The notes beneath the pieces are model-generated. The model was not told the DNA's origin. It saw only the letters and a list, made by a program, of their open reading frames with translations, and ran no database searches. A DNA stretch of 64,000 nt from Candidatus Peregrinibacteria bacterium GW2011_GWF2_43_17. GTDB lineage: Bacteria > Patescibacteriota > Gracilibacteria > UBA1369 > UBA12470. How positions within the stretch are numbered: position 1 is the first letter of the stretch; every line of letters starts with the position of its first letter. The stretch is from assembly GCA_000999315.1 (NCBI GenBank), contig LCFW01000002.1, positions 1-64,000 on the forward strand. Direction: 5' to 3'. This document shows, piece by piece, positions 1 through 64,000 of this stretch. Made by a program: the position numbers and the translations under genes.

Positions 1-128
1 AAGTGGAATTCGTGTCGAAATTTCGCAACATTTCACGAAACAACCTTGTGCGTTGCGCGGTCAAGGTTTTAATGTAAAAATCGCCTCCGCCCCCACGTCA
101 TAGCACGCCGAACCCGTGTCGGGATTTC
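1..128 (-). repeat. Dispersed repeat, copy A (inverted relative to copy at 31171)
   Basis: Read on the minus strand, positions 128-90 match 31171-31209 at 36 of 39 bases. The similarity continues with small gaps through the shared words GACCGCGCAA, TTTCGTGAAA and TTTCGACAC to about position 12. The element is non-coding, richer in CG than its neighbours, and may extend past the window edge. Its nature (mobile repeat, regulatory or structural) cannot be told from the sequence. Confidence 0.7.
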
Positions 129-166
129 ACGAAAAACCTACGATAATTCGATACGACAACGTTTCG

Positions 167-442
167 TCATACAGTCGGCTTACCATCGGCAAGAGCATCG
201 GCAAGAGCCCGATCTGAATCCTCATCCATGTTATCGTTATCCAAATCCTCGGGAGGCAGTGATCTTACCAAGGCCGCCATATCACGTTGCCATTGACCAA
301 GCCCCAAATAAATATCGGAAGGACCGGATTGCGGACCAACCCCCATGTTTGTACATGTACGACCTCGCAGAGTGGCTTCTTCAGGTTTGTTATCATTTTG
401 TTCTGTTCCCATGATCCCAATTTTATCAGATCGCGACGCCAT
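167..442 (-). CDS. Small acidic protein, function unknown
   Basis: A 91-residue reading frame divergent from uvrA. The product is hydrophilic with no membrane segment. It has a Gly/Pro-containing middle and an acidic C-terminal third (LPPEDLDNDNMDEDSDR, then ADALADG). I see no convincing ribosome site for the first ATG; an internal ATG at residue 11 (MGTEQND) is an equally good start. No family is recognised. It is kept because the composition is protein-like and no other gene occupies this stretch, but it may be spurious. Confidence 0.4.
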   Translation of the reverse strand: MASRSDKIGIMGTEQNDNKPEEATLRGRTCTNMGVGPQSGPSDIYLGLGQWQRDMAALVRSLPPEDLDNDNMDEDSDRALADALADGKPTV

Positions 443-540
443 GCCAAGTATTCGTATGCTAACAAAATTTGCTCACCCCTCGATTTTATGTTATCCTCCA
501 CCAGCTTATTTCGCGTTCAATCTTCTTAACTCTTTATCCC

Positions 541-3432
541 ATGCACGCCGATCACATATATGTAAAGAAAGCCAGAATTCACAATCTCAAGAGCATAGAT
601 GTAAAAATCCCGCGCGACAAAATGACGGTTATTACGGGTTTGTCGGGGTCGGGGAAATCATCATTGGCTTTCGATACTATTTATGCCGAAGGGCAAAGAA
701 GATACGTGGAAAGTCTTTCGACTTACGCGCGACAATTTCTACAACTTATGGATAAGCCGGAAGTCGAATCGATAGAAGGCCTTTCGCCGGCAATTTCAAT
801 AGATCAAAAAACAGCAACCAGGAATCCTCGTTCAACCGTCGGTACAGTCACGGAGATTTATGATTTCTTGAGATTACTTTTTGCGAAAATCGGCCACCCG
901 CACTGCTATAAATGCGGCAAGGCGATCACCAGGCAAAACCCGAGCCAAATAGTTGACCATGTCGCCGCCATGGAAGAGGGAAGGCGAGTGCTTTTATTGT
1001 CACCTGTTATAAACGACAGAAAAGGCGGGATTCAAAAAGCCATAGAGAACATAAAAAAAGAAGGTTTTGTCAGAGTTGTTTTGGATGGCGAAATGTACAG
1101 CATCTTGGAAGTCCCAGAACTTGATGAGAATAAAAAACATTCACTCGATATAGTCGTAGACAGATTGATCGTTAAAGATCTCGGAAAAATGGTCCAAAAG
1201 CTGACGTCCGGACAAGAAATAGACCTGCCGAATCCGAACAGAACGCGACTTGCCGACTCGATAGAAACGGCGCTCAAACATGGCAATGGATCGGTTATAG
1301 TTCAAGATCATGAAACAAAAGAGAGGCAAATATTTTCCGAAAAATTCGCATGTGCGGATTGCGGAATAAGCTTGCCGGAAATCGAGCCGAGAAATTTTTC
1401 TTTCAACAGTCCTCACGGCGCATGCGAACAATGTCACGGACTCGGTACGAAATTGGAAGTCGACCCTGACCTCGTAATTCCAAACAAATCGCTTTCGATA
1501 AGCGAAGGAGCGATAATACCTTGGGCGGCAACAACATCGCATTTGAGTTGGTACAACAGGATTCTCGAGGCGGTAGCCACAAAACATAAGTTCTCGATAG
1601 ACGTGGCGGTTTCGGAAATGGATGAAGAAGATTTGAAAAAAGTTTTCTACGGGACAGGCGATGAAAAATATAGCGTCAAAATGGAATCCCTCGATGGAAA
1701 CGGAGCTTTTGAAGGAGAATATAAGACGAGGTTTGAAGGCGTGATTCCGAATTTGGAAAGAAGATATTTGGAAACAGACTCGGACTACATAAGAAGAAAA
1801 ATCGAAGATTACATGCGCGTGCTCAAATGCCCGAAATGTCACGGCAAAAGGCTTAAAAAAGAGATGCTTTCGGTAATTGTGAATGGGAAATCCATCATAG
1901 ATACGACGGAATTTTCGATAGCATCGGCAAAAGATTTTTTTGAGAGCTTGAATCTGACCGAAATGGAGAAAATAATCGCCGAGCCGATTTTAAAAGAGGT
2001 TCTCAACAGATTGAAATTCTTAAACAACGTCGGTATATCGTATCTCACTTTGGACAGAGCGGCAAACACTCTTTCCGGCGGGGAAGCGCAAAGAATCAGG
2101 CTTGCGACACAAATCGGTTCTCACCTTGTCGGAGTCCTTTACGTTCTCGACGAGCCTTCGATAGGTTTGCACCAAAACGACAACGAAAAATTAATAAAAA
2201 CCCTCCACTCGCTTCGTGACATAGGTAATACCGTGATCGTGGTTGAACACGACATAGACACCATGCTCGCGGCCGATTATATCCTCGATATCGGACCGGG
2301 CGCGGGTAAACACGGCGGAGAGGTGGTTTTCGCCGGCACGCCCGAAGAAATTTTAAAAGACAAAACATCGATAACCGGCCAATATCTTTCAGGTAAGAAG
2401 CAAATACCCATCCCTGAAAAAAGGCGAGAAGGAAACGGCAAATTCATAGAAATTCTAGGCGCATGCGAGCACAATTTGAAAGATATAGATGTAAAATTGC
2501 CTCTCGGCACTTTCGTCGGCATTTCGGGTGTCTCCGGTTCCGGCAAATCAACTCTTATTAATGATATTTTGGTCAAAAAAGTTTCGGCGACAATAAACAG
2601 ATCGAAAGTTTTTGCCGGCGCACACAGAGAAATCCGAGGCATTGAACATTTGGATAGGCTCATCAACATCGATCAATCGCCGATAGGCAGAACGCCGAGA
2701 TCGAATCCGGCGACATATACCGGAGTATTCACAGACGTAAGAGAACTTTTCGCATCAACGCCCGACGCGAAAATGCGCGGCTACAAACCCGGCAGATTCA
2801 GTTTCAACGTCAAGGGCGGACGTTGCGAGGCTTGCCAGGGCGACGGCATCAAGAAAATCGAAATGCACTTCCTCCCGGATGTCTACGTCCCTTGCGAGGT
2901 TTGTAAGGGTAAAAGATACAACCAAGAAGCCCTCGAAATTACTTACAGGGGCAAAAATATATCCGACGTCCTCGATATGACGGTTGATGAAGCGTTGGAG
3001 TTTTTCAGGTCTATCCCGGCAGTTAAAACCAAACTCAAAACACTCTCCGAAGTCGGCTTGGGATATATACATTTGGGACAGCCGGCAACAACTTTGTCGG
3101 GAGGCGAGGCCCAGAGAATAAAATTGGCGACCGAGCTTTGCAAAAGAGCTACGGGTCAAACGCTCTATGTTCTAGACGAGCCTACAACCGGTTTACATTT
3201 TGAAGATGTTAAAAGGCTTCTGGATGTTTTGCAGAAACTGGTTGATAAAGGCAACACGGTGCTCACAATCGAACACAATTTGGATGTCATTAAGTCGGTA
3301 GACTATATTATAGATTTGGGACCCGAAGGAGGAGACGAAGGAGGGGAAATAACGGGGGTGGGTACGCCGGAAGAAATAGCGAAAGAGAAAAAGTCATATA
3401 CGGGGAAGTGGTTGGCAAAGGTGGGGCTGTAG
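541..3432 (+). CDS. uvrA: Excinuclease ABC subunit A
   Basis: UvrA is the damage-recognising ABC ATPase of nucleotide excision repair; it works as a dimer with UvrB in the cytoplasm. The 963-residue product has two ATPase modules. Module one has Walker [10 protein letters not shown] near residue 33, signature LSGGEAQR near 511 and Walker [10 protein letters not shown] near 535. Module two has GVSGSGKST near 663, LSGGEAQR near 852 and VLDEPTTGL near 877. Zinc-binding cysteine pairs are visible (CYKC, CADC with CEQC, CEAC with CEVC). Length fits the family (about 940). An in-frame ATG at 469 would add 24 residues, but the UvrA consensus begins at [16 protein letters not shown], so 541 is chosen. 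The gene appears monocistronic. Confidence 0.97.
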
Positions 3433-3640
3433 CGGGACGGGAAATTTGTCTTTTGCACAATATGGGGTACTTTTGATATTTAACGGGATTTAATAAAATA
3501 TAATCAGATTAGATAAAACATCTTTAATTCTTTTAAAGCAAAACAAATAGCATCAAACGCAACTAAAAATTTATAAAACCATTTTAAACTCGCGAAAATA
3601 TGATAAACTTTAACTCGTAAACAAAAACAAAAACAAAAAT

Positions 3641-3669
3641 TTGAAAAATTAAACAAAGAGTGTTATAAT
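3641..3669 (+). promoter_or_regulatory. Sigma70-type promoter for the small HTH gene
   Basis: TTGAAA at 3641-3646, a 17-bp spacer and TATAAT at 3664-3669, with a TGn extension just before the -10. It lies 36 bp upstream of the ATG at 3705 in an AT-rich stretch (3433-3704) that holds nothing else recognisable. Confidence 0.75.
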
Positions 3670-3699
3670 TAAACAAAGTTAAACAAAATTAAATCAAAG
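3649..3699 (+). repeat. Helically phased TTAAACAAA direct repeats
   Basis: TTAAACAAA occurs at 3649, 3669 and 3679, and a variant TTAAATCAAA begins at 3689. Spacings of 20, 10 and 10 bp place the copies on one face of the DNA. They surround the -10 element and end just before the HTH gene at 3705. They may be an autoregulatory operator for that protein; this is inference. Confidence 0.65.
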
Positions 3700-3704
3700 A
3701 GATC

Positions 3705-3875
3705 ATGAGCGGTAGCCTTATGACACCCGAGCAAGTGGCCAAGACACTTCAACTACACCATTTGACGGTGCTTAAGCTCATCAAGCAAAGAAAACTTAGG
3801 GCAATTAAATTTGGACGCGTTTATAGAATAAGGGAAAGCGATCTGGATTCATTCTTGGACAAAAGCTACTCCTAA
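3705..3875 (+). CDS. Excisionase-family helix-turn-helix protein
   Basis: A 56-residue protein whose whole length is a MerR/excisionase-like winged helix-turn-helix: MTPEQVAKTLQLHHLTVLKL is the recognition region, followed by the wing FGRVYRIRESDLDSFL. Such domains bind DNA; in isolation they act as excisionases, antitoxin-like repressors or small regulators. It sits behind a good promoter and a set of phased repeats and 8 bp before a zinc-ribbon gene, so the two are probably cotranscribed. No integrase is nearby, so a regulatory role is more likely than excision. An internal ATG at residue 6 is an alternative start. Confidence 0.75.
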   Translation: MSGSLMTPEQVAKTLQLHHLTVLKLIKQRKLRAIKFGRVYRIRESDLDSFLDKSYS

Positions 3876-3883
3876 CCTCACAT

Positions 3884-4060
3884 ATGCTGTTAAACTGTCT
3901 AAACTGCGGCAAATCCGTCTCGAACAGAAAAGAGTTCTGTCCATACTGTCGCCACGAAATTCCGGTCTATCTGCAAGAAACGAGGCAACAACGAAGTCTC
4001 ACGCGAAGCTTGATCAAAACAAACTGCAAGGGGACGATAATGTCGGTGGTGAAACGATAG
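3884..4060 (+). CDS. Small zinc-ribbon protein
   Basis: A 58-residue basic protein starting MLLNCLNCGKSVSNRKEFCPYC. Two CxxC pairs (residues 5/8 and 19/22) form a typical zinc-ribbon knuckle, followed by an Arg/Lys-rich tail (TRQQRSLTRSLIK). Zinc ribbons of this size mediate nucleic acid or protein contacts; the specific role is unknown. It follows the HTH gene after 8 bp and ends just before a strong hairpin, so the two small genes make a closed transcription unit. Confidence 0.6.
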   Translation: MLLNCLNCGKSVSNRKEFCPYCRHEIPVYLQETRQQRSLTRSLIKTNCKGTIMSVVKR

Positions 4061-4063
4061 ATT

Positions 4064-4120
4064 TAGGCAGTGTTCACATATATTTTTTGCATCGTAAAAA
4101 ATATATGTGAACACTGCCTA
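4064..4120. terminator. 25-bp perfect inverted repeat, bidirectional terminator
   Basis: Arms 4064-4088 and 4096-4120 are perfectly complementary, with a 7-nt loop. Six T/A pairs at the loop end and TAGGCAG at the base make it strong on both strands. It lies between convergent genes and overlaps the stop codon of the minus-strand gene (4118-4120). Confidence 0.8.
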
Positions 4121-5134
4121 GTTCCCGCACTGCTTCTTCGCAATCTTATGTGCCAATTTTTTCGCGTTCGGTATATCGGTTTTGGATGAAATGGTCAATA
4201 TCCCCTCGAGTTCCTGCAAGCTCGCCGACAAAGCCGAAGATATTTCGGCACCACCTTCACTATATAAAGTTTTATATTTTGCCAAAAGTTGAGCTTCGTT
4301 ATATTCGGTGTCGTAAGTGTCGAGCGCATCGACGTAAGAGTCAAAAGATTCGACTATGCCGCTGTTGTACGACGAATCGGGAAATCCGGGGAAACTCGTC
4401 GTGGGATCAAAAAAGAAATCGAAATGTTTTTGGAAAAATCCTTCCTCGTCGTTTTTTGGCGCATCTTTGGCTCCGGCCTCGGCGGGTGTATCTTCGTTAT
4501 CGTCTTCGGATTGGAATGCTTCTTTTATCGCGTCAACGGTTTCGCCGATGTGGTTCCATTTCTCAACAACTCCGCTCCATCCGCAAGCGCCGGTTAGATA
4601 GTTTTCGATATTATCGGAGTATTTTTCAATAAAAGAATAAAAATAAACGTCGAAATCGGGTCCTTCAAACCACTCTTGTTCGGTAACGAATTTTCCATAC
4701 ATTTCATCATATAAAAACCCTTCCAAATATACGCCTATCTCGGACGACAGCGTCTCGATTTCGCTACCCGTCATGGACTCCAAAGCCGAACTTGCCGCAT
4801 TTCTGACAAAATAAAGCTCCATTCGTTTCGCCTTATATTCGGTTTCCATGTCGCTTAAGCCGTTGTAGTCGCACGCGTAATATTTTTCTCTTATGGATTC
4901 GCGAATCGAATCAAGTTCTTCTTCCAAGGCGAAAATATCTTCGACCTCGCACATGTTTTTGGTGAAAATATCGTACCAATACACGGAGAAATCCTGGAGG
5001 TCTATAACCGTAGAAAGAAAAGATACAAATCCTTTGCCACACTCGGTATCCTCGTCGGCGGCATATGAAACTGGGACACAAAACATAACCGCCATAAGCG
5101 GACTCAAAATCCAAATTGTAATTTTTTTAATCAT
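4118..5134 (-). CDS. Secreted protein of unknown function, last gene of the giant-protein operon
   Basis: A 338-residue protein with a signal peptide (MIKKITIWILSPLMAVMFC, predicted cleavage after SYA near residue 25) and no later membrane segment. The mature part is acidic and largely helical, with aromatic-rich stretches (DFDVYFYSFIEKYSDNIENYL) and a mid-protein acidic linker (SEDDNEDTPAEAG). Six mature cysteines could form disulfides. I recognise no domain. Its start overlaps the stop of the 559-residue gene by four bases (ATGA), so translation is coupled and it belongs to the five-gene secreted-protein operon. A partner or accessory role for the giant surface protein is inferred from position only. 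Confidence 0.8.
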   Translation of the reverse strand: MIKKITIWILSPLMAVMFCVPVSYAADEDTECGKGFVSFLSTVIDLQDFSVYWYDIFTKNMCEVEDIFALEEELDSIRESIREKYYACDYNGLSDMETEYKAKRMELYFVRNAASSALESMTGSEIETLSSEIGVYLEGFLYDEMYGKFVTEQEWFEGPDFDVYFYSFIEKYSDNIENYLTGACGWSGVVEKWNHIGETVDAIKEAFQSEDDNEDTPAEAGAKDAPKNDEEGFFQKHFDFFFDPTTSFPGFPDSSYNSGIVESFDSYVDALDTYDTEYNEAQLLAKYKTLYSEGGAEISSALSASLQELEGILTISSKTDIPNAKKLAHKIAKKQCGN

Positions 5135-6810
5135 TCGATGTAATCTTTTTTAGATATCGAATCCAAATACAATTGCGCGTCGAGAAGTAAAAGTTCAATC
5201 GCGGTAAAGAAAGAGTTTGTTTGAGCCATCTCATAAGAAAGAGCCTGATACATGGTGTTCATATCGGAAAGTTGCGTCGCTATCGAATACTCGGTCAAAG
5301 CTTCTATTTGTGTTTCCAATTCCTGCATCGTTAGGTTAAGGATTTCATCGGTGCTGGCGACCAAAGAAGTCGTGCCGTAAGTGCTTTGTACCAAAGCGGT
5401 ATATTTATCGGTTAAAGAAGAATAATCGGAGGCGACTGCGCCGGTTGTCGTATTCGGATATAAAGCCTCTTTTAAATTCGCGACTATATCACCCACGGAA
5501 ACGACGATATCATCGTTCGGCGGAGTCAAAATCGGATTGGTAAGAACAAAAACGCCGAAACTCGGGATCAATGCCGAAAAAGAAGATTTACAAGTCGCAT
5601 CTTCCATCATACTTCCGGTCAACTTGCTCGGACTTAAGTCGTGCGAAGTGACATCCGCGAGAGTTTGTTTGATATAACTTATATGGCAAGCGATACAATT
5701 GTCGGTCTCTTGATAAGAATAATCTTCGTCATCGCCGGTTATGAAATTGATTTCCAGACATAAAATATCATCGCAAGGGAGTTCTCTCGACCAATCGGCG
5801 GATTCGGGACCTTCCAAAGAGTTGTAAAAATCATCTGCGGCGGTCGGTTCCGCTGTCGAGGCGGTTGCGTCGGTGCCATTATCGTCGGACTTTCCGCCAC
5901 CATTGTCGGCCGAACTTTCAGCGGTGTCGGATGATTCGGAGCCAACGGCGCTTTCTTGGAAATCGGATATCGCGCCGGAAAGAGTATCGTCATCGAAACA
6001 TTCGAGCTTACTCTCGGAAATATCTTCGGCTGTATCTTCTTCGGACTTCTCGGCTCCCTCGGCGGATACGGCATCGGATGTGGATGCGGATTCGGATTCC
6101 GATTCGGATGTCACGGTATCGTCACTGGTGGCGGAAACGGCTTCTCCTTCATAAGATCTTGTCAAATCTTCATCCGTCTCCGCGGAATCGTCATCGCCGG
6201 AAACAGAATCATCGCCGGTCCAAGTGTCGGTTACGCCTGCGAACAATATGTATTCAATGGTTTTTAAATCCGTGATCAAGTCGAAACCCGAATCGGAAGT
6301 GTCGCCATTCGCGTACATTTCGTTGGTTTCGGTTTGGACGGAAAGTTCGCTTCTTAAAGATTCATTGGCCAAAGCGTTGTAAAAATACGTTTTCATTACC
6401 GCGCTTTTTTCATATCGTCCTTGTATAGTGCTCAAATCTTCGATTTCTTCGTATTCGCTGGCGGAAGAATCAAAAACCGTCATCGGATCCGCGCCCAACA
6501 AACTCCCATCGGTATTTCCGTCAACTATGGCGGTTACATAATCTAGATTGGAATCGCTCGTGCCATAACCGAAATAAGTTGCGGTAGATTCGAGAGCGGC
6601 GGTAGCCGGCTCGACTTTGACTTTATCATAAACATAATAATATAAATTTTGTCCGTTATCTTTGTATTTGTCTCCCGACGAGTCGTCCATCGTCTTATAA
6701 TACTCTTCCCACTCTCCGAAAACAACGGGAGCGAAAGAGTACAAAGAGACGATCACCACAACGGCTATCAGTATTTTGGAGCCCCATTTTTGATCGAAAG
6801 TTTTTTTCAT
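5131..6810 (-). CDS. Secreted or anchored protein with acidic Ser-rich linker, unknown function
   Basis: A 559-residue protein. The N-terminal hydrophobic segment (ILIAVVVIVSLYSFAPVVF, residues 12-30) is a signal peptide or anchor. Residues about 170-330 are low-complexity Ser/Asp/Glu/Ala sequence typical of extended surface linkers. The C-terminal third contains a CxxCH motif (NCIACHISYIK) and long helical segments (SYEMAQTNSFFTAIELLLLDAQ). CxxCH is the heme attachment motif of c-type cytochromes, but there is only one copy and no cytochrome maturation gene in the window, so heme binding is doubtful. The gene touches its upstream neighbour (TAATG) and overlaps the downstream one by four bases. 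Confidence 0.8.
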   Translation of the reverse strand: MKKTFDQKWGSKILIAVVVIVSLYSFAPVVFGEWEEYYKTMDDSSGDKYKDNGQNLYYYVYDKVKVEPATAALESTATYFGYGTSDSNLDYVTAIVDGNTDGSLLGADPMTVFDSSASEYEEIEDLSTIQGRYEKSAVMKTYFYNALANESLRSELSVQTETNEMYANGDTSDSGFDLITDLKTIEYILFAGVTDTWTGDDSVSGDDDSAETDEDLTRSYEGEAVSATSDDTVTSESESESASTSDAVSAEGAEKSEEDTAEDISESKLECFDDDTLSGAISDFQESAVGSESSDTAESSADNGGGKSDDNGTDATASTAEPTAADDFYNSLEGPESADWSRELPCDDILCLEINFITGDDEDYSYQETDNCIACHISYIKQTLADVTSHDLSPSKLTGSMMEDATCKSSFSALIPSFGVFVLTNPILTPPNDDIVVSVGDIVANLKEALYPNTTTGAVASDYSSLTDKYTALVQSTYGTTSLVASTDEILNLTMQELETQIEALTEYSIATQLSDMNTMYQALSYEMAQTNSFFTAIELLLLDAQLYLDSISKKDYIE

Positions 6811-7460
6811 TATTTGCAGTCCGTTGTTGATGCGTCAATAAAATCACTGGGCCACTCAGCGAGAGTGGTTCTGAAATCCGCCAAGGCGGAATTATAAGAC
6901 TCAAGAACTTTTATAATATCTTGATACTCTTTATGCAGGGGATACATTATTTGAAACTCATTATAAACCGCCAATGCCATATCGAGAGCTTTGAGCGCAT
7001 ACTCTTTTTCCAAAGATATGATTTGACTGCGCGAGGCGGCGTATTCGGTCATTTCGGAAATAGTTGTGGAGGCTTGAGAAGCGTCGGTGGCGTAAGCCGC
7101 ATGCTCCTGTAAGCCGGCAAGAAAATCCATATATTCAACGATCGCGGATTCCGCGACACAGTAAGTCGAAACATTTTCATCGGTGCAAGGGCTATCATCC
7201 GAAGGCGGTTCGGTGATCGGATCTTCCGCCTCAACCATAATCTCAAGTTTATCATTGAAAATCTTATTGATGTTTTCATGATAAGCGGATATCGCATCTT
7301 CCAAATCGCCGTAATTTTCTCTCCCGTATTTGCCAGTTTCGTCGTCATCCGCGGCGGAAATAATATTGTAATTCACGAATATCGCCATGATTATAAACGC
7401 GAGGCAGACTCTCCAATTTTTAAAAACCGTTATATGCATAAATTTTACATTTTGATACAT
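6810..7460 (-). CDS. Secreted helical protein, unknown function
   Basis: A 216-residue protein with a signal peptide (hydrophobic core LAFIIMAIFVNYNII, cleavage near ISA). The mature part is predicted mostly alpha-helical, contains a conserved-looking disulfide candidate pair (CTDENVSTYC) and ends in a cysteine two residues before the stop. The start is uncertain: ATG at 7460 overlaps the previous gene by 16 bp, while ATG at 7439 (MHITVFKNWR) begins just after its stop and still gives a good signal peptide. No family is recognised. It is third-from-last in the secreted-protein operon. Confidence 0.8.
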   Translation of the reverse strand: MYQNVKFMHITVFKNWRVCLAFIIMAIFVNYNIISAADDDETGKYGRENYGDLEDAISAYHENINKIFNDKLEIMVEAEDPITEPPSDDSPCTDENVSTYCVAESAIVEYMDFLAGLQEHAAYATDASQASTTISEMTEYAASRSQIISLEKEYALKALDMALAVYNEFQIMYPLHKEYQDIIKVLESYNSALADFRTTLAEWPSDFIDASTTDCK

Positions 7461-8053
7461 TGCTTCAGAAATCCCGGGAACATATCGGACATTTTTTTCA
7501 AATAAGCGTTTACATATCCGACATCGGTCGTCATATCGCGAAGTTTTTCATTGAGCCATTTGTACTCTTCCAAAAGGGCGGTGGTTTTTTTACCTGCCGA
7601 GCTCGACGCCACTTGCGTTACCAAAACCCTCTCGTTGGCTTCCACATGCTCATCTATGATGCCCTGGCATTCGGCTATTTTGTCGGTAACATCCACGAGG
7701 CTTTTACCGCCGGCCGTGGCAAGCGTGCCGTCCAAAGCTTCTTGAGCGGCCGCTTCATACGCGTTTTGCGCCTCCAAAACCAAATCCACAAGACCGGAAT
7801 TTTGCTCCTCGCTGGTTAAAACCTGATTCCAAAACTCCTCCAACGCCGGATCGGCGGCGCTTAAATACGCCATAATCGCCGTGTTGCAATCAAACTCGCT
7901 AGAGGCCGTTTCGGTTGCCGTTTCTCCCACTGACGCTTCTTCGCCTTCTTCCGCCAAAGTGATAATCCCGACATCGACAACCGCGCTTAAAACAATCACG
8001 AACAAAAAGAACAACAATATGTCCGTAACTGGTTTTTTTATTTTTATTTTCAT
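7445..8053 (-). CDS. Secreted helical protein, unknown function
   Basis: A 202-residue protein with an N-terminal membrane segment (ILLFFLFVIVLSAVVDVGII) that is probably a signal peptide cleaved near TLA. It then has an acidic Ser/Thr/Glu stretch and a helical domain with two widely spaced cysteines (EFDCNTAIMAYL and KIAECQGIID). It resembles the 216-residue neighbour in layout, so the two may be distant paralogues, though I could not align them convincingly. Its ATG overlaps the stop of the giant gene by four bases, which implies translational coupling. Confidence 0.8.
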   Translation of the reverse strand: MKIKIKKPVTDILLFFLFVIVLSAVVDVGIITLAEEGEEASVGETATETASSEFDCNTAIMAYLSAADPALEEFWNQVLTSEEQNSGLVDLVLEAQNAYEAAAQEALDGTLATAGGKSLVDVTDKIAECQGIIDEHVEANERVLVTQVASSSAGKKTTALLEEYKWLNEKLRDMTTDVGYVNAYLKKMSDMFPGFLKQCIKM

Positions 8054-11000
8054 TCTGACAATGAATATTCGTTACTTATTGCGTAAACTTCCGTATTGTC
8101 TGTGTTCGTAATCGCAGTATAAATGATATCGCCGGCCATCGCATCTTGTCCGTTTTCTATCGAAGAAGGACATGGGCAATACAAACACTCATCGGTAACA
8201 AAATAGATGCCCGGATCCAACTCCAGGAGCAGAGATCCGCTTATATAATCATCAGAAGGATCTAGGGGATCCGATCCTCTGTTCACCTCTACTCCATCGG
8301 GGATTCCTCCGTCGTCGGTGTCGGCATCATTTGGGTCCGTACCATACAAATCGGTTTCATCGTTATTATTTAACGTGTCACCATCCCAATCATCGTCGGT
8401 ATAGTCGAGAGGGTCCGTACCAAGGGAAGCTTCCTCGCCATCATATACGCCTCCATCATCCGTGTCGGAATCCGTAGGATCCGATGCGTAAATATTATTT
8501 TCTTCCCAATCGCTTAAGCCATCGCCGTCATAATCCACTTCATAGCAGTTATAAGCTTGTAAAGCCCTGACCGACATCTCTACAAATTCGTATCTGGTTA
8601 TTTCATGTGTCGGATCGGCGGCCTCTTCCGCCGTAAGTATGAAACTTTCATCTCCCGCAGGAGAAATCAAATACGGAGTCAAATCCTGAGCTATTTGCAT
8701 ATACGGTTCATACCAAGGTTCACCGACAGCAATATCTCCCAGATTTATAAATCCTTCTTTATCCAAAGCTTCAAGTATTATTTTTGCCGCCTCGGCTCGC
8801 GTTATACTCGCACCCGGTTTAAACGGAGCCATCCCGTTCGAATCAAGCTCGCCGAGATAGCCGGTAATGAAATCTCTCAAATAAGACTCTTTTGTCTCAT
8901 CATAATACCAAGCCCCGCTTTCATAAGAGATATCGTTAAACACACTCGGAGCCAAAGAAGCCTCGTCGCTCGGCGTTATACAAAGTATCGCCAAAATAAT
9001 CTTGGTAAATTCCGCCCTGTTTATTTCTTGATCGGGCATGAAGTAAGTAAGTCCATCAACATCGTAACCGCTCAAAATGCCTTTCTCCACCATGTCGTAA
9101 ATATCTATAAACAAAGGATCGTCAATCGAAATATCTTCGAAAGGCTCGACGACCGGGGACAACGGATCCATATCATTTATAAATTCGGTGTAATCGGAAA
9201 TTCCGTCATCATCGGAATCCGAATCGAACAAATCGGTTCCCAATGTCGCTTCTTGAATATTGCTTAAGGAGTCGCCGTCGGAATCTTCGGCATCATCGAA
9301 GTTGTCTAAAGGATCGAGTCCGTAAATAAGCTCGATTTCATCGGACACCCCGCCACCATCGGAATCTTCTTGCGCCATGTCGGAAGAGCCCTCCGACATC
9401 AATGGCAAACCAAGGTTTTGAGTGGTCTCTTCATAAACCGAATCGGAACTCGGAGAAATAAATATTTCAGCCATAACATCGCCCTCGTAATCCAAATTGA
9501 TCATAAGCGGCTCACTCAAATAATCGGCATCCTTCAGCGACAAATCGAAATTATCGTTAAGCAGATAAATATTTCCGTCGGATGTCGCCAGCGCGGCCCT
9601 TTCGCCGTCTTTTATGACCTCGATTCCACCGGGGAATAGGGGATCGGAGGCGCCTATTTTATTAATCTCGAATTCGAAATCATTAAGCACTTTCATGTGA
9701 ACGCCATTCAGTCCGAGTATGGTCTCGGCGGTGAACTCGAAATCCGACTCTTGAACCGTGACATCAACATTTGAATCCGTAACCAAAAGAATACTTTGCA
9801 AAATTTCACCGGTGGCAATCTCATAAACAATCAACCTCGTCGGCCACTCAAGATCGGTTGGTAAAACATCAACGCCGTATCTTTCATCCGTAGATAAAAG
9901 TTGAAGGGTCGAAGGATCGAACTCAGCAATAACCTCGCCATCACTATTTAAAATCAAAATAATGTCATCCAAATCCAGCCCCTCAATCTTATAATTGCCA
10001 TCCGAATCGGTGTAATATTTGCCGTTTTCATCGGCGGTATCGGTAATTACTTGTTCGATAATGCCATCTCGATCTCTTATCAAAATAAACGGCATGTCGC
10101 CGGCCGCCGGATCGGTATAGCCCGTAACTTCGTTATTTACGGTGGAAACGGTACTTATGTAAATATCCGGCACGTAAACATTTATCGTGATGGTTTGAAT
10201 CGCCGTATTGCCGGCTTCATCAATCGCTTGCAATTCAACATACTGCTCGCCGACTTCGTCATAAGGTCCGACTTCAAATGTCGCCTCTCCCGCAACTCCA
10301 TCCCAATAATAAGCGACGATATCGGACTCGGTATCAAAGGACCCTTCTGCGGAAAGCGTCATGGTGCTGAATATCGCCAAATCTTTAGTCAAAGGTCCCA
10401 CATCTATATAAGGGGTGCTTTCATCGGCGCAAATTTGCGGCGCCAACAAAACGGCGTTGGACGAAGTCGAATACTCTCCTTCGGCGCTTACACTCCAAAC
10501 TTTCGCGTAATAATTGCCGTTATCGAGCGTTATATCCAAAGTCGGATTTGCCGGATCGGACAACTCTTTATAATAATAAACTTGCCCGTTCGCAATCGAG
10601 ACGGTTCCTCCATACAACAAGGCTACGGTCGCACTTCCCGAATCGGAGTCCGCAATATCTCCTTCAAATAACAACATTCCTTCCGCCAAAGGTTGCTCGA
10701 CTTGCCTGTTCTCTTCGGAGGTATCTATGATTTCAACTCCGCCGTTTTCAACTCTGAAATCGAAATCAAAAGTGAAATTAGTGGGGACGACGAACACGGT
10801 GTTTTCTTTCAAAATCAGACTCATTTCGGATCCGCCGAGAGGGGAAAGATCAATCGTGATTTCGCTGTCCTGCAATGTATGTATGATGTCGCCGTTCGTA
10901 ACGGTAGTTTCGCCGTTTTTATAAACCGGAATTCTCAAATAAGAGTTCAAAATCAAGCCGCCATTACTTTCACTCACATAAGCGAACCCTTTTGAGATTT

Positions 11001-14000
11001 CGCTCAAAATAAACGGTGCATTTGCGGGGATCATTATCAAATCTTCATACGAACTTGCCAAAATAAGTTCGGAATCGCCGGTTATTTCGGTGCCGCCGGT
11101 ATAAGAATTCCCGGTGGAATCGCTTAATGTCAAAGACTCGTTCTCGGGAGAATTTAATACGCTGATAATCCCAAGCGGAGGATCATCGAAATCAAAAGAT
11201 GACGGACTTTCATAATATCGCACCTCGTAACCGACCGAATCCGTTTCCGACGAGAATGTCATATTGGCCTCTTCGTTACCTATATCGTTGCTGGCAAACA
11301 AATTGATACTCACTTCATTCGGCATAAAATAATCCAAGCTGGCAAGTCTCGGAACGCCGGAATAGTTGTCGAGATCGGAAGGATCATCGGAGTAATTTTC
11401 TTTTAAATAAACGGAGCCTCCATAACTGTAAACAATGTCATCATCGCCATCATTATCCATGTCGAACATAACTATCGAACTGTCCGCGGAAGCTTCGCCC
11501 GTATAACTTATGAGACGTTCGCTGACCTCCTCTTCTTCGTTGTAAATGAACAATCCTTTTGTGATCGGAGTAAGCGCGTTGTAAGAGGAGTCGGAGGTGT
11601 CATCTTCGGTAGTATCGGCAAACAATTCATTTACCGTGTCGGTCATATTTTCTTCAATATCGCTCAAATCTTCGCCAGTCAAATCGGCAGTCTCTTCCAA
11701 AGACTCGACAAAATCTCCGGCATTCGTCCATTCGCCATCATTGGTGTAGTCGGCAAGCAAATAAGGAGAGTCTTGAACTATCAGCCTGCCCAGACCGTCC
11801 CATCCGCTTCCCTCAATTTCATCATTTAACTCTTCGCTGTTTTCAACATAAGCCACCAATTGATCTTTCAGTTGAATCAAAGACGACGACGCGGTACCGG
11901 CCAGCAAATCTTCATATTGACCGTAATCTTTATAGGCGACTTCATCGTAAGAGGGGAGCTCCTCGGGCGCTACGGTATGTTGTCCGGCAACCAAAGAGAT
12001 ATCACCCGACATCGCATCATTATATTCGGCGACTTTTTCATTCAAATTCTCAAGCGCCTGCACAAACAGTACTCCTTGTTCGATTAAAATTTGATCTTCG
12101 TAAGAGCCAAGATCAACATCCACGTCGATTTCGGTGACGGTCTCGGCGGCATCCGTGACGGCGTCCGAACCCTCTTGCAAGACATCCGTTACTCCTGAAG
12201 AAACCTCATTAAATCCGGACACAAAAGCCGTCGGCAAAACATTCCAAACATCGGCGACCTGTTGCACGGCGTCAACTATAAACGTGGTTTCCGCGGACAA
12301 ATTCATTCTTGCGATAATTTCAATCCTTTGAACGAAATCGAAAGAGATCGAAGATGAACTGAACGACGCACTCACATCAAACGGGAATACGACATCAAGC
12401 GGTCTTTGAGTGAGATCTTCCATCTTGGTCTTGAGCTGGTTCTCCGGCGTAGGCATCAAACCTTGCCATACCAAACAAACGATTCTGATTATATTGCCTA
12501 TGACTTTCAACGCCACTTCGATTTCAGCATCCAAAGAAGGAACTTCCGGCGGAGGCGGTATATCGGGTAAATCCGGCAAAGACAAAGAAGGAAGTTCCGG
12601 CAAATCCGGCAAATCGGGCGGATTTGGCAGTAACGGGATGGAAGGTATTTCAAGCGCAACGCCGATAGTTGGCAAGCCGGGCAGGTCGAGAGATGGTATA
12701 TCGGGCAAAATCATCGGCTCGGCCTTAAAATCGAGCTCCGGTATGGTAAATTCAACTCCGGCCTGTATTTGCGAAATATCCAAAACTATATCCGGCAATT
12801 TCGGCAGATCTATAATCGGGATATCGGGTATAAAGACAAACAATTTCATTAAAAGTTCCATCAAACTGCCTCTTTGCGTCTTGCAACTTCCGCAGGAGTC
12901 TTGATAATCGATCGCAACTTGGAAAAGAGCTTTCCAGCTTTTGAAAGCGTCAATAACATCTTTCACAAACTGTCCCCAAGCTTCCACTCGTTCCATGTTC
13001 AAGAAAACATAGCCTCCGAAATAACTGACAATCGCGTCTATCCAACACACTATTTGTTCGACCAAAAGCACAATCGCTTGTCTGTATTCGATAATCTTCA
13101 TCGGCAATTCCAAATATTCGTCAATTGTTTGTATATTGGCCTCAACATTCGCGATAAGTTCATCAATACCTTGGACTTCGAGATTGAAACCGTTTTCAAC
13201 CCAATCCTCGCGGATTTCATCCCATTGCGCTTTGACATTCTTAAGCCATAATTCAGCCTCTTCTTTATATTTCAAAAACTCTTCCTGCGATAAACTTGGC
13301 ACAACCAATGTCACCGGCGTCACCTTGATATTCACTATCGGCAAACTGTTTACCAAAGTAAGAACTTTTGAAAGCCCGTTCAAATCGGTACTCTTCAACC
13401 CCGACCAACTTGTCGAAGGCACGAAAGAACTCGCGATGGATGACAAATCCGGCAAAATCAAATATATATCGGGCAAATCCAGCATTTGCGTAATCTCAAA
13501 CTTCTGCCGTTTCCACCACTCGGTGAATATCGAAGGAAATCCCGGCACTTGGATATTTGAATCGAAAGAAGACGAAACTTCGTAACTTCCCAAATTGTAA
13601 TTGTTAAATCCGCCACTGTTCCCGCCTCCGCCCGAAGACGATCCCGAATCCGATGAAAATATGGTGGAAGCCCCTTCCGTAATCATCGCCCCGGCCGCCG
13701 ACAGCGCGGCGGAAATGGCCGAATTGATCGTGTCGCATATGCCGGTCGCCTGCAATATCGGCAAGTTGAAAGCCCAGCACATTCCGGTCGGATAAGGTCC
13801 GACACAAAACGCGGTTGCGATCCCCAACGTGGTTGTTATATCCAAATAGATTCTCAAGAAAGAAGTCGGCGCGTCGCATACGAATCCGATACACACAAAC
13901 GGCGGTGGCGACATCACTCCGAAAATCGGGAAACCGGGGAAATATCCGGTCGGGACACCGAAGAAATTAAAAGCACCCATGCTCAAAAAAGCCACATTCA

Positions 14001-17000
14001 GCGGACTCGCTATGCATCCTCCACCGCATATGAATGACGACAAAACCTCTTCAACCGCACCCGCAACCTCATCCGACACAAGTTCCACATCAACATCAAG
14101 ACTCAGCGCCTCTGCATCCGGCACTCCGTCGTCCTCACTCTCTTCGCTTTCTATAGCCATTTGCGAGATATCGTCAACATTCGGCACCAAATCCCAGTCG
14201 TCAATCAGTCCGTCCGAATCGGCATCGTTATTTCGCTGGCTCATGATACTGTCCAAAAACGCCGGCAATTCATCCTCTTCTTCGGTCTCGAGATCGTCCG
14301 GCGTGCCGTTATCGTTATTGTCCGTATCGAAATCTATATTCGGGAGCCCGGCATTTGCCAAAACTTCTTCTATAAGATTTTTGGAAACCTCTTCGGTGTC
14401 AACCGCATCCGAAGTCGTTTCCGTATAATTGATTTTCCTTGTTCCGGTAAGCAAACTCAAAACTCTTCCATCGGACTCTATGTAAGAGCCGTTCGAGTAG
14501 AAATAAACAACCTGCCCGGTCGGGTTTCCGACAGGGGAGGCGACAACATCCGGATAATCGTCATCAACATAATCGTCAAAATCGTTTCCCGTGGAAATAT
14601 TCACTTGCGGGACTGACAAAACATAAGCGCTGTAAGAAATATCAATGCTGTCTCCCGCGGGCAAAGTGATGCCGCGAATTACAAAAGGCTTGTCGGTGGC
14701 GCCGGTCTCGATAATTTCCATGCCGTCGAAACTTTCCAAATCGGGATCGATAAGTCCCGACACGGTATCCGCGAGATACAAATCATCTATCTGCGCAGTC
14801 GAAGAGTTCGTAAGTGTTATCGTATATTCTATTTCATCTCCGGGTTCGACGATGCCACCGTTGACATCAACCCCGTATTTTGAAGCCGATTGAGCCTGCA
14901 CGAAAGCAACCTCTTCCATCACTTGCGCATCTCCCGAATCAATTTCAAGCGAACCAATATCGGTACCCAAAATATCTGCAAAATACCCATCGAGATTGTT
15001 ATCTCCGAATTTTTCATCAAAGGATGAGAAGCCCGACGCCGCATCTATCGGCAAATCATAAGTGGTTGCGTCATCCTCGATCGTCATCCCTTCATAATAA
15101 ACAAAAACCTCTTCCGCCAAATTCGCCTCGTCATCAACTTTTATACCGAGATTGCCCAAATAATCACCCTCGCCGTCTATCTTGCCGTTTTTATTATAGA
15201 AAACTTTAATCGTTCCGACATTATCCGACGTAATCAAATCGGCGTAATCATCATTATTCATGTCCTCCGCCAATATTTGATAAACCTGATCGCCTGTATC
15301 CAGATCCAAATTTTCTCTTATAAACTGCCCCTCGTTATTTTTATAAACATAAACGCAAACTTCACCCTCGATACACGCATCTTCAGTGGTCACAACGAGA
15401 TCTTCATATCCGTCCAAATCGAAATCCGCATGGTCGAAACTCAAAATCCCCGTAACTATATTCAACAAAGTTCCGCGATCCTTAAATCGTTCTTCCGAAT
15501 CGTAATTTTGTAAAAGTTTAATCTCGCCGGTTTCATAAGCGATCAATAAATCTTGTAGCCCGTCATTGTTGTAATCCAACGGCACCATGTCTTTAATCGT
15601 ATCTGAACTTGATAAAAGCATTCTGCCGATGTCTTTGGTATAACCCAGCGTATTTACGTCGTTTTGATCATGTATTGAAATTGTCGGGTCGCCGAGCAGT
15701 ACGCCGATTTCGGAAACCGCATACTTGTTGGATTCGCCAGCCGTGTTGCCGCCCGAAAATAATAAAATATTTTTGTTATCGCCATCGAATCCGATTCCCC
15801 CTTCGTTCTGTGCTTTATCCAAAGAAGTATAGCCCAAGGATGGAGCTTGGCTCGACGGCAGAGTTGATAAATTATCAACCAAGAAACAACCTTTCGGATC
15901 CATACTCGAATTGCCGCTGAATGAAAGTTCGAAACCGTATTCGGTACTCTCGTACTGCTTTATGTAAACTCCCGGATCAAGAGATTTATAACCGCTCAAA
16001 TCAAAATCCATGTCGAGAAGATGCACGTCGTCGAACGAATTCGGCACGAGCAAAACTGTCGCGATTTCAACACCTCCGACAGTAACCGCGATCGCCGGAT
16101 AATCGTAATTCGTATTAACACTTAAGTCGTAATTTGCGGAGAATAATTTAATTTGTCCGTTGGCGGAAAGTCTCAAGATTTCATTGTCGTCATAAAGCAA
16201 ACTCAAAGAATTATTCAGCTTGGAGAATTTTTTCTTGATCGAATAATCTTCCGAATTCACCGCGATGTAAGCTCCCGGATCCGCGACCTGCGTCAAATCG
16301 GTACTCTCGTAAACACCGTTGGCTTCGTCGAGAATTATCAAAATTTCCGCTAAAGTGAGATTCGCGGGGTTATCTTGCCAAATAATCTTCATCGGCAAAT
16401 CTTCGCTCCCTCCGGGGATAACATCTTCAACCAAGAAATTACCCTCGATAAGGGTGCTTTTACCAGTCGAATCCAATTGCATCAAGCGCTTATGCGGTTC
16501 CGGCTCATCCAGCAAACTTATCACTGCCTCGGTCTTGCCGTTGAATAAAAACCACCCTCCGAAATAATCTTCATAAGTGACTTGCCCGACCGAAGCGCCA
16601 AGAAGATTCGCATACAAAACATTCGGATCGATATCTTGCATCTCTTCGCTGGTCAAATCGCTTCTCACGCTTAAATTCAAAGTCCCCGACATCAAATTGT
16701 TTGCCGACGCGACAACATTCATAAATCCGCTCACATTGCCGGCGGTTGCCGTAAATGTTGCGGTGCCTTCGCTCGTATAAATCATGTCGTCGCTCAAACT
16801 TCCATACTCTTGCGACGCCTCGGTAAGCCGAACTTCGACCTCCGTGGCCGAATCGTTATAGGCGAAATTTCCATATTGATCGTAAGCTTTCAAAACGATC
16901 TCTTTATCCTCCTCGGTCATGATCTCAACATTCCCATCCGAGGTATCCAATCTCAATTCATGCACGGGTCCGGGCTCGAGAGTAATCAGCGCACTTCCGG

Positions 17001-20000
17001 GGTCGGTTCCCAAAGAAGACGCCATCACATAAGCATCTCCGGCTACGGTACTTGCCAAGAACGTTCCGGTTCCGGTCCCATCCGACAACTGAATTTCCGA
17101 TGCCGAAATCAGAGATCCGAAAGTATCGTCAAGGACGTTCAAAACGACATTCGGATTAAAGCCGGCAAGTATATTCCCGGCGGAATCTTTCGCATAAACA
17201 TCAAACGCGGTTTCCGAATAACCGTCCGCGGTCAAAACCGAATTAACAGAATCAACTTCAAGATAAATCCCCTCCAAAACGCTAATATCCAAGTTGTTAC
17301 CGTAATTACCCAGATTTGCAGTCAACGTGGTCGTCCCTGCATCTTCGCTCGATATAATCGCAAAAGTGGCATACCCTTCATAAGTTGTAATTTGTATGCC
17401 GGACAAAGTATCATCCTCATCCATAACATCCGTAAGCGTGCTTCCGCCCGAAATATCGAGAGTGACAATATAAGGTTCGCCGTACGCGATATTCCCATAT
17501 TGATCATAAAGCATCAAAATCCCGTCCATTTTGTTCACACCGCCGGCCGACATAACCGTAGATTCCGTCATAAATTCGAGGTGAATCGGTTCGCCCGGAT
17601 AAACATCAACCTCTGTCGTCTCGGCGGGGTAGCCGCTGGTGATTTCGGCGGTTACTTGCACAATCCCGGAATTCGTTTTTGCGATGACGGAAGTTTCCGC
17701 GATGCCGTCTTTCACCGCGACATTTTGACGATCAATCTCCGCGTAATCCGCTCCGTCCGATATTATGAATGTAACGACGCTAGAGTCATCTTCGATATCT
17801 ATCTCTCCATCTTCATCCAAAACTTCCGCTCTCAAATACAAAGTCGAATATCCATCGGCGGGCAATTTGCTTAAATAAACAATATTTTCACTTATAATCG
17901 TTTCTACGTAATCCTCCGAAGAATAAACGAAATCTCTTTGCCAATTTTCTCCTACAGCGTAAACACCCGACTCCAATTCCGATATCCAATTATCATCGCT
18001 TGTATCGAGAGGGTCCGTCCCATACAAAAGCTCCAGCCCGTCTATAACCCCACCATCGTCGGTATCCGGATCATAAGGATTCAGCCCGTAATTATTTTCG
18101 CCGTTATCGCTTATAAAATCGCCGTCGAAATCAATAAACCCAATATCGACAGGCTCGGTGAATTCATACTCGTTCAAATAATCGTCGGAGGAGTCGAGCG
18201 GATCCGTTCCGTAAACAACCTCCGCGAAATCCGACACACCGCCTTTATCGGTATCCCATTCGTTAGGATCGGTGCCGTAAGAATAACCCTCCTCATTGTC
18301 CGATAAAAAGTCGAAATCCGCATCATTCAGTCTGCAATCATTTATTTCTATCAAATGCACTATCATCATCGCGAATTCCGCCCTTGTGATATTGCCGGTG
18401 AGCCAATTCACAAAAGTCCCGCCCGAAGATATTTGATCATCAAACCAATCTTTAAACATATCCCCGCTGTAATGATCAACCTCTATGAATTTGTCTGTCG
18501 GGAACAATCCCAATTCCTGCGCTTTCAAAACATAATTGTAATACCAAGGCTTGTCGGTTCCGGCGTAATCGCTGGAGGAATAAGCGTTCGAATCGGACAA
18601 TTTCTCTGCCGCCTCCAAAATAACTTTCGCCGCTTCGGCTCTGCTTATGTAATTTGAAGGCAAGTAATAACCTTCAAAGTCCCCACTTTTATATCCGGAA
18701 ATCAACTCCTCGTTTTTAGACTCCGCGACGCAGTAATAAAGGCCGTCGGAAATATTCGTATCCGGGAACGGATCGGAATTGTATTCCCCGGCAACCTCCG
18801 CTTGTACCGCCTCTGCGAAATCGTTGCAATATATGCAAAGCCCTCCAAGATTCAACTTGGTGAACTCCTCGCGCGTTATTGCTTTATCCGGTTTAAACGT
18901 GCCATCTTCATATCCGCCAATCACTCCGCGCAAATATAACTCCAGCACGTTGGCATAAGCCAGGTGTTCGGCATTCATATCGGAAAATAGGGGAGCACCG
19001 CTTGAATTCAAAGGATCATAGCCGTTTTCCACCTCTTCCCAATCGCCGTATCCATCCGAGTCGGTATCCGGCAAAATCAAATTTGTTCCGATCGTATATT
19101 CGAACAAATCGTTAAGCCCGTCCGAATCCGTATCGGGCAACGACGACTCCGCGGATGCGGTTTTTATATCAAATAAACTTAAATAATCTTTACTGTTTTC
19201 GGGCTCTATAATCTCAACGCTCGGCTCTTCGAAATTCACTCCGATTCTTACCTCGCCAACCTTAATCTCCGCAACATTTATATCCATCACGGACGCAAAA
19301 TTCGGATCTTTAAGCGACAAAGAAACATCAAGATCCTCTCGCACGAAAACTTGTCCGTTGCTCTTTATCGCCGCGACCGGCCTATCCTCGTTTTCCCAAA
19401 CCCAAACTTCATCCGTCGAGCCTTGTTTGAACTGAAAATAATAATTATCCGAATCGTTGGTGTCCATCGCTTCCACGTTTTGATTTCCCGTAAACTCGCT
19501 CAAGCTCCTCTCTCCCTCTTGAATAACAATCTCTTCAACTTTCGGCACGACATATAAAACGCCGTAATCGTTGAAACTTATTCTCGTCGGCAAATCGGCT
19601 TTCGCCGGCAGAATTTCGGTCGTAACCGACTCGTCCGAAAACTCAATCGCACCGGTTTCCGCATCAACGGTGACCGCAACTTCGCCGGCTCCATTTAATA
19701 ACACCAAATCTTCAAGCTCGGTACTTGTATAAATTTTCTCGGTTGTAACGGTCTCAACATCATAAGTGTAAACCTTAACTCTTCTGGAAGTGCTGGTCAG
19801 ATATGTATAATCGGAGTTGTTAACATAATCGTTGTTGAGAGCTTGCGCTTGGAGCATCATCTCTCCCGCTTTTTGGGTTGTGGTTAGAGTGAAACTCGCT
19901 CGACCTTGGTAAACCGTGGCAGGATTCTCGCTGGTTATTTGCCCGTACTCGTCACCTTCGATCAAATAAAGTTCAACTTGAGTAAAATTATCTTCGGTAT

Positions 20001-23000
20001 TCAAAGCGCCATATTGATCTTTCAATTCCACGGTTACTTCGATACCGCTCACGCCGTCGGCATAAAGCATCTTCGAATTATCGGCTGATATTTTTATGTA
20101 ATCCGACACGGCGGCGCTGTCGGCAATCCCGTCATCATCCGAATCATAAGCGCGACTTGAATCGGTACTGTCGCCGACACAAGCGCTTTCCGCTCCTCCG
20201 GCGCAACCAACCGAAACCGGCATCGAACTCCCAACCGTGGAAAGCGAATCGATCCACACCAAAATCATCTCGAGCCAAGTGAGAAGATCCACAGCCTCAA
20301 AAGAGTCCTCCTCGGCTTCATCGCTATCAACCGGATCTTCTTGTTTCGGCAAAGCGTCGGGGTTGTAATTCAAGTCCGGATTATTTAATTCGGTATCGGG
20401 ATCGTCAACTTTCGCTTCGCCATTGAATCCGAAATCATATCCGAGCTGATTTCCGCTACCGACTATATAGGCGACTTCGTATCCGTTATCCGGGTCCGAA
20501 ATAAAAGCGTCGTCTTCACCCAAATAGTGCGACATCACATACTCATGTTTCTCATCTATATTCATATGCATCCACGCGAGCGCGTCTTCAATCATTGCCT
20601 CATCCATGTAGTCCACAAAATAATCTTCAAGCAAAGTTTCATACGCATCTCCGCCTTCCATCTCCGCAATTACGGAGTCGGTATCTTGCAACATATAATA
20701 AAAATCCGCCGCATTTTCCGCGTCAAAAACATTCGGATAATAGATTTCCGCATACTCTTCATTTTGATCCTGAAAAGAAACAAATCTCGGATCGTCTATC
20801 GGCAAAGCTTCCGAAAACTGAGTGTCAACTTGCGCGGTGATCGTCGCGGATGTCGGCGCTTTATGTTCAAAAACGCTTGATATCGAATAAGCCTCGCTTT
20901 CGTCGGTCGTGAAAGCGTCCTCGAAAACACTGATCGTTTCATAGAAAGACGGATCCTCCTCGTCTTTCACGTAATATTTATTCACATAAACGTCGATGGA
21001 CTCTATATAATCGTCATCAACTTCGAGCGTATATCCTCCCGTATCTCCGGTCAAAAACGCATTCAAATCATCTTGGCTGTCGGGATCGTAACCGATCATC
21101 TCAAACACATCGGCGAGATCCATATATCTGTCTATTTCGGGCATCTCGTCCTCATCGTAATCATCCTCAAGCTCGTCAATCATGTAATCGTAATCGTAAA
21201 CCGGAATATCGTACAAACTCGGGTAAGGTATATCGTAAGCGCCATCATCATCTCCCAATTCATCAATGATGTCTCGTACTTGCATGGCGAAATCTTCCTC
21301 ATCGTAATCGCCGTCTCCGTCTTGATCGTCGGTATCATCCTCATCAAAAAGTTTACTAACCTCTTTCGTGAACTCTTCGGCGTAATAAATATATCCCTTT
21401 TTATCTTCTTCAAATAAATGGAGAAAAGTTTCCCCCCAACTGTCATCGGTGAAGAAAGAAGTTATAAAAGTATCTCCCAAAAACCCCTTAAGTTCCCGGA
21501 AATTATTACAAGCTCTGTAGTCAGGTGTTAAAGATTCATCGCCTCCGTTTTCCGCCGTAATCTCTTTTGTTCCGACATTGCTTTTAACCGATTCACTCGC
21601 TATTTCGGGGAAGCAAAAAGTCAGATCGGCGATGTCATCCCCGTAAACTTCCATATTCGCATAACTTCCGTAACATCCGCCATAAGGCTCACCCTCTTCT
21701 TCGTACTCTCCCGCGGTGTTGTAATCGTAAACCCGGAGCCCCTCGACCAACTGCGCACCACCTTCTTCGTCGTCATAAGTACCCATATACTCCGAACATT
21801 GTTGCACCTTCGTAACTTCCAAAACCGGCTGTCCCAATATAACTATGTCAAAAGGATTCGGGATGCCAAAACTGGAAGTCACCGAATGATTCACGAAATA
21901 AATCGGATCTCCCAAAACCGAAGGTCCATCCTCGAAATTAAATTCAAGTTGAATATTAACATTCGCAATAAAAGAAATATCCCTCTGTACATTCTCCACA
22001 AAAGAGTCAACTTGCGTTTCGGCAAGATCGTTTACGGCGCGTAAATAAGTGATGGTGAACTCATCTTTTTTACCTATCAAGGACATCGGCGAATCCAAAT
22101 CACTGCTCGTAGATCCGTCCGAATCGGTATAGCTCGACCAATATCTGCCCGTATAATCGACAAACTCTCCCGTTTCGGCAACAACTTTCTCAAAAAGCTC
22201 GTAATATCTTTTCGTCAGCTGTTCAAAAAAAGTCTTGGTTTGTATATCCGGCAAATCATCGAAAGCCGAAGTGTCGTCATCATCGCTCTCTCCCATATCT
22301 TCATCCTGTGTACCATCGCCGTCCCCGTCATTGTCGGTATCGGTATCTTCATCGCAATAACCATCTTCATCGTCATCCCATTCGGGATGATAAATCACCT
22401 CCGCATCATAACACCTGTCGTCAATCTCGATCATACTTGTTTGCAAAGTCCCTTCATTGTTATCCCTGTCTATCTCTGTCCAGCAAACATCACCTTCCGG
22501 GCAAACATAAGGGTCTTCATCCATGAACAAAGCCCCCCACTCTTCTTGTAAATCTTCATCTCTTAATTTGAATAAAAACGGACTCGATTTTTTCTCGGGG
22601 TCCCATCCCGCCATAAGTTCAACACCCGTTGGCCATCCATCATCATCCGTATCGCGCCCGTCATTATCATCATCAACATTGCAAGCGCCCGGGCATCCGT
22701 CGGAGTTAAGATCGCCGACGGTATCTTCATCGATTTTCCCGTCTCCGTCATTGTCGTTATCCGCAATTCCGTCTTCATCAATACTGCCATCTTGATCGTT
22801 ATCTATTTCGTCAAAAGGATCGCCGGGATCCTCGTCTACCAAGTCATCCCCATCATTATCTATCCCGTCTTCGGGATCTTCGTCCACCAATCCATCCTCA
22901 TCATTATCCAAATTATCTCCGGCGGAAACCGTACCTACGGCCTCAATATACAAATCTTCCGCAAGATGTTTGTTATATCTGTTGTAAGCCACAGTTTCCC

Positions 23001-23763
23001 AATTGTCCGTAAATCTGTCATAAGCCGCAAAAGACTCTTTGCTGATAGCTTTCTCTTCCGCGACCATATCCCCGTAAAAAAGCTTCTGGTCGAACTCCGA
23101 ATACTCTGTCACACCAAGATGATATAGGTGATTTTTATCAAAATATTCCGCCAACTGATTACCCGCCTCATTGCTATCATCCGATGGTGGCACTATGACT
23201 CCATGCCAAATCTCAGGTTCAAGCTCAACCGCACTCGCGTTTCTCTCGAAATTCCCCGTCTGTTCATTGAAAATATAAACTTTATCTTCGAAATCCGTAT
23301 AAGGAAGCATGCTCAAAAACTTATTCCCGTCTTTTGTAACCACCGGCAAAGCGACATCTCCAACAACGACAATACCTACCAAGTGGTTCTCCTCTCCTTC
23401 GATATCATCCCCGTCAAAATAAAGTTTCTCCAAAACCGCGGAAATTTCCTCCGGCGTCTTTCCCGAATTAACCTGAATAATCAAAGACTTGGTCATCGCC
23501 AACTCCGCCTGCACGTCATATCCGTATCTGTCTATCCTTTCCGCCAAAGTATCATCTCCCAAATATGATCCGTATTCATTATTCAATCCATCGTATCCGT
23601 TCGCATCATTATAAACATCGCTATCAACAAGTATCGCCACAATCCCATACTCCTCAACAACGGGCTTGCTATACGAGAGATCGAAAGTAAAAGTTTGTGA
23701 TATGAAAACAAGTACGACAAGCCAACTTGCAATTACCCTTTTAAAAGAGGAAAAAATCGACAT
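8050..23763 (-). CDS. Giant SLH-domain surface protein (5237 residues)
   Basis: Signal peptide (VIASWLVVLVFISQTFTFDL), then a globular N-terminal domain to about residue 275 with alternating beta/alpha pattern (GIVVVGDVALPVV) and no obvious catalytic Cys. Asp-rich thrombospondin-3-like calcium repeats follow (about 280-500). Further parts: an invasin-like Ig domain (about 1225-1310), a first SLH set (about 1590-1805) and more calcium repeats; four invasin-like Ig domains (about 1955-2370); FG-GAP-like repeats (about 2720-2860); a DUF11-like domain (about 2955-3060); a hydrophobic Gly/Pro segment and LPDLP-type proline repeats (about 3220-3745); a second SLH set (about 4870-5075) and a last calcium-repeat block. 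SLH domains bind secondary cell-wall polymers, so it is probably a cell-surface layer, adhesin or contact protein. It is first of five coupled genes and next to the pilus locus. The frame is intact over 15.7 kb. Confidence 0.93.
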   Translation of the reverse strand: MSIFSSFKRVIASWLVVLVFISQTFTFDLSYSKPVVEEYGIVAILVDSDVYNDANGYDGLNNEYGSYLGDDTLAERIDRYGYDVQAELAMTKSLIIQVNSGKTPEEISAVLEKLYFDGDDIEGEENHLVGIVVVGDVALPVVTKDGNKFLSMLPYTDFEDKVYIFNEQTGNFERNASAVELEPEIWHGVIVPPSDDSNEAGNQLAEYFDKNHLYHLGVTEYSEFDQKLFYGDMVAEEKAISKESFAAYDRFTDNWETVAYNRYNKHLAEDLYIEAVGTVSAGDNLDNDEDGLVDEDPEDGIDNDGDDLVDEDPGDPFDEIDNDQDGSIDEDGIADNDNDGDGKIDEDTVGDLNSDGCPGACNVDDDNDGRDTDDDGWPTGVELMAGWDPEKKSSPFLFKLRDEDLQEEWGALFMDEDPYVCPEGDVCWTEIDRDNNEGTLQTSMIEIDDRCYDAEVIYHPEWDDDEDGYCDEDTDTDNDGDGDGTQDEDMGESDDDDTSAFDDLPDIQTKTFFEQLTKRYYELFEKVVAETGEFVDYTGRYWSSYTDSDGSTSSDLDSPMSLIGKKDEFTITYLRAVNDLAETQVDSFVENVQRDISFIANVNIQLEFNFEDGPSVLGDPIYFVNHSVTSSFGIPNPFDIVILGQPVLEVTKVQQCSEYMGTYDDEEGGAQLVEGLRVYDYNTAGEYEEEGEPYGGCYGSYANMEVYGDDIADLTFCFPEIASESVKSNVGTKEITAENGGDESLTPDYRACNNFRELKGFLGDTFITSFFTDDSWGETFLHLFEEDKKGYIYYAEEFTKEVSKLFDEDDTDDQDGDGDYDEEDFAMQVRDIIDELGDDDGAYDIPYPSLYDIPVYDYDYMIDELEDDYDEDEMPEIDRYMDLADVFEMIGYDPDSQDDLNAFLTGDTGGYTLEVDDDYIESIDVYVNKYYVKDEEDPSFYETISVFEDAFTTDESEAYSISSVFEHKAPTSATITAQVDTQFSEALPIDDPRFVSFQDQNEEYAEIYYPNVFDAENAADFYYMLQDTDSVIAEMEGGDAYETLLEDYFVDYMDEAMIEDALAWMHMNIDEKHEYVMSHYLGEDDAFISDPDNGYEVAYIVGSGNQLGYDFGFNGEAKVDDPDTELNNPDLNYNPDALPKQEDPVDSDEAEEDSFEAVDLLTWLEMILVWIDSLSTVGSSMPVSVGCAGGAESACVGDSTDSSRAYDSDDDGIADSAAVSDYIKISADNSKMLYADGVSGIEVTVELKDQYGALNTEDNFTQVELYLIEGDEYGQITSENPATVYQGRASFTLTTTQKAGEMMLQAQALNNDYVNNSDYTYLTSTSRRVKVYTYDVETVTTEKIYTSTELEDLVLLNGAGEVAVTVDAETGAIEFSDESVTTEILPAKADLPTRISFNDYGVLYVVPKVEEIVIQEGERSLSEFTGNQNVEAMDTNDSDNYYFQFKQGSTDEVWVWENEDRPVAAIKSNGQVFVREDLDVSLSLKDPNFASVMDINVAEIKVGEVRIGVNFEEPSVEIIEPENSKDYLSLFDIKTASAESSLPDTDSDGLNDLFEYTIGTNLILPDTDSDGYGDWEEVENGYDPLNSSGAPLFSDMNAEHLAYANVLELYLRGVIGGYEDGTFKPDKAITREEFTKLNLGGLCIYCNDFAEAVQAEVAGEYNSDPFPDTNISDGLYYCVAESKNEELISGYKSGDFEGYYLPSNYISRAEAAKVILEAAEKLSDSNAYSSSDYAGTDKPWYYNYVLKAQELGLFPTDKFIEVDHYSGDMFKDWFDDQISSGGTFVNWLTGNITRAEFAMMIVHLIEINDCRLNDADFDFLSDNEEGYSYGTDPNEWDTDKGGVSDFAEVVYGTDPLDSSDDYLNEYEFTEPVDIGFIDFDGDFISDNGENNYGLNPYDPDTDDGGVIDGLELLYGTDPLDTSDDNWISELESGVYAVGENWQRDFVYSSEDYVETIISENIVYLSKLPADGYSTLYLRAEVLDEDGEIDIEDDSSVVTFIISDGADYAEIDRQNVAVKDGIAETSVIAKTNSGIVQVTAEITSGYPAETTEVDVYPGEPIHLEFMTESTVMSAGGVNKMDGILMLYDQYGNIAYGEPYIVTLDISGGSTLTDVMDEDDTLSGIQITTYEGYATFAIISSEDAGTTTLTANLGNYGNNLDISVLEGIYLEVDSVNSVLTADGYSETAFDVYAKDSAGNILAGFNPNVVLNVLDDTFGSLISASEIQLSDGTGTGTFLASTVAGDAYVMASSLGTDPGSALITLEPGPVHELRLDTSDGNVEIMTEEDKEIVLKAYDQYGNFAYNDSATEVEVRLTEASQEYGSLSDDMIYTSEGTATFTATAGNVSGFMNVVASANNLMSGTLNLSVRSDLTSEEMQDIDPNVLYANLLGASVGQVTYEDYFGGWFLFNGKTEAVISLLDEPEPHKRLMQLDSTGKSTLIEGNFLVEDVIPGGSEDLPMKIIWQDNPANLTLAEILIILDEANGVYESTDLTQVADPGAYIAVNSEDYSIKKKFSKLNNSLSLLYDDNEILRLSANGQIKLFSANYDLSVNTNYDYPAIAVTVGGVEIATVLLVPNSFDDVHLLDMDFDLSGYKSLDPGVYIKQYESTEYGFELSFSGNSSMDPKGCFLVDNLSTLPSSQAPSLGYTSLDKAQNEGGIGFDGDNKNILLFSGGNTAGESNKYAVSEIGVLLGDPTISIHDQNDVNTLGYTKDIGRMLLSSSDTIKDMVPLDYNNDGLQDLLIAYETGEIKLLQNYDSEERFKDRGTLLNIVTGILSFDHADFDLDGYEDLVVTTEDACIEGEVCVYVYKNNEGQFIRENLDLDTGDQVYQILAEDMNNDDYADLITSDNVGTIKVFYNKNGKIDGEGDYLGNLGIKVDDEANLAEEVFVYYEGMTIEDDATTYDLPIDAASGFSSFDEKFGDNNLDGYFADILGTDIGSLEIDSGDAQVMEEVAFVQAQSASKYGVDVNGGIVEPGDEIEYTITLTNSSTAQIDDLYLADTVSGLIDPDLESFDGMEIIETGATDKPFVIRGITLPAGDSIDISYSAYVLSVPQVNISTGNDFDDYVDDDYPDVVASPVGNPTGQVVYFYSNGSYIESDGRVLSLLTGTRKINYTETTSDAVDTEEVSKNLIEEVLANAGLPNIDFDTDNNDNGTPDDLETEEEDELPAFLDSIMSQRNNDADSDGLIDDWDLVPNVDDISQMAIESEESEDDGVPDAEALSLDVDVELVSDEVAGAVEEVLSSFICGGGCIASPLNVAFLSMGAFNFFGVPTGYFPGFPIFGVMSPPPFVCIGFVCDAPTSFLRIYLDITTTLGIATAFCVGPYPTGMCWAFNLPILQATGICDTINSAISAALSAAGAMITEGASTIFSSDSGSSSGGGGNSGGFNNYNLGSYEVSSSFDSNIQVPGFPSIFTEWWKRQKFEITQMLDLPDIYLILPDLSSIASSFVPSTSWSGLKSTDLNGLSKVLTLVNSLPIVNIKVTPVTLVVPSLSQEEFLKYKEEAELWLKNVKAQWDEIREDWVENGFNLEVQGIDELIANVEANIQTIDEYLELPMKIIEYRQAIVLLVEQIVCWIDAIVSYFGGYVFLNMERVEAWGQFVKDVIDAFKSWKALFQVAIDYQDSCGSCKTQRGSLMELLMKLFVFIPDIPIIDLPKLPDIVLDISQIQAGVEFTIPELDFKAEPMILPDIPSLDLPGLPTIGVALEIPSIPLLPNPPDLPDLPELPSLSLPDLPDIPPPPEVPSLDAEIEVALKVIGNIIRIVCLVWQGLMPTPENQLKTKMEDLTQRPLDVVFPFDVSASFSSSSISFDFVQRIEIIARMNLSAETTFIVDAVQQVADVWNVLPTAFVSGFNEVSSGVTDVLQEGSDAVTDAAETVTEIDVDVDLGSYEDQILIEQGVLFVQALENLNEKVAEYNDAMSGDISLVAGQHTVAPEELPSYDEVAYKDYGQYEDLLAGTASSSLIQLKDQLVAYVENSEELNDEIEGSGWDGLGRLIVQDSPYLLADYTNDGEWTNAGDFVESLEETADLTGEDLSDIEENMTDTVNELFADTTEDDTSDSSYNALTPITKGLFIYNEEEEVSERLISYTGEASADSSIVMFDMDNDGDDDIVYSYGGSVYLKENYSDDPSDLDNYSGVPRLASLDYFMPNEVSINLFASNDIGNEEANMTFSSETDSVGYEVRYYESPSSFDFDDPPLGIISVLNSPENESLTLSDSTGNSYTGGTEITGDSELILASSYEDLIMIPANAPFILSEISKGFAYVSESNGGLILNSYLRIPVYKNGETTVTNGDIIHTLQDSEITIDLSPLGGSEMSLILKENTVFVVPTNFTFDFDFRVENGGVEIIDTSEENRQVEQPLAEGMLLFEGDIADSDSGSATVALLYGGTVSIANGQVYYYKELSDPANPTLDITLDNGNYYAKVWSVSAEGEYSTSSNAVLLAPQICADESTPYIDVGPLTKDLAIFSTMTLSAEGSFDTESDIVAYYWDGVAGEATFEVGPYDEVGEQYVELQAIDEAGNTAIQTITINVYVPDIYISTVSTVNNEVTGYTDPAAGDMPFILIRDRDGIIEQVITDTADENGKYYTDSDGNYKIEGLDLDDIILILNSDGEVIAEFDPSTLQLLSTDERYGVDVLPTDLEWPTRLIVYEIATGEILQSILLVTDSNVDVTVQESDFEFTAETILGLNGVHMKVLNDFEFEINKIGASDPLFPGGIEVIKDGERAALATSDGNIYLLNDNFDLSLKDADYLSEPLMINLDYEGDVMAEIFISPSSDSVYEETTQNLGLPLMSEGSSDMAQEDSDGGGVSDEIELIYGLDPLDNFDDAEDSDGDSLSNIQEATLGTDLFDSDSDDDGISDYTEFINDMDPLSPVVEPFEDISIDDPLFIDIYDMVEKGILSGYDVDGLTYFMPDQEINRAEFTKIILAILCITPSDEASLAPSVFNDISYESGAWYYDETKESYLRDFITGYLGELDSNGMAPFKPGASITRAEAAKIILEALDKEGFINLGDIAVGEPWYEPYMQIAQDLTPYLISPAGDESFILTAEEAADPTHEITRYEFVEMSVRALQAYNCYEVDYDGDGLSDWEENNIYASDPTDSDTDDGGVYDGEEASLGTDPLDYTDDDWDGDTLNNNDETDLYGTDPNDADTDDGGIPDGVEVNRGSDPLDPSDDYISGSLLLELDPGIYFVTDECLYCPCPSSIENGQDAMAGDIIYTAITNTDNTEVYAISNEYSLSE

Positions 23764-23791
23764 CCGTTTTTCTTGATTTTTGTTTATAAAA

Positions 23792-23821
23792 ATTATACCT
23801 AAAATAACGGATTGAAAACAA
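23792..23821 (-). promoter_or_regulatory. Promoter of the giant-protein operon
   Basis: On the minus strand, TTGTTT (23821-23816), an 18-bp spacer and TATAAT (23797-23792), 29 bp before the ATG of the giant gene. No strong Shine-Dalgarno site follows. Confidence 0.65.
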
Positions 23822-23883
23822 CACGAAAAACACCTATTTTTTCGTCCGATGGTAAAACGACTTTACAGGCGAGAAAATGTTAT

Positions 23884-23914
23884 AAAAAAAAGAGGCCCGC
23901 GAAGACCTCTTTTT
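23884..23914 (-). terminator. Intrinsic terminator of the pilin gene
   Basis: Hairpin with arms AAAAAGAGG (23887-23895) and CCTCTTTTT (23906-23914). On the minus strand it is followed by a T-run. It lies 23 bp past the pilin stop codon and separates the pilin unit from the giant-protein operon. Confidence 0.8.
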
Positions 23915-23936
23915 GAAATTTGAACTTTTGTAAGAA

Positions 23937-24458
23937 TTAATACATGATGAAATAACCTTCGTTAGCTTCGGAATAATCAATCAGCGTCGGAGGATAAGAC
24001 GCATCGGCGGCGGCATTGGGTTTGTCATAAACAAATTCCATCCCGATTTCTGGCAATTCCAGAATTGCAGTTACTGCATATTTAGTCAAATTACCGCCAT
24101 CATCGGGTATAATGGAAACAACGTAATCGCTACAACCAACGGTGCCAAAAGCCGCATTTACAGTACCGCTCGGATCGGTTGGGATGGATCCGTAACTCTC
24201 GAGACCGGTTAAAGTACTGACGCAATAAGCCGTACCTGCGGCTACGCCGGCAATGATATCCGTTGTCCCATCAAACGTCCCATTATCCAGCAAGAAGTAT
24301 TCAAGCAAAGTCGCAACGGATTGCACATCGCTTTGCCTCCTGCCATCTCTTGCGGTGGCGCTTCCTCCGATAATTCTCGGTACCAGCGCTACAGCCAAGA
24401 TACCGATGATTGTTACTACGATGAGTAACTCGATAAGGGTAAATCCTTTTCGTTTCAT
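23937..24458 (-). CDS. pilA: Type IV prepilin (probable major pilin)
   Basis: A 173-residue class III signal protein: MKRKG followed by FTLIELLIVVTIIGILAVAL. Prepilin peptidase would cut after G5 and methylate F6; E10 is the conserved glutamate needed for assembly. The hydrophobic N-terminal helix is followed by the typical R-DGRRQSDVQSVATLLEYF helix and a C-terminal globular domain with two cysteines (YCVST, GCSDY) that could form the D-region disulfide. It has its own promoter and terminator, and it lies directly downstream of pilC, which fits high expression of the major subunit. Minor pilins and the prepilin peptidase are not in this window. Confidence 0.92.
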   Translation of the reverse strand: MKRKGFTLIELLIVVTIIGILAVALVPRIIGGSATARDGRRQSDVQSVATLLEYFLLDNGTFDGTTDIIAGVAAGTAYCVSTLTGLESYGSIPTDPSGTVNAAFGTVGCSDYVVSIIPDDGGNLTKYAVTAILELPEIGMEFVYDKPNAAADASYPPTLIDYSEANEGYFIMY

Positions 24459-24493
24459 TTTTTGTATTTGTTAAATTCTTGAAATCACCAAGA

Positions 24494-24521
24494 ATTATAC
24501 GATTTTCGAGGAAAGAATCAA
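24494..24521 (-). promoter_or_regulatory. Promoter of the pilin gene
   Basis: On the minus strand, TTGATT (24521-24516), a 16-bp spacer and TATAAT (24499-24494). It lies in the gap between pilC and pilA and would give the pilin gene transcription independent of the pilNOBC unit, with a leader of about 30 nt. Confidence 0.7.
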
Positions 24522-24530
24522 ATGATTTTC

Positions 24531-25748
24531 CTACAAAGCATCCGCCACGTCCGTCAGGCTCATTATCGGTTGCATTATCGCGGCAACAAGCCCTCCGACG
24601 CTCAAGCCCATTATCACAAGGATAGCCGGTTCAAGCATTTTTGAAAGACCGCTTATCATGTCATCAACTTGATCTTCATAAAATTCCGCGACCTTTTCGC
24701 AAACCTCATCAACTTTTGCGGTTTGTTCGCCGACGCTGATCATCGAAACGACCATTTCGGGGAACAAGAATTTCGAATCGTTCAGGTTTTCTCCGAGAGG
24801 AATACCTTGCGCCACATCTTCGGCCGCCATAAGAATTCTCTTTCTGTAAACTTCGTTACCGACCGCATTCGCGCTTATTTCGAGTGCTTTGACTATCGCC
24901 ACGCCGCTTTTCATAAGACTCGCAAGATTTCTGGCGAATCTCGATATTGCGACTTTTCTGAAAATATCTCCGAATTTCGGTATCTTCAAAAGATAGTAAT
25001 GTATGTAATATTTTCCGGTTTTCGTTTGTTTGAAAAGCCAAACTCCCAAAATCGCAATCAGAATCACGAGTCCAGATTCGATATAATGTTTTTGCGCGAT
25101 TTCGCTCATAGCCATAAGAACCTTGGTGGATGTCGGAAGCTCGGTACCCGCTTGTTCGAAAATACCGGAGATTTTCGGTACAACCGCGACCAACATAATT
25201 ACGATTGCGATTATTAAAATCGCAACCACCGACGCAGGATAAATCATCGCTCCTTTAACTTTCCTTATCAACCCCGCACTTTTTTCGACCTGTACCGCAA
25301 TTTGTTTCAAAACCTCATTCAACTTGCCGGTAGCCTCGCCGCTTCTTACCATGCCGACTTCCGCTTCGCCGAAAATCTTAGGAAATGCCGACATCGCATC
25401 GGACAATTTCCCGCCCGTTTCAACCTTTTTTGCCAAATCTCGAATTATCAACTTCATCTTCATATTGGTCATTTGGTCCGAAAGGACATACAAAGACCTG
25501 ATTAAAGGTACTCCCGCATTTATCATCACCGAAAGCAATTCGAAAAACGTAACTCTGTCCATAACGGTGACACCGCTGAAGCTTTGAACATACATGTTCA
25601 CTTTCTGATAGAAATCCACCAAAATGTTCCCGGAAGTTCCTATCCGTTCCAGATCGGCGGGCGCGACCTCGTTCAAGGCTTTCAGCCTCGCCTCGTCCTC
25701 GGTACTCAATCCGATGTCCAACCTCACTTCTTGTTTGTTATTCTCCAT
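24531..25748 (-). CDS. pilC: Type IV pilus inner-membrane platform protein
   Basis: A 405-residue T2SSF/PilC-family protein that links the assembly ATPase to pilin polymerisation in the cytoplasmic membrane. Two repeated GspF domains are visible: DRVTFFELLSVMINAGVPLI (about residues 63-82) and its counterpart RFARNLASLMKSGVAIVKALE (about 268-288). Each precedes membrane helices (VVAILIIAIVIMLVAVVP, ESGLVILIAILGVWLF, ILVIMGLSVGGLVAAIM). The first ~60 residues are a cytoplasmic extension. Length matches the family. It lies 20 bp after pilB in the same operon. Confidence 0.93.
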   Translation of the reverse strand: MENNKQEVRLDIGLSTEDEARLKALNEVAPADLERIGTSGNILVDFYQKVNMYVQSFSGVTVMDRVTFFELLSVMINAGVPLIRSLYVLSDQMTNMKMKLIIRDLAKKVETGGKLSDAMSAFPKIFGEAEVGMVRSGEATGKLNEVLKQIAVQVEKSAGLIRKVKGAMIYPASVVAILIIAIVIMLVAVVPKISGIFEQAGTELPTSTKVLMAMSEIAQKHYIESGLVILIAILGVWLFKQTKTGKYYIHYYLLKIPKFGDIFRKVAISRFARNLASLMKSGVAIVKALEISANAVGNEVYRKRILMAAEDVAQGIPLGENLNDSKFLFPEMVVSMISVGEQTAKVDEVCEKVAEFYEDQVDDMISGLSKMLEPAILVIMGLSVGGLVAAIMQPIMSLTDVADAL

Positions 25749-25768
25749 ATATTTTTATAAGTATTTTT

Positions 25769-27025
25769 CTACGGTCTTTCCTCCCCGTGTCTCGCCACCC
25801 TGTAAACCTCTTCGAGCGTCGTTAACCCTTTCAACGCCTTGATTACGCCATCTTGTTCAAGAGTAACCATGCCGGCGGTTTTAATAGCCGCCTCTTCGAT
25901 CTCCATTGCGGTGGCTCTTTTTAATATAAGTCTTCGCAATTCATTATTCATTTGCAAAACTTCGTATAAACCGACCCTTCCTTTATATCCGATATTGTCG
26001 CATTCAGGGCATCCTTTCCCATGATAGAACTTGGGATTTGATAAAAGACTTTTATCGATTTCCACGTTAGCCGGCAATAAAGCGATAGCCTCTTTGACTA
26101 TCTGCATAGTACTTTCATCGGCTTGTATCTCTTCTTTGCATTTGTCGCAAACTTTTCTTACAAGTCTTTGAGCGATAATCGTGTTTATTGTGGAAGTCAT
26201 CAAAAACGGCGGCACTCCCATATTATCTATACGAGTTAAAGTCTCAATCGCGCTGTTCGTATGTATTGTAGAAAGTACCAAGTGACCGGTTAGAGAAGCC
26301 TCGATTGCAACGTCTATTGTTTCACGATCGCGGATTTCTCCGACCATTATGATGTTCGGATCTTGACGCAAGGCGGTCCTAAGACCGAACGCGAAAGTAT
26401 AATCTATATCGGGATGCACTTGGCTTTGATTCAAACCTTCCATTTGGATTTCAACCGGATCTTCAATTGTTAAAATGTTCACTTCCGGCTTATTCAAGCG
26501 GTGTAAACATGAATACAAAGTGGTCGTTTTACCCGAACCCGTAGGTCCGGTAGTGAGAACTATGCCGTTTGGCATATTCAAACTCTCTTCGATAGCTTTC
26601 AAAGCCGGTCCGCTCAATCCCAATTCCGGCAAATCCGGAATGGTTCGCGATTGATCTTGGATACGCATAACAACTTTTTCACCGTTGGAAGTTGGCAGAG
26701 TGGAAATACGAAGGTCCATCTCTCTTCCGTCCGCGGTTGTCACTTGGCTTCTTCCGTCTTGCGGGATTCTTTGTTCATCTATTTTCAAATTCGACATGAT
26801 TTTTATTCTCGAAATCACAGCCGGATGTATATTCGGCGGATACTCGACAATTCTCCTAAGAACACCATCAATTCTAAACCTGATTCTTACGAAATTTTTC
26901 TCCGGTTCGATATGCACGTCGCTGGCTCTGCTTTCTATGGCATAAGACAGCGCGCTCATCACCAGTTGAGGAATGTTACCCGCTATAATCGAATCCTGTA
27001 ATTGTTGAAGTTTTACGTCGGCCAT
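25769..27025 (-). CDS. pilB: Type IV pilus assembly ATPase, short form
   Basis: A 418-residue GspE/PilB-family hexameric ATPase driving pilus extension. Visible are the conserved N2 region (ASDVHIEPEKNFVRIRFRIDG), Walker A GPTGSGKTTTLY (near residue 159), the Asp box (TIEDPVE), Walker B (NIIMVGEIRDRETIDVA), the His box (LSTIHTNSA) and the tetracysteine zinc motif (CDKCKEE and CPECDNIGYKGR), which marks PilB rather than PilT. It is about 140 residues shorter than classical PilB because it lacks the N-terminal MshE-type domain. It starts one base after the pilO-like stop, so coupling is likely. No separate retraction ATPase is seen here. Confidence 0.92.
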   Translation of the reverse strand: MADVKLQQLQDSIIAGNIPQLVMSALSYAIESRASDVHIEPEKNFVRIRFRIDGVLRRIVEYPPNIHPAVISRIKIMSNLKIDEQRIPQDGRSQVTTADGREMDLRISTLPTSNGEKVVMRIQDQSRTIPDLPELGLSGPALKAIEESLNMPNGIVLTTGPTGSGKTTTLYSCLHRLNKPEVNILTIEDPVEIQMEGLNQSQVHPDIDYTFAFGLRTALRQDPNIIMVGEIRDRETIDVAIEASLTGHLVLSTIHTNSAIETLTRIDNMGVPPFLMTSTINTIIAQRLVRKVCDKCKEEIQADESTMQIVKEAIALLPANVEIDKSLLSNPKFYHGKGCPECDNIGYKGRVGLYEVLQMNNELRRLILKRATAMEIEEAAIKTAGMVTLEQDGVIKALKGLTTLEEVYRVARHGEERP

Positions 27026-27026
27026 T

Positions 27027-27605
27027 TTAATTTTGAAAATAAGCGTTCAAATCCAAAGTATAAGACATGAGTTCTTCATCTTCCCCGCTTTGAAAATCTA
27101 TGGAAACGTTGTCTATGGACATAAGCCTTATGCCACTGTCCAGATTGCCCGAAGTTTCTATATATTCGAGAAATTTATAAAAATTATCTTCCGAGCTATC
27201 AATGGACATATCAATGGGCAATATCCGATATTGAGAGTCGGCGGAAACCGAACTGTTACCGTAAGAGATGCTGCTTATGAAAAACGAACTGTTGGAAAAA
27301 TTATTGGCAACCTCGAACTCGTCAAAAGCCCTTGTCAAAGACGTTAAATCTTCCTCGCTCGGGAAAACATCGGACAGCCCGTCGTTTTTAGCCGAAGTCG
27401 TATCTTGGTAAGTCAACTTGGCGGAACTGATGTCGTCATCCATATCTCTGATGGCATCATTCACGCCAATGAAAGAGTCGGTGAGCGAAGTTTCATAATC
27501 ATAATAATCCAAATAAGTGGTCACTTTCAGGTAGCCGAAAAGACACAAGCTCACAAGCAAAAACAGTGCCACGAAGGTCTCGATTTTGTTTTTAATTTTA
27601 TCCAT
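27027..27605 (-). CDS. PilO-like pilus alignment protein
   Basis: A 192-residue protein with a short cytoplasmic N-terminus, one membrane helix (VALFLLVSLCLFGYL, about residues 12-26), a coiled region with SSAKLTYQDTTSA, and a C-terminal alpha/beta domain (FYKFLEYIETSGNLDSGIRLMSIDNVSI) that matches the ferredoxin-like layout of PilO. Primary sequence similarity is weak, so the call rests on architecture and on its place between a PilN-like gene and pilB. PilN and PilO form an inner-membrane scaffold that couples the motor to the pilus. Confidence 0.7.
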   Translation of the reverse strand: MDKIKNKIETFVALFLLVSLCLFGYLKVTTYLDYYDYETSLTDSFIGVNDAIRDMDDDISSAKLTYQDTTSAKNDGLSDVFPSEEDLTSLTRAFDEFEVANNFSNSSFFISSISYGNSSVSADSQYRILPIDMSIDSSEDNFYKFLEYIETSGNLDSGIRLMSIDNVSIDFQSGEDEELMSYTLDLNAYFQN

Positions 27606-27614
27606 ATATGTTTT

Positions 27615-28856
27615 TTAAAAAATTTCGTCAACCTCGACTTTTTCGCTATCTTCTTCCTCGCTGATAATGCTCACCTTCTCATCTCTCGAATCTTCGCCTT
27701 CTTGAATCTTGAACTCTATCCTGAATTGAGCTTCATACCCATCTTCGTTGGATGAAGATTTGCTAAAAGCTCTTTCGGTTACATCCATAAACAAAGCGGA
27801 CTCTTCCAGCGCATCCAACAGATTGGCGATCAAGGTGAAATTCCTCGTATCGTCGGTTTGGGTCGTCCCGTCCAAAAAGATCGTTTTATCATTAGAATCG
27901 AAAGTGTAAGACGAATAAGATATATCGCTTTCTATGGCGCTGTTATACAACGGGTCGACTTCTTTTGTTATTTCGTCGATTTCCGTGATTATATTTGACC
28001 ATTCCTGTCTTTCGGATTTGATTTTGCTGATAATAGTAAAATTATCCTCCGTTATAGAGCTGAGATCGGCAACCAAAGCTTCTATGGTTTCGTCGGCAAG
28101 GTCCGAATCCGTATTGATGGCAACAACCTCTTTGACAAAAGCGCCATTTTTAAACAAAGCCAAAGCTCCGCTCAAAGCGATGTCCGCGGATTCCGCGATT
28201 TTACTTTCCATATAAGTTATCGTGGCATCCTTAAACAGATATTCCGTAGTAAGGGTTCCGTCGGATTTAAACTCAATTCCTATCGGGTAAGCATCTTCCT
28301 GCAACTTGTTTTGAGCCATCGAAAGTGCCAATTTCAAATCATCGTAAAGATCTTCGATTTCGGATTCCAAAGAGGTTTTTTCAATGGAAGTGGTATATGC
28401 GGAGTCATATTGATTCGTCTTGTTGATATAAGAATCGGCGAGAAATGAAAAACTGTCGAGATATTCGTAAGCGATCATGTAGTTGTCGGTATTGAGTTCC
28501 GCCTGCGCCTCCTTCAAACTTTCGGCCATGTCGGCGGATTCGGCTTTTATATTGATGCCCATTGGGTTAAAACTCGCCCCCGTTGTCAGATAAGAGCCGA
28601 CAAGCAACAAGAACCATAAAAACACCGTTAATTTCAGGAAACTTCCTCCGAAACGAGAGGGCTTTTCGACAATATTCAGGGCGTCAATTTTCGGTTTCGG
28701 TCCCAGAACGGAAGTCGCATCGGTTTTCTTCATTACCGACTCCACGACATCGTTTTTCTCCTGTTGTTTTGCCAAATCCTCATCGAAAATATTGGTAAAA
28801 ACGTTGCCCTTCGGCTCCTCTTTGATCAAATTTGGAAAAAGTTTTTTTGCCGGCAT
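27615..28856 (-). CDS. PilN-like membrane protein of the pilus locus
   Basis: A 413-residue bitopic protein. About 70 cytoplasmic residues (with the early segment LFPNLIKEEPKGNVF) precede one membrane helix (LKLTVFLWFLLLVGSYL, about residues 74-90) and a long extracytoplasmic helical region. The C-terminal alpha/beta part (NFTLIANLLDALEESALFMDVTERAFSK, then YEAQFRIEFKIQ) resembles a PilN/GspL-type domain, and the end is very acidic. It is longer than usual PilN (about 200). No PilM is adjacent. It is the first gene of the pilus operon, 9 bp before pilO-like. Assignment is by architecture and context. Confidence 0.65.
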   Translation of the reverse strand: MPAKKLFPNLIKEEPKGNVFTNIFDEDLAKQQEKNDVVESVMKKTDATSVLGPKPKIDALNIVEKPSRFGGSFLKLTVFLWFLLLVGSYLTTGASFNPMGINIKAESADMAESLKEAQAELNTDNYMIAYEYLDSFSFLADSYINKTNQYDSAYTTSIEKTSLESEIEDLYDDLKLALSMAQNKLQEDAYPIGIEFKSDGTLTTEYLFKDATITYMESKIAESADIALSGALALFKNGAFVKEVVAINTDSDLADETIEALVADLSSITEDNFTIISKIKSERQEWSNIITEIDEITKEVDPLYNSAIESDISYSSYTFDSNDKTIFLDGTTQTDDTRNFTLIANLLDALEESALFMDVTERAFSKSSSNEDGYEAQFRIEFKIQEGEDSRDEKVSIISEEEDSEKVEVDEIF

Positions 28857-28883
28857 AAGTTTATTTTTAATTTTTATCTATAT

Positions 28884-28912
28884 ATATTACCCTAAAAAGG
28901 AGAAAAAAGCAA
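28884..28912 (-). promoter_or_regulatory. Promoter of the pilNOBC unit
   Basis: On the minus strand, TTGCTT (28912-28907), a 17-bp spacer and TAATAT (28889-28884), 27 bp before the ATG of the PilN-like gene. Confidence 0.6.
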
Positions 28913-28930
28913 CCATCCGGTAGCCCAAAA

Positions 28931-28959
28931 GAAAACCCCTGTGGGAACAAGGGTTTTCT
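28931..28959 (-). terminator. Terminator of rplJ-rplL
   Basis: Stem GAAAACCC (28931-28938) with GGGTTTTC (28952-28959) and a 13-nt loop. On the minus strand it is followed by TTTTGGG. It lies 30 bp after the rplL stop. Confidence 0.75.
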
Positions 28960-28989
28960 GAAATTCTGCTTTCTGTCAACTCTGTAACT

Positions 28990-29385
28990 CTATTTCAACG
29001 TTACCGTCGCGCCAGCCGCTTCCAATTTCTTCTTGGCATCATCGGCGACATCTTTCTTGGCGCCTTGAACAACTACTTTTGGAGCACCGTCAACGATATC
29101 TTTCGCCTCTTTCAAACCGAGGTTTGTTAACTCTTTTACAACCTTGATTACGCCGATCTTCTGAGCACCGGCGGAAGTCAATTCAACATCAAAGGTATCT
29201 TTCTCGGGAGCGGCGGCGGCACCGGCGCCTCCTCCGGCGGCAACCATTGCTACTGGAGCGGCGGCACTAACGCCAAACTCTTTCTCCATGGCTTTTACCA
29301 AATCGGCAACTTCCATGAGAGACATTTTCTTTACAGCCTCGAGTACTTTTTCGGCTTCAGCCGACAATTTTACTTCTTCAGACAT
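28990..29385 (-). CDS. rplL: Ribosomal protein bL12 (L7/L12)
   Basis: A 131-residue stalk protein that recruits translational GTPases. It has an N-terminal dimerisation helix region ([18 protein letters not shown]), an Ala/Gly-rich hinge (about residues 40-57) and a C-terminal factor-binding domain with [20 protein letters not shown] and [16 protein letters not shown]. Length is typical (about 120-130). It follows rplJ after 27 bp and shares its promoter and leader. Confidence 0.97.
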
Positions 29386-29412
29386 GTTTGTAATGGGTTA
29401 GAATATATATAT

Positions 29413-29943
29413 TTAAGATTTTGCTAATTTTGCCCTGTAAGCTTCCAAAGCGTAGACAAGTTTCCTTGTAACGCCTGCAAGAGCGTTGGCGAAACCGCTT
29501 GCCGGAGCGTTGAGCGAGCCGAGCATTTTCGCAAGAAGTTCTTCTCTGCTTGCCAACTTGCTCAAAGCGACAACTTCCTCTTTGCTTAAAATTTTGCCTT
29601 CCATAAGCCCTCCGAGAAGTTTTAAGGCCTCGTATTTCTTGCTCATTTCGGCAATGACTTTTGCGGCAGAAATCTCGTCACCATAAGAGAAAAGAGCAGC
29701 GACAGGTCCGTCCATGAGGTCATCCGGGATGTCATTATAGCCATGTTTTTTGGCGGCTATCTTGATCAAAGTCTTCTTCGCAATTTTGCAACCGACCTTC
29801 TTTTCGCGCAGAGCCCTCCTTACCTTGGAGAAATCTTTTACAGTTATTCCGGCGTATCCGGAGAAAACGATAGATTTCGCCCCTTCGAATTTTTTCTCGA
29901 CATCGGCGAGAATTTCAGACTTACGTTGTTTTGTTATCGTCAT
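29413..29943 (-). CDS. rplJ: Ribosomal protein uL10
   Basis: A 176-residue L10, the base of the ribosomal stalk that carries bL12 dimers. The N-terminal rRNA-binding part is clear (KSIVFSGYAGITVKDFSKVRRALREKKVGCKIAKKTL is the conserved region), followed by DDLMDGPVAALFSYGD. The C-terminal helix (FANALAGVTRKLVYALEAYRAKLA) binds bL12. The gene is preceded by a conserved L10 leader RNA, the site of L10/L12 autogenous control. Confidence 0.97.
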   Translation of the reverse strand: MTITKQRKSEILADVEKKFEGAKSIVFSGYAGITVKDFSKVRRALREKKVGCKIAKKTLIKIAAKKHGYNDIPDDLMDGPVAALFSYGDEISAAKVIAEMSKKYEALKLLGGLMEGKILSKEEVVALSKLASREELLAKMLGSLNAPASGFANALAGVTRKLVYALEAYRAKLAKS

Positions 29944-29944
29944 A

Positions 29945-29962
29945 TTTTTAACCGGTTAAAAA
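29945..29962. promoter_or_regulatory. Perfect palindrome before rplJ start
   Basis: TTTTTAACCGGTTAAAAA ends two bases before the rplJ ATG. It lies between the L10 leader fold and the start codon, where a ribosome site would be expected, so it could sequester the start when the leader refolds. That role is inference. Confidence 0.55.
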
Positions 29963-29963
29963 A

Positions 29964-30026
29964 TAACACTGTCGGTTATGATCTGTGCCTCGGCGGGGCT
30001 TACTTGTTGTTCCCGCTGTCTTCAGC
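29964..30026 (-). ncRNA. Ribosomal protein L10 leader RNA
   Basis: On the minus strand the leader contains GAAGACAGC (30023-30015), GCGGG, a loop, CCCGCCGAGGCA and ATCAT before rplJ. The paired words AGACAGC and CCGAGG around a short stem are the core of the known L10 leader, where the L10-L12 complex binds and represses rplJ-rplL. Recognition is by motif only. Confidence 0.75.
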
Positions 30027-30035
30027 AACAATGTA

Positions 30036-30063
30036 ATTCTACGCATGTTTGAGGAAAAGGCAA
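30036..30063 (-). promoter_or_regulatory. Promoter of rplJ-rplL
   Basis: On the minus strand, TTGCCT (30063-30058), a 16-bp spacer and TAGAAT (30041-30036), directly upstream of the L10 leader. Confidence 0.65.
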
Positions 30064-30078
30064 GAGCAAAATCTCATC

Positions 30079-30107
30079 TTCACTCCAAACGACGAACTCT
30101 GTAATAT
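30079..30107 (+). promoter_or_regulatory. Probable miaA promoter, near-leaderless
   Basis: TTCACT (30079-30084), a 17-bp spacer and TAATAT (30102-30107). The ATG of miaA follows only 6 bases after the -10 element, so transcription would begin at or next to the start codon. Confidence 0.5.
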
Positions 30108-30113
30108 TGGGCT

Positions 30114-31031
30114 ATGTCCAATCTACTCCAAAACCTCGAATCCTTCTTGTCAGCTTCAAAAACAAAACCACCTCTCATAATAGTTCTCGGTCCCACGGCT
30201 TCCGGCAAAACGGCTTTATCGGTTAAACTCGCGCAAAAATATAACGGAGAGATCGTTTCCGCCGATTCGCGTCAGATTTACAGGTATATGGATGTCGGAA
30301 CGGATAAAATATCCGCAAAAGATACAGGTGGAATTAAGCATTATATGATAGATATAAAAAATCCGGACCAGGTTTTCACGATGGCCGATTATCAAAGAGA
30401 AGCGACTCATTCCATAGGAGAGATTTTAAATAAAGGCAAAACCCCATTCTTGGTTGGAGGCACGGGCCTCTATATTAATGCGATAGCTGAAAGTTACGAA
30501 CTGGATTCGGCTCCTCCGGATACGGCATTAAGAAAAGAATTGGAGACCGAACTGTCGGAGAAGGGAGCTACGGCTTTACACGATATGCTAAAAGAACTGG
30601 ATCCGTTATCGGCATCGAAAATTCACCCGAATAATCACAGATATCTCATAAGAGCTCTTGAGATAAATTTAAAATCGGGCAAACCGAAAGGAAATCGTAA
30701 AGGCGAATCCAAATACGAAATTTTCAAGATAGGAATAGATTGGCCGAGAGAAGAACTTTACGACAGAATAAATAAAAGGGTGGAAGAACAGATAGGGCGC
30801 GGGATTTTAAATGAAATAAAAACATTGCTGAATCAAGGATACTCGCGTAGTCTGCCGTCTATGACAGGGTTGGGATATAAAGAGTTTTTCCCATATCTGG
30901 ATGGTGAAAAGTCGATCGAGGAGTGCCTGGAAGATTTGAAGCAAAACACGAGAAATTACGCGAAAAGACAGATGACTTGGTTCGGGCGCGACGATACAAT
31001 ATATTGGATTACTCCGGGGGAGCTTGAGTAG
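30114..31031 (+). CDS. miaA: tRNA dimethylallyltransferase
   Basis: A 305-residue enzyme that transfers a dimethylallyl group from DMAPP to N6 of A37 in tRNAs reading UNN codons. It has the P-loop GPTASGKTALS (near residue 26), the SADSRQIYRYMDVGTDK substrate motif, HYMIDIKNPDQVFTMADYQ, GGTGLYINA, HPNNHRYLIRALEI, and the C-terminal part with GLGYKEFFPYL and NTRNYAKRQMTWFGRD that contacts the tRNA. Length is normal. It is divergent from rplJ and followed by a 425-bp non-coding repeat region. Confidence 0.97.
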   Translation: MSNLLQNLESFLSASKTKPPLIIVLGPTASGKTALSVKLAQKYNGEIVSADSRQIYRYMDVGTDKISAKDTGGIKHYMIDIKNPDQVFTMADYQREATHSIGEILNKGKTPFLVGGTGLYINAIAESYELDSAPPDTALRKELETELSEKGATALHDMLKELDPLSASKIHPNNHRYLIRALEINLKSGKPKGNRKGESKYEIFKIGIDWPREELYDRINKRVEEQIGRGILNEIKTLLNQGYSRSLPSMTGLGYKEFFPYLDGEKSIEECLEDLKQNTRNYAKRQMTWFGRDDTIYWITPGELE

Positions 31032-31456
31032 GGGGCGGCCGTGTGGGGGTTGGTGTTGCGAATACGTTTTGTGCAATGCGGAGGCGTGTTTTTGTGTGCG
31101 AAAATCGGGGCGAATTCCGATACGAAATTGATGCGAGGTGTTGATGTGCTACGATGCGAAGTTTCTTCGCGAAATTCCGACACGGGTTCGGCGTGCTACG
31201 ACGTGGTGGCAGTGCGATTTTTGCATCAAAATCCCGACCGCGCAATGTGCGGGGTTTCGTGAAATTTCGACACAAAATTGATGCGCTACGGAAGTGTGTC
31301 TTTTTGCGCGAAAATTGACGCGAATTTCGATACAAATTCAGCACGCCGCAACGCGAAAAAGGTGAGCCCACCACCACTACGTGAAAAGTCCAGTCGGGAT
31401 GGTGGATTTCCTCCTGTTAAAGTGGTATAAGGAAGACACGATTTAACCGCAAAAAT
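31032..31456 (+). repeat. Non-coding region with degenerate tandem repeats; dispersed repeat copy B
   Basis: No gene is seen here. A degenerate core of the form CGAATTTCGATACAAATT followed by a GC-rich GCGxGCTACG box begins near 31111, 31171, 31261 and 31321, at spacings of 60, 90 and 60 bp. Positions 31171-31280 also match the window start (1-128) in inverted orientation. After 31350 comes a CCACCA/TGGTGG hairpin (31371-31405) and then the HNH gene. The region is richer in CG than its surroundings. Confidence 0.65.
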
Positions 31457-32296
31457 ATGAGAAACATACATGCCGAATTTGTGAAGTATGGGAAGAACGC
31501 GAAATATTGGCTGAGACGGTGCGAAATGTTACTGCCGGAGATAGCGAAACAAGAGATTTGGAAGAAAAAGCGATTCACGAGTATTTATGAATACGCGGCT
31601 AAATTAGCTGGGATGAATCACGAAAAGGTGAACAACTGCTTGCGAATCATGAAGCATATAGAGGATAAGCCGGAATTGCTTCAGGTTGCTCGGGAGAAAG
31701 GACTTGGAGCCGTGAGACCCGTTGCGGTGATAGCGACGAAAGAAACTGCGAAGTTGTGGGCGGAGAAGATCGAAGTAATGAGCAAGCATACTCTCGAAAC
31801 ATATATAAAAGATTATAAGAAGGAGGGGATCTGCCCCGGGGCAGACCAACAACAGGAGGTGACGATCAAACTTACCCCAAAACTTGCCAAGAAGTTCGAA
31901 GCGTTCAAGAAGAGAGCCGACTTCGAAACCCTGCTTGAGAAGTTCATGGACGAAGTTGAGACGCAGCCCAAGCCCGAACCCGTGAAAACAGAGTCGCCCT
32001 ACATTCCTGTCGCAATCAAGAAGTACGTTGCCACCAAAACCAACGGCATCTGTGCCCATCCCGACTGCAACAAACCCGCGGAAGTTTTTCATCACACCAA
32101 GAGGTTCTCCCTTAATCACGAGCACAATCCCGACCAAATCACACCGTTATGCAAGGCTCATCACGACCTCTGCCATCTCGGTCTCATCGCCAACGAAGAA
32201 TCTCAACCTTACGAGTGGCAACTCCTCGCTTTTCCGGATACGACCAATCCGAAATACGAAGTGGACCAGCTCGTGCAGGCGTACAAGACGGGGTGA
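31457..32296 (+). CDS. HNH endonuclease-domain protein
   Basis: A 279-residue protein. Residues 1-150 are helical and basic (SIYEYAAKLAGMNHEKVNNCLRIMKH), suggesting a DNA-binding part. A Pro-rich linker follows (PKPEPVKTESPYIP). Residues about 195-250 hold a zinc-type HNH motif: CAHPDC, VFHHTKRF, HNPDQITPLCKAHHDLCH. HNH proteins are metal-dependent nucleases found in homing, restriction and phage functions; this one has no recognised partner. The C-terminal half uses C-ending codons (CCC, ACC, AAG) more than the first half and the neighbours, hinting at a recombined origin. The repeat array just upstream adds to the impression of a mobile or acquired gene. Confidence 0.85.
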   Translation: MRNIHAEFVKYGKNAKYWLRRCEMLLPEIAKQEIWKKKRFTSIYEYAAKLAGMNHEKVNNCLRIMKHIEDKPELLQVAREKGLGAVRPVAVIATKETAKLWAEKIEVMSKHTLETYIKDYKKEGICPGADQQQEVTIKLTPKLAKKFEAFKKRADFETLLEKFMDEVETQPKPEPVKTESPYIPVAIKKYVATKTNGICAHPDCNKPAEVFHHTKRFSLNHEHNPDQITPLCKAHHDLCHLGLIANEESQPYEWQLLAFPDTTNPKYEVDQLVQAYKTG

Positions 32297-32344
32297 AACC
32301 GCCCTTTGCGGAAATTCGCCGTAGCTCAATCCGCGCGATTCGCA

Positions 32345-32374
32345 TTGGTCGTAAATTCGCCAATACGCTATACT
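32345..32374 (+). promoter_or_regulatory. Promoter of mazG-recJ, near-leaderless
   Basis: TTGGTC (32345-32350), an 18-bp spacer and TATACT (32369-32374). The mazG ATG begins at 32381, so the transcript would start at about the A of the start codon. Confidence 0.55.
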
Positions 32375-32380
32375 CGAATC

Positions 32381-32749
32381 ATGAAAAACGCTTTCCAAAA
32401 ACTCATAGATATCGCAAAAAAACTCCGTTCGGATACGGGTTGTCCTTGGGATAGAGAGCAAACGATAGAATCTATGCTCAAATGTGTCGAAGAAGAGTCG
32501 CAAGAAGTTTCCGAAGCCATACAAAAAGGTGATTACGTCAATCTTCGCGAGGAACTTGGGGATCTGCTTTTTCAAATAGTGATGATCGGCCAAATCGCAT
32601 CCGAGAGAAAACTTTTCACAATGAAAGAAGTGATGGAAGATATCGCGCAAAAACTTATAGATCGTCATTCGTGGGTTTTTGGCAAAGATAAAGTTTCAAC
32701 ACCCGAAGAAGCGATTGCTCAATGGAAGAAAAACAAGAAAAAATCATGA
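32381..32749 (+). CDS. MazG-family nucleotide pyrophosphohydrolase
   Basis: A 122-residue single-domain MazG protein, which hydrolyses NTPs or dNTPs to monophosphate and pyrophosphate as a house-cleaning activity. The motif GCPWDREQTIESML is followed by the metal-binding EExxE/ExxD pattern (EEESQEVSEA and LREELGDLLFQIVM) and HSWVFG near the end. E. coli MazG has two such domains; this is the short form. A longer in-frame start at 32306 would run through the promoter and is rejected. The stop overlaps the recJ start (ATGA), so the two genes are coupled. Confidence 0.88.
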   Translation: MKNAFQKLIDIAKKLRSDTGCPWDREQTIESMLKCVEEESQEVSEAIQKGDYVNLREELGDLLFQIVMIGQIASERKLFTMKEVMEDIAQKLIDRHSWVFGKDKVSTPEEAIAQWKKNKKKS

Positions 32750-34311
32750 ACTGGGAAATTTTAAATAAAGAAAAAAATCTTACCGCTTTCGAAAAAATCC
32801 TCAAAAACAGGGGATTCGCCTTAAGCGATCTCGAAAACGAAAATACTCACGACCCGTATCTTTTTACGGATATGGCTCGCGCTGTCGAAAAAATAAAAAC
32901 CGCGATAAAAAACAAAGACAGGATAATGATTTTCGGTGACTACGACGCGGATGGCATAACGGGTACGGCAATCTTATTTCGCATCCTTTCAAATCTTGGA
33001 GCGCAAGTTTCTTACAGAATTCCGCACCGAGAACACGATGGCTATGGTTTGAGTGAAAAATTCGTGGATGAATTTATAAAACTCGACATAAAACTCTTAA
33101 TCACGGTAGACTGCGGCATTTCCTCCGGAAAAGAGGTCGGGAAAGCGCTAAACAACGGGATCGAAACAATAATTACGGATCACCACGAAATTCCCAAAAA
33201 AACACCCGACGTTTACGCGATAATCCACCCGAAACTTGAAGAAAAATACCCGTACAAAGATCTCTCCGGCGCAGGAGTGGCGCTCAAGCTCGCTCAAGCT
33301 CTGCAAAATGATCCGCTGGAAAATTACTTCGATCTCGCGGCAATCGGCACAATCGCCGACGTTATGCCTTTAACAGGAGAAAACAGAGCGATAGCCAGAA
33401 AAGGATTGCGACAAATGTCAGAAACGTCTTGGTCCGGATTAGCGGCTCTTATAAAAGTTTCCGACGTAAAAAAAGAAGATCTTATAAATATGGAAAGTGC
33501 TACGGTCGGTTACAGATTGGCACCCAGGCTTAACGCCGCCGGCAGAATCAGCGATCCTTATATAAGTATAAAACTTCTTACCACGGACGATCTCGCAAAA
33601 ACGCAAGAAATTTCACAAAAACTGAACGATCTTAACCTGGAAAGGCAAGCTTCCATCAAGGAAATTCTTGAAAATATAAAATATAACGCGGATTCAGACA
33701 TAATATTCGCGGAAGGCAAATGGCCCAAGGGTCTCCTCGGGCTTATCGCAGGAAGAATCAGCGAAAAAGAAAACAGACCGGTGCTCGCGATGTCTAAATC
33801 CGATGGGGTGGTGACAGGTTCGGCAAGGTCACCGAAATATTTTGATATAACGGCGGGACTGACGAGGCAACACAGGTTCCTCAAACATTATGGAGGCCAT
33901 AAAAAAGCGGCGGGATTCAGCTTGCAAGTCGACAACCTCGACTCTTTCAAAAACGCGTTTCTTTCGGATGCATCTAAAATCGAGATTGAAGACAAGAAAA
34001 TAGAAGTGGATTGCGAACTTGATCCGAAGGAAAACCTAAACGAATTGGTTTCGAATTTGGGGAAATTGAGGCCTTTTGGAGAGGGGAATTATGAGCCGAA
34101 AGTCTTGCTCCGCAAATTGACGATAATTGAATCGAAAAAAGTTGGAGGTGAAAAACATCTGAAATTAAGATGTAAATTCGGAGGGAAAGAACTATCTTTT
34201 ATCAAATTCAACAACAATCTCAACGTCGAAAAAGGGGATAAAATAGATACGGTTTGCAGGATTAACGGAGGAGGGGATAGCTTGGTGGTGGAAGATTTGA
34301 AAACGCTATAA
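32746..34311 (+). CDS. recJ: Single-stranded-DNA exonuclease RecJ
   Basis: A 521-residue DHH-superfamily 5'-3' exonuclease acting in recombination and mismatch or base-excision repair. The motifs are in order: DYDADGITGTA (motif I), SYRIPHREHDGYGL, ITVDCGISS, IITDHHE (DHH motif), GAGVALKLAQAL, LAAIGTIADVMPL, RLNAAGRISD. A DHHA1 part with GSARSPKYFDI and HYGGHKKAAGFSL follows, then the OB-fold C-terminal domain (LGKLRPFGEGNYEP). Starting at 32746 gives a four-base overlap with mazG; an ATG at 32722 would add eight residues. Confidence 0.93.
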   Translation: MNWEILNKEKNLTAFEKILKNRGFALSDLENENTHDPYLFTDMARAVEKIKTAIKNKDRIMIFGDYDADGITGTAILFRILSNLGAQVSYRIPHREHDGYGLSEKFVDEFIKLDIKLLITVDCGISSGKEVGKALNNGIETIITDHHEIPKKTPDVYAIIHPKLEEKYPYKDLSGAGVALKLAQALQNDPLENYFDLAAIGTIADVMPLTGENRAIARKGLRQMSETSWSGLAALIKVSDVKKEDLINMESATVGYRLAPRLNAAGRISDPYISIKLLTTDDLAKTQEISQKLNDLNLERQASIKEILENIKYNADSDIIFAEGKWPKGLLGLIAGRISEKENRPVLAMSKSDGVVTGSARSPKYFDITAGLTRQHRFLKHYGGHKKAAGFSLQVDNLDSFKNAFLSDASKIEIEDKKIEVDCELDPKENLNELVSNLGKLRPFGEGNYEPKVLLRKLTIIESKKVGGEKHLKLRCKFGGKELSFIKFNNNLNVEKGDKIDTVCRINGGGDSLVVEDLKTL

Positions 34312-34401
34312 AACACCGGCGCAATGCTCGCGACGGCGTTTTTCGGCTTGCAAAAGCCACCATGAGTGCTAGAATCCCGTCCTATAAAGAGCGTTTAGCC
34401 A

Positions 34402-34430
34402 TTGACCAGGAGGCAAAAGTATTATATAAT
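34402..34430 (+). promoter_or_regulatory. Strong sigma70-type promoter of the DHH phosphoesterase gene
   Basis: TTGACC (34402-34407), a 17-bp spacer and TATAAT (34425-34430), close to the ideal consensus. The ATG is at 34451, which leaves a leader of about 14 nt. Confidence 0.85.
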
Positions 34431-34450
34431 TTCACGAATAACTTAAAAAG

Positions 34451-35893
34451 ATGGGCTTAAACACGGAAGAACAAATAGTGAATCTCCTCGAGAAGAGTCA
34501 AAAGATTCTGATTCTTCCTTCGAACCCGCCGGACGGCGACTCGCTCGGTGCCGCGTTATCTCTTTACTTGATACTTAAAAAACTTGGCAAAGAGCCAACC
34601 GTTATCTGTTCCGATCCGATTCCAAGCGCTCTTCAGTTTCTTCCGACGATTCATGCCATATCGAGAAATTTCAGCGGGGCGGAAGATTTCATAGTGACGC
34701 TGGATTGCAGGCAAGCCGATGTGGATACGATTAAATACGAAGTCGAGCAAGACAAGGTAAATATCATAATCACTCCAAAGAAAGGCAGATTTGCGGACAA
34801 AGATGTCACTTTGCATTATGGCGAAGCGAAATACGACCTTTTGATAACCGTGGATACCGGCGATCTTCAGCAATTGGGTAAAATTTACGAGCAAAACCCG
34901 GATATGTTCTACTCCATCCCGGTTATCAATATAGATCATCATGCTTCGAATGCGGAATTCGGCAGAGTGAACTTGATAGACATCACGGCATCTTCAACTA
35001 CGGAAATTTTGGTTCCTGTGATTGAAAAACTTGAAGCCAAGACGGGGCAAAAACTTATAGATGCGGATATCGCAACCTTGCTTCTCACGGGAATTATTAC
35101 GGATACGGGCAGTTTCCAACATTCGAACACGACTCCGAGGGCGTTTGCGATTGCCGCGCACTTGCTGGATTTCGGCGCACGCCAACAAGAAATAATAAAA
35201 TACGTTTACAGAACAAAAAGTCTCCAAATGTTGAAACTTTGGGGCAAAGTGCTTTCAAAAATAAAATATGACGAGGCAAGCCAAATCGTATGGTCCACAA
35301 TCACGCTTGAAGACTTGCAAGAAACGGGTGGCGCATCCGACGACTCGGCGGGAATTATAGATGAATTGCTTTCAAACGCGCCGGGCGCACAAATCGTACT
35401 TTTGATAAAAGAAAAGGAGCCGGGCTTGATCTCGGTTAGCATCAGAACTCCTGGCAAAGGGGCGAACGCAAACGATATAGCGAAAATCTTTGGTGGCGGC
35501 GGTCACCCGAAAGCCGCGGGATGCAGAATAAAAGGGATGTCTTTCGCGGAGGCTGAAATTTTAATCATAAAAAAGATAAAAGAGTACAAGGCGGGAACTC
35601 TCGAAGAGTCGGCTTTGCCGCATATGCAACCGGCTGAAATTAAAGTGCCGGAAATTCCGCGCAAAATTCAAACTGTAGCCGACCTGATAGGTGACCCGCT
35701 CGCGAATGTGAAATTGCAAAAACCGGAAGTCGTACCCGCCGCGAGACCGGGCGGTGAAGATTTGCTTTTGCAAGATTTCAGGAAAAGAAGACAGGAAGAA
35801 GAACGCATAAAAGATATGACAAAAAGGTTTTTCTCGGAAGGTGGAAAAGACGAGCCGACGGTGGAAGATATGATGAATCTTGGCATGAAATAA
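34451..35893 (+). CDS. DHH-family phosphoesterase (NrnA-like)
   Basis: A 480-residue protein with the DHH core: NPPDGDSLGAALSL (motif I, near residue 25), VDTGD (motif II), NIDHHASN (motif III, near 161) and GIITDTGSFQHSN (motif IV). A DHHA1 domain ends in the substrate motif FGGGGHPKAAG. NrnA-like enzymes degrade nanoRNAs or cyclic-dinucleotide products and may hydrolyse pAp. The core is complete, but about 110 extra residues follow (KVPEIPRKIQTVADLIG, then a basic/acidic coiled tail), which is unusual; their role is unknown. It has its own strong promoter and converges with yebC across 13 bp. Confidence 0.88.
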   Translation: MGLNTEEQIVNLLEKSQKILILPSNPPDGDSLGAALSLYLILKKLGKEPTVICSDPIPSALQFLPTIHAISRNFSGAEDFIVTLDCRQADVDTIKYEVEQDKVNIIITPKKGRFADKDVTLHYGEAKYDLLITVDTGDLQQLGKIYEQNPDMFYSIPVINIDHHASNAEFGRVNLIDITASSTTEILVPVIEKLEAKTGQKLIDADIATLLLTGIITDTGSFQHSNTTPRAFAIAAHLLDFGARQQEIIKYVYRTKSLQMLKLWGKVLSKIKYDEASQIVWSTITLEDLQETGGASDDSAGIIDELLSNAPGAQIVLLIKEKEPGLISVSIRTPGKGANANDIAKIFGGGGHPKAAGCRIKGMSFAEAEILIIKKIKEYKAGTLEESALPHMQPAEIKVPEIPRKIQTVADLIGDPLANVKLQKPEVVPAARPGGEDLLLQDFRKRRQEEERIKDMTKRFFSEGGKDEPTVEDMMNLGMK

Positions 35894-35906
35894 AGTTCCG
35901 TACTCA

Positions 35907-36629
35907 TTATATTTCCGCATTCGTACTCACGTTCGTCACATCGTCATCTTCGTCGAGCGCTTCCATCAAAGCGACGATTTTATCGGCAACGGATTTATCA
36001 TCTATTTTCATCGTCGTTTTTGGTGCCAAAGTTAATTCTTGCGACTCGACTTTGAATCCGAACTCTTTCAATTTGTTCGCAACCGTGCCCAGTTGATTTG
36101 GTTCGGTAAATACATCCATCACGGAGTCGGCGATTTTAATATCCGACGCACCGGCATCTATGGCTTGCAGTTCGGCTTCTTCGGTATTTTTACCTTCGAT
36201 GTTAACTAATACAATACCTTTTCTGGCAAAAAGATAACTGACGCACCCGGCAGACCCGAGATTTCCACCATGTTTCGAAAAAACGGTTCTGATATTCGAA
36301 ACGGAGCGATTTTTGTTGTCGGTAATGGTTTGCACGCAAAAAGCCACTCCTCCGGGTCCGTAACCTTCGTAAGCGACCTCAACCAATTGAGAGGCGTCTT
36401 TATTCGCACCGGTACCTTTTTTAATAGCTTTATCTATATTGGCGTTCGGCATATTATCGGCCTTCGCGTTATCCACCGCCAATCTGAGAGAAGGGTTCAT
36501 GCAGGGGTCGCCTCCGCCTCTTGCGGCGATTTCTATAAGCTTGGAATGCTTGGAAAAAATCTTGCCTTTTTGAGCATCGAGTAATCCCTTTTTATGCTTG
36601 ATTGTGTGCCACTTACTATGTCCGGACAT
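35907..36629 (-). CDS. yebC: YebC/PmpR-family (TACO1-like) protein
   Basis: A 240-residue member of the YebC family, first described as transcription regulators and more recently linked to relieving ribosome stalling. The start MSGHSKWHTIKHKKGLLDAQ is the family hallmark, followed by IEIAARGGGDPCMNPSLR, VEVAYEGYGPGGVA and NKNRSVSNIRTVFSKHGGNLG. The C-terminal acidic end is typical. It is the last gene of a long minus-strand run, 21 bp after the malic enzyme gene. Confidence 0.93.
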   Translation of the reverse strand: MSGHSKWHTIKHKKGLLDAQKGKIFSKHSKLIEIAARGGGDPCMNPSLRLAVDNAKADNMPNANIDKAIKKGTGANKDASQLVEVAYEGYGPGGVAFCVQTITDNKNRSVSNIRTVFSKHGGNLGSAGCVSYLFARKGIVLVNIEGKNTEEAELQAIDAGASDIKIADSVMDVFTEPNQLGTVANKLKEFGFKVESQELTLAPKTTMKIDDKSVADKIVALMEALDEDDDVTNVSTNAEI

Positions 36630-36650
36630 GATTCAATTATATTAAGGTTA

Positions 36651-37784
36651 TCAAGCGATAGCTTTTGAAACCGCAGTCGCCACCCCTTCATCAAAAATCG
36701 AAGGGATTATTTTTTCGGCGGTTGGATTCTTAACCAATCCGGCAAGCGCTTTCGCGGCGGAAATTTTCATTTCCGTAGTGATCGCGGGAACTCTATTATC
36801 CAAAGCGCCTCTAAAAATTCCCGGGAATACGAGCGCATTATTAACTTGATTCGGTAGATCGCTCCTACCGGTAGCAACGATTTTCGCACCGGCAACAGCC
36901 GCTTCTTCAGGTGTAATTTCCGGCGTCGGATTTGCCATTGCGAAAACAATCGCATCTTGCGCCATACTCTTCACCATGCCTCCGGTTACAATCCCGGGCA
37001 CCGAAATACCTATAAACACATCCGCACCTTTCATAATATCCGCCAAAGTTCCCGCGCTACCGCCTCCTATTAACTCGGCAATCTCTTCTTTCGCGTGATT
37101 CATCCCTTGTTTTCTGCCTTTGTAAATCGATCCGGCGCTGTCGGCGATTGCGATATGTTTGGCGCCATAAGAAAGAAGAAGTTTCAAGACGGCGGTCCCG
37201 GCGGCTCCGGCGCCGCTTATGGCGATTTTCACCGTGGAAACATCTTTGGAAACAACTTTCAAAGCATTTATCAATCCCGCGAGTACGGCTATGGCAGTTC
37301 CATGTTGATCATCGTGAAAAACAGGTATCGGGAGCTCTTCCGAAAGCCTTCTTTCTATCTCAAAACATCTTGGAGCGGAAATATCCTCGAGATTTATTCC
37401 ACCGAATTGCGGGGCGATATTTTTGACTGTGCGAATAATCTCTTCAGGATCTTGTGTCGCCAAACATATCGGTATTGCGTCTATTCCCGCGAATTTTTTA
37501 AATAACAAAGCTTTCCCTTCCATAACCGGATAACCCGCCAATCCTCCGATATTTCCAAGTCCGAGAACGGCGGATCCATCGGTCACAATCGCAACCATGT
37601 TTCCTTTGGGAGTGAGTTCGTAAGCCTTTGCCGGATTCTTGGCGATAACCTGACAGGGCGCCGCAACCCCGGGAGTATAATAAACGCTCAAATCTTCTTT
37701 TGAATTTATAGAAACTTTCGGCTCAATCTTAATTTTGCCTCTGTGTTTTTTGTGCTCCTCAATTGAAATTCGTCCAAAATCCAT
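36651..37784 (-). CDS. NAD(P)-dependent malic enzyme
   Basis: A 377-residue decarboxylating malate dehydrogenase (malate to pyruvate, CO2 and NAD(P)H) of the short prokaryotic type without a phosphotransacetylase domain. Landmarks: SVYYTPGVAAPC, VTDGSAVLGLGNIGG with PVMEGKALLFKKFAGIDA, the metal site NLEDISAPRCFEIE and VFHDDQHGTAIAV, the Rossmann motif ISGAGAAGTAVLKLL, and FAMANPTPEITPEEA. In a fermentative CPR cell it would link malate to pyruvate and supply reducing power. It is 10 bp after the SLH gene. Confidence 0.94.
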   Translation of the reverse strand: MDFGRISIEEHKKHRGKIKIEPKVSINSKEDLSVYYTPGVAAPCQVIAKNPAKAYELTPKGNMVAIVTDGSAVLGLGNIGGLAGYPVMEGKALLFKKFAGIDAIPICLATQDPEEIIRTVKNIAPQFGGINLEDISAPRCFEIERRLSEELPIPVFHDDQHGTAIAVLAGLINALKVVSKDVSTVKIAISGAGAAGTAVLKLLLSYGAKHIAIADSAGSIYKGRKQGMNHAKEEIAELIGGGSAGTLADIMKGADVFIGISVPGIVTGGMVKSMAQDAIVFAMANPTPEITPEEAAVAGAKIVATGRSDLPNQVNNALVFPGIFRGALDNRVPAITTEMKISAAKALAGLVKNPTAEKIIPSIFDEGVATAVSKAIA

Positions 37785-37794
37785 ACTATGTGTG

Positions 37795-39135
37795 TCAAAA
37801 CGCCGTCGTACTTCCTTCTTGTATATCCAAAATCACATCATAAGACCTTTCATGTTTCAGTGTGACGTCGGCACCCGCGCTGTAATAATAATCAACCGGC
37901 CCTGTCCCTACTCCAATCGTATCCGTTTCAATCAAAACTTTATCACTAAACAGCGAGAGCACGTAAGTTCCCATATCGTCAACTTGTATCAGGGATCTGG
38001 CTTCCTCCAAAACAGCCTCCCATTCCGTCGGGGTGGTTGTCGCGTCTTCGACATATTCGGCGCTCATCTCGATGCCGAAAATTTCATCATAAGAATTTTC
38101 AAATAAAAATCCCTTTCCACAGCTCCCATACATAGCCAAAACGGTTCCGTTATCCAAGTACATATAAGTATCCGTAACTTTCTCAATATCATCCTCGTAA
38201 ACAAACTGCAAAACCGCCATCCCGTTTATATAACTCTCCGAAAAAGTCACAATCCCCCGATCCCCAAAATCAAAAGCGGCAATCACCTCGCTAAAGAACT
38301 CATCATCGCTCAATCCTTCGGCATTCGGATTAACCGCCAACACAACCTTCGCGGAATTCGGATACTCCCGTTCCCAATTTGTCTGATTATTCCCCTCGTC
38401 CCGATTCCAAAGTATCACGCTCCCGTCGTCCACATTGATAATCTGCCAATCGTAAGGATATTTAACGAGGTAACCGAGCTCGTTTTGGTAATACTGCCAG
38501 TTTGTACTTATATCAAATTCCGAAAGTCCTTTTTCATCGATATACATGAGCCTGTATATGATCTCCGCCAGTTCCGCCCTCGTAATTTCGTATTCGGCAT
38601 GCATAAGACCGTCGTCGAGAGGCTCGATAAGATTTAAACTCTTCGCATATTCGGCATACGGAGCATACCAAACCCCGATACCGACATCATTATAAGGAGA
38701 ATCTTCAACAACGACATCAGCGACATCCACCTTGTTTGCCAAAAGCAAAATTTTCAAAACCTCCGCGAGATTTATATTTTGACCCGGCTTGAAAGTATTA
38801 TCGTCGTATCCGTTCACAATTCCGCTTGAATAAGCCTCGTTTATATATTTCAAATACCACGCGTCGTCCTCCAAATCGGAGAAAGGAAACTCGTAAATTC
38901 CACTTTCCGCAATCTCAATTCCGCTTCCTAGAAGTATTATTTTCAAAGCTTCCGCCCTTGTGACTTTTTGATCCGGCTTAAAAGTCCCATTGCTGTATCC
39001 CTCGATTATCCCGTGATCCTCCAAGAAAGTTATCGCCGCATAATATCGGTATCCCTCCGATACATCCGTAAAACTCGCCTTCGCCAGAGGCACCAACATG
39101 CACGCAACCAAAATTGAACACAGAAACTTTTTCAT
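37795..39135 (-). CDS. Secreted SLH-domain protein
   Basis: A 446-residue protein with a signal peptide (FLCSILVACMLVPLAKA) and three SLH domains. These are about residues 21-75 (YYAAITFLEDHGIIEGYSNG, FKPDQKVTRAEALKIIL), 85-145 (INEAYSSGIVNGYDDN, FKPGQNINLAEVLKILL) and 150-200 (YAPYAEYAKSLNLIEPL, ITRAELAEIIYRLM). The C-terminal half is a mixed beta domain beginning with LGYLVKYPYDWQI, a pattern seen in PsbP-like or MOG1-like lipid/ligand domains. SLH domains anchor proteins to cell-wall polymers, as in the giant protein. It overlaps lgt by four bases (ATGA). Confidence 0.9.
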   Translation of the reverse strand: MKKFLCSILVACMLVPLAKASFTDVSEGYRYYAAITFLEDHGIIEGYSNGTFKPDQKVTRAEALKIILLGSGIEIAESGIYEFPFSDLEDDAWYLKYINEAYSSGIVNGYDDNTFKPGQNINLAEVLKILLLANKVDVADVVVEDSPYNDVGIGVWYAPYAEYAKSLNLIEPLDDGLMHAEYEITRAELAEIIYRLMYIDEKGLSEFDISTNWQYYQNELGYLVKYPYDWQIINVDDGSVILWNRDEGNNQTNWEREYPNSAKVVLAVNPNAEGLSDDEFFSEVIAAFDFGDRGIVTFSESYINGMAVLQFVYEDDIEKVTDTYMYLDNGTVLAMYGSCGKGFLFENSYDEIFGIEMSAEYVEDATTTPTEWEAVLEEARSLIQVDDMGTYVLSLFSDKVLIETDTIGVGTGPVDYYYSAGADVTLKHERSYDVILDIQEGSTTAF

Positions 39136-39890
39136 GCTTTCTTTTTAGCAAAAATTTTAATAATGGAAAACCCGAAAATTACAATACAGAGCCACTGCGA
39201 GATCGTCAGTCCGAAATATCTCGGATCCGAACAACATTCGAGATCGCTCGCTCTCAAGAAATCCACGAAAAATCTCATCACGCTATACATTCCCAGAAAC
39301 ATGAGCGCCATCCCGCCCACGGTTTTGATTTTATTTTTTAAAAACAACAAAACGAAAAATATCAAAAGCGCTCCCAACGACAGATACAAAGAGACCTCGT
39401 GCCTCAAGAAATTTTCACCATTAAAATAAGACCCGATTCCGAACCTCTCAATCGGCGCACCGATATGATCTCCTATCAAAAAGCACCCCTGCCTCCCGAT
39501 CGCATAACCGAGCGCCATCCCCGGCGCCATAATATCGGCAATCTCCCAAAAACGCAGTTTCTTCGATTTCATATAAATAAAAATCCCCAAAAGCGCCGCA
39601 AAAAAACCGCCGAGAAAAACCAACCCGCCCTCCCAGACCTTAAAAACATCGAGCAAATTATCACGAAAATTTTCCCAATAAAGAGCCGCATACGCCAACC
39701 GCGACCCGATCATGGAAGTAATGACCGCAATTATAAACATATCGTAAAAATAGTCGGCCTTGATTCCCCTCTTCTTCGCCTCTTTTATAGATAGAAAGAG
39801 TCCCGCCAACATCCCCAGCGCGACCAGAAGTCCCCAAACTTGAATATGTACGGGTCCTATCGGTATTTGAGTGATTTTTGTGAACTCCAT
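39132..39890 (-). CDS. lgt: Prolipoprotein diacylglyceryl transferase
   Basis: A 252-residue multi-pass membrane enzyme that adds diacylglycerol from phosphatidylglycerol to the lipobox cysteine of prolipoproteins. Landmarks: the family start VHIQVWGLLVALGMLAG, a DYFYDMFIIAVITSMIGSRLAYA helix, the catalytic-loop region VWEGGLVFLGGFFAALLG, the Lgt signature ALGYAIGRQGCFLIGDHIGAP, and the terminal RFFVDFLRASD. Length is normal. It lies between the thioredoxin-like gene (19 bp) and the SLH gene (overlap), so these envelope functions are coexpressed. Confidence 0.95.
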   Translation of the reverse strand: MEFTKITQIPIGPVHIQVWGLLVALGMLAGLFLSIKEAKKRGIKADYFYDMFIIAVITSMIGSRLAYAALYWENFRDNLLDVFKVWEGGLVFLGGFFAALLGIFIYMKSKKLRFWEIADIMAPGMALGYAIGRQGCFLIGDHIGAPIERFGIGSYFNGENFLRHEVSLYLSLGALLIFFVLLFLKNKIKTVGGMALMFLGMYSVMRFFVDFLRASDLECCSDPRYFGLTISQWLCIVIFGFSIIKIFAKKKA

Positions 39891-39909
39891 TTTGTTTTTT
39901 TAGAAATTT

Positions 39910-40281
39910 TTACTCACTCGGCAACCCACACCCTCCCGCCGTGGCAAGCTCCAAAAAAGTCTTTCCGCCCGGATTTCCCAGAAACTCGCCTCCTATTTTC
40001 CATGTGGGGTAACCTTCGATCTCGGCGTCGTCGCACTCCTCCGAGTTAAAATCGCAATTCACAAAATCCACCTTCGAAAAAGACCCTTCAAAAGCATCTT
40101 CAAACATTTTTTTCTGCTCCGCACAAGCCGAACACCAATCCGTTCCATACATCACGATATCCGCATCGCTGAGACACTCCGCGAAATCCTCGGTCGTATA
40201 CGAAGCGTTCGCGATAAAATAGCCCGCAACGATTACCGCAATCGCCACAACTCCCCCCGCAATTAAATATACATTCTTCAT
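39910..40281 (-). CDS. Membrane-anchored thioredoxin-like protein
   Basis: A 123-residue protein with an N-terminal membrane helix (YLIAGGVVAIAVIVAGYFIA) and an extracytoplasmic thioredoxin fold. The active site is WCSAC (CxxC) after VMYGTDW, and the cis-Pro region is IEGYPTWKIGG. Other cysteines (CLSD, NCDF, ECDD, GCGLP) are unusual in number. Proteins like this act in disulfide formation or reduction outside the membrane, often with a VKOR partner, which is not seen here. It fits a cell that exports many cysteine-containing proteins. Confidence 0.85.
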   Translation of the reverse strand: MKNVYLIAGGVVAIAVIVAGYFIANASYTTEDFAECLSDADIVMYGTDWCSACAEQKKMFEDAFEGSFSKVDFVNCDFNSEECDDAEIEGYPTWKIGGEFLGNPGGKTFLELATAGGCGLPSE

Positions 40282-40323
40282 AATATGTGTCTATAAGTCT
40301 ATTCGTCTATCGGACTACCCATG

Positions 40324-41670
40324 TCAATACAGAACTTCTCCCGGCGAATACTTGTCCAACTTGTCATCCCCGATAAGCTTAATCACTTCCTCTATCACGG
40401 TATCGTGAGGAACGGTTCTTTGTTGTCCCTTTGCCATGTTTCTGATGATAATTACGCCTTCTCTCACTTCGGTTATTCCGAGTATAAGAGTGTAAGGAAC
40501 CTTGAATTTGTCAGCCAATCTGAGTTGCGCCTTCATACTGCCTTTTCCGAGAGCGCCGACAGCTTTGACGCCTCTTTCGCGGAGATCGTTAAGGAGAGTT
40601 AAGCATTTTTTCTTGGCATCATCTCCGAGTTGAGCGACAAAAATATGTATATCATCCTTGGAAGGAACGCGCACGTTCTCTTTTTTCATATTTGCGATAA
40701 TACGTTCGATTCCGGCCGCATATCCGACACCGGGAGTGGGTAACCCGCCCATAAGTTCGGCAAGTCCGTCATATCTTCCGCCGCCTCCGATCGCGTTTTG
40801 AGCTCCTTGCGTCTTATCCCAAACTTCAAAAACGGTTCCGGTATAATAATCGAGTCCGCGAACAAGTTTCGGATTTTCGACGAATTCGATTTTCAACTCC
40901 GTTAAATAATCTTTTAATTTTGTATGAAACTCTTTGCATTCGGGGCACCTGTACTGGTCGAATTTTGGTGCAAGTTGTGCGAGAATTTGGCAGTCTTCTT
41001 GTTTGCAATCAAGAAGTCTTAACGGATTCTTATGCAGTCTGTTCTGGCAATCTTCGCAAAGCGATCTTTCTTTACCTATATAAAAATTAACAAGATCCTG
41101 CTTATATTTTCCTCTGCATTTCGGGCATCCGATATTGTTTATTTGGATGGTAAAAAGGTGAGCTATGCCGAGATCCTGATTTATCCTGTTTGCCAAATCG
41201 ATAACTTGAGCATCAAGAGCCGGATCGCTCTCGCCGATGATTTCAAGCCCTATCTGCCAAAACTGTCTATACCTGCCTTTTTGCGGCTTGTCATAGCGGA
41301 AATGCGGCTCAATATAATAGAGCTGTACCGGTTGAGGCCACTCTTTCATACCGTGTTGAATATAAGCCCTGACGACACCGGCGGTACTTTCCGGCTTCAT
41401 GGTCAAACTTCGCTCGTTTCTGTCGGTAAAAGTGTACATTTCTTTGCCGACTATGTCGGTCGCATCTCCGATTCCGCGCTGAAAAACATCGGTAAATTCA
41501 AGGATCGGTGTAGTTATGCGCTTATAACCGGCCTGTCTCGCTCGATGACGAACAACCTTTTTAATATAGGTGAAATACTCATGCATATCCGGCAAAATAT
41601 CGTGCATGCCGAGAGGATTTTGCCTCTTGTCTGCCTCAGTTTGTTGCGCTTGCGTGTTTTCGTCAGTCAT
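40324..41670 (-). CDS. hisS: Histidyl-tRNA synthetase
   Basis: A 448-residue class II synthetase. Motif 1 region TTPILEFTDVFQRGIGDATDIV, motif 2 FRYDKPQKGRYRQFWQIGLE, the HisA signature LVRGLDYYTGTVFEVW, motif 3 region GGGRYDGLAELMGG with GYAAGIERI, and a C-terminal anticodon-binding domain. An insertion around residues 180-260 carries cysteine pairs (CPKC, CEDC, CKQEDC, CPEC) that probably bind zinc. The start is 2 bp after the urea-transporter stop. Confidence 0.96.
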   Translation of the reverse strand: MTDENTQAQQTEADKRQNPLGMHDILPDMHEYFTYIKKVVRHRARQAGYKRITTPILEFTDVFQRGIGDATDIVGKEMYTFTDRNERSLTMKPESTAGVVRAYIQHGMKEWPQPVQLYYIEPHFRYDKPQKGRYRQFWQIGLEIIGESDPALDAQVIDLANRINQDLGIAHLFTIQINNIGCPKCRGKYKQDLVNFYIGKERSLCEDCQNRLHKNPLRLLDCKQEDCQILAQLAPKFDQYRCPECKEFHTKLKDYLTELKIEFVENPKLVRGLDYYTGTVFEVWDKTQGAQNAIGGGGRYDGLAELMGGLPTPGVGYAAGIERIIANMKKENVRVPSKDDIHIFVAQLGDDAKKKCLTLLNDLRERGVKAVGALGKGSMKAQLRLADKFKVPYTLILGITEVREGVIIIRNMAKGQQRTVPHDTVIEEVIKLIGDDKLDKYSPGEVLY

Positions 41671-41672
41671 TT

Positions 41673-42548
41673 TTATTGAAAATTTAAAATTTGAACGCTA
41701 AAAACAATTATACAGGTTAAAAAACTATTAGCAACCTTCCTTGCGCCAAGTGCAATCCAAGTCGACAAAACGAATGGGAAAGTCAGGGCAGGCAATCCCA
41801 TATAAGACATCCCTTGGATGACAAATACGGATAAGGCTGCGGATAATAACGCATAAGGTATCAAAGATTTTTTCTCGGAGAAGGCGATAGCGCATAAAAC
41901 CGCGTTAAACCCGTAAATCCCGATATTTATCGAATCCAAGGAGAATCCTAGCAAATAAGCGATACCCATGCCCAGAGCCGAACCGGCGAGTCCGTATAAA
42001 GCCGCAGACCTCGAGTTCACCAGAAGCGCTACAAAGAAAATTGCACCGGTTATTATACTTCCTTGGAACATCACTTGTCCGATACCCATCGAAACAGATG
42101 ACAACGCGTCTAAACCGTTCATGCTCGCAGATTCGCTAACATTCGCAGGAATAAGATCGAAATTTTTAATCAAAAATATCAAAATCCAAGTCGAAAGTAT
42201 GAACGGGAAAGTATAAGGATGCAGATTTTTCTTCACCATGAAATTCATAATCACCGACGATAAAATCGCTCCAATAATCAGAAGCAGAAAGGCCAAAGCC
42301 GTAGGTTGAAAGAAAAACAAAACCGCAATCCCGACGAGCACGCCGTTGAACCCAAAAAGTCCATCTTCGATATTCTTATAACGTAGTATGTAAGCCGTAA
42401 AAGTCCCGGCAACCAGTCCGACGACAGTCCCAATCCCCATCAGCCACGAATTATAAAAAATCCCTGCCAAAAAAAGCAGCCCTGTGATCGAATTCTTTTG
42501 CAACATGACTTGGCCAACACCACGGAGGAAGGTTTTGAGATATTTCAT
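41673..42548 (-). CDS. Urea transporter family protein
   Basis: A 291-residue hydrophobic protein of about 10 membrane segments arranged as two repeats. The repeat marker is seen twice: FLRGVGQVMLQKNSITGLLFLAG near residue 9, and VSMGIGQVMFQGSIITGAIFF near 152. Each is followed by a GLFGFNGVLVGIA or IGIYGFNAVLCAIA stretch and then LPALTFPFVLSTW or LHPYTFPFILSTW. This is the fold of UT-family urea channels. No urease genes are present in the window, so the physiological substrate (urea or another small amide) is open. It overlaps tsaD by four bases. Confidence 0.85.
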   Translation of the reverse strand: MKYLKTFLRGVGQVMLQKNSITGLLFLAGIFYNSWLMGIGTVVGLVAGTFTAYILRYKNIEDGLFGFNGVLVGIAVLFFFQPTALAFLLLIIGAILSSVIMNFMVKKNLHPYTFPFILSTWILIFLIKNFDLIPANVSESASMNGLDALSSVSMGIGQVMFQGSIITGAIFFVALLVNSRSAALYGLAGSALGMGIAYLLGFSLDSINIGIYGFNAVLCAIAFSEKKSLIPYALLSAALSVFVIQGMSYMGLPALTFPFVLSTWIALGARKVANSFLTCIIVFSVQILNFQ

Positions 42549-43513
42549 ATGGATTTTTTTAAATTTCTGCTTGCCATAAAATATCCCGCCCCCGCCACCA
42601 TCGCCCCGTTATCCGTGCAATATTCGATCCGCGTTGGACATCTCAAAATCGCTTCGGTTCCCAATCTCTCCGCAACCATCTTCCGAAGTCTCTTATTCGC
42701 CGAAACGCCACCTGCCAAATGGACCTCTTTCGCGCCAAATTTTCGTGCCGCTCTGATTAGTTTCTCAGATAAAACGTCGCAAACCGCCTCTTCAAAACTT
42801 CCGGCGCAATCAGCCTTGAATTCGTCGGTCAACTCGTTTTTCGCGATAACTCTGGCAACTTCGCTTTTCAATCCAGAAAAACTGAAATCGAAACTATCTT
42901 TTCCAAGCCATGCTCGCGGGAATTTGTATTTTGCCGTGCCTTTTTCCGCGATTTTCGAGATCGCAGGTCCACCGGGGTATCCAAGTTCGAGCAATCTGGC
43001 AACCTTATCGAAAGCCTCTCCCGCCGCATCGTCGAGCGTTTCACCGAGCACCTCGAAATCGCAATGTCCTTTCATCAGCACGAGCTCATTATGTCCGCCC
43101 GAAACGGTCAAAACGAGAATAGGGAATTTAATTTCATCAATATCGCGATCAAGCCAATTCGCATAAATGTGCCCATGAATGTGATTCACATGGATGAGAG
43201 GTTTTCTTGATGCCAAAGCAAGAGTGGACGCAGTAACTATACCTGTTAAAAGAGAACTTATTAGCCCCGGCTCCTTCGTGACGGCTATCGCATCAATATC
43301 GTCGAAACCGACCTTCGCCACCCTTAGCGCCTCATCCAAAACAGGAATGATTTTCAATATATGCTCTCTGGCGGCAATCTCAGGCACAACCCCTCCAAGC
43401 TCTTTATGCAAATCTATTTGTGAAAAAATGACGTTGCTCAAAACCTTCGTACCGTTTTCAACTACGGCGACTGCAGTCTCATCGCAAGATGTTTCGAAAG
43501 CGAGGATTTTCAT
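42545..43513 (-). CDS. tsaD: tRNA threonylcarbamoyladenosine synthase subunit TsaD
   Basis: A 322-residue ASKHA-fold protein that, with TsaB and TsaE, transfers the threonylcarbamoyl group to A37 of ANN-decoding tRNAs. The start MKILAFETSCDETAVAVVE is the family N-terminus. The metal-binding pair HVNHIHGHIYANW is clear, then VLTVSGGHNELVLMKG, DDAAGEAFDKVARLLELGYPGGP, VHLAGGVSANKRLR and CTDNGAMVAGAG. A longer in-frame ATG at 43666 would cross the promoter region and adds nothing conserved. A stable hairpin lies 16 bp upstream. The gene is divergent from the DGR target gene. Confidence 0.95.
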   Translation of the reverse strand: MKILAFETSCDETAVAVVENGTKVLSNVIFSQIDLHKELGGVVPEIAAREHILKIIPVLDEALRVAKVGFDDIDAIAVTKEPGLISSLLTGIVTASTLALASRKPLIHVNHIHGHIYANWLDRDIDEIKFPILVLTVSGGHNELVLMKGHCDFEVLGETLDDAAGEAFDKVARLLELGYPGGPAISKIAEKGTAKYKFPRAWLGKDSFDFSFSGLKSEVARVIAKNELTDEFKADCAGSFEEAVCDVLSEKLIRAARKFGAKEVHLAGGVSANKRLRKMVAERLGTEAILRCPTRIEYCTDNGAMVAGAGYFMASRNLKKSI

Positions 43514-43528
43514 GGCAAAGATTATTAT

Positions 43529-43546
43529 GGCCGTCCCGGGACGGCC
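43529..43546. promoter_or_regulatory. GC-rich perfect palindrome in the tsaD leader
   Basis: GGCCGTCCCGGGACGGCC reads the same on both strands and can fold as a 7-bp stem with a CCGG loop. It begins 16 bases before the tsaD start and lies downstream of a likely -10 (TATATA on the minus strand near 43570). It could influence tsaD translation or serve as a protein site. Confidence 0.5.
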
Positions 43547-43620
43547 ACCTGTCATGCGGCAGATCTTATATAATTTACCATTACAAGAAGTAACAAAACG
43601 CATTTTTGGCAAATTTACCC

Positions 43621-43648
43621 TTGACATCTTGCTAAAAAAAACCATAAT
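43621..43648 (+). promoter_or_regulatory. Consensus promoter of the DGR target gene
   Basis: TTGACA (43621-43626), a 16-bp spacer and CATAAT (43643-43648), 26 bp before the target ATG. The -35 is a perfect consensus, which suggests good expression. Confidence 0.8.
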
Positions 43649-43673
43649 TAAGTCGTAAATAACCAAAAATCAC

Positions 43674-44456
43674 ATGACTTTTGATCGATCAGTCCAAGGA
43701 AAAACAGTCGAAAGTGAAGAAAGTAGAAAACCAGAATTATCCGCAGAGGAAAAACTAGCTCATGATGCGAAGGGGCTTATTGATGTTGCAAAACGCAAAT
43801 ACCATAGGGGTATAATAACCGTGGATGAAGCTTTCGGGATGCTCTCAAGAGGCGAAGACCAAAAGTTTCATACGGACAGTGCAGAGGGATTTAAATTAAA
43901 AAGAGCCATCTCTATCGAAATAAAGAACGGAACATTAGAATTCACAGAAGAACAAAAAGCATTGTTATCTACCATAAAGACTCGTTTTGAAACTCAGTCA
44001 ACTCTCCATCAAGGAATACAATGGATGGATGTGGAGTCTTCTCTTCGCGGCAATACGGAAGCTTTTGCGGCCCTTAAATATATGGAAGAAACCGGTGGCG
44101 AACCTGATGTGCTCAGGGTTGAAGGTGGCGAATTTGTTTTCACGGATACATCAGCGGAAAGCCCGTCTGGCAGAAGAAATAAATCTCATATTGATGCTAC
44201 AGGAATAATAAAACCTATTAGCGGTCTAGAACTTACAAGTGAAGATGATTACATGTATTTGCAAGGTCTGAAACCTGTCGATTCGAATTCATGGAGTTGG
44301 TTAGGGAAGCCTTCGGCAGGCAGAGATCCGCTTGCTGCCGGCGATGCGCTCGATGGTCGTCGCCGTGGTGGCTCTGTGGATGTGCATCCGGACAATGCTG
44401 ACGATCCCTATGAGCGCAGGGGTTTCCGTTGCTCGCTAAGGGTCAAAAAATCTTAA
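43674..44456 (+). CDS. DGR variable (target) protein with C-type-lectin-like C-terminus
   Basis: A 260-residue protein without signal peptide or membrane helix. Residues 1-110 are charged and helical (EEKLAHDAKGLIDVAKRKY, DEAFGMLSRGEDQKFHT). From about residue 115 the sequence follows the pattern of formylglycine-enzyme/C-type-lectin variable domains of DGR targets (GIQWMDVESSLRGNTEAFAALKYMEETGGEPDVL, then MYLQGLKPVDSNSWSWLG). The last part, residues about 220-257 (LAAGDALDGRRRGGSVDV, then ERRGFRCSLRV), is encoded by the variable repeat. GFRCSLRV matches the conserved C-terminal strand of this fold. Each variable residue maps to an adenine-containing codon in TR. It is probably a ligand-binding protein whose binding face is diversified; the absence of a signal suggests cytoplasmic action or an unrecognised export route. 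Confidence 0.9.
   Translation: MTFDRSVQGKTVESEESRKPELSAEEKLAHDAKGLIDVAKRKYHRGIITVDEAFGMLSRGEDQKFHTDSAEGFKLKRAISIEIKNGTLEFTEEQKALLSTIKTRFETQSTLHQGIQWMDVESSLRGNTEAFAALKYMEETGGEPDVLRVEGGEFVFTDTSAESPSGRRNKSHIDATGIIKPISGLELTSEDDYMYLQGLKPVDSNSWSWLGKPSAGRDPLAAGDALDGRRRGGSVDVHPDNADDPYERRGFRCSLRVKKS
44326..44444 (+). repeat. DGR variable repeat (VR)
   Basis: It aligns with TR at a constant offset of 409 bp. Eleven of the twelve AAT/AAC (Asn) codons of TR are changed in VR, giving D, D, R, R, S, D, H, D, D, Y and R. The 3' part (GGGGTTTCCGTTGCTCG) is identical to TR and is the likely initiation-of-mutagenic-homing site. Alignment breaks at the 3' end after GGGTC and at the 5' end near 44326. Confidence 0.95.
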
Positions 44457-44522
44457 ACTTTGGATCCTTGAATTTTCCTTTCTTCTTTGTTTCTTGCATT
44501 TTTTATGTAACATTTGAACCGC

Positions 44523-44558
44523 ACGGTGAATAGTCACCCCGCTATGCGGGGCTACCGT
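44523..44558 (+). other. Compact multi-hairpin element upstream of TR
   Basis: ACGGT (44523-44527) and ACCGT (44554-44558) can pair around two inner options: GGTGA/TCACC with loop ATAG, and CCCCGC/GCGGGG with loop TAT. No T-run follows, so it is not a standard terminator. The stretch 44457-44734 has no gene; this element may be part of the TR transcript or end the target mRNA. Confidence 0.5.
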
Positions 44559-44625
44559 CGAGATGTTCTTTCTCCAAAAAAACTTTGAATTCGAAAAGAA
44601 GTTTTGAAAGGACATCGGAATAATT

Positions 44626-44856
44626 TTAGACCCTTAGGTTTGAGTGGAGTTTATCTCGCTTGTCGGGATGAAAAAAGCAAACCAATGCACACTTTATGGC
44701 TGTGGCTGTAAAAGTGTTTCGGACGAACTCCATCAACAACTTGCTGCCGGAAATGCGCTCAATGGTAATCGCAATGGTGACAATGTGAATGTGAATCCGA
44801 ACAATGCTGACAATCACAATGAGAACAGGGGTTTCCGTTGCTCGATAAGGGTCTAA
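44626..44856 (+). other. Inverted repeat bracketing the TR (probable TR RNA scaffold)
   Basis: TTAGACCCTTA at 44626-44636 is the perfect 11-bp reverse complement of TAAGGGTCTAA at 44846-44856. The second arm is the 3' end of TR plus the avd stop codon. A TR transcript could fold these ends together, enclosing about 209 nt. VR ends in CTAAGGGTC and shares nine bases of the arm. Confidence 0.6.
44735..44853 (+). ncRNA. DGR template repeat (TR)
   Basis: TR is the non-coding RNA template copied by the RT; adenines are misread during cDNA synthesis. It contains twelve AAY codons in the VR reading frame, which after mutation of the first two bases can give 15 amino acids and no stop. It has an open frame back to 44644, but its own amino-acid sequence lacks the rest of the target domain. 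It must be transcribed on the plus strand to give A-to-N changes in the target. Confidence 0.93.
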
Positions 44857-45197
44857 TTGTTTTGCATGGACTTGAGCCATCCGCCCAACATTCTTCCGAT
44901 TTCAGCGGTTTCGGATTGAAGTTGGAAAATTTTTGTTTCGTTCGCAAGTTTAAGATCGAGCAAAAGTCGAAGTTTCAAAGTGATTATTTCAAGCATTGCG
45001 TTTGCTTTTATGAGATATTGAGCTTTTGCCGGTTTTGGAGCGTTTTTCGCCATAATCAAGTATTCCAATAACGATAAAATGTTTTGCTCAAGACTTGCGC
45101 CAAGCGAGAATCTCCATCTTTTTGGCAAATGAGACCAAAGATCGGTAAAATGCTTATAAAGATCATAACTCCGCGTGATGATTGATAATGATTCCAT
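44853..45197 (-). CDS. avd: DGR accessory variability determinant (Avd, four-helix bundle)
   Basis: A 114-residue, mostly helical basic protein. The C-terminal segment TAEIGRMLGGWLKS is the hallmark of bacterial Avd and 23S-intervening-sequence four-helix-bundle proteins, and the middle (FSLGASLEQNILSLLEYLIMA) fits helix two. In known DGRs, Avd forms a pentamer that binds the RT and TR RNA and is required for retrohoming. Here the gene runs opposite to the target, TR and RT: its stop (44853-44855) touches the last base of TR, and its first 20 bases overlap the RT gene head-to-head. Bordetella and most described DGRs have avd on the same strand, so this layout is unusual. Confidence 0.85.
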   Translation of the reverse strand: MESLSIITRSYDLYKHFTDLWSHLPKRWRFSLGASLEQNILSLLEYLIMAKNAPKPAKAQYLIKANAMLEIITLKLRLLLDLKLANETKIFQLQSETAEIGRMLGGWLKSMQNN

Positions 45198-46113
45198 AGA
45201 TTTGAGCTTAAGTAATATTTGGAAGTGTTGGTTTGAATATAAGAAAGGAAAGAAAATCGGTCGCGAGTTCTTAATATTCCAAGATAAGTTGGAAGCGAAT
45301 ATTCAATCGATTCATGCCGACTTGAATTTCGGAGAATATCGGCATGGAGAATACCGTACATTCACGGTACGAGATAATAAAAAGAGAGAAATTTCAGTGG
45401 CGGAGATTCGCGATCGAGTAGTCCATAGATTGGTTTATAATTATTTGGTGCCGATTTTTGATAAAACTTTTATTTATGACGCTTGGTCGTGCAGAAAAGG
45501 GAAAGGTCTTTTGGGGTCAATCGAACGAGCGCAAAGCTTCACGAATTCTTATCCGAATTGTTTTATTTGGCGAGCGGATATAAGGAAATTTTTTGACAAT
45601 GTGGATCGCGAAATTCTATTTAAACTTATTGAAAGAAAAATAAAAGATAAAAAAGCACTTCGGATTATCGGAGAAATAATCGAAAGTTATCCATGCGGGA
45701 TTTCGATAGGGAATTTAACAAGCCAGATTTTCTCAAATATATATCTGAACGAATTGGATCGTTACATAAAACATGAAATAAAACCTTTGGCATATCTGCG
45801 TTATGGCGATGATTTCATCGTTTTGAGGGAATTAAAATATGAATCAATAAACGACAAGAGCCAAATAACGGATTTTTTAAAACAGAATTTACGACTTGAT
45901 ATTCATACGGAGAACAATCAAATTTTCAAAGCGAAACACGGATTGAAATTTCTCGGATGTGTAATATATCCAAAAGGCAGAACGCTTAACGAAAGAGCAT
46001 GGAATACAATTAAGTGCAATTTGGACATGCGAAATTTATCAAGCTATCACGGACTCATGAAAAAGCACTCAAGTCGCAAAAAAATAAGACAATTCAACTG
46101 GCTTTTGTGCTAA
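45178..46113 (+). CDS. DGR reverse transcriptase
   Basis: A 311-residue RT of the DGR/group-II-like lineage. Catalytic motif RADIRKFFDNVDR (first Asp at residue 134), the DGR-specific IGNLTSQIFSNIYLNELD (residues 177-183 replace the QGxxxSP of other RTs), and YGDDFIVL (residues 209-212) are all intact. The thumb part ends with HGLKFLGCVIYPKGR. There is no maturase, endonuclease or retron-type extension. Length is typical (300-400). A GTG at 45175 is an alternative start one codon earlier. The RT copies TR RNA with adenine infidelity and the cDNA replaces VR in the target gene. Confidence 0.95.
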   Translation: MIDNDSIDLSLSNIWKCWFEYKKGKKIGREFLIFQDKLEANIQSIHADLNFGEYRHGEYRTFTVRDNKKREISVAEIRDRVVHRLVYNYLVPIFDKTFIYDAWSCRKGKGLLGSIERAQSFTNSYPNCFIWRADIRKFFDNVDREILFKLIERKIKDKKALRIIGEIIESYPCGISIGNLTSQIFSNIYLNELDRYIKHEIKPLAYLRYGDDFIVLRELKYESINDKSQITDFLKQNLRLDIHTENNQIFKAKHGLKFLGCVIYPKGRTLNERAWNTIKCNLDMRNLSSYHGLMKKHSSRKKIRQFNWLLC

Positions 46114-46124
46114 AATCGAAGCCG

Positions 46125-47429
46125 ATGGAAAACACTTCGCTAGAGATTGTGAAACTTCTCAAATCCAAAGGCCACTCCGCCTACTGGGCCGGTGGTTGTG
46201 TTCGCGATATGCTTTTAGGCACGCAACCGAAAGATTACGACATAGTCACAAGCGCGAAGCCTGACGAAATCGAAAAACTTCTCGAACACACGATTCCGAT
46301 AGGGAAGGAGTTCGGAGTAATTTTAGCTGTAAAAAACGGACACCATTTCGAGATTGCAACATTTAGATCGGACAGCGGATACTCGGACGGTAGAAGACCT
46401 GACGCGATAACATTTACTCACGCCGAAGACGACGCAAAGAGACGGGACTTCACAATTAACGGACTTTTTTTCGACCCGATTGAAAAAAAACTGCACGATT
46501 TCGTTGATGGAAAAAGAGACATTGCCGACAAAATCATAAAATTCATCGGCGACCCTCATGAAAGAATTTTGGAAGATCATTTGCGAATAATTCGCGCAAT
46601 TAGATTTAAATCCACTTTGGATTTTCAATATCACCCCGATACTTACAAAGCGATCAAACATCACTCTCATCTATCGGCGAAGGTTTCAGGTGAACGCCTG
46701 CGCGACGAACTCAATAAAATGATCGCGGGCGACAATCCGATCCGCGCATTTTCGGACATGGAAGATACAGGAGTACTGCAACATGTCATTCCCGAATTAG
46801 TTGAGTTGAAAGGTGTCGCGCAACCGCTTGAATTTCACCACGAAGGTGACGTTTGGGATCACACAATGCAATGCTTGAAATCGCTTCAACCTCATCATAC
46901 TTTGCGAGAAAGATGGGCGGTTTTATTTCACGATATAGCCAAGCCGAAAACTTTTGCCCAAAAAGAGAGAATCAGATACGACAAGCACCCCGAAGAGTCT
47001 GCAAAAATGGCAACGAAAATCCTGGATCGTCTAAAATTTCCTCGTGCTTTTATAAAAGAAGTGGCATGGGCGATCGAGCACCATTTCAACATGAAGCAAA
47101 TTATCGAGATGGAAAAAGGCAGACAACGAAAATGGTTTTTACATAAAGAGTTCCCGACATTGATGACGGTTTTCAAAGCCGATATAGCAGGCACGACTCC
47201 AAGTGATTACACGATGTTTAATACGCTTTCCGAGATTTACGAATTGGCGAAAAAAGAGTTGGGCGATGGTCCGAAAAAACTTATAACCGGCGAAGAAGTA
47301 ATGGAAATATTAGGTATGTCTCCGGGCGCGAAGGTTGGCGAAATCCTCGATGAGATTCATGAAAGACAACTTGCGGGGGAGATAAAGACAAAGAAGGATG
47401 CGATTAGATGGGTTAGTGGACGCGAATAG
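46125..47429 (+). CDS. CCA tRNA nucleotidyltransferase / poly(A) polymerase family with HD domain
   Basis: A 434-residue class II nucleotidyltransferase. The NTase head has AYWAGGCVRDMLLG, the catalytic KDYDIVTSAKPDEIE and RRDFTINGLFFDP. RNA-binding neck motifs follow (EDHLRIIRAIRFKSTLDFQ, SGERLRDELNKMI). Then comes an HD phosphohydrolase domain (FHHEGDVWDHTMQCL, LFHDIAKPKTF). This combination is typical of CCA-adding enzymes that repair or add the tRNA 3' end. The ATG at 46125 is 11 bp after the RT stop; a longer frame back to 46014 would overlap the RT and is rejected. Confidence 0.93.
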   Translation: MENTSLEIVKLLKSKGHSAYWAGGCVRDMLLGTQPKDYDIVTSAKPDEIEKLLEHTIPIGKEFGVILAVKNGHHFEIATFRSDSGYSDGRRPDAITFTHAEDDAKRRDFTINGLFFDPIEKKLHDFVDGKRDIADKIIKFIGDPHERILEDHLRIIRAIRFKSTLDFQYHPDTYKAIKHHSHLSAKVSGERLRDELNKMIAGDNPIRAFSDMEDTGVLQHVIPELVELKGVAQPLEFHHEGDVWDHTMQCLKSLQPHHTLRERWAVLFHDIAKPKTFAQKERIRYDKHPEESAKMATKILDRLKFPRAFIKEVAWAIEHHFNMKQIIEMEKGRQRKWFLHKEFPTLMTVFKADIAGTTPSDYTMFNTLSEIYELAKKELGDGPKKLITGEEVMEILGMSPGAKVGEILDEIHERQLAGEIKTKKDAIRWVSGRE

Positions 47430-47439
47430 CGGGATTTAT

Positions 47440-48606
47440 TTATGCCATCTTCTTCCCCCTCAGCACCTTGATGCTCTCTTTCTTATATAAAACTAATCCT
47501 CCTAATCCGAAAACAACGGTGATAATGTTGATCAATATCCCTATAACAGGGATAGCGCAAGCGACAAATAAAATCAGCATCCCAAATGCCATTCTCCCGA
47601 AATCTCCCCAGAACGCTACGTCTTTCCCCGGTTTCAAAATCAAACTGCCGATAAAATAACTGACAAAAATTTTCGCAAAAGGCCACATAATCAGAAGCCC
47701 AAGCCACAATATGAATATAACCTTGTAGCCGACCACAGTGAGGATCAAAAGCACAGAAACAACAGGTAGCCCGATCAACAACAAAAGTCCGTAGAATATC
47801 GCATTACCGTAACTTTTCTTACCAAGCTCGGTGTATTTTCGGAAGCTGTACGGAAACGCAAGCAAAACGATAACTCCCAAAAAAAGCAAAGCCAAATACG
47901 AGAAAAATTTCATACCCAGATGCATATTTGCCCCAAATCCTCCAACCTCTTCTTTGATCTCTTCCGTATTCAAAAATTGCGACTCTTTGACAGTTACGGT
48001 TCCCGTAACAACTCCATCGGGTATCTCGGCATTTTCCTTGTATGCGTAAGCCAAATTCCCTCCAATCTTTGCCGAGGAGTCTATTTTGAAATAATCGGAC
48101 GCGAGCAAATCAACATTGCCGGTAATATTTCCCCCGATAAACAAAGTGCCCGCCGCAATATACAGATTGGTCAAACTTCCTTTAAAATTCGCAGATCCCG
48201 CCGCTCCGTAAACATTTCCGGCAACGGCGCTGTTCGCGGAGCAGGTAACCTCTCCACCCGCCATGATTAAATCATCTCCGATTTTCCCGTTTATTGTAAC
48301 GTATCCGCCTCCGATTCTGACATCATCGCTTACCAAACCGTTCAGCACTATATTCCCACCGAGTATAAAAAGGTCACCCTCGATATTACCATCTATTTCA
48401 ACCTCTCCGGCAACGACAATTAAGTCACCTTTCACTTGCGATGTTACGGTTGTTGTCCCGCCAATCAAATACAAATCATCCTCAATCAAAACGTCCTCTA
48501 CGGTTAAAAGTTCGCCATTCCTGATATCTGTTGCCAAAGCGGGAGACGCGATAAACAGCGTCCCCAAAATTGCCAAGACGGCATAAAGAGCGATCAGTTT
48601 TTTCAT
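47440..48606 (-). CDS. Bactofilin-like polymer-forming protein with C-terminal membrane helices
   Basis: A 388-residue protein. After a signal peptide (ALYAVLAILGTLFIASPALA) comes a right-handed beta-helix-like repeat region (about 30-190): VKGDLIVVAGEVEIDGNIEGD, LFILGGNIVLNGLVSDDV, RIGGGYVTINGKIGDDL. This is the hexad-like repeat of polymer-forming/bactofilin proteins. About five membrane helices follow (about 225-370). Fusion of such a beta-helix to a membrane part is seen in uncharacterised families; an envelope-scaffold role is inferred. The start at MKKLIALYAVL (48606) is preferred over an upstream ATG at 48693 because it gives a normal signal peptide. It converges with the CCA enzyme gene (10 bp). 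Confidence 0.82.
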   Translation of the reverse strand: MKKLIALYAVLAILGTLFIASPALATDIRNGELLTVEDVLIEDDLYLIGGTTTVTSQVKGDLIVVAGEVEIDGNIEGDLFILGGNIVLNGLVSDDVRIGGGYVTINGKIGDDLIMAGGEVTCSANSAVAGNVYGAAGSANFKGSLTNLYIAAGTLFIGGNITGNVDLLASDYFKIDSSAKIGGNLAYAYKENAEIPDGVVTGTVTVKESQFLNTEEIKEEVGGFGANMHLGMKFFSYLALLFLGVIVLLAFPYSFRKYTELGKKSYGNAIFYGLLLLIGLPVVSVLLILTVVGYKVIFILWLGLLIMWPFAKIFVSYFIGSLILKPGKDVAFWGDFGRMAFGMLILFVACAIPVIGILINIITVVFGLGGLVLYKKESIKVLRGKKMA

Positions 48607-48685
48607 TTTTGTTTTTATTAAAATCTTTCCATTCCGGATAAATATAACAAAAATGAAGGAATCACTCAAATCCAATTGCCGCTCG

Positions 48686-48732
48686 GTTAACAAGTGTTAA
48701 CTATTGCGTCATTGGTTAACATGCGTTAATAT
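48686..48732 (+). promoter_or_regulatory. Promoter with twin palindromic operators for the HTH/Doc unit
   Basis: GTTAACAAGTGTTAAC (48686-48701) and TTAACATGCGTTAA (48716-48729) are palindromes whose centres are 29 bp apart. A promoter TTGCGT (48704-48709), 17-bp spacer, TAATAT (48727-48732) lies between and over them. The HTH ATG at 48742 is 9 bases after the -10. This fits autorepression by the HTH protein, with near-leaderless transcription. Confidence 0.7.
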
Positions 48733-48741
48733 ACAAACATC

Positions 48742-48975
48742 ATGGATAAAAAATATCTTACAACTTCAGAGGCGGCGAAATTGCTCGGCATAAGCAGAGT
48801 GGCGGTTTTTAAAAAAATAAAAAAAGGCGAAATACAGGCTATCAAAGCAGGGAGAAATTATTTGATATATAACGAAGATACAACAGGTGGGAATACGGGA
48901 AAAAACATAGAGAAATCCGTAAACAGGGTGGTTCGCGAATATGGAGAAGCCATTAAACTTCTCGGAGATGAATAA
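48742..48975 (+). CDS. HTH protein, probable antitoxin of the Doc toxin
   Basis: A 77-residue protein. Residues 1-50 form a MerR/excisionase-type DNA-binding domain (YLTTSEAAKLLGISRVAVFKKIKKGEIQAIKAGRNYLI). Residues 51-77 are a charged tail with a likely helix (NIEKSVNRVVREYGEAIKLLG). Antitoxins commonly pair a DNA-binding head with a tail that blocks the toxin, which fits here. It overlaps the Doc gene and sits behind twin palindromic operators. Phd is the classical Doc partner; this is a different type of antitoxin, and the role is inferred from context. Confidence 0.78.
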   Translation: MDKKYLTTSEAAKLLGISRVAVFKKIKKGEIQAIKAGRNYLIYNEDTTGGNTGKNIEKSVNRVVREYGEAIKLLGDE

Positions 48976-49387
48976 AAAACTTACGGTAAAAGATGTCGAA
49001 TTAATTGCTCATAAGTTAGCAAAGAAAATAATGGAATGGGACGAGCCTATCCCGGATTTTTCGACACGATTTCCGAACATACTTGAAAGCTGTCTGGCAA
49101 TTCCTTTCCAAACATTCGACAAAAAATCTCTTTATCAAGGGCTATTAGAAAAAGCATCGATTTTATTTTATTTAATGATAAAAAACCATCCTTTTCAAAA
49201 CGGGAATAAAAGAATAGCGGTAACAACTCTGTTGGTTTTTTTATCGATGAATGGGAAATGGATAAAAATTTCCAATCAGGAACTTTATAATTTCGCCATA
49301 TGGGTTGCCCAAAGCTCACCGCAATTCAAAGACGAAGTTATTCAAGCGATAAATAAGTTTCTAAAAAAATATCTCACATTGATATAG
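48968..49387 (+). CDS. Doc-type Fic-family toxin
   Basis: A 139-residue Doc/Fic protein. The Fic core motif is HPFQNGNKRIAV (near residue 76), matching the Doc form HxFxxxNKR, with the catalytic His in front. Helices before it (VELIAHKLAKKIMEW) and after it (FLSMNGKWIKISNQELYNFAIWVAQ) are as in Doc. Doc phosphorylates EF-Tu, while other Fic proteins AMPylate targets. The ATG at 48968 overlaps the antitoxin gene by eight bases; an ATG at 48941 would add nine residues. The 3' end overlaps the converging methyltransferase gene by 14 bp. Confidence 0.85.
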   Translation: MNKKLTVKDVELIAHKLAKKIMEWDEPIPDFSTRFPNILESCLAIPFQTFDKKSLYQGLLEKASILFYLMIKNHPFQNGNKRIAVTTLLVFLSMNGKWIKISNQELYNFAIWVAQSSPQFKDEVIQAINKFLKKYLTLI

Positions 49388-50729
49388 CCACCCTCGCCAC
49401 ATTCTCAATATGGTAAGTATGTGGGAACATATCGACCGGTTGAACGTATTCGACTTTGTATCCTTGAGTCTCGAAAATCTTCAAGTCTCTCGCCAGATTT
49501 GCCGGATCGCAAGAAACATACACGACAACTTTTGGCTTAAAATCAACGATTTTTAAAACAACTTTTTCCCCAAGTCCGGCGCGAGGCGGATCAACAATGA
49601 CCACATCGGGAGTATCCGGTATTTCAAGAATATTTTTGTCGACATCTCCCGCTTTGAACCACGAATTTTCTATGCCGTTCAAAATCGCGTTTTGTTTCGC
49701 ATTTTTTATAGCGCTCTCGTTGATCTCAAGTCCATAAATCTTCTTCGCTTTATGTGCGCAAAAAAGTCCGATTGTACCCGTCCCGCAATATAAATCAAAG
49801 ACGACCTCTGCTCCCGTTAACCCAGCCGCCTTGATAGCTTCCGAATATAAGATTTCAGCTTGTCTCGTGTTGGGCTGAAAAAAAGCTTGCGGTGAAATTT
49901 TGAATTTTAGAACAGTGCCATCTTCCGTCGTGAGCTCTTCGCGTATTGTCGGTTTCCCGGCCAGTAAAAATTCTTGTATTTGGGTTTTTATGCCACGTTT
50001 TTTAGTCACTAAAGACCAATAAATCGAGACGACTTCGGGCATATCGGCGAAAATTTCCACAAACTCTTTTTGTAGAGGGAAATCTACGCAAGTCACCAAA
50101 TTGATCATTATTTCTCCGGTATTTTTGCTATCTCTGACATAGAGTGACGACAGCTTGTCGAATGAAAGATTATTTTTTTTGGCAAAATCTCTAACTCGCG
50201 CAAGAATCTTCGCAACTTTCTCAGACTGTAAAAAACATTCTTCGATATCGAAAACATCTATGTGTTTTCCACGAGGATGTAGTCCAAGCCTCAAATCAGG
50301 GTCGTCTTTTGACGAATTCCCAAAGGAAAACTCCATTTTATTTCTATAAAACCACGGATCTTTACAGCCGATTATTGGGCGAACAAGAGTATCTGTATCT
50401 TTGAACCCGCCGGTGAATTTCAGTGCTTCTTTAACCTGTTCTTGTTTGAATTTCAGCTGCTCTTCATAAGGCAACATTTGCCAAAAACATCCGCCGCATA
50501 ATGGAAAATGTTTACACTTCGGTTTTATTCTGGATGGCGATGGCTCAACCACTTCGATCAAATCCGCTTCGACATAATTTTTCTTGCTTCTCCTGACGCG
50601 TGCAGAAACGACATCGCCCGGGATGACACCTTCCACGAAAACCTTTTTACCATCTTCAAGTATGCCGATCCCGCTGCCTCCGAAAGCCAGTTTATTGATT
50701 TTAACCCGTAAAATTTGCCCTTTTGTCAT
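49374..50729 (-). CDS. 23S rRNA (uracil-C5)-methyltransferase, RumA/RlmD family
   Basis: A 451-residue SAM-dependent rRNA methyltransferase. The N-terminal TRAM domain (residues 1-60: LRVKINKLAFGGSGIGILEDG) is followed by an iron-sulfur cysteine set (CKHFPLCGGCFWQ with a further upstream or downstream Cys). Then come the SAM motif VVFDLYCGTGTIGLF, DPPRAGLG, and the catalytic YVSCDPANLARDL. It methylates U1939 or U747 class positions; which one cannot be told. An ATG at 50738 would add three residues. Divergent from rlmH across 32 bp. Confidence 0.92.
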   Translation of the reverse strand: MTKGQILRVKINKLAFGGSGIGILEDGKKVFVEGVIPGDVVSARVRRSKKNYVEADLIEVVEPSPSRIKPKCKHFPLCGGCFWQMLPYEEQLKFKQEQVKEALKFTGGFKDTDTLVRPIIGCKDPWFYRNKMEFSFGNSSKDDPDLRLGLHPRGKHIDVFDIEECFLQSEKVAKILARVRDFAKKNNLSFDKLSSLYVRDSKNTGEIMINLVTCVDFPLQKEFVEIFADMPEVVSIYWSLVTKKRGIKTQIQEFLLAGKPTIREELTTEDGTVLKFKISPQAFFQPNTRQAEILYSEAIKAAGLTGAEVVFDLYCGTGTIGLFCAHKAKKIYGLEINESAIKNAKQNAILNGIENSWFKAGDVDKNILEIPDTPDVVIVDPPRAGLGEKVVLKIVDFKPKVVVYVSCDPANLARDLKIFETQGYKVEYVQPVDMFPHTYHIENVARVAISM

Positions 50730-50761
50730 ATGGAACATACTATACGTCTATGAGTCTACGT

Positions 50762-51169
50762 ATGACCATTCTAAAAGTCGGCAAACTAAAAAGCGAATAT
50801 ATCGAAATCGAATCCGAATTTGTAAAAAGATTACGACCTTTCGCCAATCTTGAAATAAAAACTTTTAAAGAGTCGGCGCTTTTATCAAAAAGCATACCAA
50901 AGGACGCATTTGTAATCGTACTGGATACCGGTGGCAAACAATTTTCATCCGAAGAGTTCTCAAAAATAATTTCAAAAGAAAAAGATTTCGGTTCGGGCCA
51001 CATCGTGTTCGTCATAGGTGGCCCTTATGGCTTAAATGAGGCATTGCCATCAAATTTGAAGCTTTCATTTTCGAGAATGACTTTCACGCATCAATACGCA
51101 TATATAATTCTTTTGGAGCAAATCTACAGAGCGTTTACAATACTGATCGGTAAAAATTATCATCACTAA
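50762..51169 (+). CDS. rlmH: 23S rRNA pseudouridine-1915 N3-methyltransferase
   Basis: A 135-residue SPOUT-class methyltransferase acting on 70S ribosomes at position 1915. Landmarks: the start MTILKVGKLKSEYIE, FVIVLDTGGKQFSSEEFSK, the knot loop VFVIGGPYGLNEAL and the C-terminal LSFSRMTFTHQYAYIILLEQIYRAF with KNYHH. The longer frame from 50723 would overlap the divergent methyltransferase and lacks family support. The stop is immediately followed by the next start codon. Confidence 0.95.
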   Translation: MTILKVGKLKSEYIEIESEFVKRLRPFANLEIKTFKESALLSKSIPKDAFVIVLDTGGKQFSSEEFSKIISKEKDFGSGHIVFVIGGPYGLNEALPSNLKLSFSRMTFTHQYAYIILLEQIYRAFTILIGKNYHH

Positions 51170-52255
51170 ATGTTATTCAAGATCCTCATCACAATACTGG
51201 CAACAATCTCCTCTATCCCGTCTCAGTTCTTGCAAGATACGGTGATGTTCGCTGCTCACAAAGCCGGTGCTTATGGAAAATTAATCTACGTTCGCACAAT
51301 TGAGCCTGAACCTGAAGATCCGACAGAGATTTTTCTTTTCGGTGACGCGATGTTAGGTCGTTATATCGGGACTTTGATGGAAAAATACGAAGAGTCGGAT
51401 CCAACATTTCCTTTGACGCATTTGTCCGAAATAATCTTGGCTTATTCAGACGATCCGGAGATCATTGGCGTAAATCTCGAAGGTCCGCTTGCGGATTATC
51501 AAATTTCTTACGGCGAATTTTACTTCAGAGTGGATCCTTCCGCGGCAACTCTTTTGGCTGATCAGGGAGTGAATTTTGCGCTGCTCGCAAACAATCACAT
51601 GACGAATCAAGGCGAGGGAGGTTACGAGCAAACTAAAAATTATCTTACCGAAGCTGGCATAAATTACGTCGGAGATCCAAACGAAATAAATGATTTTTCA
51701 TCATATATACAAGAAGTGAACGGATTGAAAATAGGCTGGCTCGGGTTTAATGAAATACAGGCAACGTTGGACTACGAAAAAGCTGTCGAGCTTACAAAAG
51801 AGATCGCCGAACAAGCAGACTTCACAATAGTGGCGATTCACTGGGGAACAGAGTATGCGAATGTGCCGTCCGGGACGATACAAGATCACGCGCATGATTT
51901 CGTAGATGCCGGTGCGGACATGGTTTGGGGGACTCATCCGCATGTAATTCAGTCGATAGAAAATTATGGGGATGGAATGATTTTCTATTCGCTTGGAGAT
52001 TTTATTTTCGATCAGTATTGGTCGGCCGGAACACAGGAGGGCTTGGGGGTAATGGTGACTATTGAAGATGATGTTTCCAATCCAACGTACACATTAATTC
52101 CCGTCAAATTAACGGATAACGTTGGCGATCCTTATTTGATGGACGAGTCTGGACGAACGGGGATGCTTGGGAGGCTGAAATCTTACTCTGAGCAAATCGG
52201 CGTGATTACCGATGGGAATATGAATTTCGAAACTGGGATCTTGAAGCCATGGTAG
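51170..52255 (+). CDS. CapA-family (PGA_cap) metallophosphatase-like secreted protein
   Basis: A 361-residue protein with a short hydrophobic N-terminus (LFKILITILATISSIPSQ) that may be a signal or anchor. The CapA fold is clear: FLFGDAMLGRYI (metal motif near residue 59), GVNLEGPLADY, FALLANNHMTNQGEGGYEQT, GLKIGWLGFNE, TIVAIHWGTEYANVPS, DMVWGTHPHVIQSIENY and IFYSLGDFIFDQYW. CapA proteins act in capsule (poly-gamma-glutamate) synthesis or as calcineurin-like hydrolases at the surface. The gene begins on the base after the rlmH stop and ends against the converging TrpR-like gene with no gap. Confidence 0.9.
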   Translation: MLFKILITILATISSIPSQFLQDTVMFAAHKAGAYGKLIYVRTIEPEPEDPTEIFLFGDAMLGRYIGTLMEKYEESDPTFPLTHLSEIILAYSDDPEIIGVNLEGPLADYQISYGEFYFRVDPSAATLLADQGVNFALLANNHMTNQGEGGYEQTKNYLTEAGINYVGDPNEINDFSSYIQEVNGLKIGWLGFNEIQATLDYEKAVELTKEIAEQADFTIVAIHWGTEYANVPSGTIQDHAHDFVDAGADMVWGTHPHVIQSIENYGDGMIFYSLGDFIFDQYWSAGTQEGLGVMVTIEDDVSNPTYTLIPVKLTDNVGDPYLMDESGRTGMLGRLKSYSEQIGVITDGNMNFETGILKPW

Positions 52256-52558
52256 TTATTTCTTGGATATTCTCTTGAGTACAAGTTCGTATCCGCCTTC
52301 TCCGTCTTTAAGCCAATGGCCGACCCTTGTGATAGTCGAGGTGCTTATTCCGGTCTTCTTGGCAATCTCGCGATAGGGAACTCCTTTCGCAATCATTTGT
52401 GCGGCAATCCATCTTTCCGACATAGCTCTGATCTCGGTTATAGTGCAAAGATCGCGCAAAAACTTCCTGGCTTCGTCAGGAGTTCTCAGCAATAAGAGTG
52501 CCTTATGAAGCTGTTTCAGGTCGTCAGTACTGCCCAATTTCTTTGTAGATTTTTTCAC
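52256..52558 (-). CDS. TrpR-like regulator, YerC/YecD family
   Basis: A 100-residue protein of the TrpR superfamily: LKQLHKALLLLRTPDEARKFLRDLCTITEIRAMSERW and the helix-turn-helix GVPYREIAKKTGISTSTITRVGHWL. TrpR binds tryptophan and represses biosynthesis genes; YerC/YecD homologues are of unclear ligand. Because it is divergent from the radical SAM gene across 206 bp with a possible attenuator, it may regulate that gene, but this is inference. Confidence 0.9.
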   Translation of the reverse strand: MKKSTKKLGSTDDLKQLHKALLLLRTPDEARKFLRDLCTITEIRAMSERWIAAQMIAKGVPYREIAKKTGISTSTITRVGHWLKDGEGGYELVLKRISKK

Positions 52559-52586
52559 AAAAAAATCTTACTCCGCAGAAAAAGTA

Positions 52587-52615
52587 TTGACAAGTCTGGG
52601 CGCATAATATAATAT
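52587..52615 (+). promoter_or_regulatory. Promoter of the radical SAM gene
   Basis: TTGACA (52587-52592), a 17-bp spacer and TAATAT (52610-52615); an overlapping TATAAT at 52608 would give a 15-bp spacer. A leader of about 140 nt follows to the ATG at 52765. Confidence 0.7.
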
Positions 52616-52640
52616 CCCGACTGTATTAACGTATTAAAAC

Positions 52641-52691
52641 ATGATAACGCTCGCAGTTTACAAAAAGCATCACCCGGCCCATTGCCGCTAA
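52641..52691 (+). CDS. Possible leader peptide (16 codons, His-rich)
   Basis: ATG at 52641 opens a short frame reading MITLAVYKKHHPAHCR, then TAA. Three His codons cluster in the second half (HHPAH). It sits in the leader of the radical SAM gene before a terminator-like hairpin (52718), the layout of a His or other aminoacyl-tRNA attenuator. No ribosome site is seen, so this is tentative. Confidence 0.3.
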   Translation: MITLAVYKKHHPAHCR

Positions 52692-52717
52692 ATGATATGA
52701 TTTTTTTGTATTTATGC

Positions 52718-52745
52718 GGCTCTAAGAACTATTTAGGGCCTTTTT
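52718..52745 (+). terminator. Terminator-like hairpin in the radical SAM leader (possible attenuator)
   Basis: GGCTCTAA (52718-52725) pairs with TTAGGGCC (52733-52740, with two G-U pairs) and is followed by TTTTT. It ends 19 bp before the gene start and 100 bp after the promoter, so read-through must be allowed for the gene to be expressed. Confidence 0.55.
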
Positions 52746-52764
52746 ATAATTTAAATTAATTAAT

Positions 52765-53889
52765 ATGGAAGCACAGGTTATGAAAGCAAAATTGTTGTGT
52801 CTTGGCGCTAGGACTCCGGAGGGATTAAAAGAATCATTGCTGGATATACAAAATCCTGGAAGACAAAAAAGAGCCGGACTTGGATATGGGGTTTACGCGG
52901 ACGTGGAAGACGAAAAAGGCACGGAATTTACAGTTAATATAGATGCTTTTTCGTTATTTGCACCAACATCTCCGATAGTAATGGACGGAGATCCTAATAA
53001 TTTGAGGTTTTTCGAAATTGAAACAGGTGAACAACTGGGAACCGGGACCGTTGTTAAAAAACCAACATGGATAAATGAAAAATTAACTTCAGGCAAAACG
53101 GCAGGGCAAGTCATACAGCCACACAGTCCAAATGATCTGACTACGTTGATAAGTTCAGGGACAAGATGCTCACTATTTGATACCGGAGAACAATGTTTGT
53201 TTTGCTCCCTCGATGGTAAAGGCGTTGTGCCTAAATCGGAAGAGGATATAGAAGAAGCACTTGGAATTGCACTTAGTCGGAATTCGGAATACAGATTGAT
53301 TTCGAGTTCATCATTTTCAAGAAATCCAAGAGAAGTTTTAAGAAAAATAGAAACGATTAAAAAAAGATTTCCAAACTTAGTTATAGCTCTTGAAACAGTT
53401 CCGTTTGGTGATAAGCGAATGTATCAAGAAGCAAAAACGGCTGGAGCGGATGCTATGATGATGAATTTGGAATGTTATTCGGATGAGGCAAGACGTCGAT
53501 TATGTCCAGGGAAATCGAAAATTGATAAAAAAGAGTATTTCGATGGTTTCGAAGAATCAGTTAAGGTTTTTGGGCCTAGCAATACTACGTCATGTTTGAT
53601 TGTTGGGATGGAACCGGTCGAATCATCCATGGCAGGTGTGAGAGCACTAATTGAAGCTGGCGTCGTCCCGGAAGTAATTCCATGGCGAGCCAACTTGCCA
53701 GAAGGAACAAGTTTACCGAACTGGATGCTCCCAACAAACCCAATCGATCTGGTTAGAGTGCAAGTGGTTGCCGAAACAGAAATGTCAAAAAAAGAACTTT
53801 TGCCAAATGCGGGATGTCTAAGATGCGGGATGTGCCAAATTGCACAAAGAAATTTCAGGAGAAAGATCGAGTTCGTAAAGCTTGGATAG
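52765..53889 (+). CDS. Radical SAM protein with atypical cysteine spacing
   Basis: A 374-residue protein. The putative iron-sulfur/SAM motif is CSLFDTGEQCLFC (C135, C144, C147: CX8CX2C), not the usual CX3CX2C. It is followed by a TIM-barrel-like pattern: YRLISSSSFS, NLVIALETVPF, ADAMMMNLECYSD, SCLIVGMEPVESSMAGVRALIEAGVVPEVIPWRANLPEG. A C-terminal CLRCGMC (C351, C354, C357) could hold an auxiliary cluster. The fold recalls BioB/LipA-type radical enzymes, but the reaction cannot be told. Start: ATG at 52765, with an alternative at 52780 (MKAKLLCLG). It is a single gene with a leader hairpin upstream and its own terminator downstream. Confidence 0.78.
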   Translation: MEAQVMKAKLLCLGARTPEGLKESLLDIQNPGRQKRAGLGYGVYADVEDEKGTEFTVNIDAFSLFAPTSPIVMDGDPNNLRFFEIETGEQLGTGTVVKKPTWINEKLTSGKTAGQVIQPHSPNDLTTLISSGTRCSLFDTGEQCLFCSLDGKGVVPKSEEDIEEALGIALSRNSEYRLISSSSFSRNPREVLRKIETIKKRFPNLVIALETVPFGDKRMYQEAKTAGADAMMMNLECYSDEARRRLCPGKSKIDKKEYFDGFEESVKVFGPSNTTSCLIVGMEPVESSMAGVRALIEAGVVPEVIPWRANLPEGTSLPNWMLPTNPIDLVRVQVVAETEMSKKELLPNAGCLRCGMCQIAQRNFRRKIEFVKLG

Positions 53890-53900
53890 TTTTAGTGCCA

Positions 53901-53933
53901 AGGTGCCGGGGAATGAGGTCTACCCGGCACTTT
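53901..53933 (+). terminator. Terminator of the radical SAM gene
   Basis: Stem GTGCCGGG (53903-53910) with CCCGGCAC (53923-53930) followed by TTT, 12 bp after the stop codon. Confidence 0.75.
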
Positions 53934-53964
53934 CCACAAATCGCTTCTGTAATCCTGTTTTTCG

Positions 53965-53973
53965 TGCTATAAT
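53965..53973 (+). promoter_or_regulatory. Extended -10 promoter of the beta-CASP gene
   Basis: TGC then TATAAT (53968-53973), 23 bases before the ATG at 53997. No good -35 is seen; the TG extension may compensate. Confidence 0.6.
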
Positions 53974-53996
53974 TACAAGACTAAAAACAAACACAC

Positions 53997-55394
53997 ATGA
54001 AATTCATTTCTTACGGTGCCGCTAGGGAAGTGACGGGATCACGCCACATGATTATTTCAAATGGCAAAAAATTGCTACTTGATTGTGGTCTTTTTCAAGG
54101 TCGCAGAAAAGAAGCGGAAGAAAAAAATAAAACTTTCCCGTTTGATCCTAAAACAGTTGATGCGATGATTTTGTCGCACGCTCATATCGATCACTGCGGC
54201 AATATCCCGACACTCGTCAAAAACGGATACAAAAACCCGATTTACTGTACTCCGGCGACCAAAGATCTTTGTTTTTACATGTTGCGCGATAGCGCATTTA
54301 TCCATGAAAAAGAGGCGGAATATTTGAATGAAAAAAAGATGAAGAAAGGTGAAGAATTGATAAAACCGCTTTATACGCAGGAAGATGTCGACGCGGCGTT
54401 AAAACTTTTTCAAGAAGTAAATTTAAACGAAACATTCGAGCCGTTACCCGGATTCAAAATCACTCTTCGTGAAGCAGGTCACATATTGGGATCCGCGATG
54501 TTGCAAATGGAGATTACGGATGAAAAAGGCATTGCACACAAAATAGTATTTACCGGAGATCTTGGACGCAGAGAGTTACCCGTCCTGAAAGACCCTTTTA
54601 AAATCGAAGACGCGGAAATACTAATTACAGAGTCGACTTACGGTGAAAGATTGCACGAGCCGATGTCGACAGCCGAAGGGAAACTCGCGGAAATAATAAA
54701 CAAAACCGTCGAAAGAGGCGGCAAAATAATCATCCCGGCATTTGCTCTTGAACGTACTCAGGAGCTGGTTTATTCGTTAAACGGTCTTATGAGCGTTGGG
54801 AAAATCTCAAGAGACTTAGCCGTTTTCGTAGACAGTCCGCTTGCGGTAAACGTCACGGAAGTTTTCAGAAAACATAAAGAATGTTATGACATTGAAACGT
54901 TAAAGAAATTTACAGACCACAACAAAGATCCGTTCGGCTTCTCGATGCTTAAATATATTTCCGATGTCGAAGACTCGAAAGCCTTAAATGGCAGGCATGG
55001 TCCGTTCATCATCATATCGGGTTCGGGGATGTGCGAATTCGGTCGCGTGCTTCACCATTTGCGAAACAATATAGATGATCACAGAAACACAATTATAGTT
55101 GTCGGCTATATGGCTGAAAACACGCTTGGTCGCAAAATCAAAGAAAAACGAAAAATCGTAAACATCTTCGGTAAACCTCACAGACTTGAATGCGATGTAG
55201 AAATAATAGATGCATATTCGGCACACGCGGACAGATCGGACTTGCTGGATTTCGCCACTCACATCAAAGGACTTAAGAAAATATTCGTCGTCCACGGCGA
55301 AGAAAAATCACAAATGGCTTTCAAGGGCGCCCTGATTGCAAATGGTTTTAACTGGGTACAAATCCCGCAATTCGGCGAAGAGTTTGAAATATAA
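53997..55394 (+). CDS. Metallo-beta-lactamase / beta-CASP RNA-processing nuclease
   Basis: A 465-residue CPSF/Ysh1-like protein. The metal motif ILSHAHIDHCGNIP (near residue 58) is followed by REAGHILGSAMLQ and FTGDLGRRELPVL. The beta-CASP insert carries ESTYGERLHE, IIPAFALERTQELVY, FVDSPLAVNVTEVFRKH and IIISGSGMCEFGRVLHHL. The RMMBL end has VEIIDAYSAHADRSDLLDFA and VHGEEKSQMAFK. These enzymes are endo- or exoribonucleases on RNA. No KH or OB domain is present. It is cleanly bounded by its own promoter and terminator. Confidence 0.94.
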   Translation: MKFISYGAAREVTGSRHMIISNGKKLLLDCGLFQGRRKEAEEKNKTFPFDPKTVDAMILSHAHIDHCGNIPTLVKNGYKNPIYCTPATKDLCFYMLRDSAFIHEKEAEYLNEKKMKKGEELIKPLYTQEDVDAALKLFQEVNLNETFEPLPGFKITLREAGHILGSAMLQMEITDEKGIAHKIVFTGDLGRRELPVLKDPFKIEDAEILITESTYGERLHEPMSTAEGKLAEIINKTVERGGKIIIPAFALERTQELVYSLNGLMSVGKISRDLAVFVDSPLAVNVTEVFRKHKECYDIETLKKFTDHNKDPFGFSMLKYISDVEDSKALNGRHGPFIIISGSGMCEFGRVLHHLRNNIDDHRNTIIVVGYMAENTLGRKIKEKRKIVNIFGKPHRLECDVEIIDAYSAHADRSDLLDFATHIKGLKKIFVVHGEEKSQMAFKGALIANGFNWVQIPQFGEEFEI

Positions 55395-55397
55395 GTG

Positions 55398-55426
55398 AAA
55401 AACCTATAAATTTATCAAGGTTTTTT
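55398..55426 (+). terminator. Terminator of the beta-CASP gene
   Basis: AAAAACCT (55398-55405) pairs with AGGTTTTT (55418-55425), and the T-run serves as the tail. It lies 4 bp after the stop. Confidence 0.7.
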
Positions 55427-55443
55427 ATTTATAAAGCAAAAAG

Positions 55444-55818
55444 ATGAAAGAAATTATCTCGACACCAAGCGCTCCCAAGGCGGTTGGTCCTTATTCTCAA
55501 GCGGTAAAAGCGAACGGATTTATATTCTGTTCCGGCCAACTTCCCTATGCGAAAGAAGGGCAACTTATTTCGGAAGACGCTGGTGAACAAGCAAAACAGT
55601 GTATGGAAAATTTAAAATCAATTCTGGAATCGATCGGTTCGAATCTCGATAAAGTCGTTAAAACGACGATTTTTCTTTCGGACATGAACAATTTCAAAAT
55701 CGTTAATGAAATATACGGATCTTTTTTTAAGTCGGAGCCTCCTGCAAGAGTAACGATACAAGTCGCAAGATTGCCTTTTGATGTAAAAGTTGAAATAGAC
55801 GCGGTAGCAGTATCATAG
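55444..55818 (+). CDS. ridA: RidA-family enamine/imine deaminase
   Basis: A 124-residue trimeric RidA (YjgF/UK114) that hydrolyses reactive enamines such as 2-aminoacrylate produced by PLP-dependent dehydratases. The family start (STPSAPKAVGPYSQAVKANGFIFCSGQLPY) and the catalytic end (PPARVTIQVARLPFDVKVEIDAVA, with the conserved Arg and Glu) are intact. It lies 24 bp before ilvC; RidA protects branched-chain amino acid synthesis in other bacteria, so pairing with ilvC makes biochemical sense. Confidence 0.95.
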   Translation: MKEIISTPSAPKAVGPYSQAVKANGFIFCSGQLPYAKEGQLISEDAGEQAKQCMENLKSILESIGSNLDKVVKTTIFLSDMNNFKIVNEIYGSFFKSEPPARVTIQVARLPFDVKVEIDAVAVS

Positions 55819-55842
55819 CGTGCACAAATCATAATTTTCAAA

Positions 55843-56865
55843 ATGCCAAAAATAAATTTCGGCGGCACAATCGAACGAGTTATAACAAGAAAAGAGTTCC
55901 CGCTTAAGAAAGCTCGTCAAGTATTAAAAAACGAAACGATCGCAATTATCGGATATGGCGTACAAGGGCAAGCTCAATCGTTAAATTTAAAAGATAACGG
56001 ATTTAATGTCATAGTCGGGCAAAGAAAAGGTAAGAGTTGGGGAAAAGCCAAAAAAGATGGTTGGGCTCCGGCAAAAAATCTTTTCTCGATAAAAAAAGCA
56101 TGCCAAAAAGGCACGATAATTTGTTACACGCTCTCCGACGCGGGACAAAAAAAGATATGGGGAAAAATCAAAAAGTATTTAACAAAAGGAAAAACCCTTA
56201 GTTTCGCACACGGTTTTTCGATAGTGTATCAAGATCAAACCGAAGTAATCCCACCTGAGGACATAGATGTCATTATGGCGGCTCCAAAAGGTCCGGGGAT
56301 ACTCGTGAGAGAGAAAGGAGTGGGTGCAAGCTATGCGATATACCAAGATGTAACAGGCAAGGCGAAACAAAAAGCACTCGCGCTTTGCATGGGCATTAAT
56401 TCCACTTGTATATACGAAACAACTTTCAAAAAGGAAGTATATGGGGATTTGACGGGAGAAAGAGGAGTATTGGTTGGTGCAATGGCAGGGTTGATGGAGG
56501 CTCAATATAACGAACTAAGGAAACGTGGTCACACGCCGAGCGAAGCATTTAACGAAACCGTCGAAGAGGCGACAAGAAATTTGATCCCGTTAATAGATAA
56601 AAACGGCATGGAATGGATGTTTGCGAACTGTTCAACCACGGCTCAAAGGGGTGCATTGGATTGGAGGCACGAATTCAGAAAAGCCGTCGAGCCGGTTTTC
56701 AAACGCTTATATGACAGTGTAGAGAGCGGGCATGAAACAAAAATAGTCCTCAAAGCCAACAGTTCGCCAAATTACAGGAGCAAACTTGCAAAAGAATTAA
56801 AAGAATTGGGAGATTCGGAGATGTGGAAAGCGGGGAAGGCCGTAAGACAATTACGATATTTATGA
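55843..56865 (+). CDS. ilvC: Ketol-acid reductoisomerase
   Basis: A 340-residue class I enzyme that isomerises and reduces acetolactate or acetohydroxybutyrate in valine/isoleucine synthesis, with NAD(P)H and Mg. The Rossmann motif IIGYGVQGQAQSLNL (near residue 36), the FAHGFSIVY loop, the VIMAAPKGPG loop, metal-binding DLTGERGVLVGAM (D and E) and the C-terminal ANCSTTAQRGALDW are present. CSTTAQRGA is reminiscent of eukaryotic/Bacteroidota-type sequences. No other branched-chain biosynthesis gene is in the window, which is unusual for a reduced genome. Overlaps the fkbM gene by six bp, tail to tail. Confidence 0.94.
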   Translation: MPKINFGGTIERVITRKEFPLKKARQVLKNETIAIIGYGVQGQAQSLNLKDNGFNVIVGQRKGKSWGKAKKDGWAPAKNLFSIKKACQKGTIICYTLSDAGQKKIWGKIKKYLTKGKTLSFAHGFSIVYQDQTEVIPPEDIDVIMAAPKGPGILVREKGVGASYAIYQDVTGKAKQKALALCMGINSTCIYETTFKKEVYGDLTGERGVLVGAMAGLMEAQYNELRKRGHTPSEAFNETVEEATRNLIPLIDKNGMEWMFANCSTTAQRGALDWRHEFRKAVEPVFKRLYDSVESGHETKIVLKANSSPNYRSKLAKELKELGDSEMWKAGKAVRQLRYL

Positions 56866-57537
56866 TACTTTTTTAGAGTGCGCAATCATATATCCCATCC
56901 CGGGATTATGCCTGGACGGGCAAACTTTCACTTTGTATCCGTTTTTCTCGAGCTTAGTCTTTAAATCCGAACTTCGCATATTTTCCGTGTATTCATGATA
57001 TTCAATAAAAAAAACCGGAATTTTTGCGAACACGGTATCCGGCAAATTGGCAAATATATCGAATTCGGATCCTTCGCAATCCATCTTAACAACGTCGCAT
57101 TGACCGATTTTATTTAAAATCTTTTCCAAAGTCGTGGCGTTAACCTTTTTTTTATTCGCCCCAGCCATCACAAGAGAATGATTATGTGAATCACTGCTGA
57201 TGTATAAATCGACAGAACCTTCTTTGACGGAAACGGCGGAATTTTTTGAAAATACGTTTTGGATACCATTTCGCATCAGATTGGCTTTCAATTCTTGAAA
57301 ATTTTTTTCTTCAGGCTCGAAAGTATAAATCGGTACTGTGGGATTCAGACTTCTCGCATACAAAACAAAAAATCCTTTATGTGCCCCTATATCGATAATC
57401 GAATTTTTGGCAGTTTTAAGATAAGGCTCGAGATTTAAATACTCTCTATCTTCAAAAATTTCCCTTATGACCGACTCGTCGGCATCGGAAGAGATTTCAA
57501 CATTAAATTTGCGATTTAAAAAAGAAATTTGGCGCAT
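56860..57537 (-). CDS. FkbM-family methyltransferase
   Basis: A 225-residue SAM-dependent O-methyltransferase. The SAM site is IIDIGAHKGFFVLYARSLNP (near residue 48), with FEPEEKNFQELKANLMRNGI and the FkbM signature VVKMDCEGSEFDIFANLPD. FkbM enzymes methylate sugars in glycans, polyketides or surface polymers; here it lies next to surface-protein genes but no glycosyltransferase is present. The substrate is unknown. Confidence 0.9.
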   Translation of the reverse strand: MRQISFLNRKFNVEISSDADESVIREIFEDREYLNLEPYLKTAKNSIIDIGAHKGFFVLYARSLNPTVPIYTFEPEEKNFQELKANLMRNGIQNVFSKNSAVSVKEGSVDLYISSDSHNHSLVMAGANKKKVNATTLEKILNKIGQCDVVKMDCEGSEFDIFANLPDTVFAKIPVFFIEYHEYTENMRSSDLKTKLEKNGYKVKVCPSRHNPGMGYMIAHSKKVS

Positions 57538-57594
57538 AGCGAATCAAATCATACATTAATTTACATAACGGGGGTAGATTCCCTTCGTTTTTCA

Positions 57595-57603
57595 TGTTAT
57601 AAT
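57595..57603 (+). promoter_or_regulatory. Extended -10 promoter of the beta-helix protein gene
   Basis: TGT then TATAAT (57598-57603), 28 bases before the ATG at 57632; no clear -35. Confidence 0.6.
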
Positions 57604-57631
57604 ATAGGGATAAAAAATAAAAACTTAAAGC

Positions 57632-60600
57632 ATGTATAACTTCTTGAAAAGGGTCGGCTTGATAGCGGGGATATTGCTTGCTTTCCATTATGTTCCGACA
57701 GCTTCAGCGGCAAGTTTTGTTGTTGATACTCTTACGGATGAAGCAAGCGACGGAGAGTGTGTTCTGGATACGACTCTTAGAGAAGCGGTTGCTTGCGCGG
57801 ATGCCAATGCCGAATCGGATACGATTACCTTTGGTGTTGCGGGAACAATTACTTTAGCGGCCAATCTTTCGGGAATGGGAGATGTAAATGGTGTTGATAT
57901 TGATGCGAATGGCAATATCACATTGGATTGCGGAAATACTTACACCTTGGCGACGGAAGGTACGAACACGACTTTTCGCGGATTTACAATCAGCAATGCG
58001 ACAACTTTTTATGTTGCAGGCACGAGTACTACGGTGGGAGGGACCGATGTGACAGATAGAAATATTTTTTACGGTGCGGGTGCAAATATGGACATAAGAA
58101 CACAAGGAACCAGTCTTATTAAGAATAATTATATCGGTGTTCAAGGAGATGGTATTACCAAAAGTGTTGCGGCAACCGCTATGTTGGTAGCCAGCATGAC
58201 GGGCAATTTGACCATTCAGGGCAATGTAATTGCCGGTGGCGGCGGAGCGGCCATTAACGTCTTTACGAGTAATACCGGAGATTTGTATATAAAAGGGAAT
58301 AAAATCGGAATTGGCGCAGATGGTGTCACGGATTTGAACCCGGCTAATGGGATTAATGCCAGTAGCGCTTATTCCGGGAAATTAACTATTGGCGGCACAG
58401 CCAATGGCGACGGAAATACAATTTCCGGAGCCAGCAGTTACGGGATTATAATAGCCGGCACATTGACGGGCGGTGCCGAGATTCAAGGCAATTATATAGG
58501 TACAAGATTGGATGGACTGGTTGCGGTTGGCAATGCCAATGATGGGATTTCCGTTTCAAGCGCCTGTAGCGGAGGAAGCGGCTGTTTAATCGGCGGATCT
58601 GTCGCAGGAGCAAGAAATGTTATTTCGGGCAATGGTGGTGCCGACGGAATTGAATTTGGCAGTGGGTCCAGCGGATGGCAAGTTTATAATAACTATATAG
58701 GTATTAGCGCTACGGGTACCGGCGCGATTGCAAATGGATATGGAGTTGCAATTACGGGCACAGCTACAAATATTTCAATCGGAGAAACCGGAGCGTCTCC
58801 GTCAACTCACAATGTGATCTCGGGGAATACGGGATACGGGATAGATGTTTCCACAACAGGAGGAACCATTGCGATAAACGGTAATTACATCGGACTTCAT
58901 CCGGACGGTTATACGGCAATAGCAAACGGGATTGATGGCATTCGTATTCAAAGCGGCGCGAACAGCGTTACTATCGGTAATTCTTCCGCAACTTCTCCTA
59001 CCAATGTGATTTCCGGAAATACCGGTATGGGTATTCTTCTTCAAGGTAATGCAGTTTTGTACTCTTCGATGATTGGTTTGAATATTGATGGAACCGGCGC
59101 GGTTGCAAATGGGTCGTATGGTGTTTATATAAATTCTTCAGGACCCGCTGTCGGTTATTCCAGTCTTACGGCAGGGTACAATGTTATATCGGGGAATGCG
59201 GATTCGGGAATTTTTGTTGATAATCTCGACTCATCCGATACCGCAACGATATCTGGTAATTTAATTGGTACGAATCTAAGTGGAAACAGCGCGATTCCAA
59301 ATAGCGGACATGGTATAAAAGTTAATACCAATAACACCGGAGGGATTTTAAATGTCGGGGATTCAAGTTCGGCAAACGTCACCAATGTTATTTCCGGCAA
59401 TACCACCGATGGTATAAACGCGGGTACCAGCAGTGTAAGTTTGCGAGTTTTTAGCTCGCATATCGGTACAAACAAAGCGGGAACGGGCGCTATTGCGAAC
59501 GTAGATGGGATAGACATAACGGGTTCCGCCTTCACAATCGGAGCCAATAGTTTAACAACAGGTTTAAATCTTATATCCGGGAATTCAGGAACAGGCGTAT
59601 ATCTGCGCGAGAATGGAGCCGCCGGGACCGTTAGTGGAAATATTATAGGTTTGAATCTTGCCGGTGATGCGGATTTCGGAAATACATGGGCGGGAGTTTT
59701 TGTTGAAAATGCGAGTACGGGAGTTGTTTTCGGAAGTTCTGTGGCGACCGATGCTACAAATGTAGTTTCAGGAAACAACGGTATTGGTGTTTCTTTTGAA
59801 AATTCCACCGGTGTGAAAATTTATTCCACTTATGTGGGTTCGAACAAGGCGGGTACAGGAATGGTTGCAAACGGGAGCAGTGCGTTGCATCTCGAGCATA
59901 CTGCTGGAGTCACTGCAGGTAATACAACTTCCGCAGGACAAAATCTTTTTGCAGGCAACGCTTCGTTACTGTTCTCATATCAATCTTCGGTTATCGCAAA
60001 AGGGAACATAATGGGTACGGATATCACGGGAACTGTTGATATGTGCGGAGGAACTATCGGGGTTGTTCCGGGATTAAATACGGTTCTCGGGTCAACAACC
60101 GCCGGAGAAGGAAACGAAATAGCTTATTGTGATTATGGTGTGTATGCCGGAGGAGATACGGGCGGAAATTTATGGAGAGGAAATAATTTTCACAACCACA
60201 ACATTAAGGATGTTTTGATTGAGGATAAATCAAATTTCCCATTGGTCGGTACAACCGTTACAACCGCGACAACATCGGCGGTTATCGGTACAACAAGTTG
60301 GGCTAACGGCACGCTCGTTGATATTTACAGTAGACCGACAGCGGGAGGAGCAATGACTTATGAAGGTACCGCAACAGTTTCAGGTGGAGCGTTCGCACTT
60401 TATAAAGACTTTGCGGCTCAGGGTGATTACAAATACATTTTGAGTGCGACCGACGGTACAAATTCAGGTCAGTTTACTGATGAGTATGCCGTTACTGCCG
60501 ACGTCACAGCTCCGACAGACCTCGTTGTCACAAGCACAACCGGTCATTCAACCGCGACAGCGGCATATACATTTACAGGCACAAAAGAGGCTTATTCAAG

Positions 60601-62668
60601 CGTTGAAAGAGATGGAAGCGGATGGATAGCGGTAGATAGCGCGATAGCATGGACATATCCGATAACGCTGACGGAGGGAGCGAACACATTCAACGTTTGC
60701 TCGGTTGATTATAGCAACAATCGCTCCGGAACGGGTTCATATACGATAACACTCGATACCGCGGCGCCATCCGCACCGACGCTTTCATATTCATCAAATG
60801 TAACCGGTACAACGGCATCGATTACGGTTACCGGTGAAGCGGGCACATCGATTTATGTAAACAATGTGGATACCGGAACGGATGTTGGAGGAGGTGGAAG
60901 TTCGGCGATCTCCGTAAGTGTCACGTCGGGTATATCGAACAGTTATGTAATAAAACTTGTTGATGCCGCCTCAAATCCGTCGTCAACGGTTACGGCAACA
61001 ATACAAGGAGGAGACCCTATCGTGTATGGAGGCGGGAGTAGCGGCGGAAGCAATAATGAAGAAGAGTCTATGGATGAATCCGAAACGGAAGAAGAAACAG
61101 AAGAGATTTTAGCCGGCGAAGAAGAAGTCACGGAAGAAAATTACGATGAAGAGATAGAAGACCCTGTTATAGAAGTCACAGAAGTCATCGAAAACGCACA
61201 AGAAAACACACAAGAAGAAACACCTCCGATAATCCAAATTGAAGAAGGACCGATTGTCACGGAACAAATTTCAAACGATAGCGTGATAGTCACTTATCAG
61301 GAGCCGGTCGAAGAAAATTCGGAAGAAAACGAAATTGTAATGATTGAAATCACAATCGACAAAACAAACGTACAAGCCGCCTCCACGATTGTCGACATGG
61401 ATACCGAAGTTTTCTTGGACATGAAAGAAGTTTTTGAAGCAATCCTCGAAGATGAAGATGGCGACAATATTTCAGATGTATGGGAGGAAAATTACCTTGG
61501 AGATATGGATTTCGATGGGACAAAAGACACGGACAGAGACGGCCTTACGGACTTGGAAGAGTATACATACGGGGTGGATCCCACAAACAGAGATTCGGAT
61601 ACGGACGGATTATCCGACATGGTGGAAGTTTACGGACTTGGTACGGACCCGACCACTTGGGATAGCGATGGAGACTGGATCAGCGACGTCGAAGAGGTGT
61701 TTAGAGGCACATCGCCGATGGAATTTACCGCCAGAACGAAAGAAATAGATACATCGGTATACGGCGTATATCAGGATAGTGATGCCGATGGTATCAGCGA
61801 TTATATGGAAGAGTACAACAATACGGATCCATACGCGGAAGATACGGATGGAGACGGCCTTACGGATGCCGACGAAATGAACTACGACACGAATCCAAAC
61901 AGCGTTAATCAAGTATCAACAGGTAGCCTTTCTACAAAATTCTCGAACATCGAGTACGGCAAAACCATGAAGTCGTCAAAAACACTGCTTATGGGTACGT
62001 CCACCCCGAATTCACACGTTCTGATAACGATCATGGATTCGGATAATCAGCCTGTATTGTTCTTGGAAGGGGATACCGACGGGAATGGAATATTTGCGGT
62101 TTATGCGGATAAAACACTTGTAAACGGCGCATACAAAATTTTCGTTGTAGGAATGGATAAAAATGATAACGCGAAAACAACATCGAGGATAACGGAATTC
62201 AAAGTTGACGATACTTCGGAAGTCGGAGAAATAAATTCATTGAAATTCGACGATTCGAGTATCGGCACGCCAAGACCCAAACTCACGGCTATGGCGAAAC
62301 CAGGAATGATAATATTCGGCACATGGAAAAGCTTCGTATTTACATCCGTACTTATGTCTGATGCGATGACCGGCGAATTTACGGTGGAAGCTCCGGCTGA
62401 CCTTGAAGTCGGCGATCATACGGTTTATTTCTATCCGGTGGGCCCGATAACGGGAGTACAAGGCGAGGTTATGATGGTGAATTTCGCGGTTATGGGAGAA
62501 GAATCGTTGCAAGATGACGGAGGTGCGATACCATCTTCGCAAAACAACAACAATTCTTATATTCTCATGGCGCTATTAATTCTCTTGGTATTTGCCGGCG
62601 GATATATCTTTTACAAAAAATCCGCACGAGGCAGGGAAGAAGAAAAGAAATTGATAGGGAAATTGTAA
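57632..62668 (+). CDS. Large secreted beta-helix protein with calcium repeats and membrane anchor
   Basis: A 1678-residue protein. Signal peptide (VGLIAGILLAFHYVPTASA), then a CSLREA-like domain (VLDTTLREAVACADANAES). Residues about 110-850 contain some eleven degenerate repeats of about 60-65 residues, each with a YIG-type strand (NYIGLHPDGYTAIANG) and an NVISGNTGYGI strand: a parallel beta-helix. Ig-like domains follow (about 870-1130), then a Glu-rich linker (about 1140-1240). Asp-rich thrombospondin-3-like calcium repeats (DTDRDGLTDLEEYTYGVDP) run from about 1270 to 1430. Another Ig-like pair precedes a C-terminal membrane helix (YILMALLILLVFAGGYIFY) with a basic tail. The layout is that of an adhesin displayed on the cell surface by a C-terminal anchor. 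No sortase motif is seen. Confidence 0.92.
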   Translation: MYNFLKRVGLIAGILLAFHYVPTASAASFVVDTLTDEASDGECVLDTTLREAVACADANAESDTITFGVAGTITLAANLSGMGDVNGVDIDANGNITLDCGNTYTLATEGTNTTFRGFTISNATTFYVAGTSTTVGGTDVTDRNIFYGAGANMDIRTQGTSLIKNNYIGVQGDGITKSVAATAMLVASMTGNLTIQGNVIAGGGGAAINVFTSNTGDLYIKGNKIGIGADGVTDLNPANGINASSAYSGKLTIGGTANGDGNTISGASSYGIIIAGTLTGGAEIQGNYIGTRLDGLVAVGNANDGISVSSACSGGSGCLIGGSVAGARNVISGNGGADGIEFGSGSSGWQVYNNYIGISATGTGAIANGYGVAITGTATNISIGETGASPSTHNVISGNTGYGIDVSTTGGTIAINGNYIGLHPDGYTAIANGIDGIRIQSGANSVTIGNSSATSPTNVISGNTGMGILLQGNAVLYSSMIGLNIDGTGAVANGSYGVYINSSGPAVGYSSLTAGYNVISGNADSGIFVDNLDSSDTATISGNLIGTNLSGNSAIPNSGHGIKVNTNNTGGILNVGDSSSANVTNVISGNTTDGINAGTSSVSLRVFSSHIGTNKAGTGAIANVDGIDITGSAFTIGANSLTTGLNLISGNSGTGVYLRENGAAGTVSGNIIGLNLAGDADFGNTWAGVFVENASTGVVFGSSVATDATNVVSGNNGIGVSFENSTGVKIYSTYVGSNKAGTGMVANGSSALHLEHTAGVTAGNTTSAGQNLFAGNASLLFSYQSSVIAKGNIMGTDITGTVDMCGGTIGVVPGLNTVLGSTTAGEGNEIAYCDYGVYAGGDTGGNLWRGNNFHNHNIKDVLIEDKSNFPLVGTTVTTATTSAVIGTTSWANGTLVDIYSRPTAGGAMTYEGTATVSGGAFALYKDFAAQGDYKYILSATDGTNSGQFTDEYAVTADVTAPTDLVVTSTTGHSTATAAYTFTGTKEAYSSVERDGSGWIAVDSAIAWTYPITLTEGANTFNVCSVDYSNNRSGTGSYTITLDTAAPSAPTLSYSSNVTGTTASITVTGEAGTSIYVNNVDTGTDVGGGGSSAISVSVTSGISNSYVIKLVDAASNPSSTVTATIQGGDPIVYGGGSSGGSNNEEESMDESETEEETEEILAGEEEVTEENYDEEIEDPVIEVTEVIENAQENTQEETPPIIQIEEGPIVTEQISNDSVIVTYQEPVEENSEENEIVMIEITIDKTNVQAASTIVDMDTEVFLDMKEVFEAILEDEDGDNISDVWEENYLGDMDFDGTKDTDRDGLTDLEEYTYGVDPTNRDSDTDGLSDMVEVYGLGTDPTTWDSDGDWISDVEEVFRGTSPMEFTARTKEIDTSVYGVYQDSDADGISDYMEEYNNTDPYAEDTDGDGLTDADEMNYDTNPNSVNQVSTGSLSTKFSNIEYGKTMKSSKTLLMGTSTPNSHVLITIMDSDNQPVLFLEGDTDGNGIFAVYADKTLVNGAYKIFVVGMDKNDNAKTTSRITEFKVDDTSEVGEINSLKFDDSSIGTPRPKLTAMAKPGMIIFGTWKSFVFTSVLMSDAMTGEFTVEAPADLEVGDHTVYFYPVGPITGVQGEVMMVNFAVMGEESLQDDGGAIPSSQNNNNSYILMALLILLVFAGGYIFYKKSARGREEEKKLIGKL

Positions 62669-62739
62669 TACCAATTCGCGCTCAAATAGTATTGTGCGAA
62701 TGTTTTGCGCGAGATATTTCTTTGAGCGCGAATTGGTAT
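62668..62739. terminator. 19-bp perfect inverted repeat between convergent genes
   Basis: Arms 62668-62686 and 62721-62739 (ATACCAATTCGCGCTCAAA and its complement) are perfect, with a 34-nt loop. The first arm begins on the last base of the beta-helix stop codon and the second ends 5 bp before the stop of the minus-strand gene. Probably a bidirectional terminator; the long loop is unusual. Confidence 0.65.
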
Positions 62740-62744
62740 AAGCG

Positions 62745-63317
62745 CTATGCCATAAAAGAGTCGACATGCTCTCGTATTCTTGCTATAACGGCTTCCAATA
62801 ACGCGCCACGAACAACATTACTTGCATCTCCTTTGGTGGAGTCCGCGGGCTTTTTTTCAATACCATTCCATGGGAAATCTCTTCCGGGAACAAAATCGAA
62901 CCCGTTATACCCGTTACGCTTTTTAGCTACAATTCTAAAACCTGGGATTTCCCTCATATCACGAGGATATCCTCTTAAATGGTTTCGATTATCAGATATA
63001 ACCATCCCAAATGAGAAACCGGGATTTTCCGATAAAGCTTCACGTAATTTAGCAGCAACATCCGCAAGTTCGCCAACCAATACGTTATCCAGTCGAATAG
63101 GTCGGGTTGACGTTACGGAAACCATACTGCGCCCGGATTCATCAGGTGGATTTGTCCATACGCGTGTGTCCGGGAAAACGATTTCCAAAGTGGCAAGACC
63201 GGAGTCGGGTCTTCTAACGGAAATACCGGGCTGGTCAGACCTTGCAGGCTCTTCCGCCAATTTGCGTACGGCGACAAGAAAAGTATCATTTCTCTGTTTT
63301 AGCTGTTCAGCATTCAT
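62745..63317 (-). CDS. Hypothetical protein, 190 residues
   Basis: A soluble protein without signal or membrane segment, alpha/beta in pattern and rich in Arg and Pro compared with neighbours. It starts MNAEQLKQRNDTFLVAVRKLAEE; the middle has FGMVISDNRNHLRGYP and the end VVRGALLEAVIARIREHVDSF. I do not recognise a family. Its codon use is more GC-rich than the adjoining beta-helix gene, though coding potential looks good. It converges with that gene across a 76-bp gap filled by a long inverted repeat. Confidence 0.75.
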   Translation of the reverse strand: MNAEQLKQRNDTFLVAVRKLAEEPARSDQPGISVRRPDSGLATLEIVFPDTRVWTNPPDESGRSMVSVTSTRPIRLDNVLVGELADVAAKLREALSENPGFSFGMVISDNRNHLRGYPRDMREIPGFRIVAKKRNGYNGFDFVPGRDFPWNGIEKKPADSTKGDASNVVRGALLEAVIARIREHVDSFMA

Positions 63318-63416
63318 GTTCGAAAAATTAAAGAGTCATACTTTTATAGGAAATCGAGGTTTTTGTAAAGGGGATCCTGAATAGTATATCGGCTTGTCAA
63401 AAATATAGAAAAAATA

Positions 63417-63444
63417 TTGACAAAAAAGACCAATACGGTAAAAT
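63417..63444 (+). promoter_or_regulatory. Promoter of the 68-residue gene
   Basis: TTGACA (63417-63422), a 16-bp spacer and TAAAAT (63439-63444), 43 bp before the ATG at 63488. Confidence 0.75.
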
Positions 63445-63487
63445 TACCCTCTCTTAGCCAAACAATCTATCCGTTAAAAAGATCCTA

Positions 63488-63694
63488 ATGTCGAAAGAAG
63501 CAAGACCAACCAATCAAGAACAACTCGCAGATGAATTTAGAAGATTCTATAGTCCGGAAGAAGAGGAAAGCTTTGGTGCCATTCAAGCTTTAAGTTATCT
63601 GGTTGTACTGGGATCCGCATTCATGGGTAAGGCTGTTAGAGATGGTGTCAGGTGGACACGGGCTAAAATTCATCAATTGACGGGGCGAAATTAA
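63488..63694 (+). CDS. Small protein with a hydrophobic segment, unknown function
   Basis: A 68-residue protein. The first 30 residues are charged (EARPTNQEQLADEFRRFYS), followed by a moderately hydrophobic stretch (IQALSYLVVLGSAFMGKAV) that may be a membrane helix or amphipathic, and a basic end (RDGVRWTRAKIHQL). A clear consensus promoter precedes it, so it is likely real. No family recognised. Confidence 0.65.
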   Translation: MSKEARPTNQEQLADEFRRFYSPEEEESFGAIQALSYLVVLGSAFMGKAVRDGVRWTRAKIHQLTGRN

Positions 63695-63719
63695 ACCTCT
63701 CGAGTCTATAGCAAGCGGA

Positions 63720-63995
63720 CTAACCTTGTGACATAGTAAATTCAATCAATCTTTGAGTTGCCTCCCTTTCCGCATCTAATGTCGATTCATAGAAGATGCA
63801 TTCATAAGCTACGTCATGACCGTCAAGAGCCTCAAATAAAACAACAAGCTGGTTACCGGGCAGATAAAATGTGTCATTTTTTCCGTAAACTCTTCGCTCC
63901 AATATCCCCGGAACTGTTCTCGCTAGCCTCCCCCTGAACAGCCGCACTAATTCCGGTTTATCCGTTGAGACTTCTATTATTTCGCCGGGCTTCAT
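63720..63995 (-). CDS. Hypothetical protein, 91 residues
   Basis: A soluble acidic protein, beginning MKPGEIIEVSTDKPELVRLF and ending EREATQRLIEFTMSQG. The pattern is mainly beta strands followed by a C-terminal helix. No motif is recognised. The ATG is five bases from the window end, so an upstream start or coupling to another gene cannot be judged. Confidence 0.6.
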   Translation of the reverse strand: MKPGEIIEVSTDKPELVRLFRGRLARTVPGILERRVYGKNDTFYLPGNQLVVLFEALDGHDVAYECIFYESTLDAEREATQRLIEFTMSQG

Positions 63996-64000
63996 TATCC

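Follow-up and report, generated by a model that had tools for sequence, protein, structure and literature searches.

Diversity-generating retroelements (DGRs) have been described in two settings that come closest to the element analyzed here. In the DGR of phage BPP-1 (mtd, avd, TR and brt), the gene order is avd-TR-brt (PMC12875486), while the cellular DGRs of Patescibacteria/CPR (RT clade 2; Roux et al. 2021, PMC8144416) typically have targets without recognisable domains according to the same survey (PMC8144416). The window, a stretch of 64,000 nucleotides from Candidatus Peregrinibacteria bacterium GW2011_GWF2_43_17, carries an element resembling the BPP-1 DGR in its homologous reverse transcriptase (RT), its Avd-family protein, its A-specific pair of template repeat (TR) and variable repeat (VR), its C-type-lectin target with the VR at the C-terminal end, its IMH-like element and a hairpin after the VR. 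It differs from BPP-1 in being chromosomal rather than phage-borne, in having a DUF4256 target and a structured leader 5' of the TR, and in the placement of avd, which precedes the TR in BPP-1, whereas in the window it is antisense and overlaps the RT start; since its stop abuts the TR, the RNA 3' of the TR is antisense to avd. With the Patescibacteria/CPR DGRs the element shares the host group, the chromosomal location and a target with no obvious membrane anchor, but this target matches DUF4256. Judged by similarity searches, the element is a cellular DGR of the Patescibacteria type. With a probability of roughly 0.93, we regard it as a complete, chromosomally encoded DGR whose mutated TR copy rewrites the VR of the DUF4256 target; an earlier note on this DNA had also called it complete, and every tested feature agrees (intact RT, Avd and target, A-only TR/VR differences, fold, and IMH/IMH*). 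That note did not mention that avd is antisense, that an RNA leader exists, that the target belongs to DUF4256 or that related RT genes carry repeat tracts. The DGR kind is already known, while the RNA leader, the inverted avd and the target family look new. The anatomy, seen directly in the window, is as follows.

43674..44456, + strand: target gene, 260 aa, with a helical N-terminal part and a DUF4256 domain of predicted C-type-lectin fold
44331..44444, + strand: VR, the C-terminal end of the target domain, with 19/19 differences to the TR at TR adenines
44436..44444, + strand: IMH-like VR end, CTAAGGGTC in the VR, encoding LRV; TR counterpart (IMH*) ATAAGGGTC
44537..44551, + strand: hairpin CCCCGC-TAT-GCGGGG, about 93 bp after the VR
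44740..44853, + strand: TR
44853..45197, - strand: avd, 114 aa (PF22296, E 7.6e-14, over the cut-off; phrog_3206, E 3e-19)
45178..46113, + strand: DGR reverse transcriptase, 311 aa, intact and with no repeat tract (PF00078)

The A-specific divergence of the two repeats is likewise directly visible. TR and VR had previously been placed at 44735-44853 and 44326-44444, and this alignment is indeed ungapped at an offset of 409, with 22 differences in 119 bp, all at TR adenines (10 A>G, 9 A>C and 3 A>T; hypergeometric P = 2e-14), except that its first five bases were over-included: the true repeat starts at 44331 (VR) and 44740 (TR), and the non-homologous bases before it contributed three chance "changes" to the 22. 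In the trimmed repeat, 19/19 differences fall at A (33 A in 112 bp), with P = 6e-13. Checked codon by codon, the TR has twelve AAY codons in the target reading frame, and the VR differs at eleven of them, as the earlier note had stated, and its figure of ∼10^14 possible variants is arithmetically correct (15^12 = 1.3e14). Among the nearest 19 TR/VR pairs in relatives, about 374/378 differences are at A, a figure from a scan that demanded at least 80% of differences at A. An ordinary duplication of the gene end, with its A differences due to chance or to another A-directed mutator, would account for the existence of the repeat and for nothing beyond it; with P of about 1e-13 for A-only differences, RT and Avd adjacent, and the same cassette anatomy in dozens of related loci, we regard such a duplication as extremely improbable. 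No second VR was detected across the whole 1.2 Mb genome. By analogy with BPP-1, CTAAGGGTC is taken as the putative IMH and ATAAGGGTC as IMH*. GC-rich hairpins occur 38-95 bp after the VR in about half of the relatives, and the one in the window is possibly a DGR stem-loop or a transcription terminator.

The RT frame (45178-46113) is open and contains both IGNLTSQ and YGDD, which bears out the intact catalytic motif and the DGR-specific motif reported before. The protein matches phage DGR RTs (phrog_1423, E 4e-80) and the BPP-1 bRT structure 8ub7 (E 1.6e-35); a phage origin of the element was considered and rejected, the best phage RTs being only about 37% identical. The presence of Avd, also claimed previously without mention of its minus strand, was borne out by the PF22296 and phrog_3206 matches, and the NCBI Avd model NF033474 scored 68 bits against a cut-off of 80, hence below threshold. 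The avd and RT starts overlap head to head by 20 bp, in a register identical in about a dozen relatives.

The target matches DUF4256 (PF14066) with an E-value of 2.8e-29, and the VR forms the C-terminal end of this domain, spanning the last strands of the modelled fold. An AlphaFold2 model, computed from an input alignment of 33 sequences (window and relatives), reached a mean pLDDT of 86, mostly >93 from residue 91 on. The list of 50 VIA-align entries consists almost entirely of C-type lectins, formylglycine-generating-enzyme-like proteins and DGR variable proteins, for instance TvpA 2y3c (Z 7.5, rmsd 3.1, 115 aligned) and Mtd 1yu4 (Z 7.3, rmsd 2.6, 117 aligned). Because individual scores are moderate (best Z 8.4; every Foldseek E-value at least 0.001), the assignment relies on the consistency of the match list. 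No solved structure matched the target by sequence. A structure prediction had been proposed earlier as a check on the C-type-lectin fold, and the model and the structure comparison agree as predictions, so that a C-type-lectin fold with the VR at its end is supported. Among relatives, the DUF4256 proteins with the highest scores share a near-constant C-terminus, GGALFCDRRY..VFVYHNGAESYYAARGFRGSLRV, which suggests that the scaffold may also occur in a form not varied by any DGR. One genome, G145 (e.g., locus L053), has fifteen DUF4256 matches, some as tandem domains in long open reading frames (ORFs), and no RT of this family was found in it. No paper naming DUF4256 was found among open-licence literature; for this domain of unknown function, the analysis supplies a predicted fold and, in small-genome bacteria, a part to play as the target of a DGR.

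In the chromosome, the cassette is flanked by tsaD and cca, an insertion likewise observed directly. The two genes are divergent neighbours, roughly 30-70 bp apart, in the same-family genomes G001 and G002 and also in G004 and G009; the tsaD-cca site is empty in same-family genomes, which lack this kind of RT, and the RTs most similar to that of the window (56-58% identity) come from other families of the same order. The simplest account is that the element was gained by transfer, as these comparisons suggest. On another contig of the same genome (C15, L114:5881-6318), a second DGR RT survives as a truncated N-terminal half, close to a tRNA-like sequence. Its surroundings showed neither Avd nor a TR or VR, and the fragment is a relic of another DGR. 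It was also considered as one half of a split-RT DGR, a candidate rejected on its truncation and on the lack of a tract or a TR/VR pair around it.

Between the VR and the TR, a structured segment precedes the template.

44619..44739, + strand: structured 5' leader of the TR RNA, from covariation in 18 loci and a covariance model
44626..44636, + strand: anti-IMH arm of the leader, forming the 11-bp helix H1 with 44846-44856, the TR 3' end
44646-44651/44726-44731, + strand: leader helix H2, enclosing two hairpins
44653-44658/44664-44669, + strand: leader hairpin H3
44689-44700/44705-44717, + strand: leader hairpin H4/5

Covariation of this structure is seen directly across the 18 loci, where both-sided changes occur at 29/35 pairs. 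Leader and clamp form standard pairs in 86% of cells, compared with 71% in shuffles and 35-43% with slid partners, and the covariation score of the leader alone is 0.670 versus 0.297 shuffled and no more than 0.155 slid. Because the window sequence served to draw the structure, pairing is biased in its favour over the slid versions, whereas compensatory change is not. The covariance model recovers the leader in the held-out loci L007, L008, L010, L013, L091 and L116, and weakly in L174 and L117; in L091, L116 and L117, where the TR is mapped, the match lies directly before the TR or slightly into it. No Rfam family matched the leader and, unlike covariation, its free-energy z-score of -0.53 lends no support to structure.

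How a DGR chooses IMH over IMH* is an open question, and here a compact leader segment complements the target IMH. At positions that distinguish IMH from IMH*, the arm complements the VR in 16 cases and the TR in 0 when G.U is allowed, or in 16 and 2 by exact match. These counts favour a further function, in which the arm is more than a clamp and pairs with the target IMH, helping to choose VR over TR by RNA guidance. However, several loci share one change (position -8) by common ancestry, leaving about ten independent events behind the 16 cases; moreover, H1 covaries with the TR, outside the repeat the arm follows the TR more often than the VR (48 to 27), and the LRV codons hold the VR constant, so the TR may simply be the changing copy. 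RNA guidance consequently seems doubtful to us, and the arm as a clamp on the TR 3' end is the safer reading.

The DGR reaction and the role of each part are carried over from characterised DGRs. On that analogy, the TR RNA, with its structured 5' leader clamped to the TR 3' end, would be reverse-transcribed by the RT with Avd, and template adenines would be misread by the RT. The mutated cDNA would then overwrite the 3'-terminal VR of the upstream DUF4256 gene, such that residues of the C-type-lectin-like domain would be varied while the IMH end CTAAGGGTC would stay fixed.

How cells limit a built-in mutator is likewise an open question, and relatives of the window element hint at a mutator gene switched by repeat slippage. 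Many of their RTs appear split, with the breaks at dinucleotide tracts in two loops, one before motif A (residue about 114) and one before the GISIGNLTSQ motif (residue about 163). Across 11 relative genomes totalling about 12 Mb, (AC)7+ and (CT)7+ tracts occur in DGR RT genes and nowhere else. A wider survey of an even sample of 380 Patescibacteria genomes placed 6/7 (AC)10+ tracts and 18/30 examined (GA/CT)10+ loci either inside a DGR RT or no more than about 50 bp from the RT start. The tracts outside DGRs mark candidate phase-variable genes ((GA/CT)10+; L153, L159, L161, L162, L164-L166, L168, L171, L172, L176 and L181). Several archaeal genomes also have RTs with poly-G or GA tracts at the same two loops. 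The tract-bearing loci are the following.

L011, L012, L016, L019-L022, L024, L025, L066, L091, L098, L115, L155, L157, L158, L167, L173, L174, L178-L180: dinucleotide tracts inside RT genes, mostly out of frame
L137, L138, L151, L154, L156, L160, L163, L169, L170, L175, L177: dinucleotide tracts immediately 5' of the RT start
L099, L102, L103, L104, L107, L112: archaeal DGR RT genes; homopolymers (G or C, 9-11 bases) at these two loops, where the frame is broken

A dinucleotide tract leaves the RT out of frame at about twenty loci, and in-frame tract alleles are found in L011, L115, L158 and L178, as read from one assembly per species in which assembled tract lengths may be off by one unit. 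Eight out-of-frame loci were tested, L017 with its C8 run and seven that have dinucleotide tracts. In all of them the two RT halves are stop-free, and pN/pS of about 0.11-0.35 between loci points to purifying selection on each half, which makes plain pseudogenes unlikely; a conserved two-subunit enzyme was rejected on the position of the break at a repeat tract and on the existence of the in-frame alleles. VRs beside out-of-frame RT loci differ from the TR almost only at A. From these sequence patterns, reversible phase variation looks like a better fit to the relatives' RTs than decay or a two-subunit enzyme. The upstream tracts, mostly between the RT and the divergent avd, may alter avd translation or the promoter. 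Repeat-mediated phase-variable genes (PMC11868660) are alike in having slippable tracts in frame or beside the start; here, in contrast, the switch would act on a gene for a mutator reverse transcriptase, and the window copy is tract-free. No retroelement is named in that 2025 phase-variation review (PMC11868660), and open-licence literature on phase variation, microsatellites or frameshifts in DGRs yielded no description of an RT switched by such a tract, which does not by itself prove novelty. No slippable tract was found in or beside the window RT, which is in frame. We consider it likely that the DGR lineage of the window phase-varies its mutator, with (AC)n, (CT)n, (GA)n or poly-G tracts in the two RT loops or at the avd/RT junction switching hypermutation via the frame or the start region; the window copy would be a tract-free form fixed in frame, sharing the leader whose anti-IMH arm matches the target and not the template and might guide target choice.

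Current activity of the window element, which the earlier note had proposed because no frame is broken, is plausible, as its intact frames and A-only differences fit recent firing. Alternatively, the DGR could be sequence-intact yet silent, its VR last rewritten long ago, and the single VR sequence known, the relatives that often keep the RT out of frame and the decayed second RT of the same genome would all suit such dormancy. However, the RT, avd and target frames are all open, and the VR differs from the TR at adenines only; the lack of background substitutions in 114 bp implies that little time has passed since the last rewriting. Dormancy is therefore possible but the less probable state, and recent firing remains the preferred reading. 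Elsewhere in the window (48742-49387), a small excisionase-like ORF overlaps a Fic/Doc-like ORF with HPFQNGNKR, a pair that, judged by eye, looks like a toxin-antitoxin pair.

Follow-up and report, generated by a model that had tools for sequence, protein, structure and literature searches.

Antisense avd and a candidate 5' RNA scaffold in the DGR of a Candidatus Peregrinibacteria bacterium

We analyzed the diversity-generating retroelement (DGR) in a stretch of 64,000 nucleotides from Candidatus Peregrinibacteria bacterium GW2011_GWF2_43_17 (contig LCFW01000002.1, positions 1 to 64,000; hereafter the window), where avd runs antisense between the template repeat (TR) and the reverse transcriptase (RT) gene. 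The arrangement is probably best accounted for by a discrete template RNA consisting of a 5' scaffold, the TR, and a short 3' flank, which would be closed by an anchor segment; avd would lie behind this RNA, converging on it and diverging from RT. The locus itself is an ordinary-sized DGR with target and variable repeat (VR), TR, avd, and RT, arranged as is the norm in its phylum.

Layout of the locus and identity of avd

The features that mark a DGR are all present in the locus: an A-specific TR/VR pair, an RT adjoining the TR, and a VR at the 3' end of the target (Table 1). The VR forms the last codons of the DUF4256 gene and ends 9 bases before its stop codon. When the local alignment was run with a milder mismatch penalty, the TR/VR match extended to 44856, with one non-A mismatch. 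We found no third TR-like copy in the genome. An open frame of 70 amino acids at 44644-44856(+) contains the TR and resembles the DUF4256 C terminus (E 0.014), as expected because the TR is a copy of the target's end. The best NCBIfam score of the RT was to a group II intron RT/maturase model, below that model's cutoff. Mutagenic retrohoming is a candidate activity of this DGR.

Avd is a five-fold barrel bound to the RT. A profile search of the 114-residue frame against bAvd, suggested with the original prediction, gave a match to Pfam PF22296 above its cutoff (E 7.6e-14; 52.6 bits, cutoff 40). The frame also matched NCBIfam NF033474 DivGenRetAVD (6.1e-19; 68.3 bits, below the equivalog cutoff of 80) and phrog_3206, "Avd protein of DGR" (3e-19), and its only matches in a PDB profile search, both weak, were Bbp7/Avd of BPP-1 (4dwl, E 0.015; 8ub7, E 0.076). 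Across 13 aligned Avd sequences, identity to the window protein was 34-68%, and the motif EIGRMLGGW was nearly invariant. This strong conservation implies that the frame is a protein gene and does not arise by chance. Thus, judged by profile and alignment, it is a genuine Avd gene.

The geometry that had been predicted for this gene was confirmed. The avd stop triplet occupies 44853-44855 of the plus strand, so that its first base is the last base of the TR, and the avd and RT start regions overlap by 20 bp, or by 23 bp if the RT starts at the GTG at 45175. Among loci of the window subclade, the overlap was 20 bp in 21 of 24 and 23 bp in 3 of 24, as measured from RT profile position 1, although not all loci have an ATG there. 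A scan for promoter-like sites was uninformative, with three found in the window and 2.0 expected.

Table 1. Features of the DGR locus, in window coordinates
Feature	Position	Strand	Basis
DGR target gene, 260 aa, DUF4256 (PF14066)	43674..44456	+	profile match, E 2.8e-29
Variable repeat (VR)	44326..44444	+	119 bp; 22 differences from TR, 22/22 opposite TR adenines
Putative 5' RNA scaffold of template RNA, model R1 (228 positions, 40 pairs)	44520..44737	+	covariation; only strong genome match, E 3.9e-43
Helix 1: 44523-44527 with 44554-44558	within 44523..44558	+	100% of cells paired
Helix 2: 44537-44542 with 44546-44551	within 44523..44558	+	81.6% of cells paired
Helix 3: ~44562-44572 with 44606-44616, encloses helix 4	44562..44616	+	window fold, alignment pair counts, covariation
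Helix 4: ~44580-44585 with 44599-44604	inside helix 3	+	window fold, alignment pair counts, covariation
Anchor segment UAGACCCUUA; its reverse complement, at 44846-44855, spans the TR 3' end and the avd stop	44627..44636	+	alignment, MFE, flank test
Helix 5: 44650-44658 with 44664-44672	44650..44672	+	75.9% of cells paired
Helix 6: 44695-44700 with 44705-44710	44695..44710	+	88.6% of cells paired
Template repeat (TR)	44735..44853	+	alignment to VR
Anchor partner at TR 3' end, containing all three bases of the avd stop codon (44853-44855, minus-strand reading)	44846..44855	+	MFE, flank test
avd, 114 aa, ATG start, TAG stop	44853..45197	-	Pfam, NCBIfam, PHROG and PDB profile matches; conserved alignment
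Promoter-like TTGGCA-18-TAAAAT inside avd, upstream of RT	45122..45151	+	weak
Overlap of RT and avd start regions, 20 bp	45178..45197	.	RT ATG at 45178, avd ATG ending at 45197
DGR reverse transcriptase (RT), 311 aa from ATG	45178..46113	+	RVT_1 2.3e-15; phrog_1423 3.8e-80

Orientation of avd among relatives

The first relatives examined already showed that window-type loci with both parts have avd antisense, with a start overlap of about 20 bp. These relatives carry the labels Ca. Peregrinibacteria, Gracilibacteria, Peribacteria, Berkelbacteria, or Patescibacteria group. The survey of avd orientation that had been proposed with the original prediction was based on 184 RT loci: 30 from a search of the order, 34 from class and phylum searches, and 120 places picked from the match lists. 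The 120 picked places nearly all reach the RT N terminus, and, among the matches listed, weak RTs are undersampled. We found that avd lies antisense and head-to-head with RT in 155 of these 184 loci of the same phylum, among the matches listed, which corresponds to 155 of the 165 in which an avd was found. Ten loci have avd in the sense orientation, 8 lack the RT N terminus, and in 11, no avd was found; of these 11, 8 have at least 700 bp upstream of RT and 3 have less. Mapped on an RT tree (190 rows, FastTree, many weak branches), orientation needs three changes. The survey does not support reading the antisense layout as a compact regulatory device peculiar to this locus: the layout is the rule, and the tree needs only those three changes. 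As to whether relatives can lack avd and still keep an active DGR, no avd was found in at least 700 bp upstream of RT in 8 of the 184 loci; a TR-like pair was called in one of these (L237), where it sits on the opposite strand, at the locus edge.

Of the 176 loci scanned, 141 yielded a TR/VR pair, and in the best pairs 2456 mismatches fall at TR adenines and 60 elsewhere. In 131 of the 133 antisense loci with a pair, the TR is on the same strand as RT and lies past the avd stop, which means that most of the TR-RT interval is avd read backward. The order VR, TR, antisense avd, and RT on the RT strand holds in 129 of the 133. The interval from VR to TR has a median of 342 nt and a 10th percentile of 298 nt. 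In four sense-avd loci (L058, L194, L230, and L232), the TR lies 0-41 nt from RT, and the gap between avd and TR is 141-230 nt; in L232, the TR overlaps the inferred RT start. An old inversion of avd in an ancestor, kept by descent and unlinked to the RNA layout, would fit both the few switches of orientation on the tree and the existence of sense-avd relatives with a 5' interval. However, the constant order, the constant side of the TR, and the tight 20- or 23-bp overlap within the window subclade suggest a constraint, and we regard such a frozen accident as possible but somewhat unlikely. It is in any case compatible with the 5' scaffold itself.

Several loci deserve separate mention. A second, degraded DGR in the same genome (L002; G000:C15), with an avd remnant at 1344-1520(-) and an RT fragment at 1501-1938(+), keeps the head-to-head avd and RT starts with a 20-bp overlap. 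L062 and L069 are decaying, with a broken avd and no TR found. In L042/L077, the TR/VR pair is intact, and the avd match is without its N-terminal half. L067 has one TR (3567-3678) and two VRs, one upstream (3123-3234) and one about 2.4 kb downstream (6102-6213). The RTs of some relatives matched at the class level (e.g., G134, G169, and G205) contain many in-frame TGA codons, which suggests that these genomes read TGA as a residue. Genetic code 25 is used in some Gracilibacteria.

Di- or tetranucleotide repeats (AC, CT, GA, AT, or AGCA; 5-19 units) were present inside the RT of 34 of the 154 antisense-avd RT loci, among them L034, L035, L042-L044, L047, L048, L050-L052, L129, L140, L178, L185, L197, L198, L200, L201, L205-L207, L210, L212, and L223-L225. 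All 34 lie near nt 349-382 or 503-573 from the profile match. The density of repeats was 0.24 per kb in the RT, as compared to 0.068 upstream of it, and an early stop was found in 21 of the 34 RTs with a repeat versus 5 of the 120 without (Fisher p 9e-13). The window RT carries no microsatellite. The pattern looks like candidate phase variation of the mutator enzyme, the main alternative being assembly error at the repeats. Programmed frameshifting had been considered for the split RTs of relatives and was dropped because the microsatellites explain most of them. A literature search at the level of titles and abstract openings returned no paper on phase variation of a DGR RT.

A structured region and an anchor 5' of the TR

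An alignment of 16 loci from VR end to TR end revealed conserved blocks between the two repeats. In an alignment of 19 sequences with 40 pairs in six helices, 85.9% of cells were paired, and 29 pairs showed changes on both sides; both-side changes were present in 8 of the 11 pairs of helices 1 and 2. We counted 118 both-side changed cells, as compared to 43.3 in shuffles (0 of 500), and the covariation score was 0.482 versus at most 0.179 with slid partners. Because the structure was fitted partly by eye, and helices 3 and 4 were adjusted after the pair counts had been seen, these covariation figures lean toward the structure; furthermore, as the loci are related by descent, shuffle counts, like the t values given below, are inflated.

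The alignment omits the divergent or additional sequences L044, L063, L087, L089, L096, L097, L140, and L178, together with the near copy L077, and the first eight served as a test on sequences outside the fit. Model R1 matched all eight (E 1.9e-36 to 8.7e-8). It also matched seven sources from its own alignment (the window and six under other names) and gave no match on 15 of the 30 sources, which comprised other RNA groups, five sense-avd loci, BPP-1, and the degraded L002. A second RNA group, picked by motif and comprising 44 of the 103 loci examined, has a different structured block of 190 nt upstream of the TR, whose consensus fold is -11.7 kcal/mol versus 0 in 100 column shuffles, a lenient control. 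Since R1 misses the other RNA groups, the scaffold may or may not be homologous across groups.

The window's own MFE fold pairs the anchor segment with its partner at the TR 3' end (z -2.87). For a comparison across loci, the 30-nt TR 3' flank was scored against the segment 80-150 nt upstream of TR, either from its own locus or from 40 others. Across 125 loci, own scores exceeded those with other loci (t=11.8), and 56 loci beat 95% of the others, where about 6 were expected. The VR flank gave a lower value (t=8.7; 42 of 125). When only bases outside the repeat were counted, the TR flank scored t=7.8 (38 of 125) and the VR flank t=3.9 (18 of 125), while the last 18 nt of the TR reached t=3.7 (13 of 125). 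Two controls, taken from the middle of the TR and from antisense avd, were near 0, and in other segments the score fell off with distance. Taken together, these scores place the pairing mainly within the template RNA. The anchor fits the VR flank better than the TR flank by at least 6 in 7 of the 125 loci. In L035 and L045 (= L071, L079), it matches the VR 3' flank over 16 nt, with a score of 38 versus 25.5 and 28 for the TR flank, as if the RNA could also recognize the target or the TR had drifted.

The interval 5' of the TR follows the target gene and could belong to the target transcript, so that it might instead be a leader or regulatory element of something else, such as a 3' UTR of the target or a riboswitch-like control. 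Against this, the interval reaches the TR and pairs specifically with the TR 3' flank. No Rfam family matched 43600-46200 at its gathering score (best 20.4 bits, cutoff 50), and the sole strong match of R1 in the genome is the DGR (next match, E 0.36). We thus consider such an element distinctly unlikely.

In the preferred reading, that of a discrete template RNA, pairing of the anchor would close the TR into a loop and bring its 3' end beside the scaffold. The scaffold would replace the spacer of BPP-1, binding RT-Avd and placing the cDNA start. With the scaffold on the 5' side, nothing would be needed between TR and RT, and avd could fill this interval, facing the RNA and divergent from RT, with Avd and RT expressed from opposite strands and the TR RNA ending against the avd 3' end. 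The layout, the covariation, the complementarity of the anchor, and the terminator-like sites described next are observed in the sequences; the transcription units, the binding of RT-Avd to the scaffold, and the priming site are what we infer.

Terminator-like sites bear on where such an RNA would end. On the TR strand, 62 of 130 loci, or about half, have a hairpin with a T-run just after the TR, as compared to 10.2 in dinucleotide shuffles and to 14 and 4 in two control regions, the avd body and the region upstream of TR. The hairpins start a median of 12 nt after the TR, stop about 20 nt short of the last Avd codon, and would end the TR RNA before avd. The window subclade is absent among the listed examples, and neither strand has a terminator-like site at the window's TR/avd junction. 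In the avd direction, such sites were found before the TR in 15 of 130 loci (1.2 in mononucleotide shuffles, which are lenient; it was the TR-direction test that was repeated with dinucleotide shuffles and the two control regions). With so few sites, and none in the window, avd transcripts could run into the TR.

The TR 3' flank of the window is avd itself, and the distance from TR end to avd stop is at most 10 nt in 54 of 130 loci. This abutment, which in the window amounts to overlap at 44853-44855, and the rarity of avd-direction terminators favor the regulatory device raised in the original prediction, in which avd and TR RNA would be mutually antisense, so that making Avd and mutagenizing would restrict or preclude one another. 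However, the TR-direction terminators argue against it, and without readthrough of avd transcripts the overlap spans just a few bases; such a device is therefore unlikely.

It is also conceivable that the scaffold still lies 3' of the TR, written in the antisense strand of avd, since in the window the stretch from TR to RT is taken up by avd alone. In a test that used 24 of 49 loci, those judged to be of the window subclade, and ignored kinship, codon identity exceeded that of synonymous shuffles at the avd 5' end (z ~4.6-4.7) and slightly at the 3' end (z 2.9). The TR-proximal 90 nt folded somewhat more strongly than synonymous shuffles (z -0.87 ± 0.37), driven by L007, L017, and L081, and the TR flank gave a weak signal against the downstream segment +22..92 (t=3.6), with none further on. 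In contrast, RNAalifold detected no structure on the avd antisense strand in five segments of 24 sequences, the codon signal at the 5' end falls where avd overlaps RT and the region upstream of it, the terminator-like sites would halt the TR strand before avd, and an alternative scaffold is present 5' of the TR. Such dual coding is very unlikely. Together, codon conservation, fold energy, and RNAalifold yielded no consistent structure in the avd antisense strand, which we read as a negative outcome that makes such structure improbable. In single loci, the last 90 nt of avd do fold strongly on this strand (3 of 24: L007, z -3.7; L017, -5.5; L081, -5.5).

The 5' position of the scaffold would thus be the better-supported explanation of the antisense avd, as compared to antisense regulation. 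It does not by itself require an antisense avd because the sense-avd loci L058, L194, L230, and L232 also have most of their spare sequence before the TR. A broader proposal, for which we see the chances as evenly balanced, is that a phylum-level group of candidate-phylum bacteria uses a permuted template RNA. This would be an autonomous, terminated small RNA with the scaffold for RT-Avd 5' of the TR and an anchor that presents the cDNA start by pairing with the TR 3' flank. Such an RNA would form a new architectural class and leave room on its 3' side for avd in antisense; many DGRs of the group would also have their RT switched on and off by microsatellite slippage.

Comparison with known systems

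Patescibacteria/CPR DGRs are described as "DGR clade 2" in the portion of Roux et al. 2021 (PMC8144416) available to us, and the same portion contains no mention of avd orientation or of the RNA. The window DGR resembles that clade in being a cell-encoded DGR of candidate-phylum bacteria and very probably belongs to it. The "inverted" DGRs of DiGReF, as described in the accessible part of PMC3521204, show that RT, TR, and VR need not share one strand; there, the inversion is among RT, TR, and VR, whereas in the window these three agree and avd alone is inverted. No statement on an antisense avd or a 5' scaffold was found in the accessible parts of PMC3521204, PMC8144416, PMC8867640, PMC6642488, PMC12875486, PMC10053308, PMC4372165, and PMC10907252, and orientation may be shown in Paul et al. 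2017 and Wu et al. 2018. As earlier gene maps may show it, we do not claim the antisense orientation itself as new. Among phages, avd is on the RT strand in Burkholderia phage Magia, and so is an Avd-like "23S rRNA-intervening sequence protein" in Aeromonas phage phiARM81mr; five other phage records have no gene annotated as avd.

The window locus is like BPP-1 (mtd, avd/bbp7, TR, and brt) in its C-terminal VR in the target, its A-specific TR/VR differences, and its recognized Avd and RT families. As the original prediction had noted, the layout differs from that of the well-studied DGRs: in BPP-1, mtd with the VR, avd, TR, and brt all lie on one strand, with avd upstream of TR, whereas the window has avd antisense between TR and RT, with overlapping avd and RT starts. 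The distance from TR to brt is 144 nt on the same strand in BPP-1, and this spacer 3' of the TR is a structured RNA scaffold that recruits RT-Avd and primes cDNA, according to the part of PMC12875486 that was available. In the window, the TR-RT interval consists of antisense avd and shows no consensus structure, the RT strand carries no avd ahead of the TR, and the candidate scaffold is 5' of the TR. BPP-1 is the one phage system in which it is known how a DGR RT finds its template and where it starts, and the RNA structure there follows the TR. Phylum-wide DGRs with a 5' structure would provide a sequence rule for compact DGRs, an anchor about 110 nt upstream of TR that is complementary to the TR 3' flank, and would caution annotation tools against assuming that avd shares the strand of RT. 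Compared with BPP-1, they would separate the essential feature of the RNA, pairing at the TR 3' end, from the dispensable ones, namely the side of the scaffold and the strand of avd.
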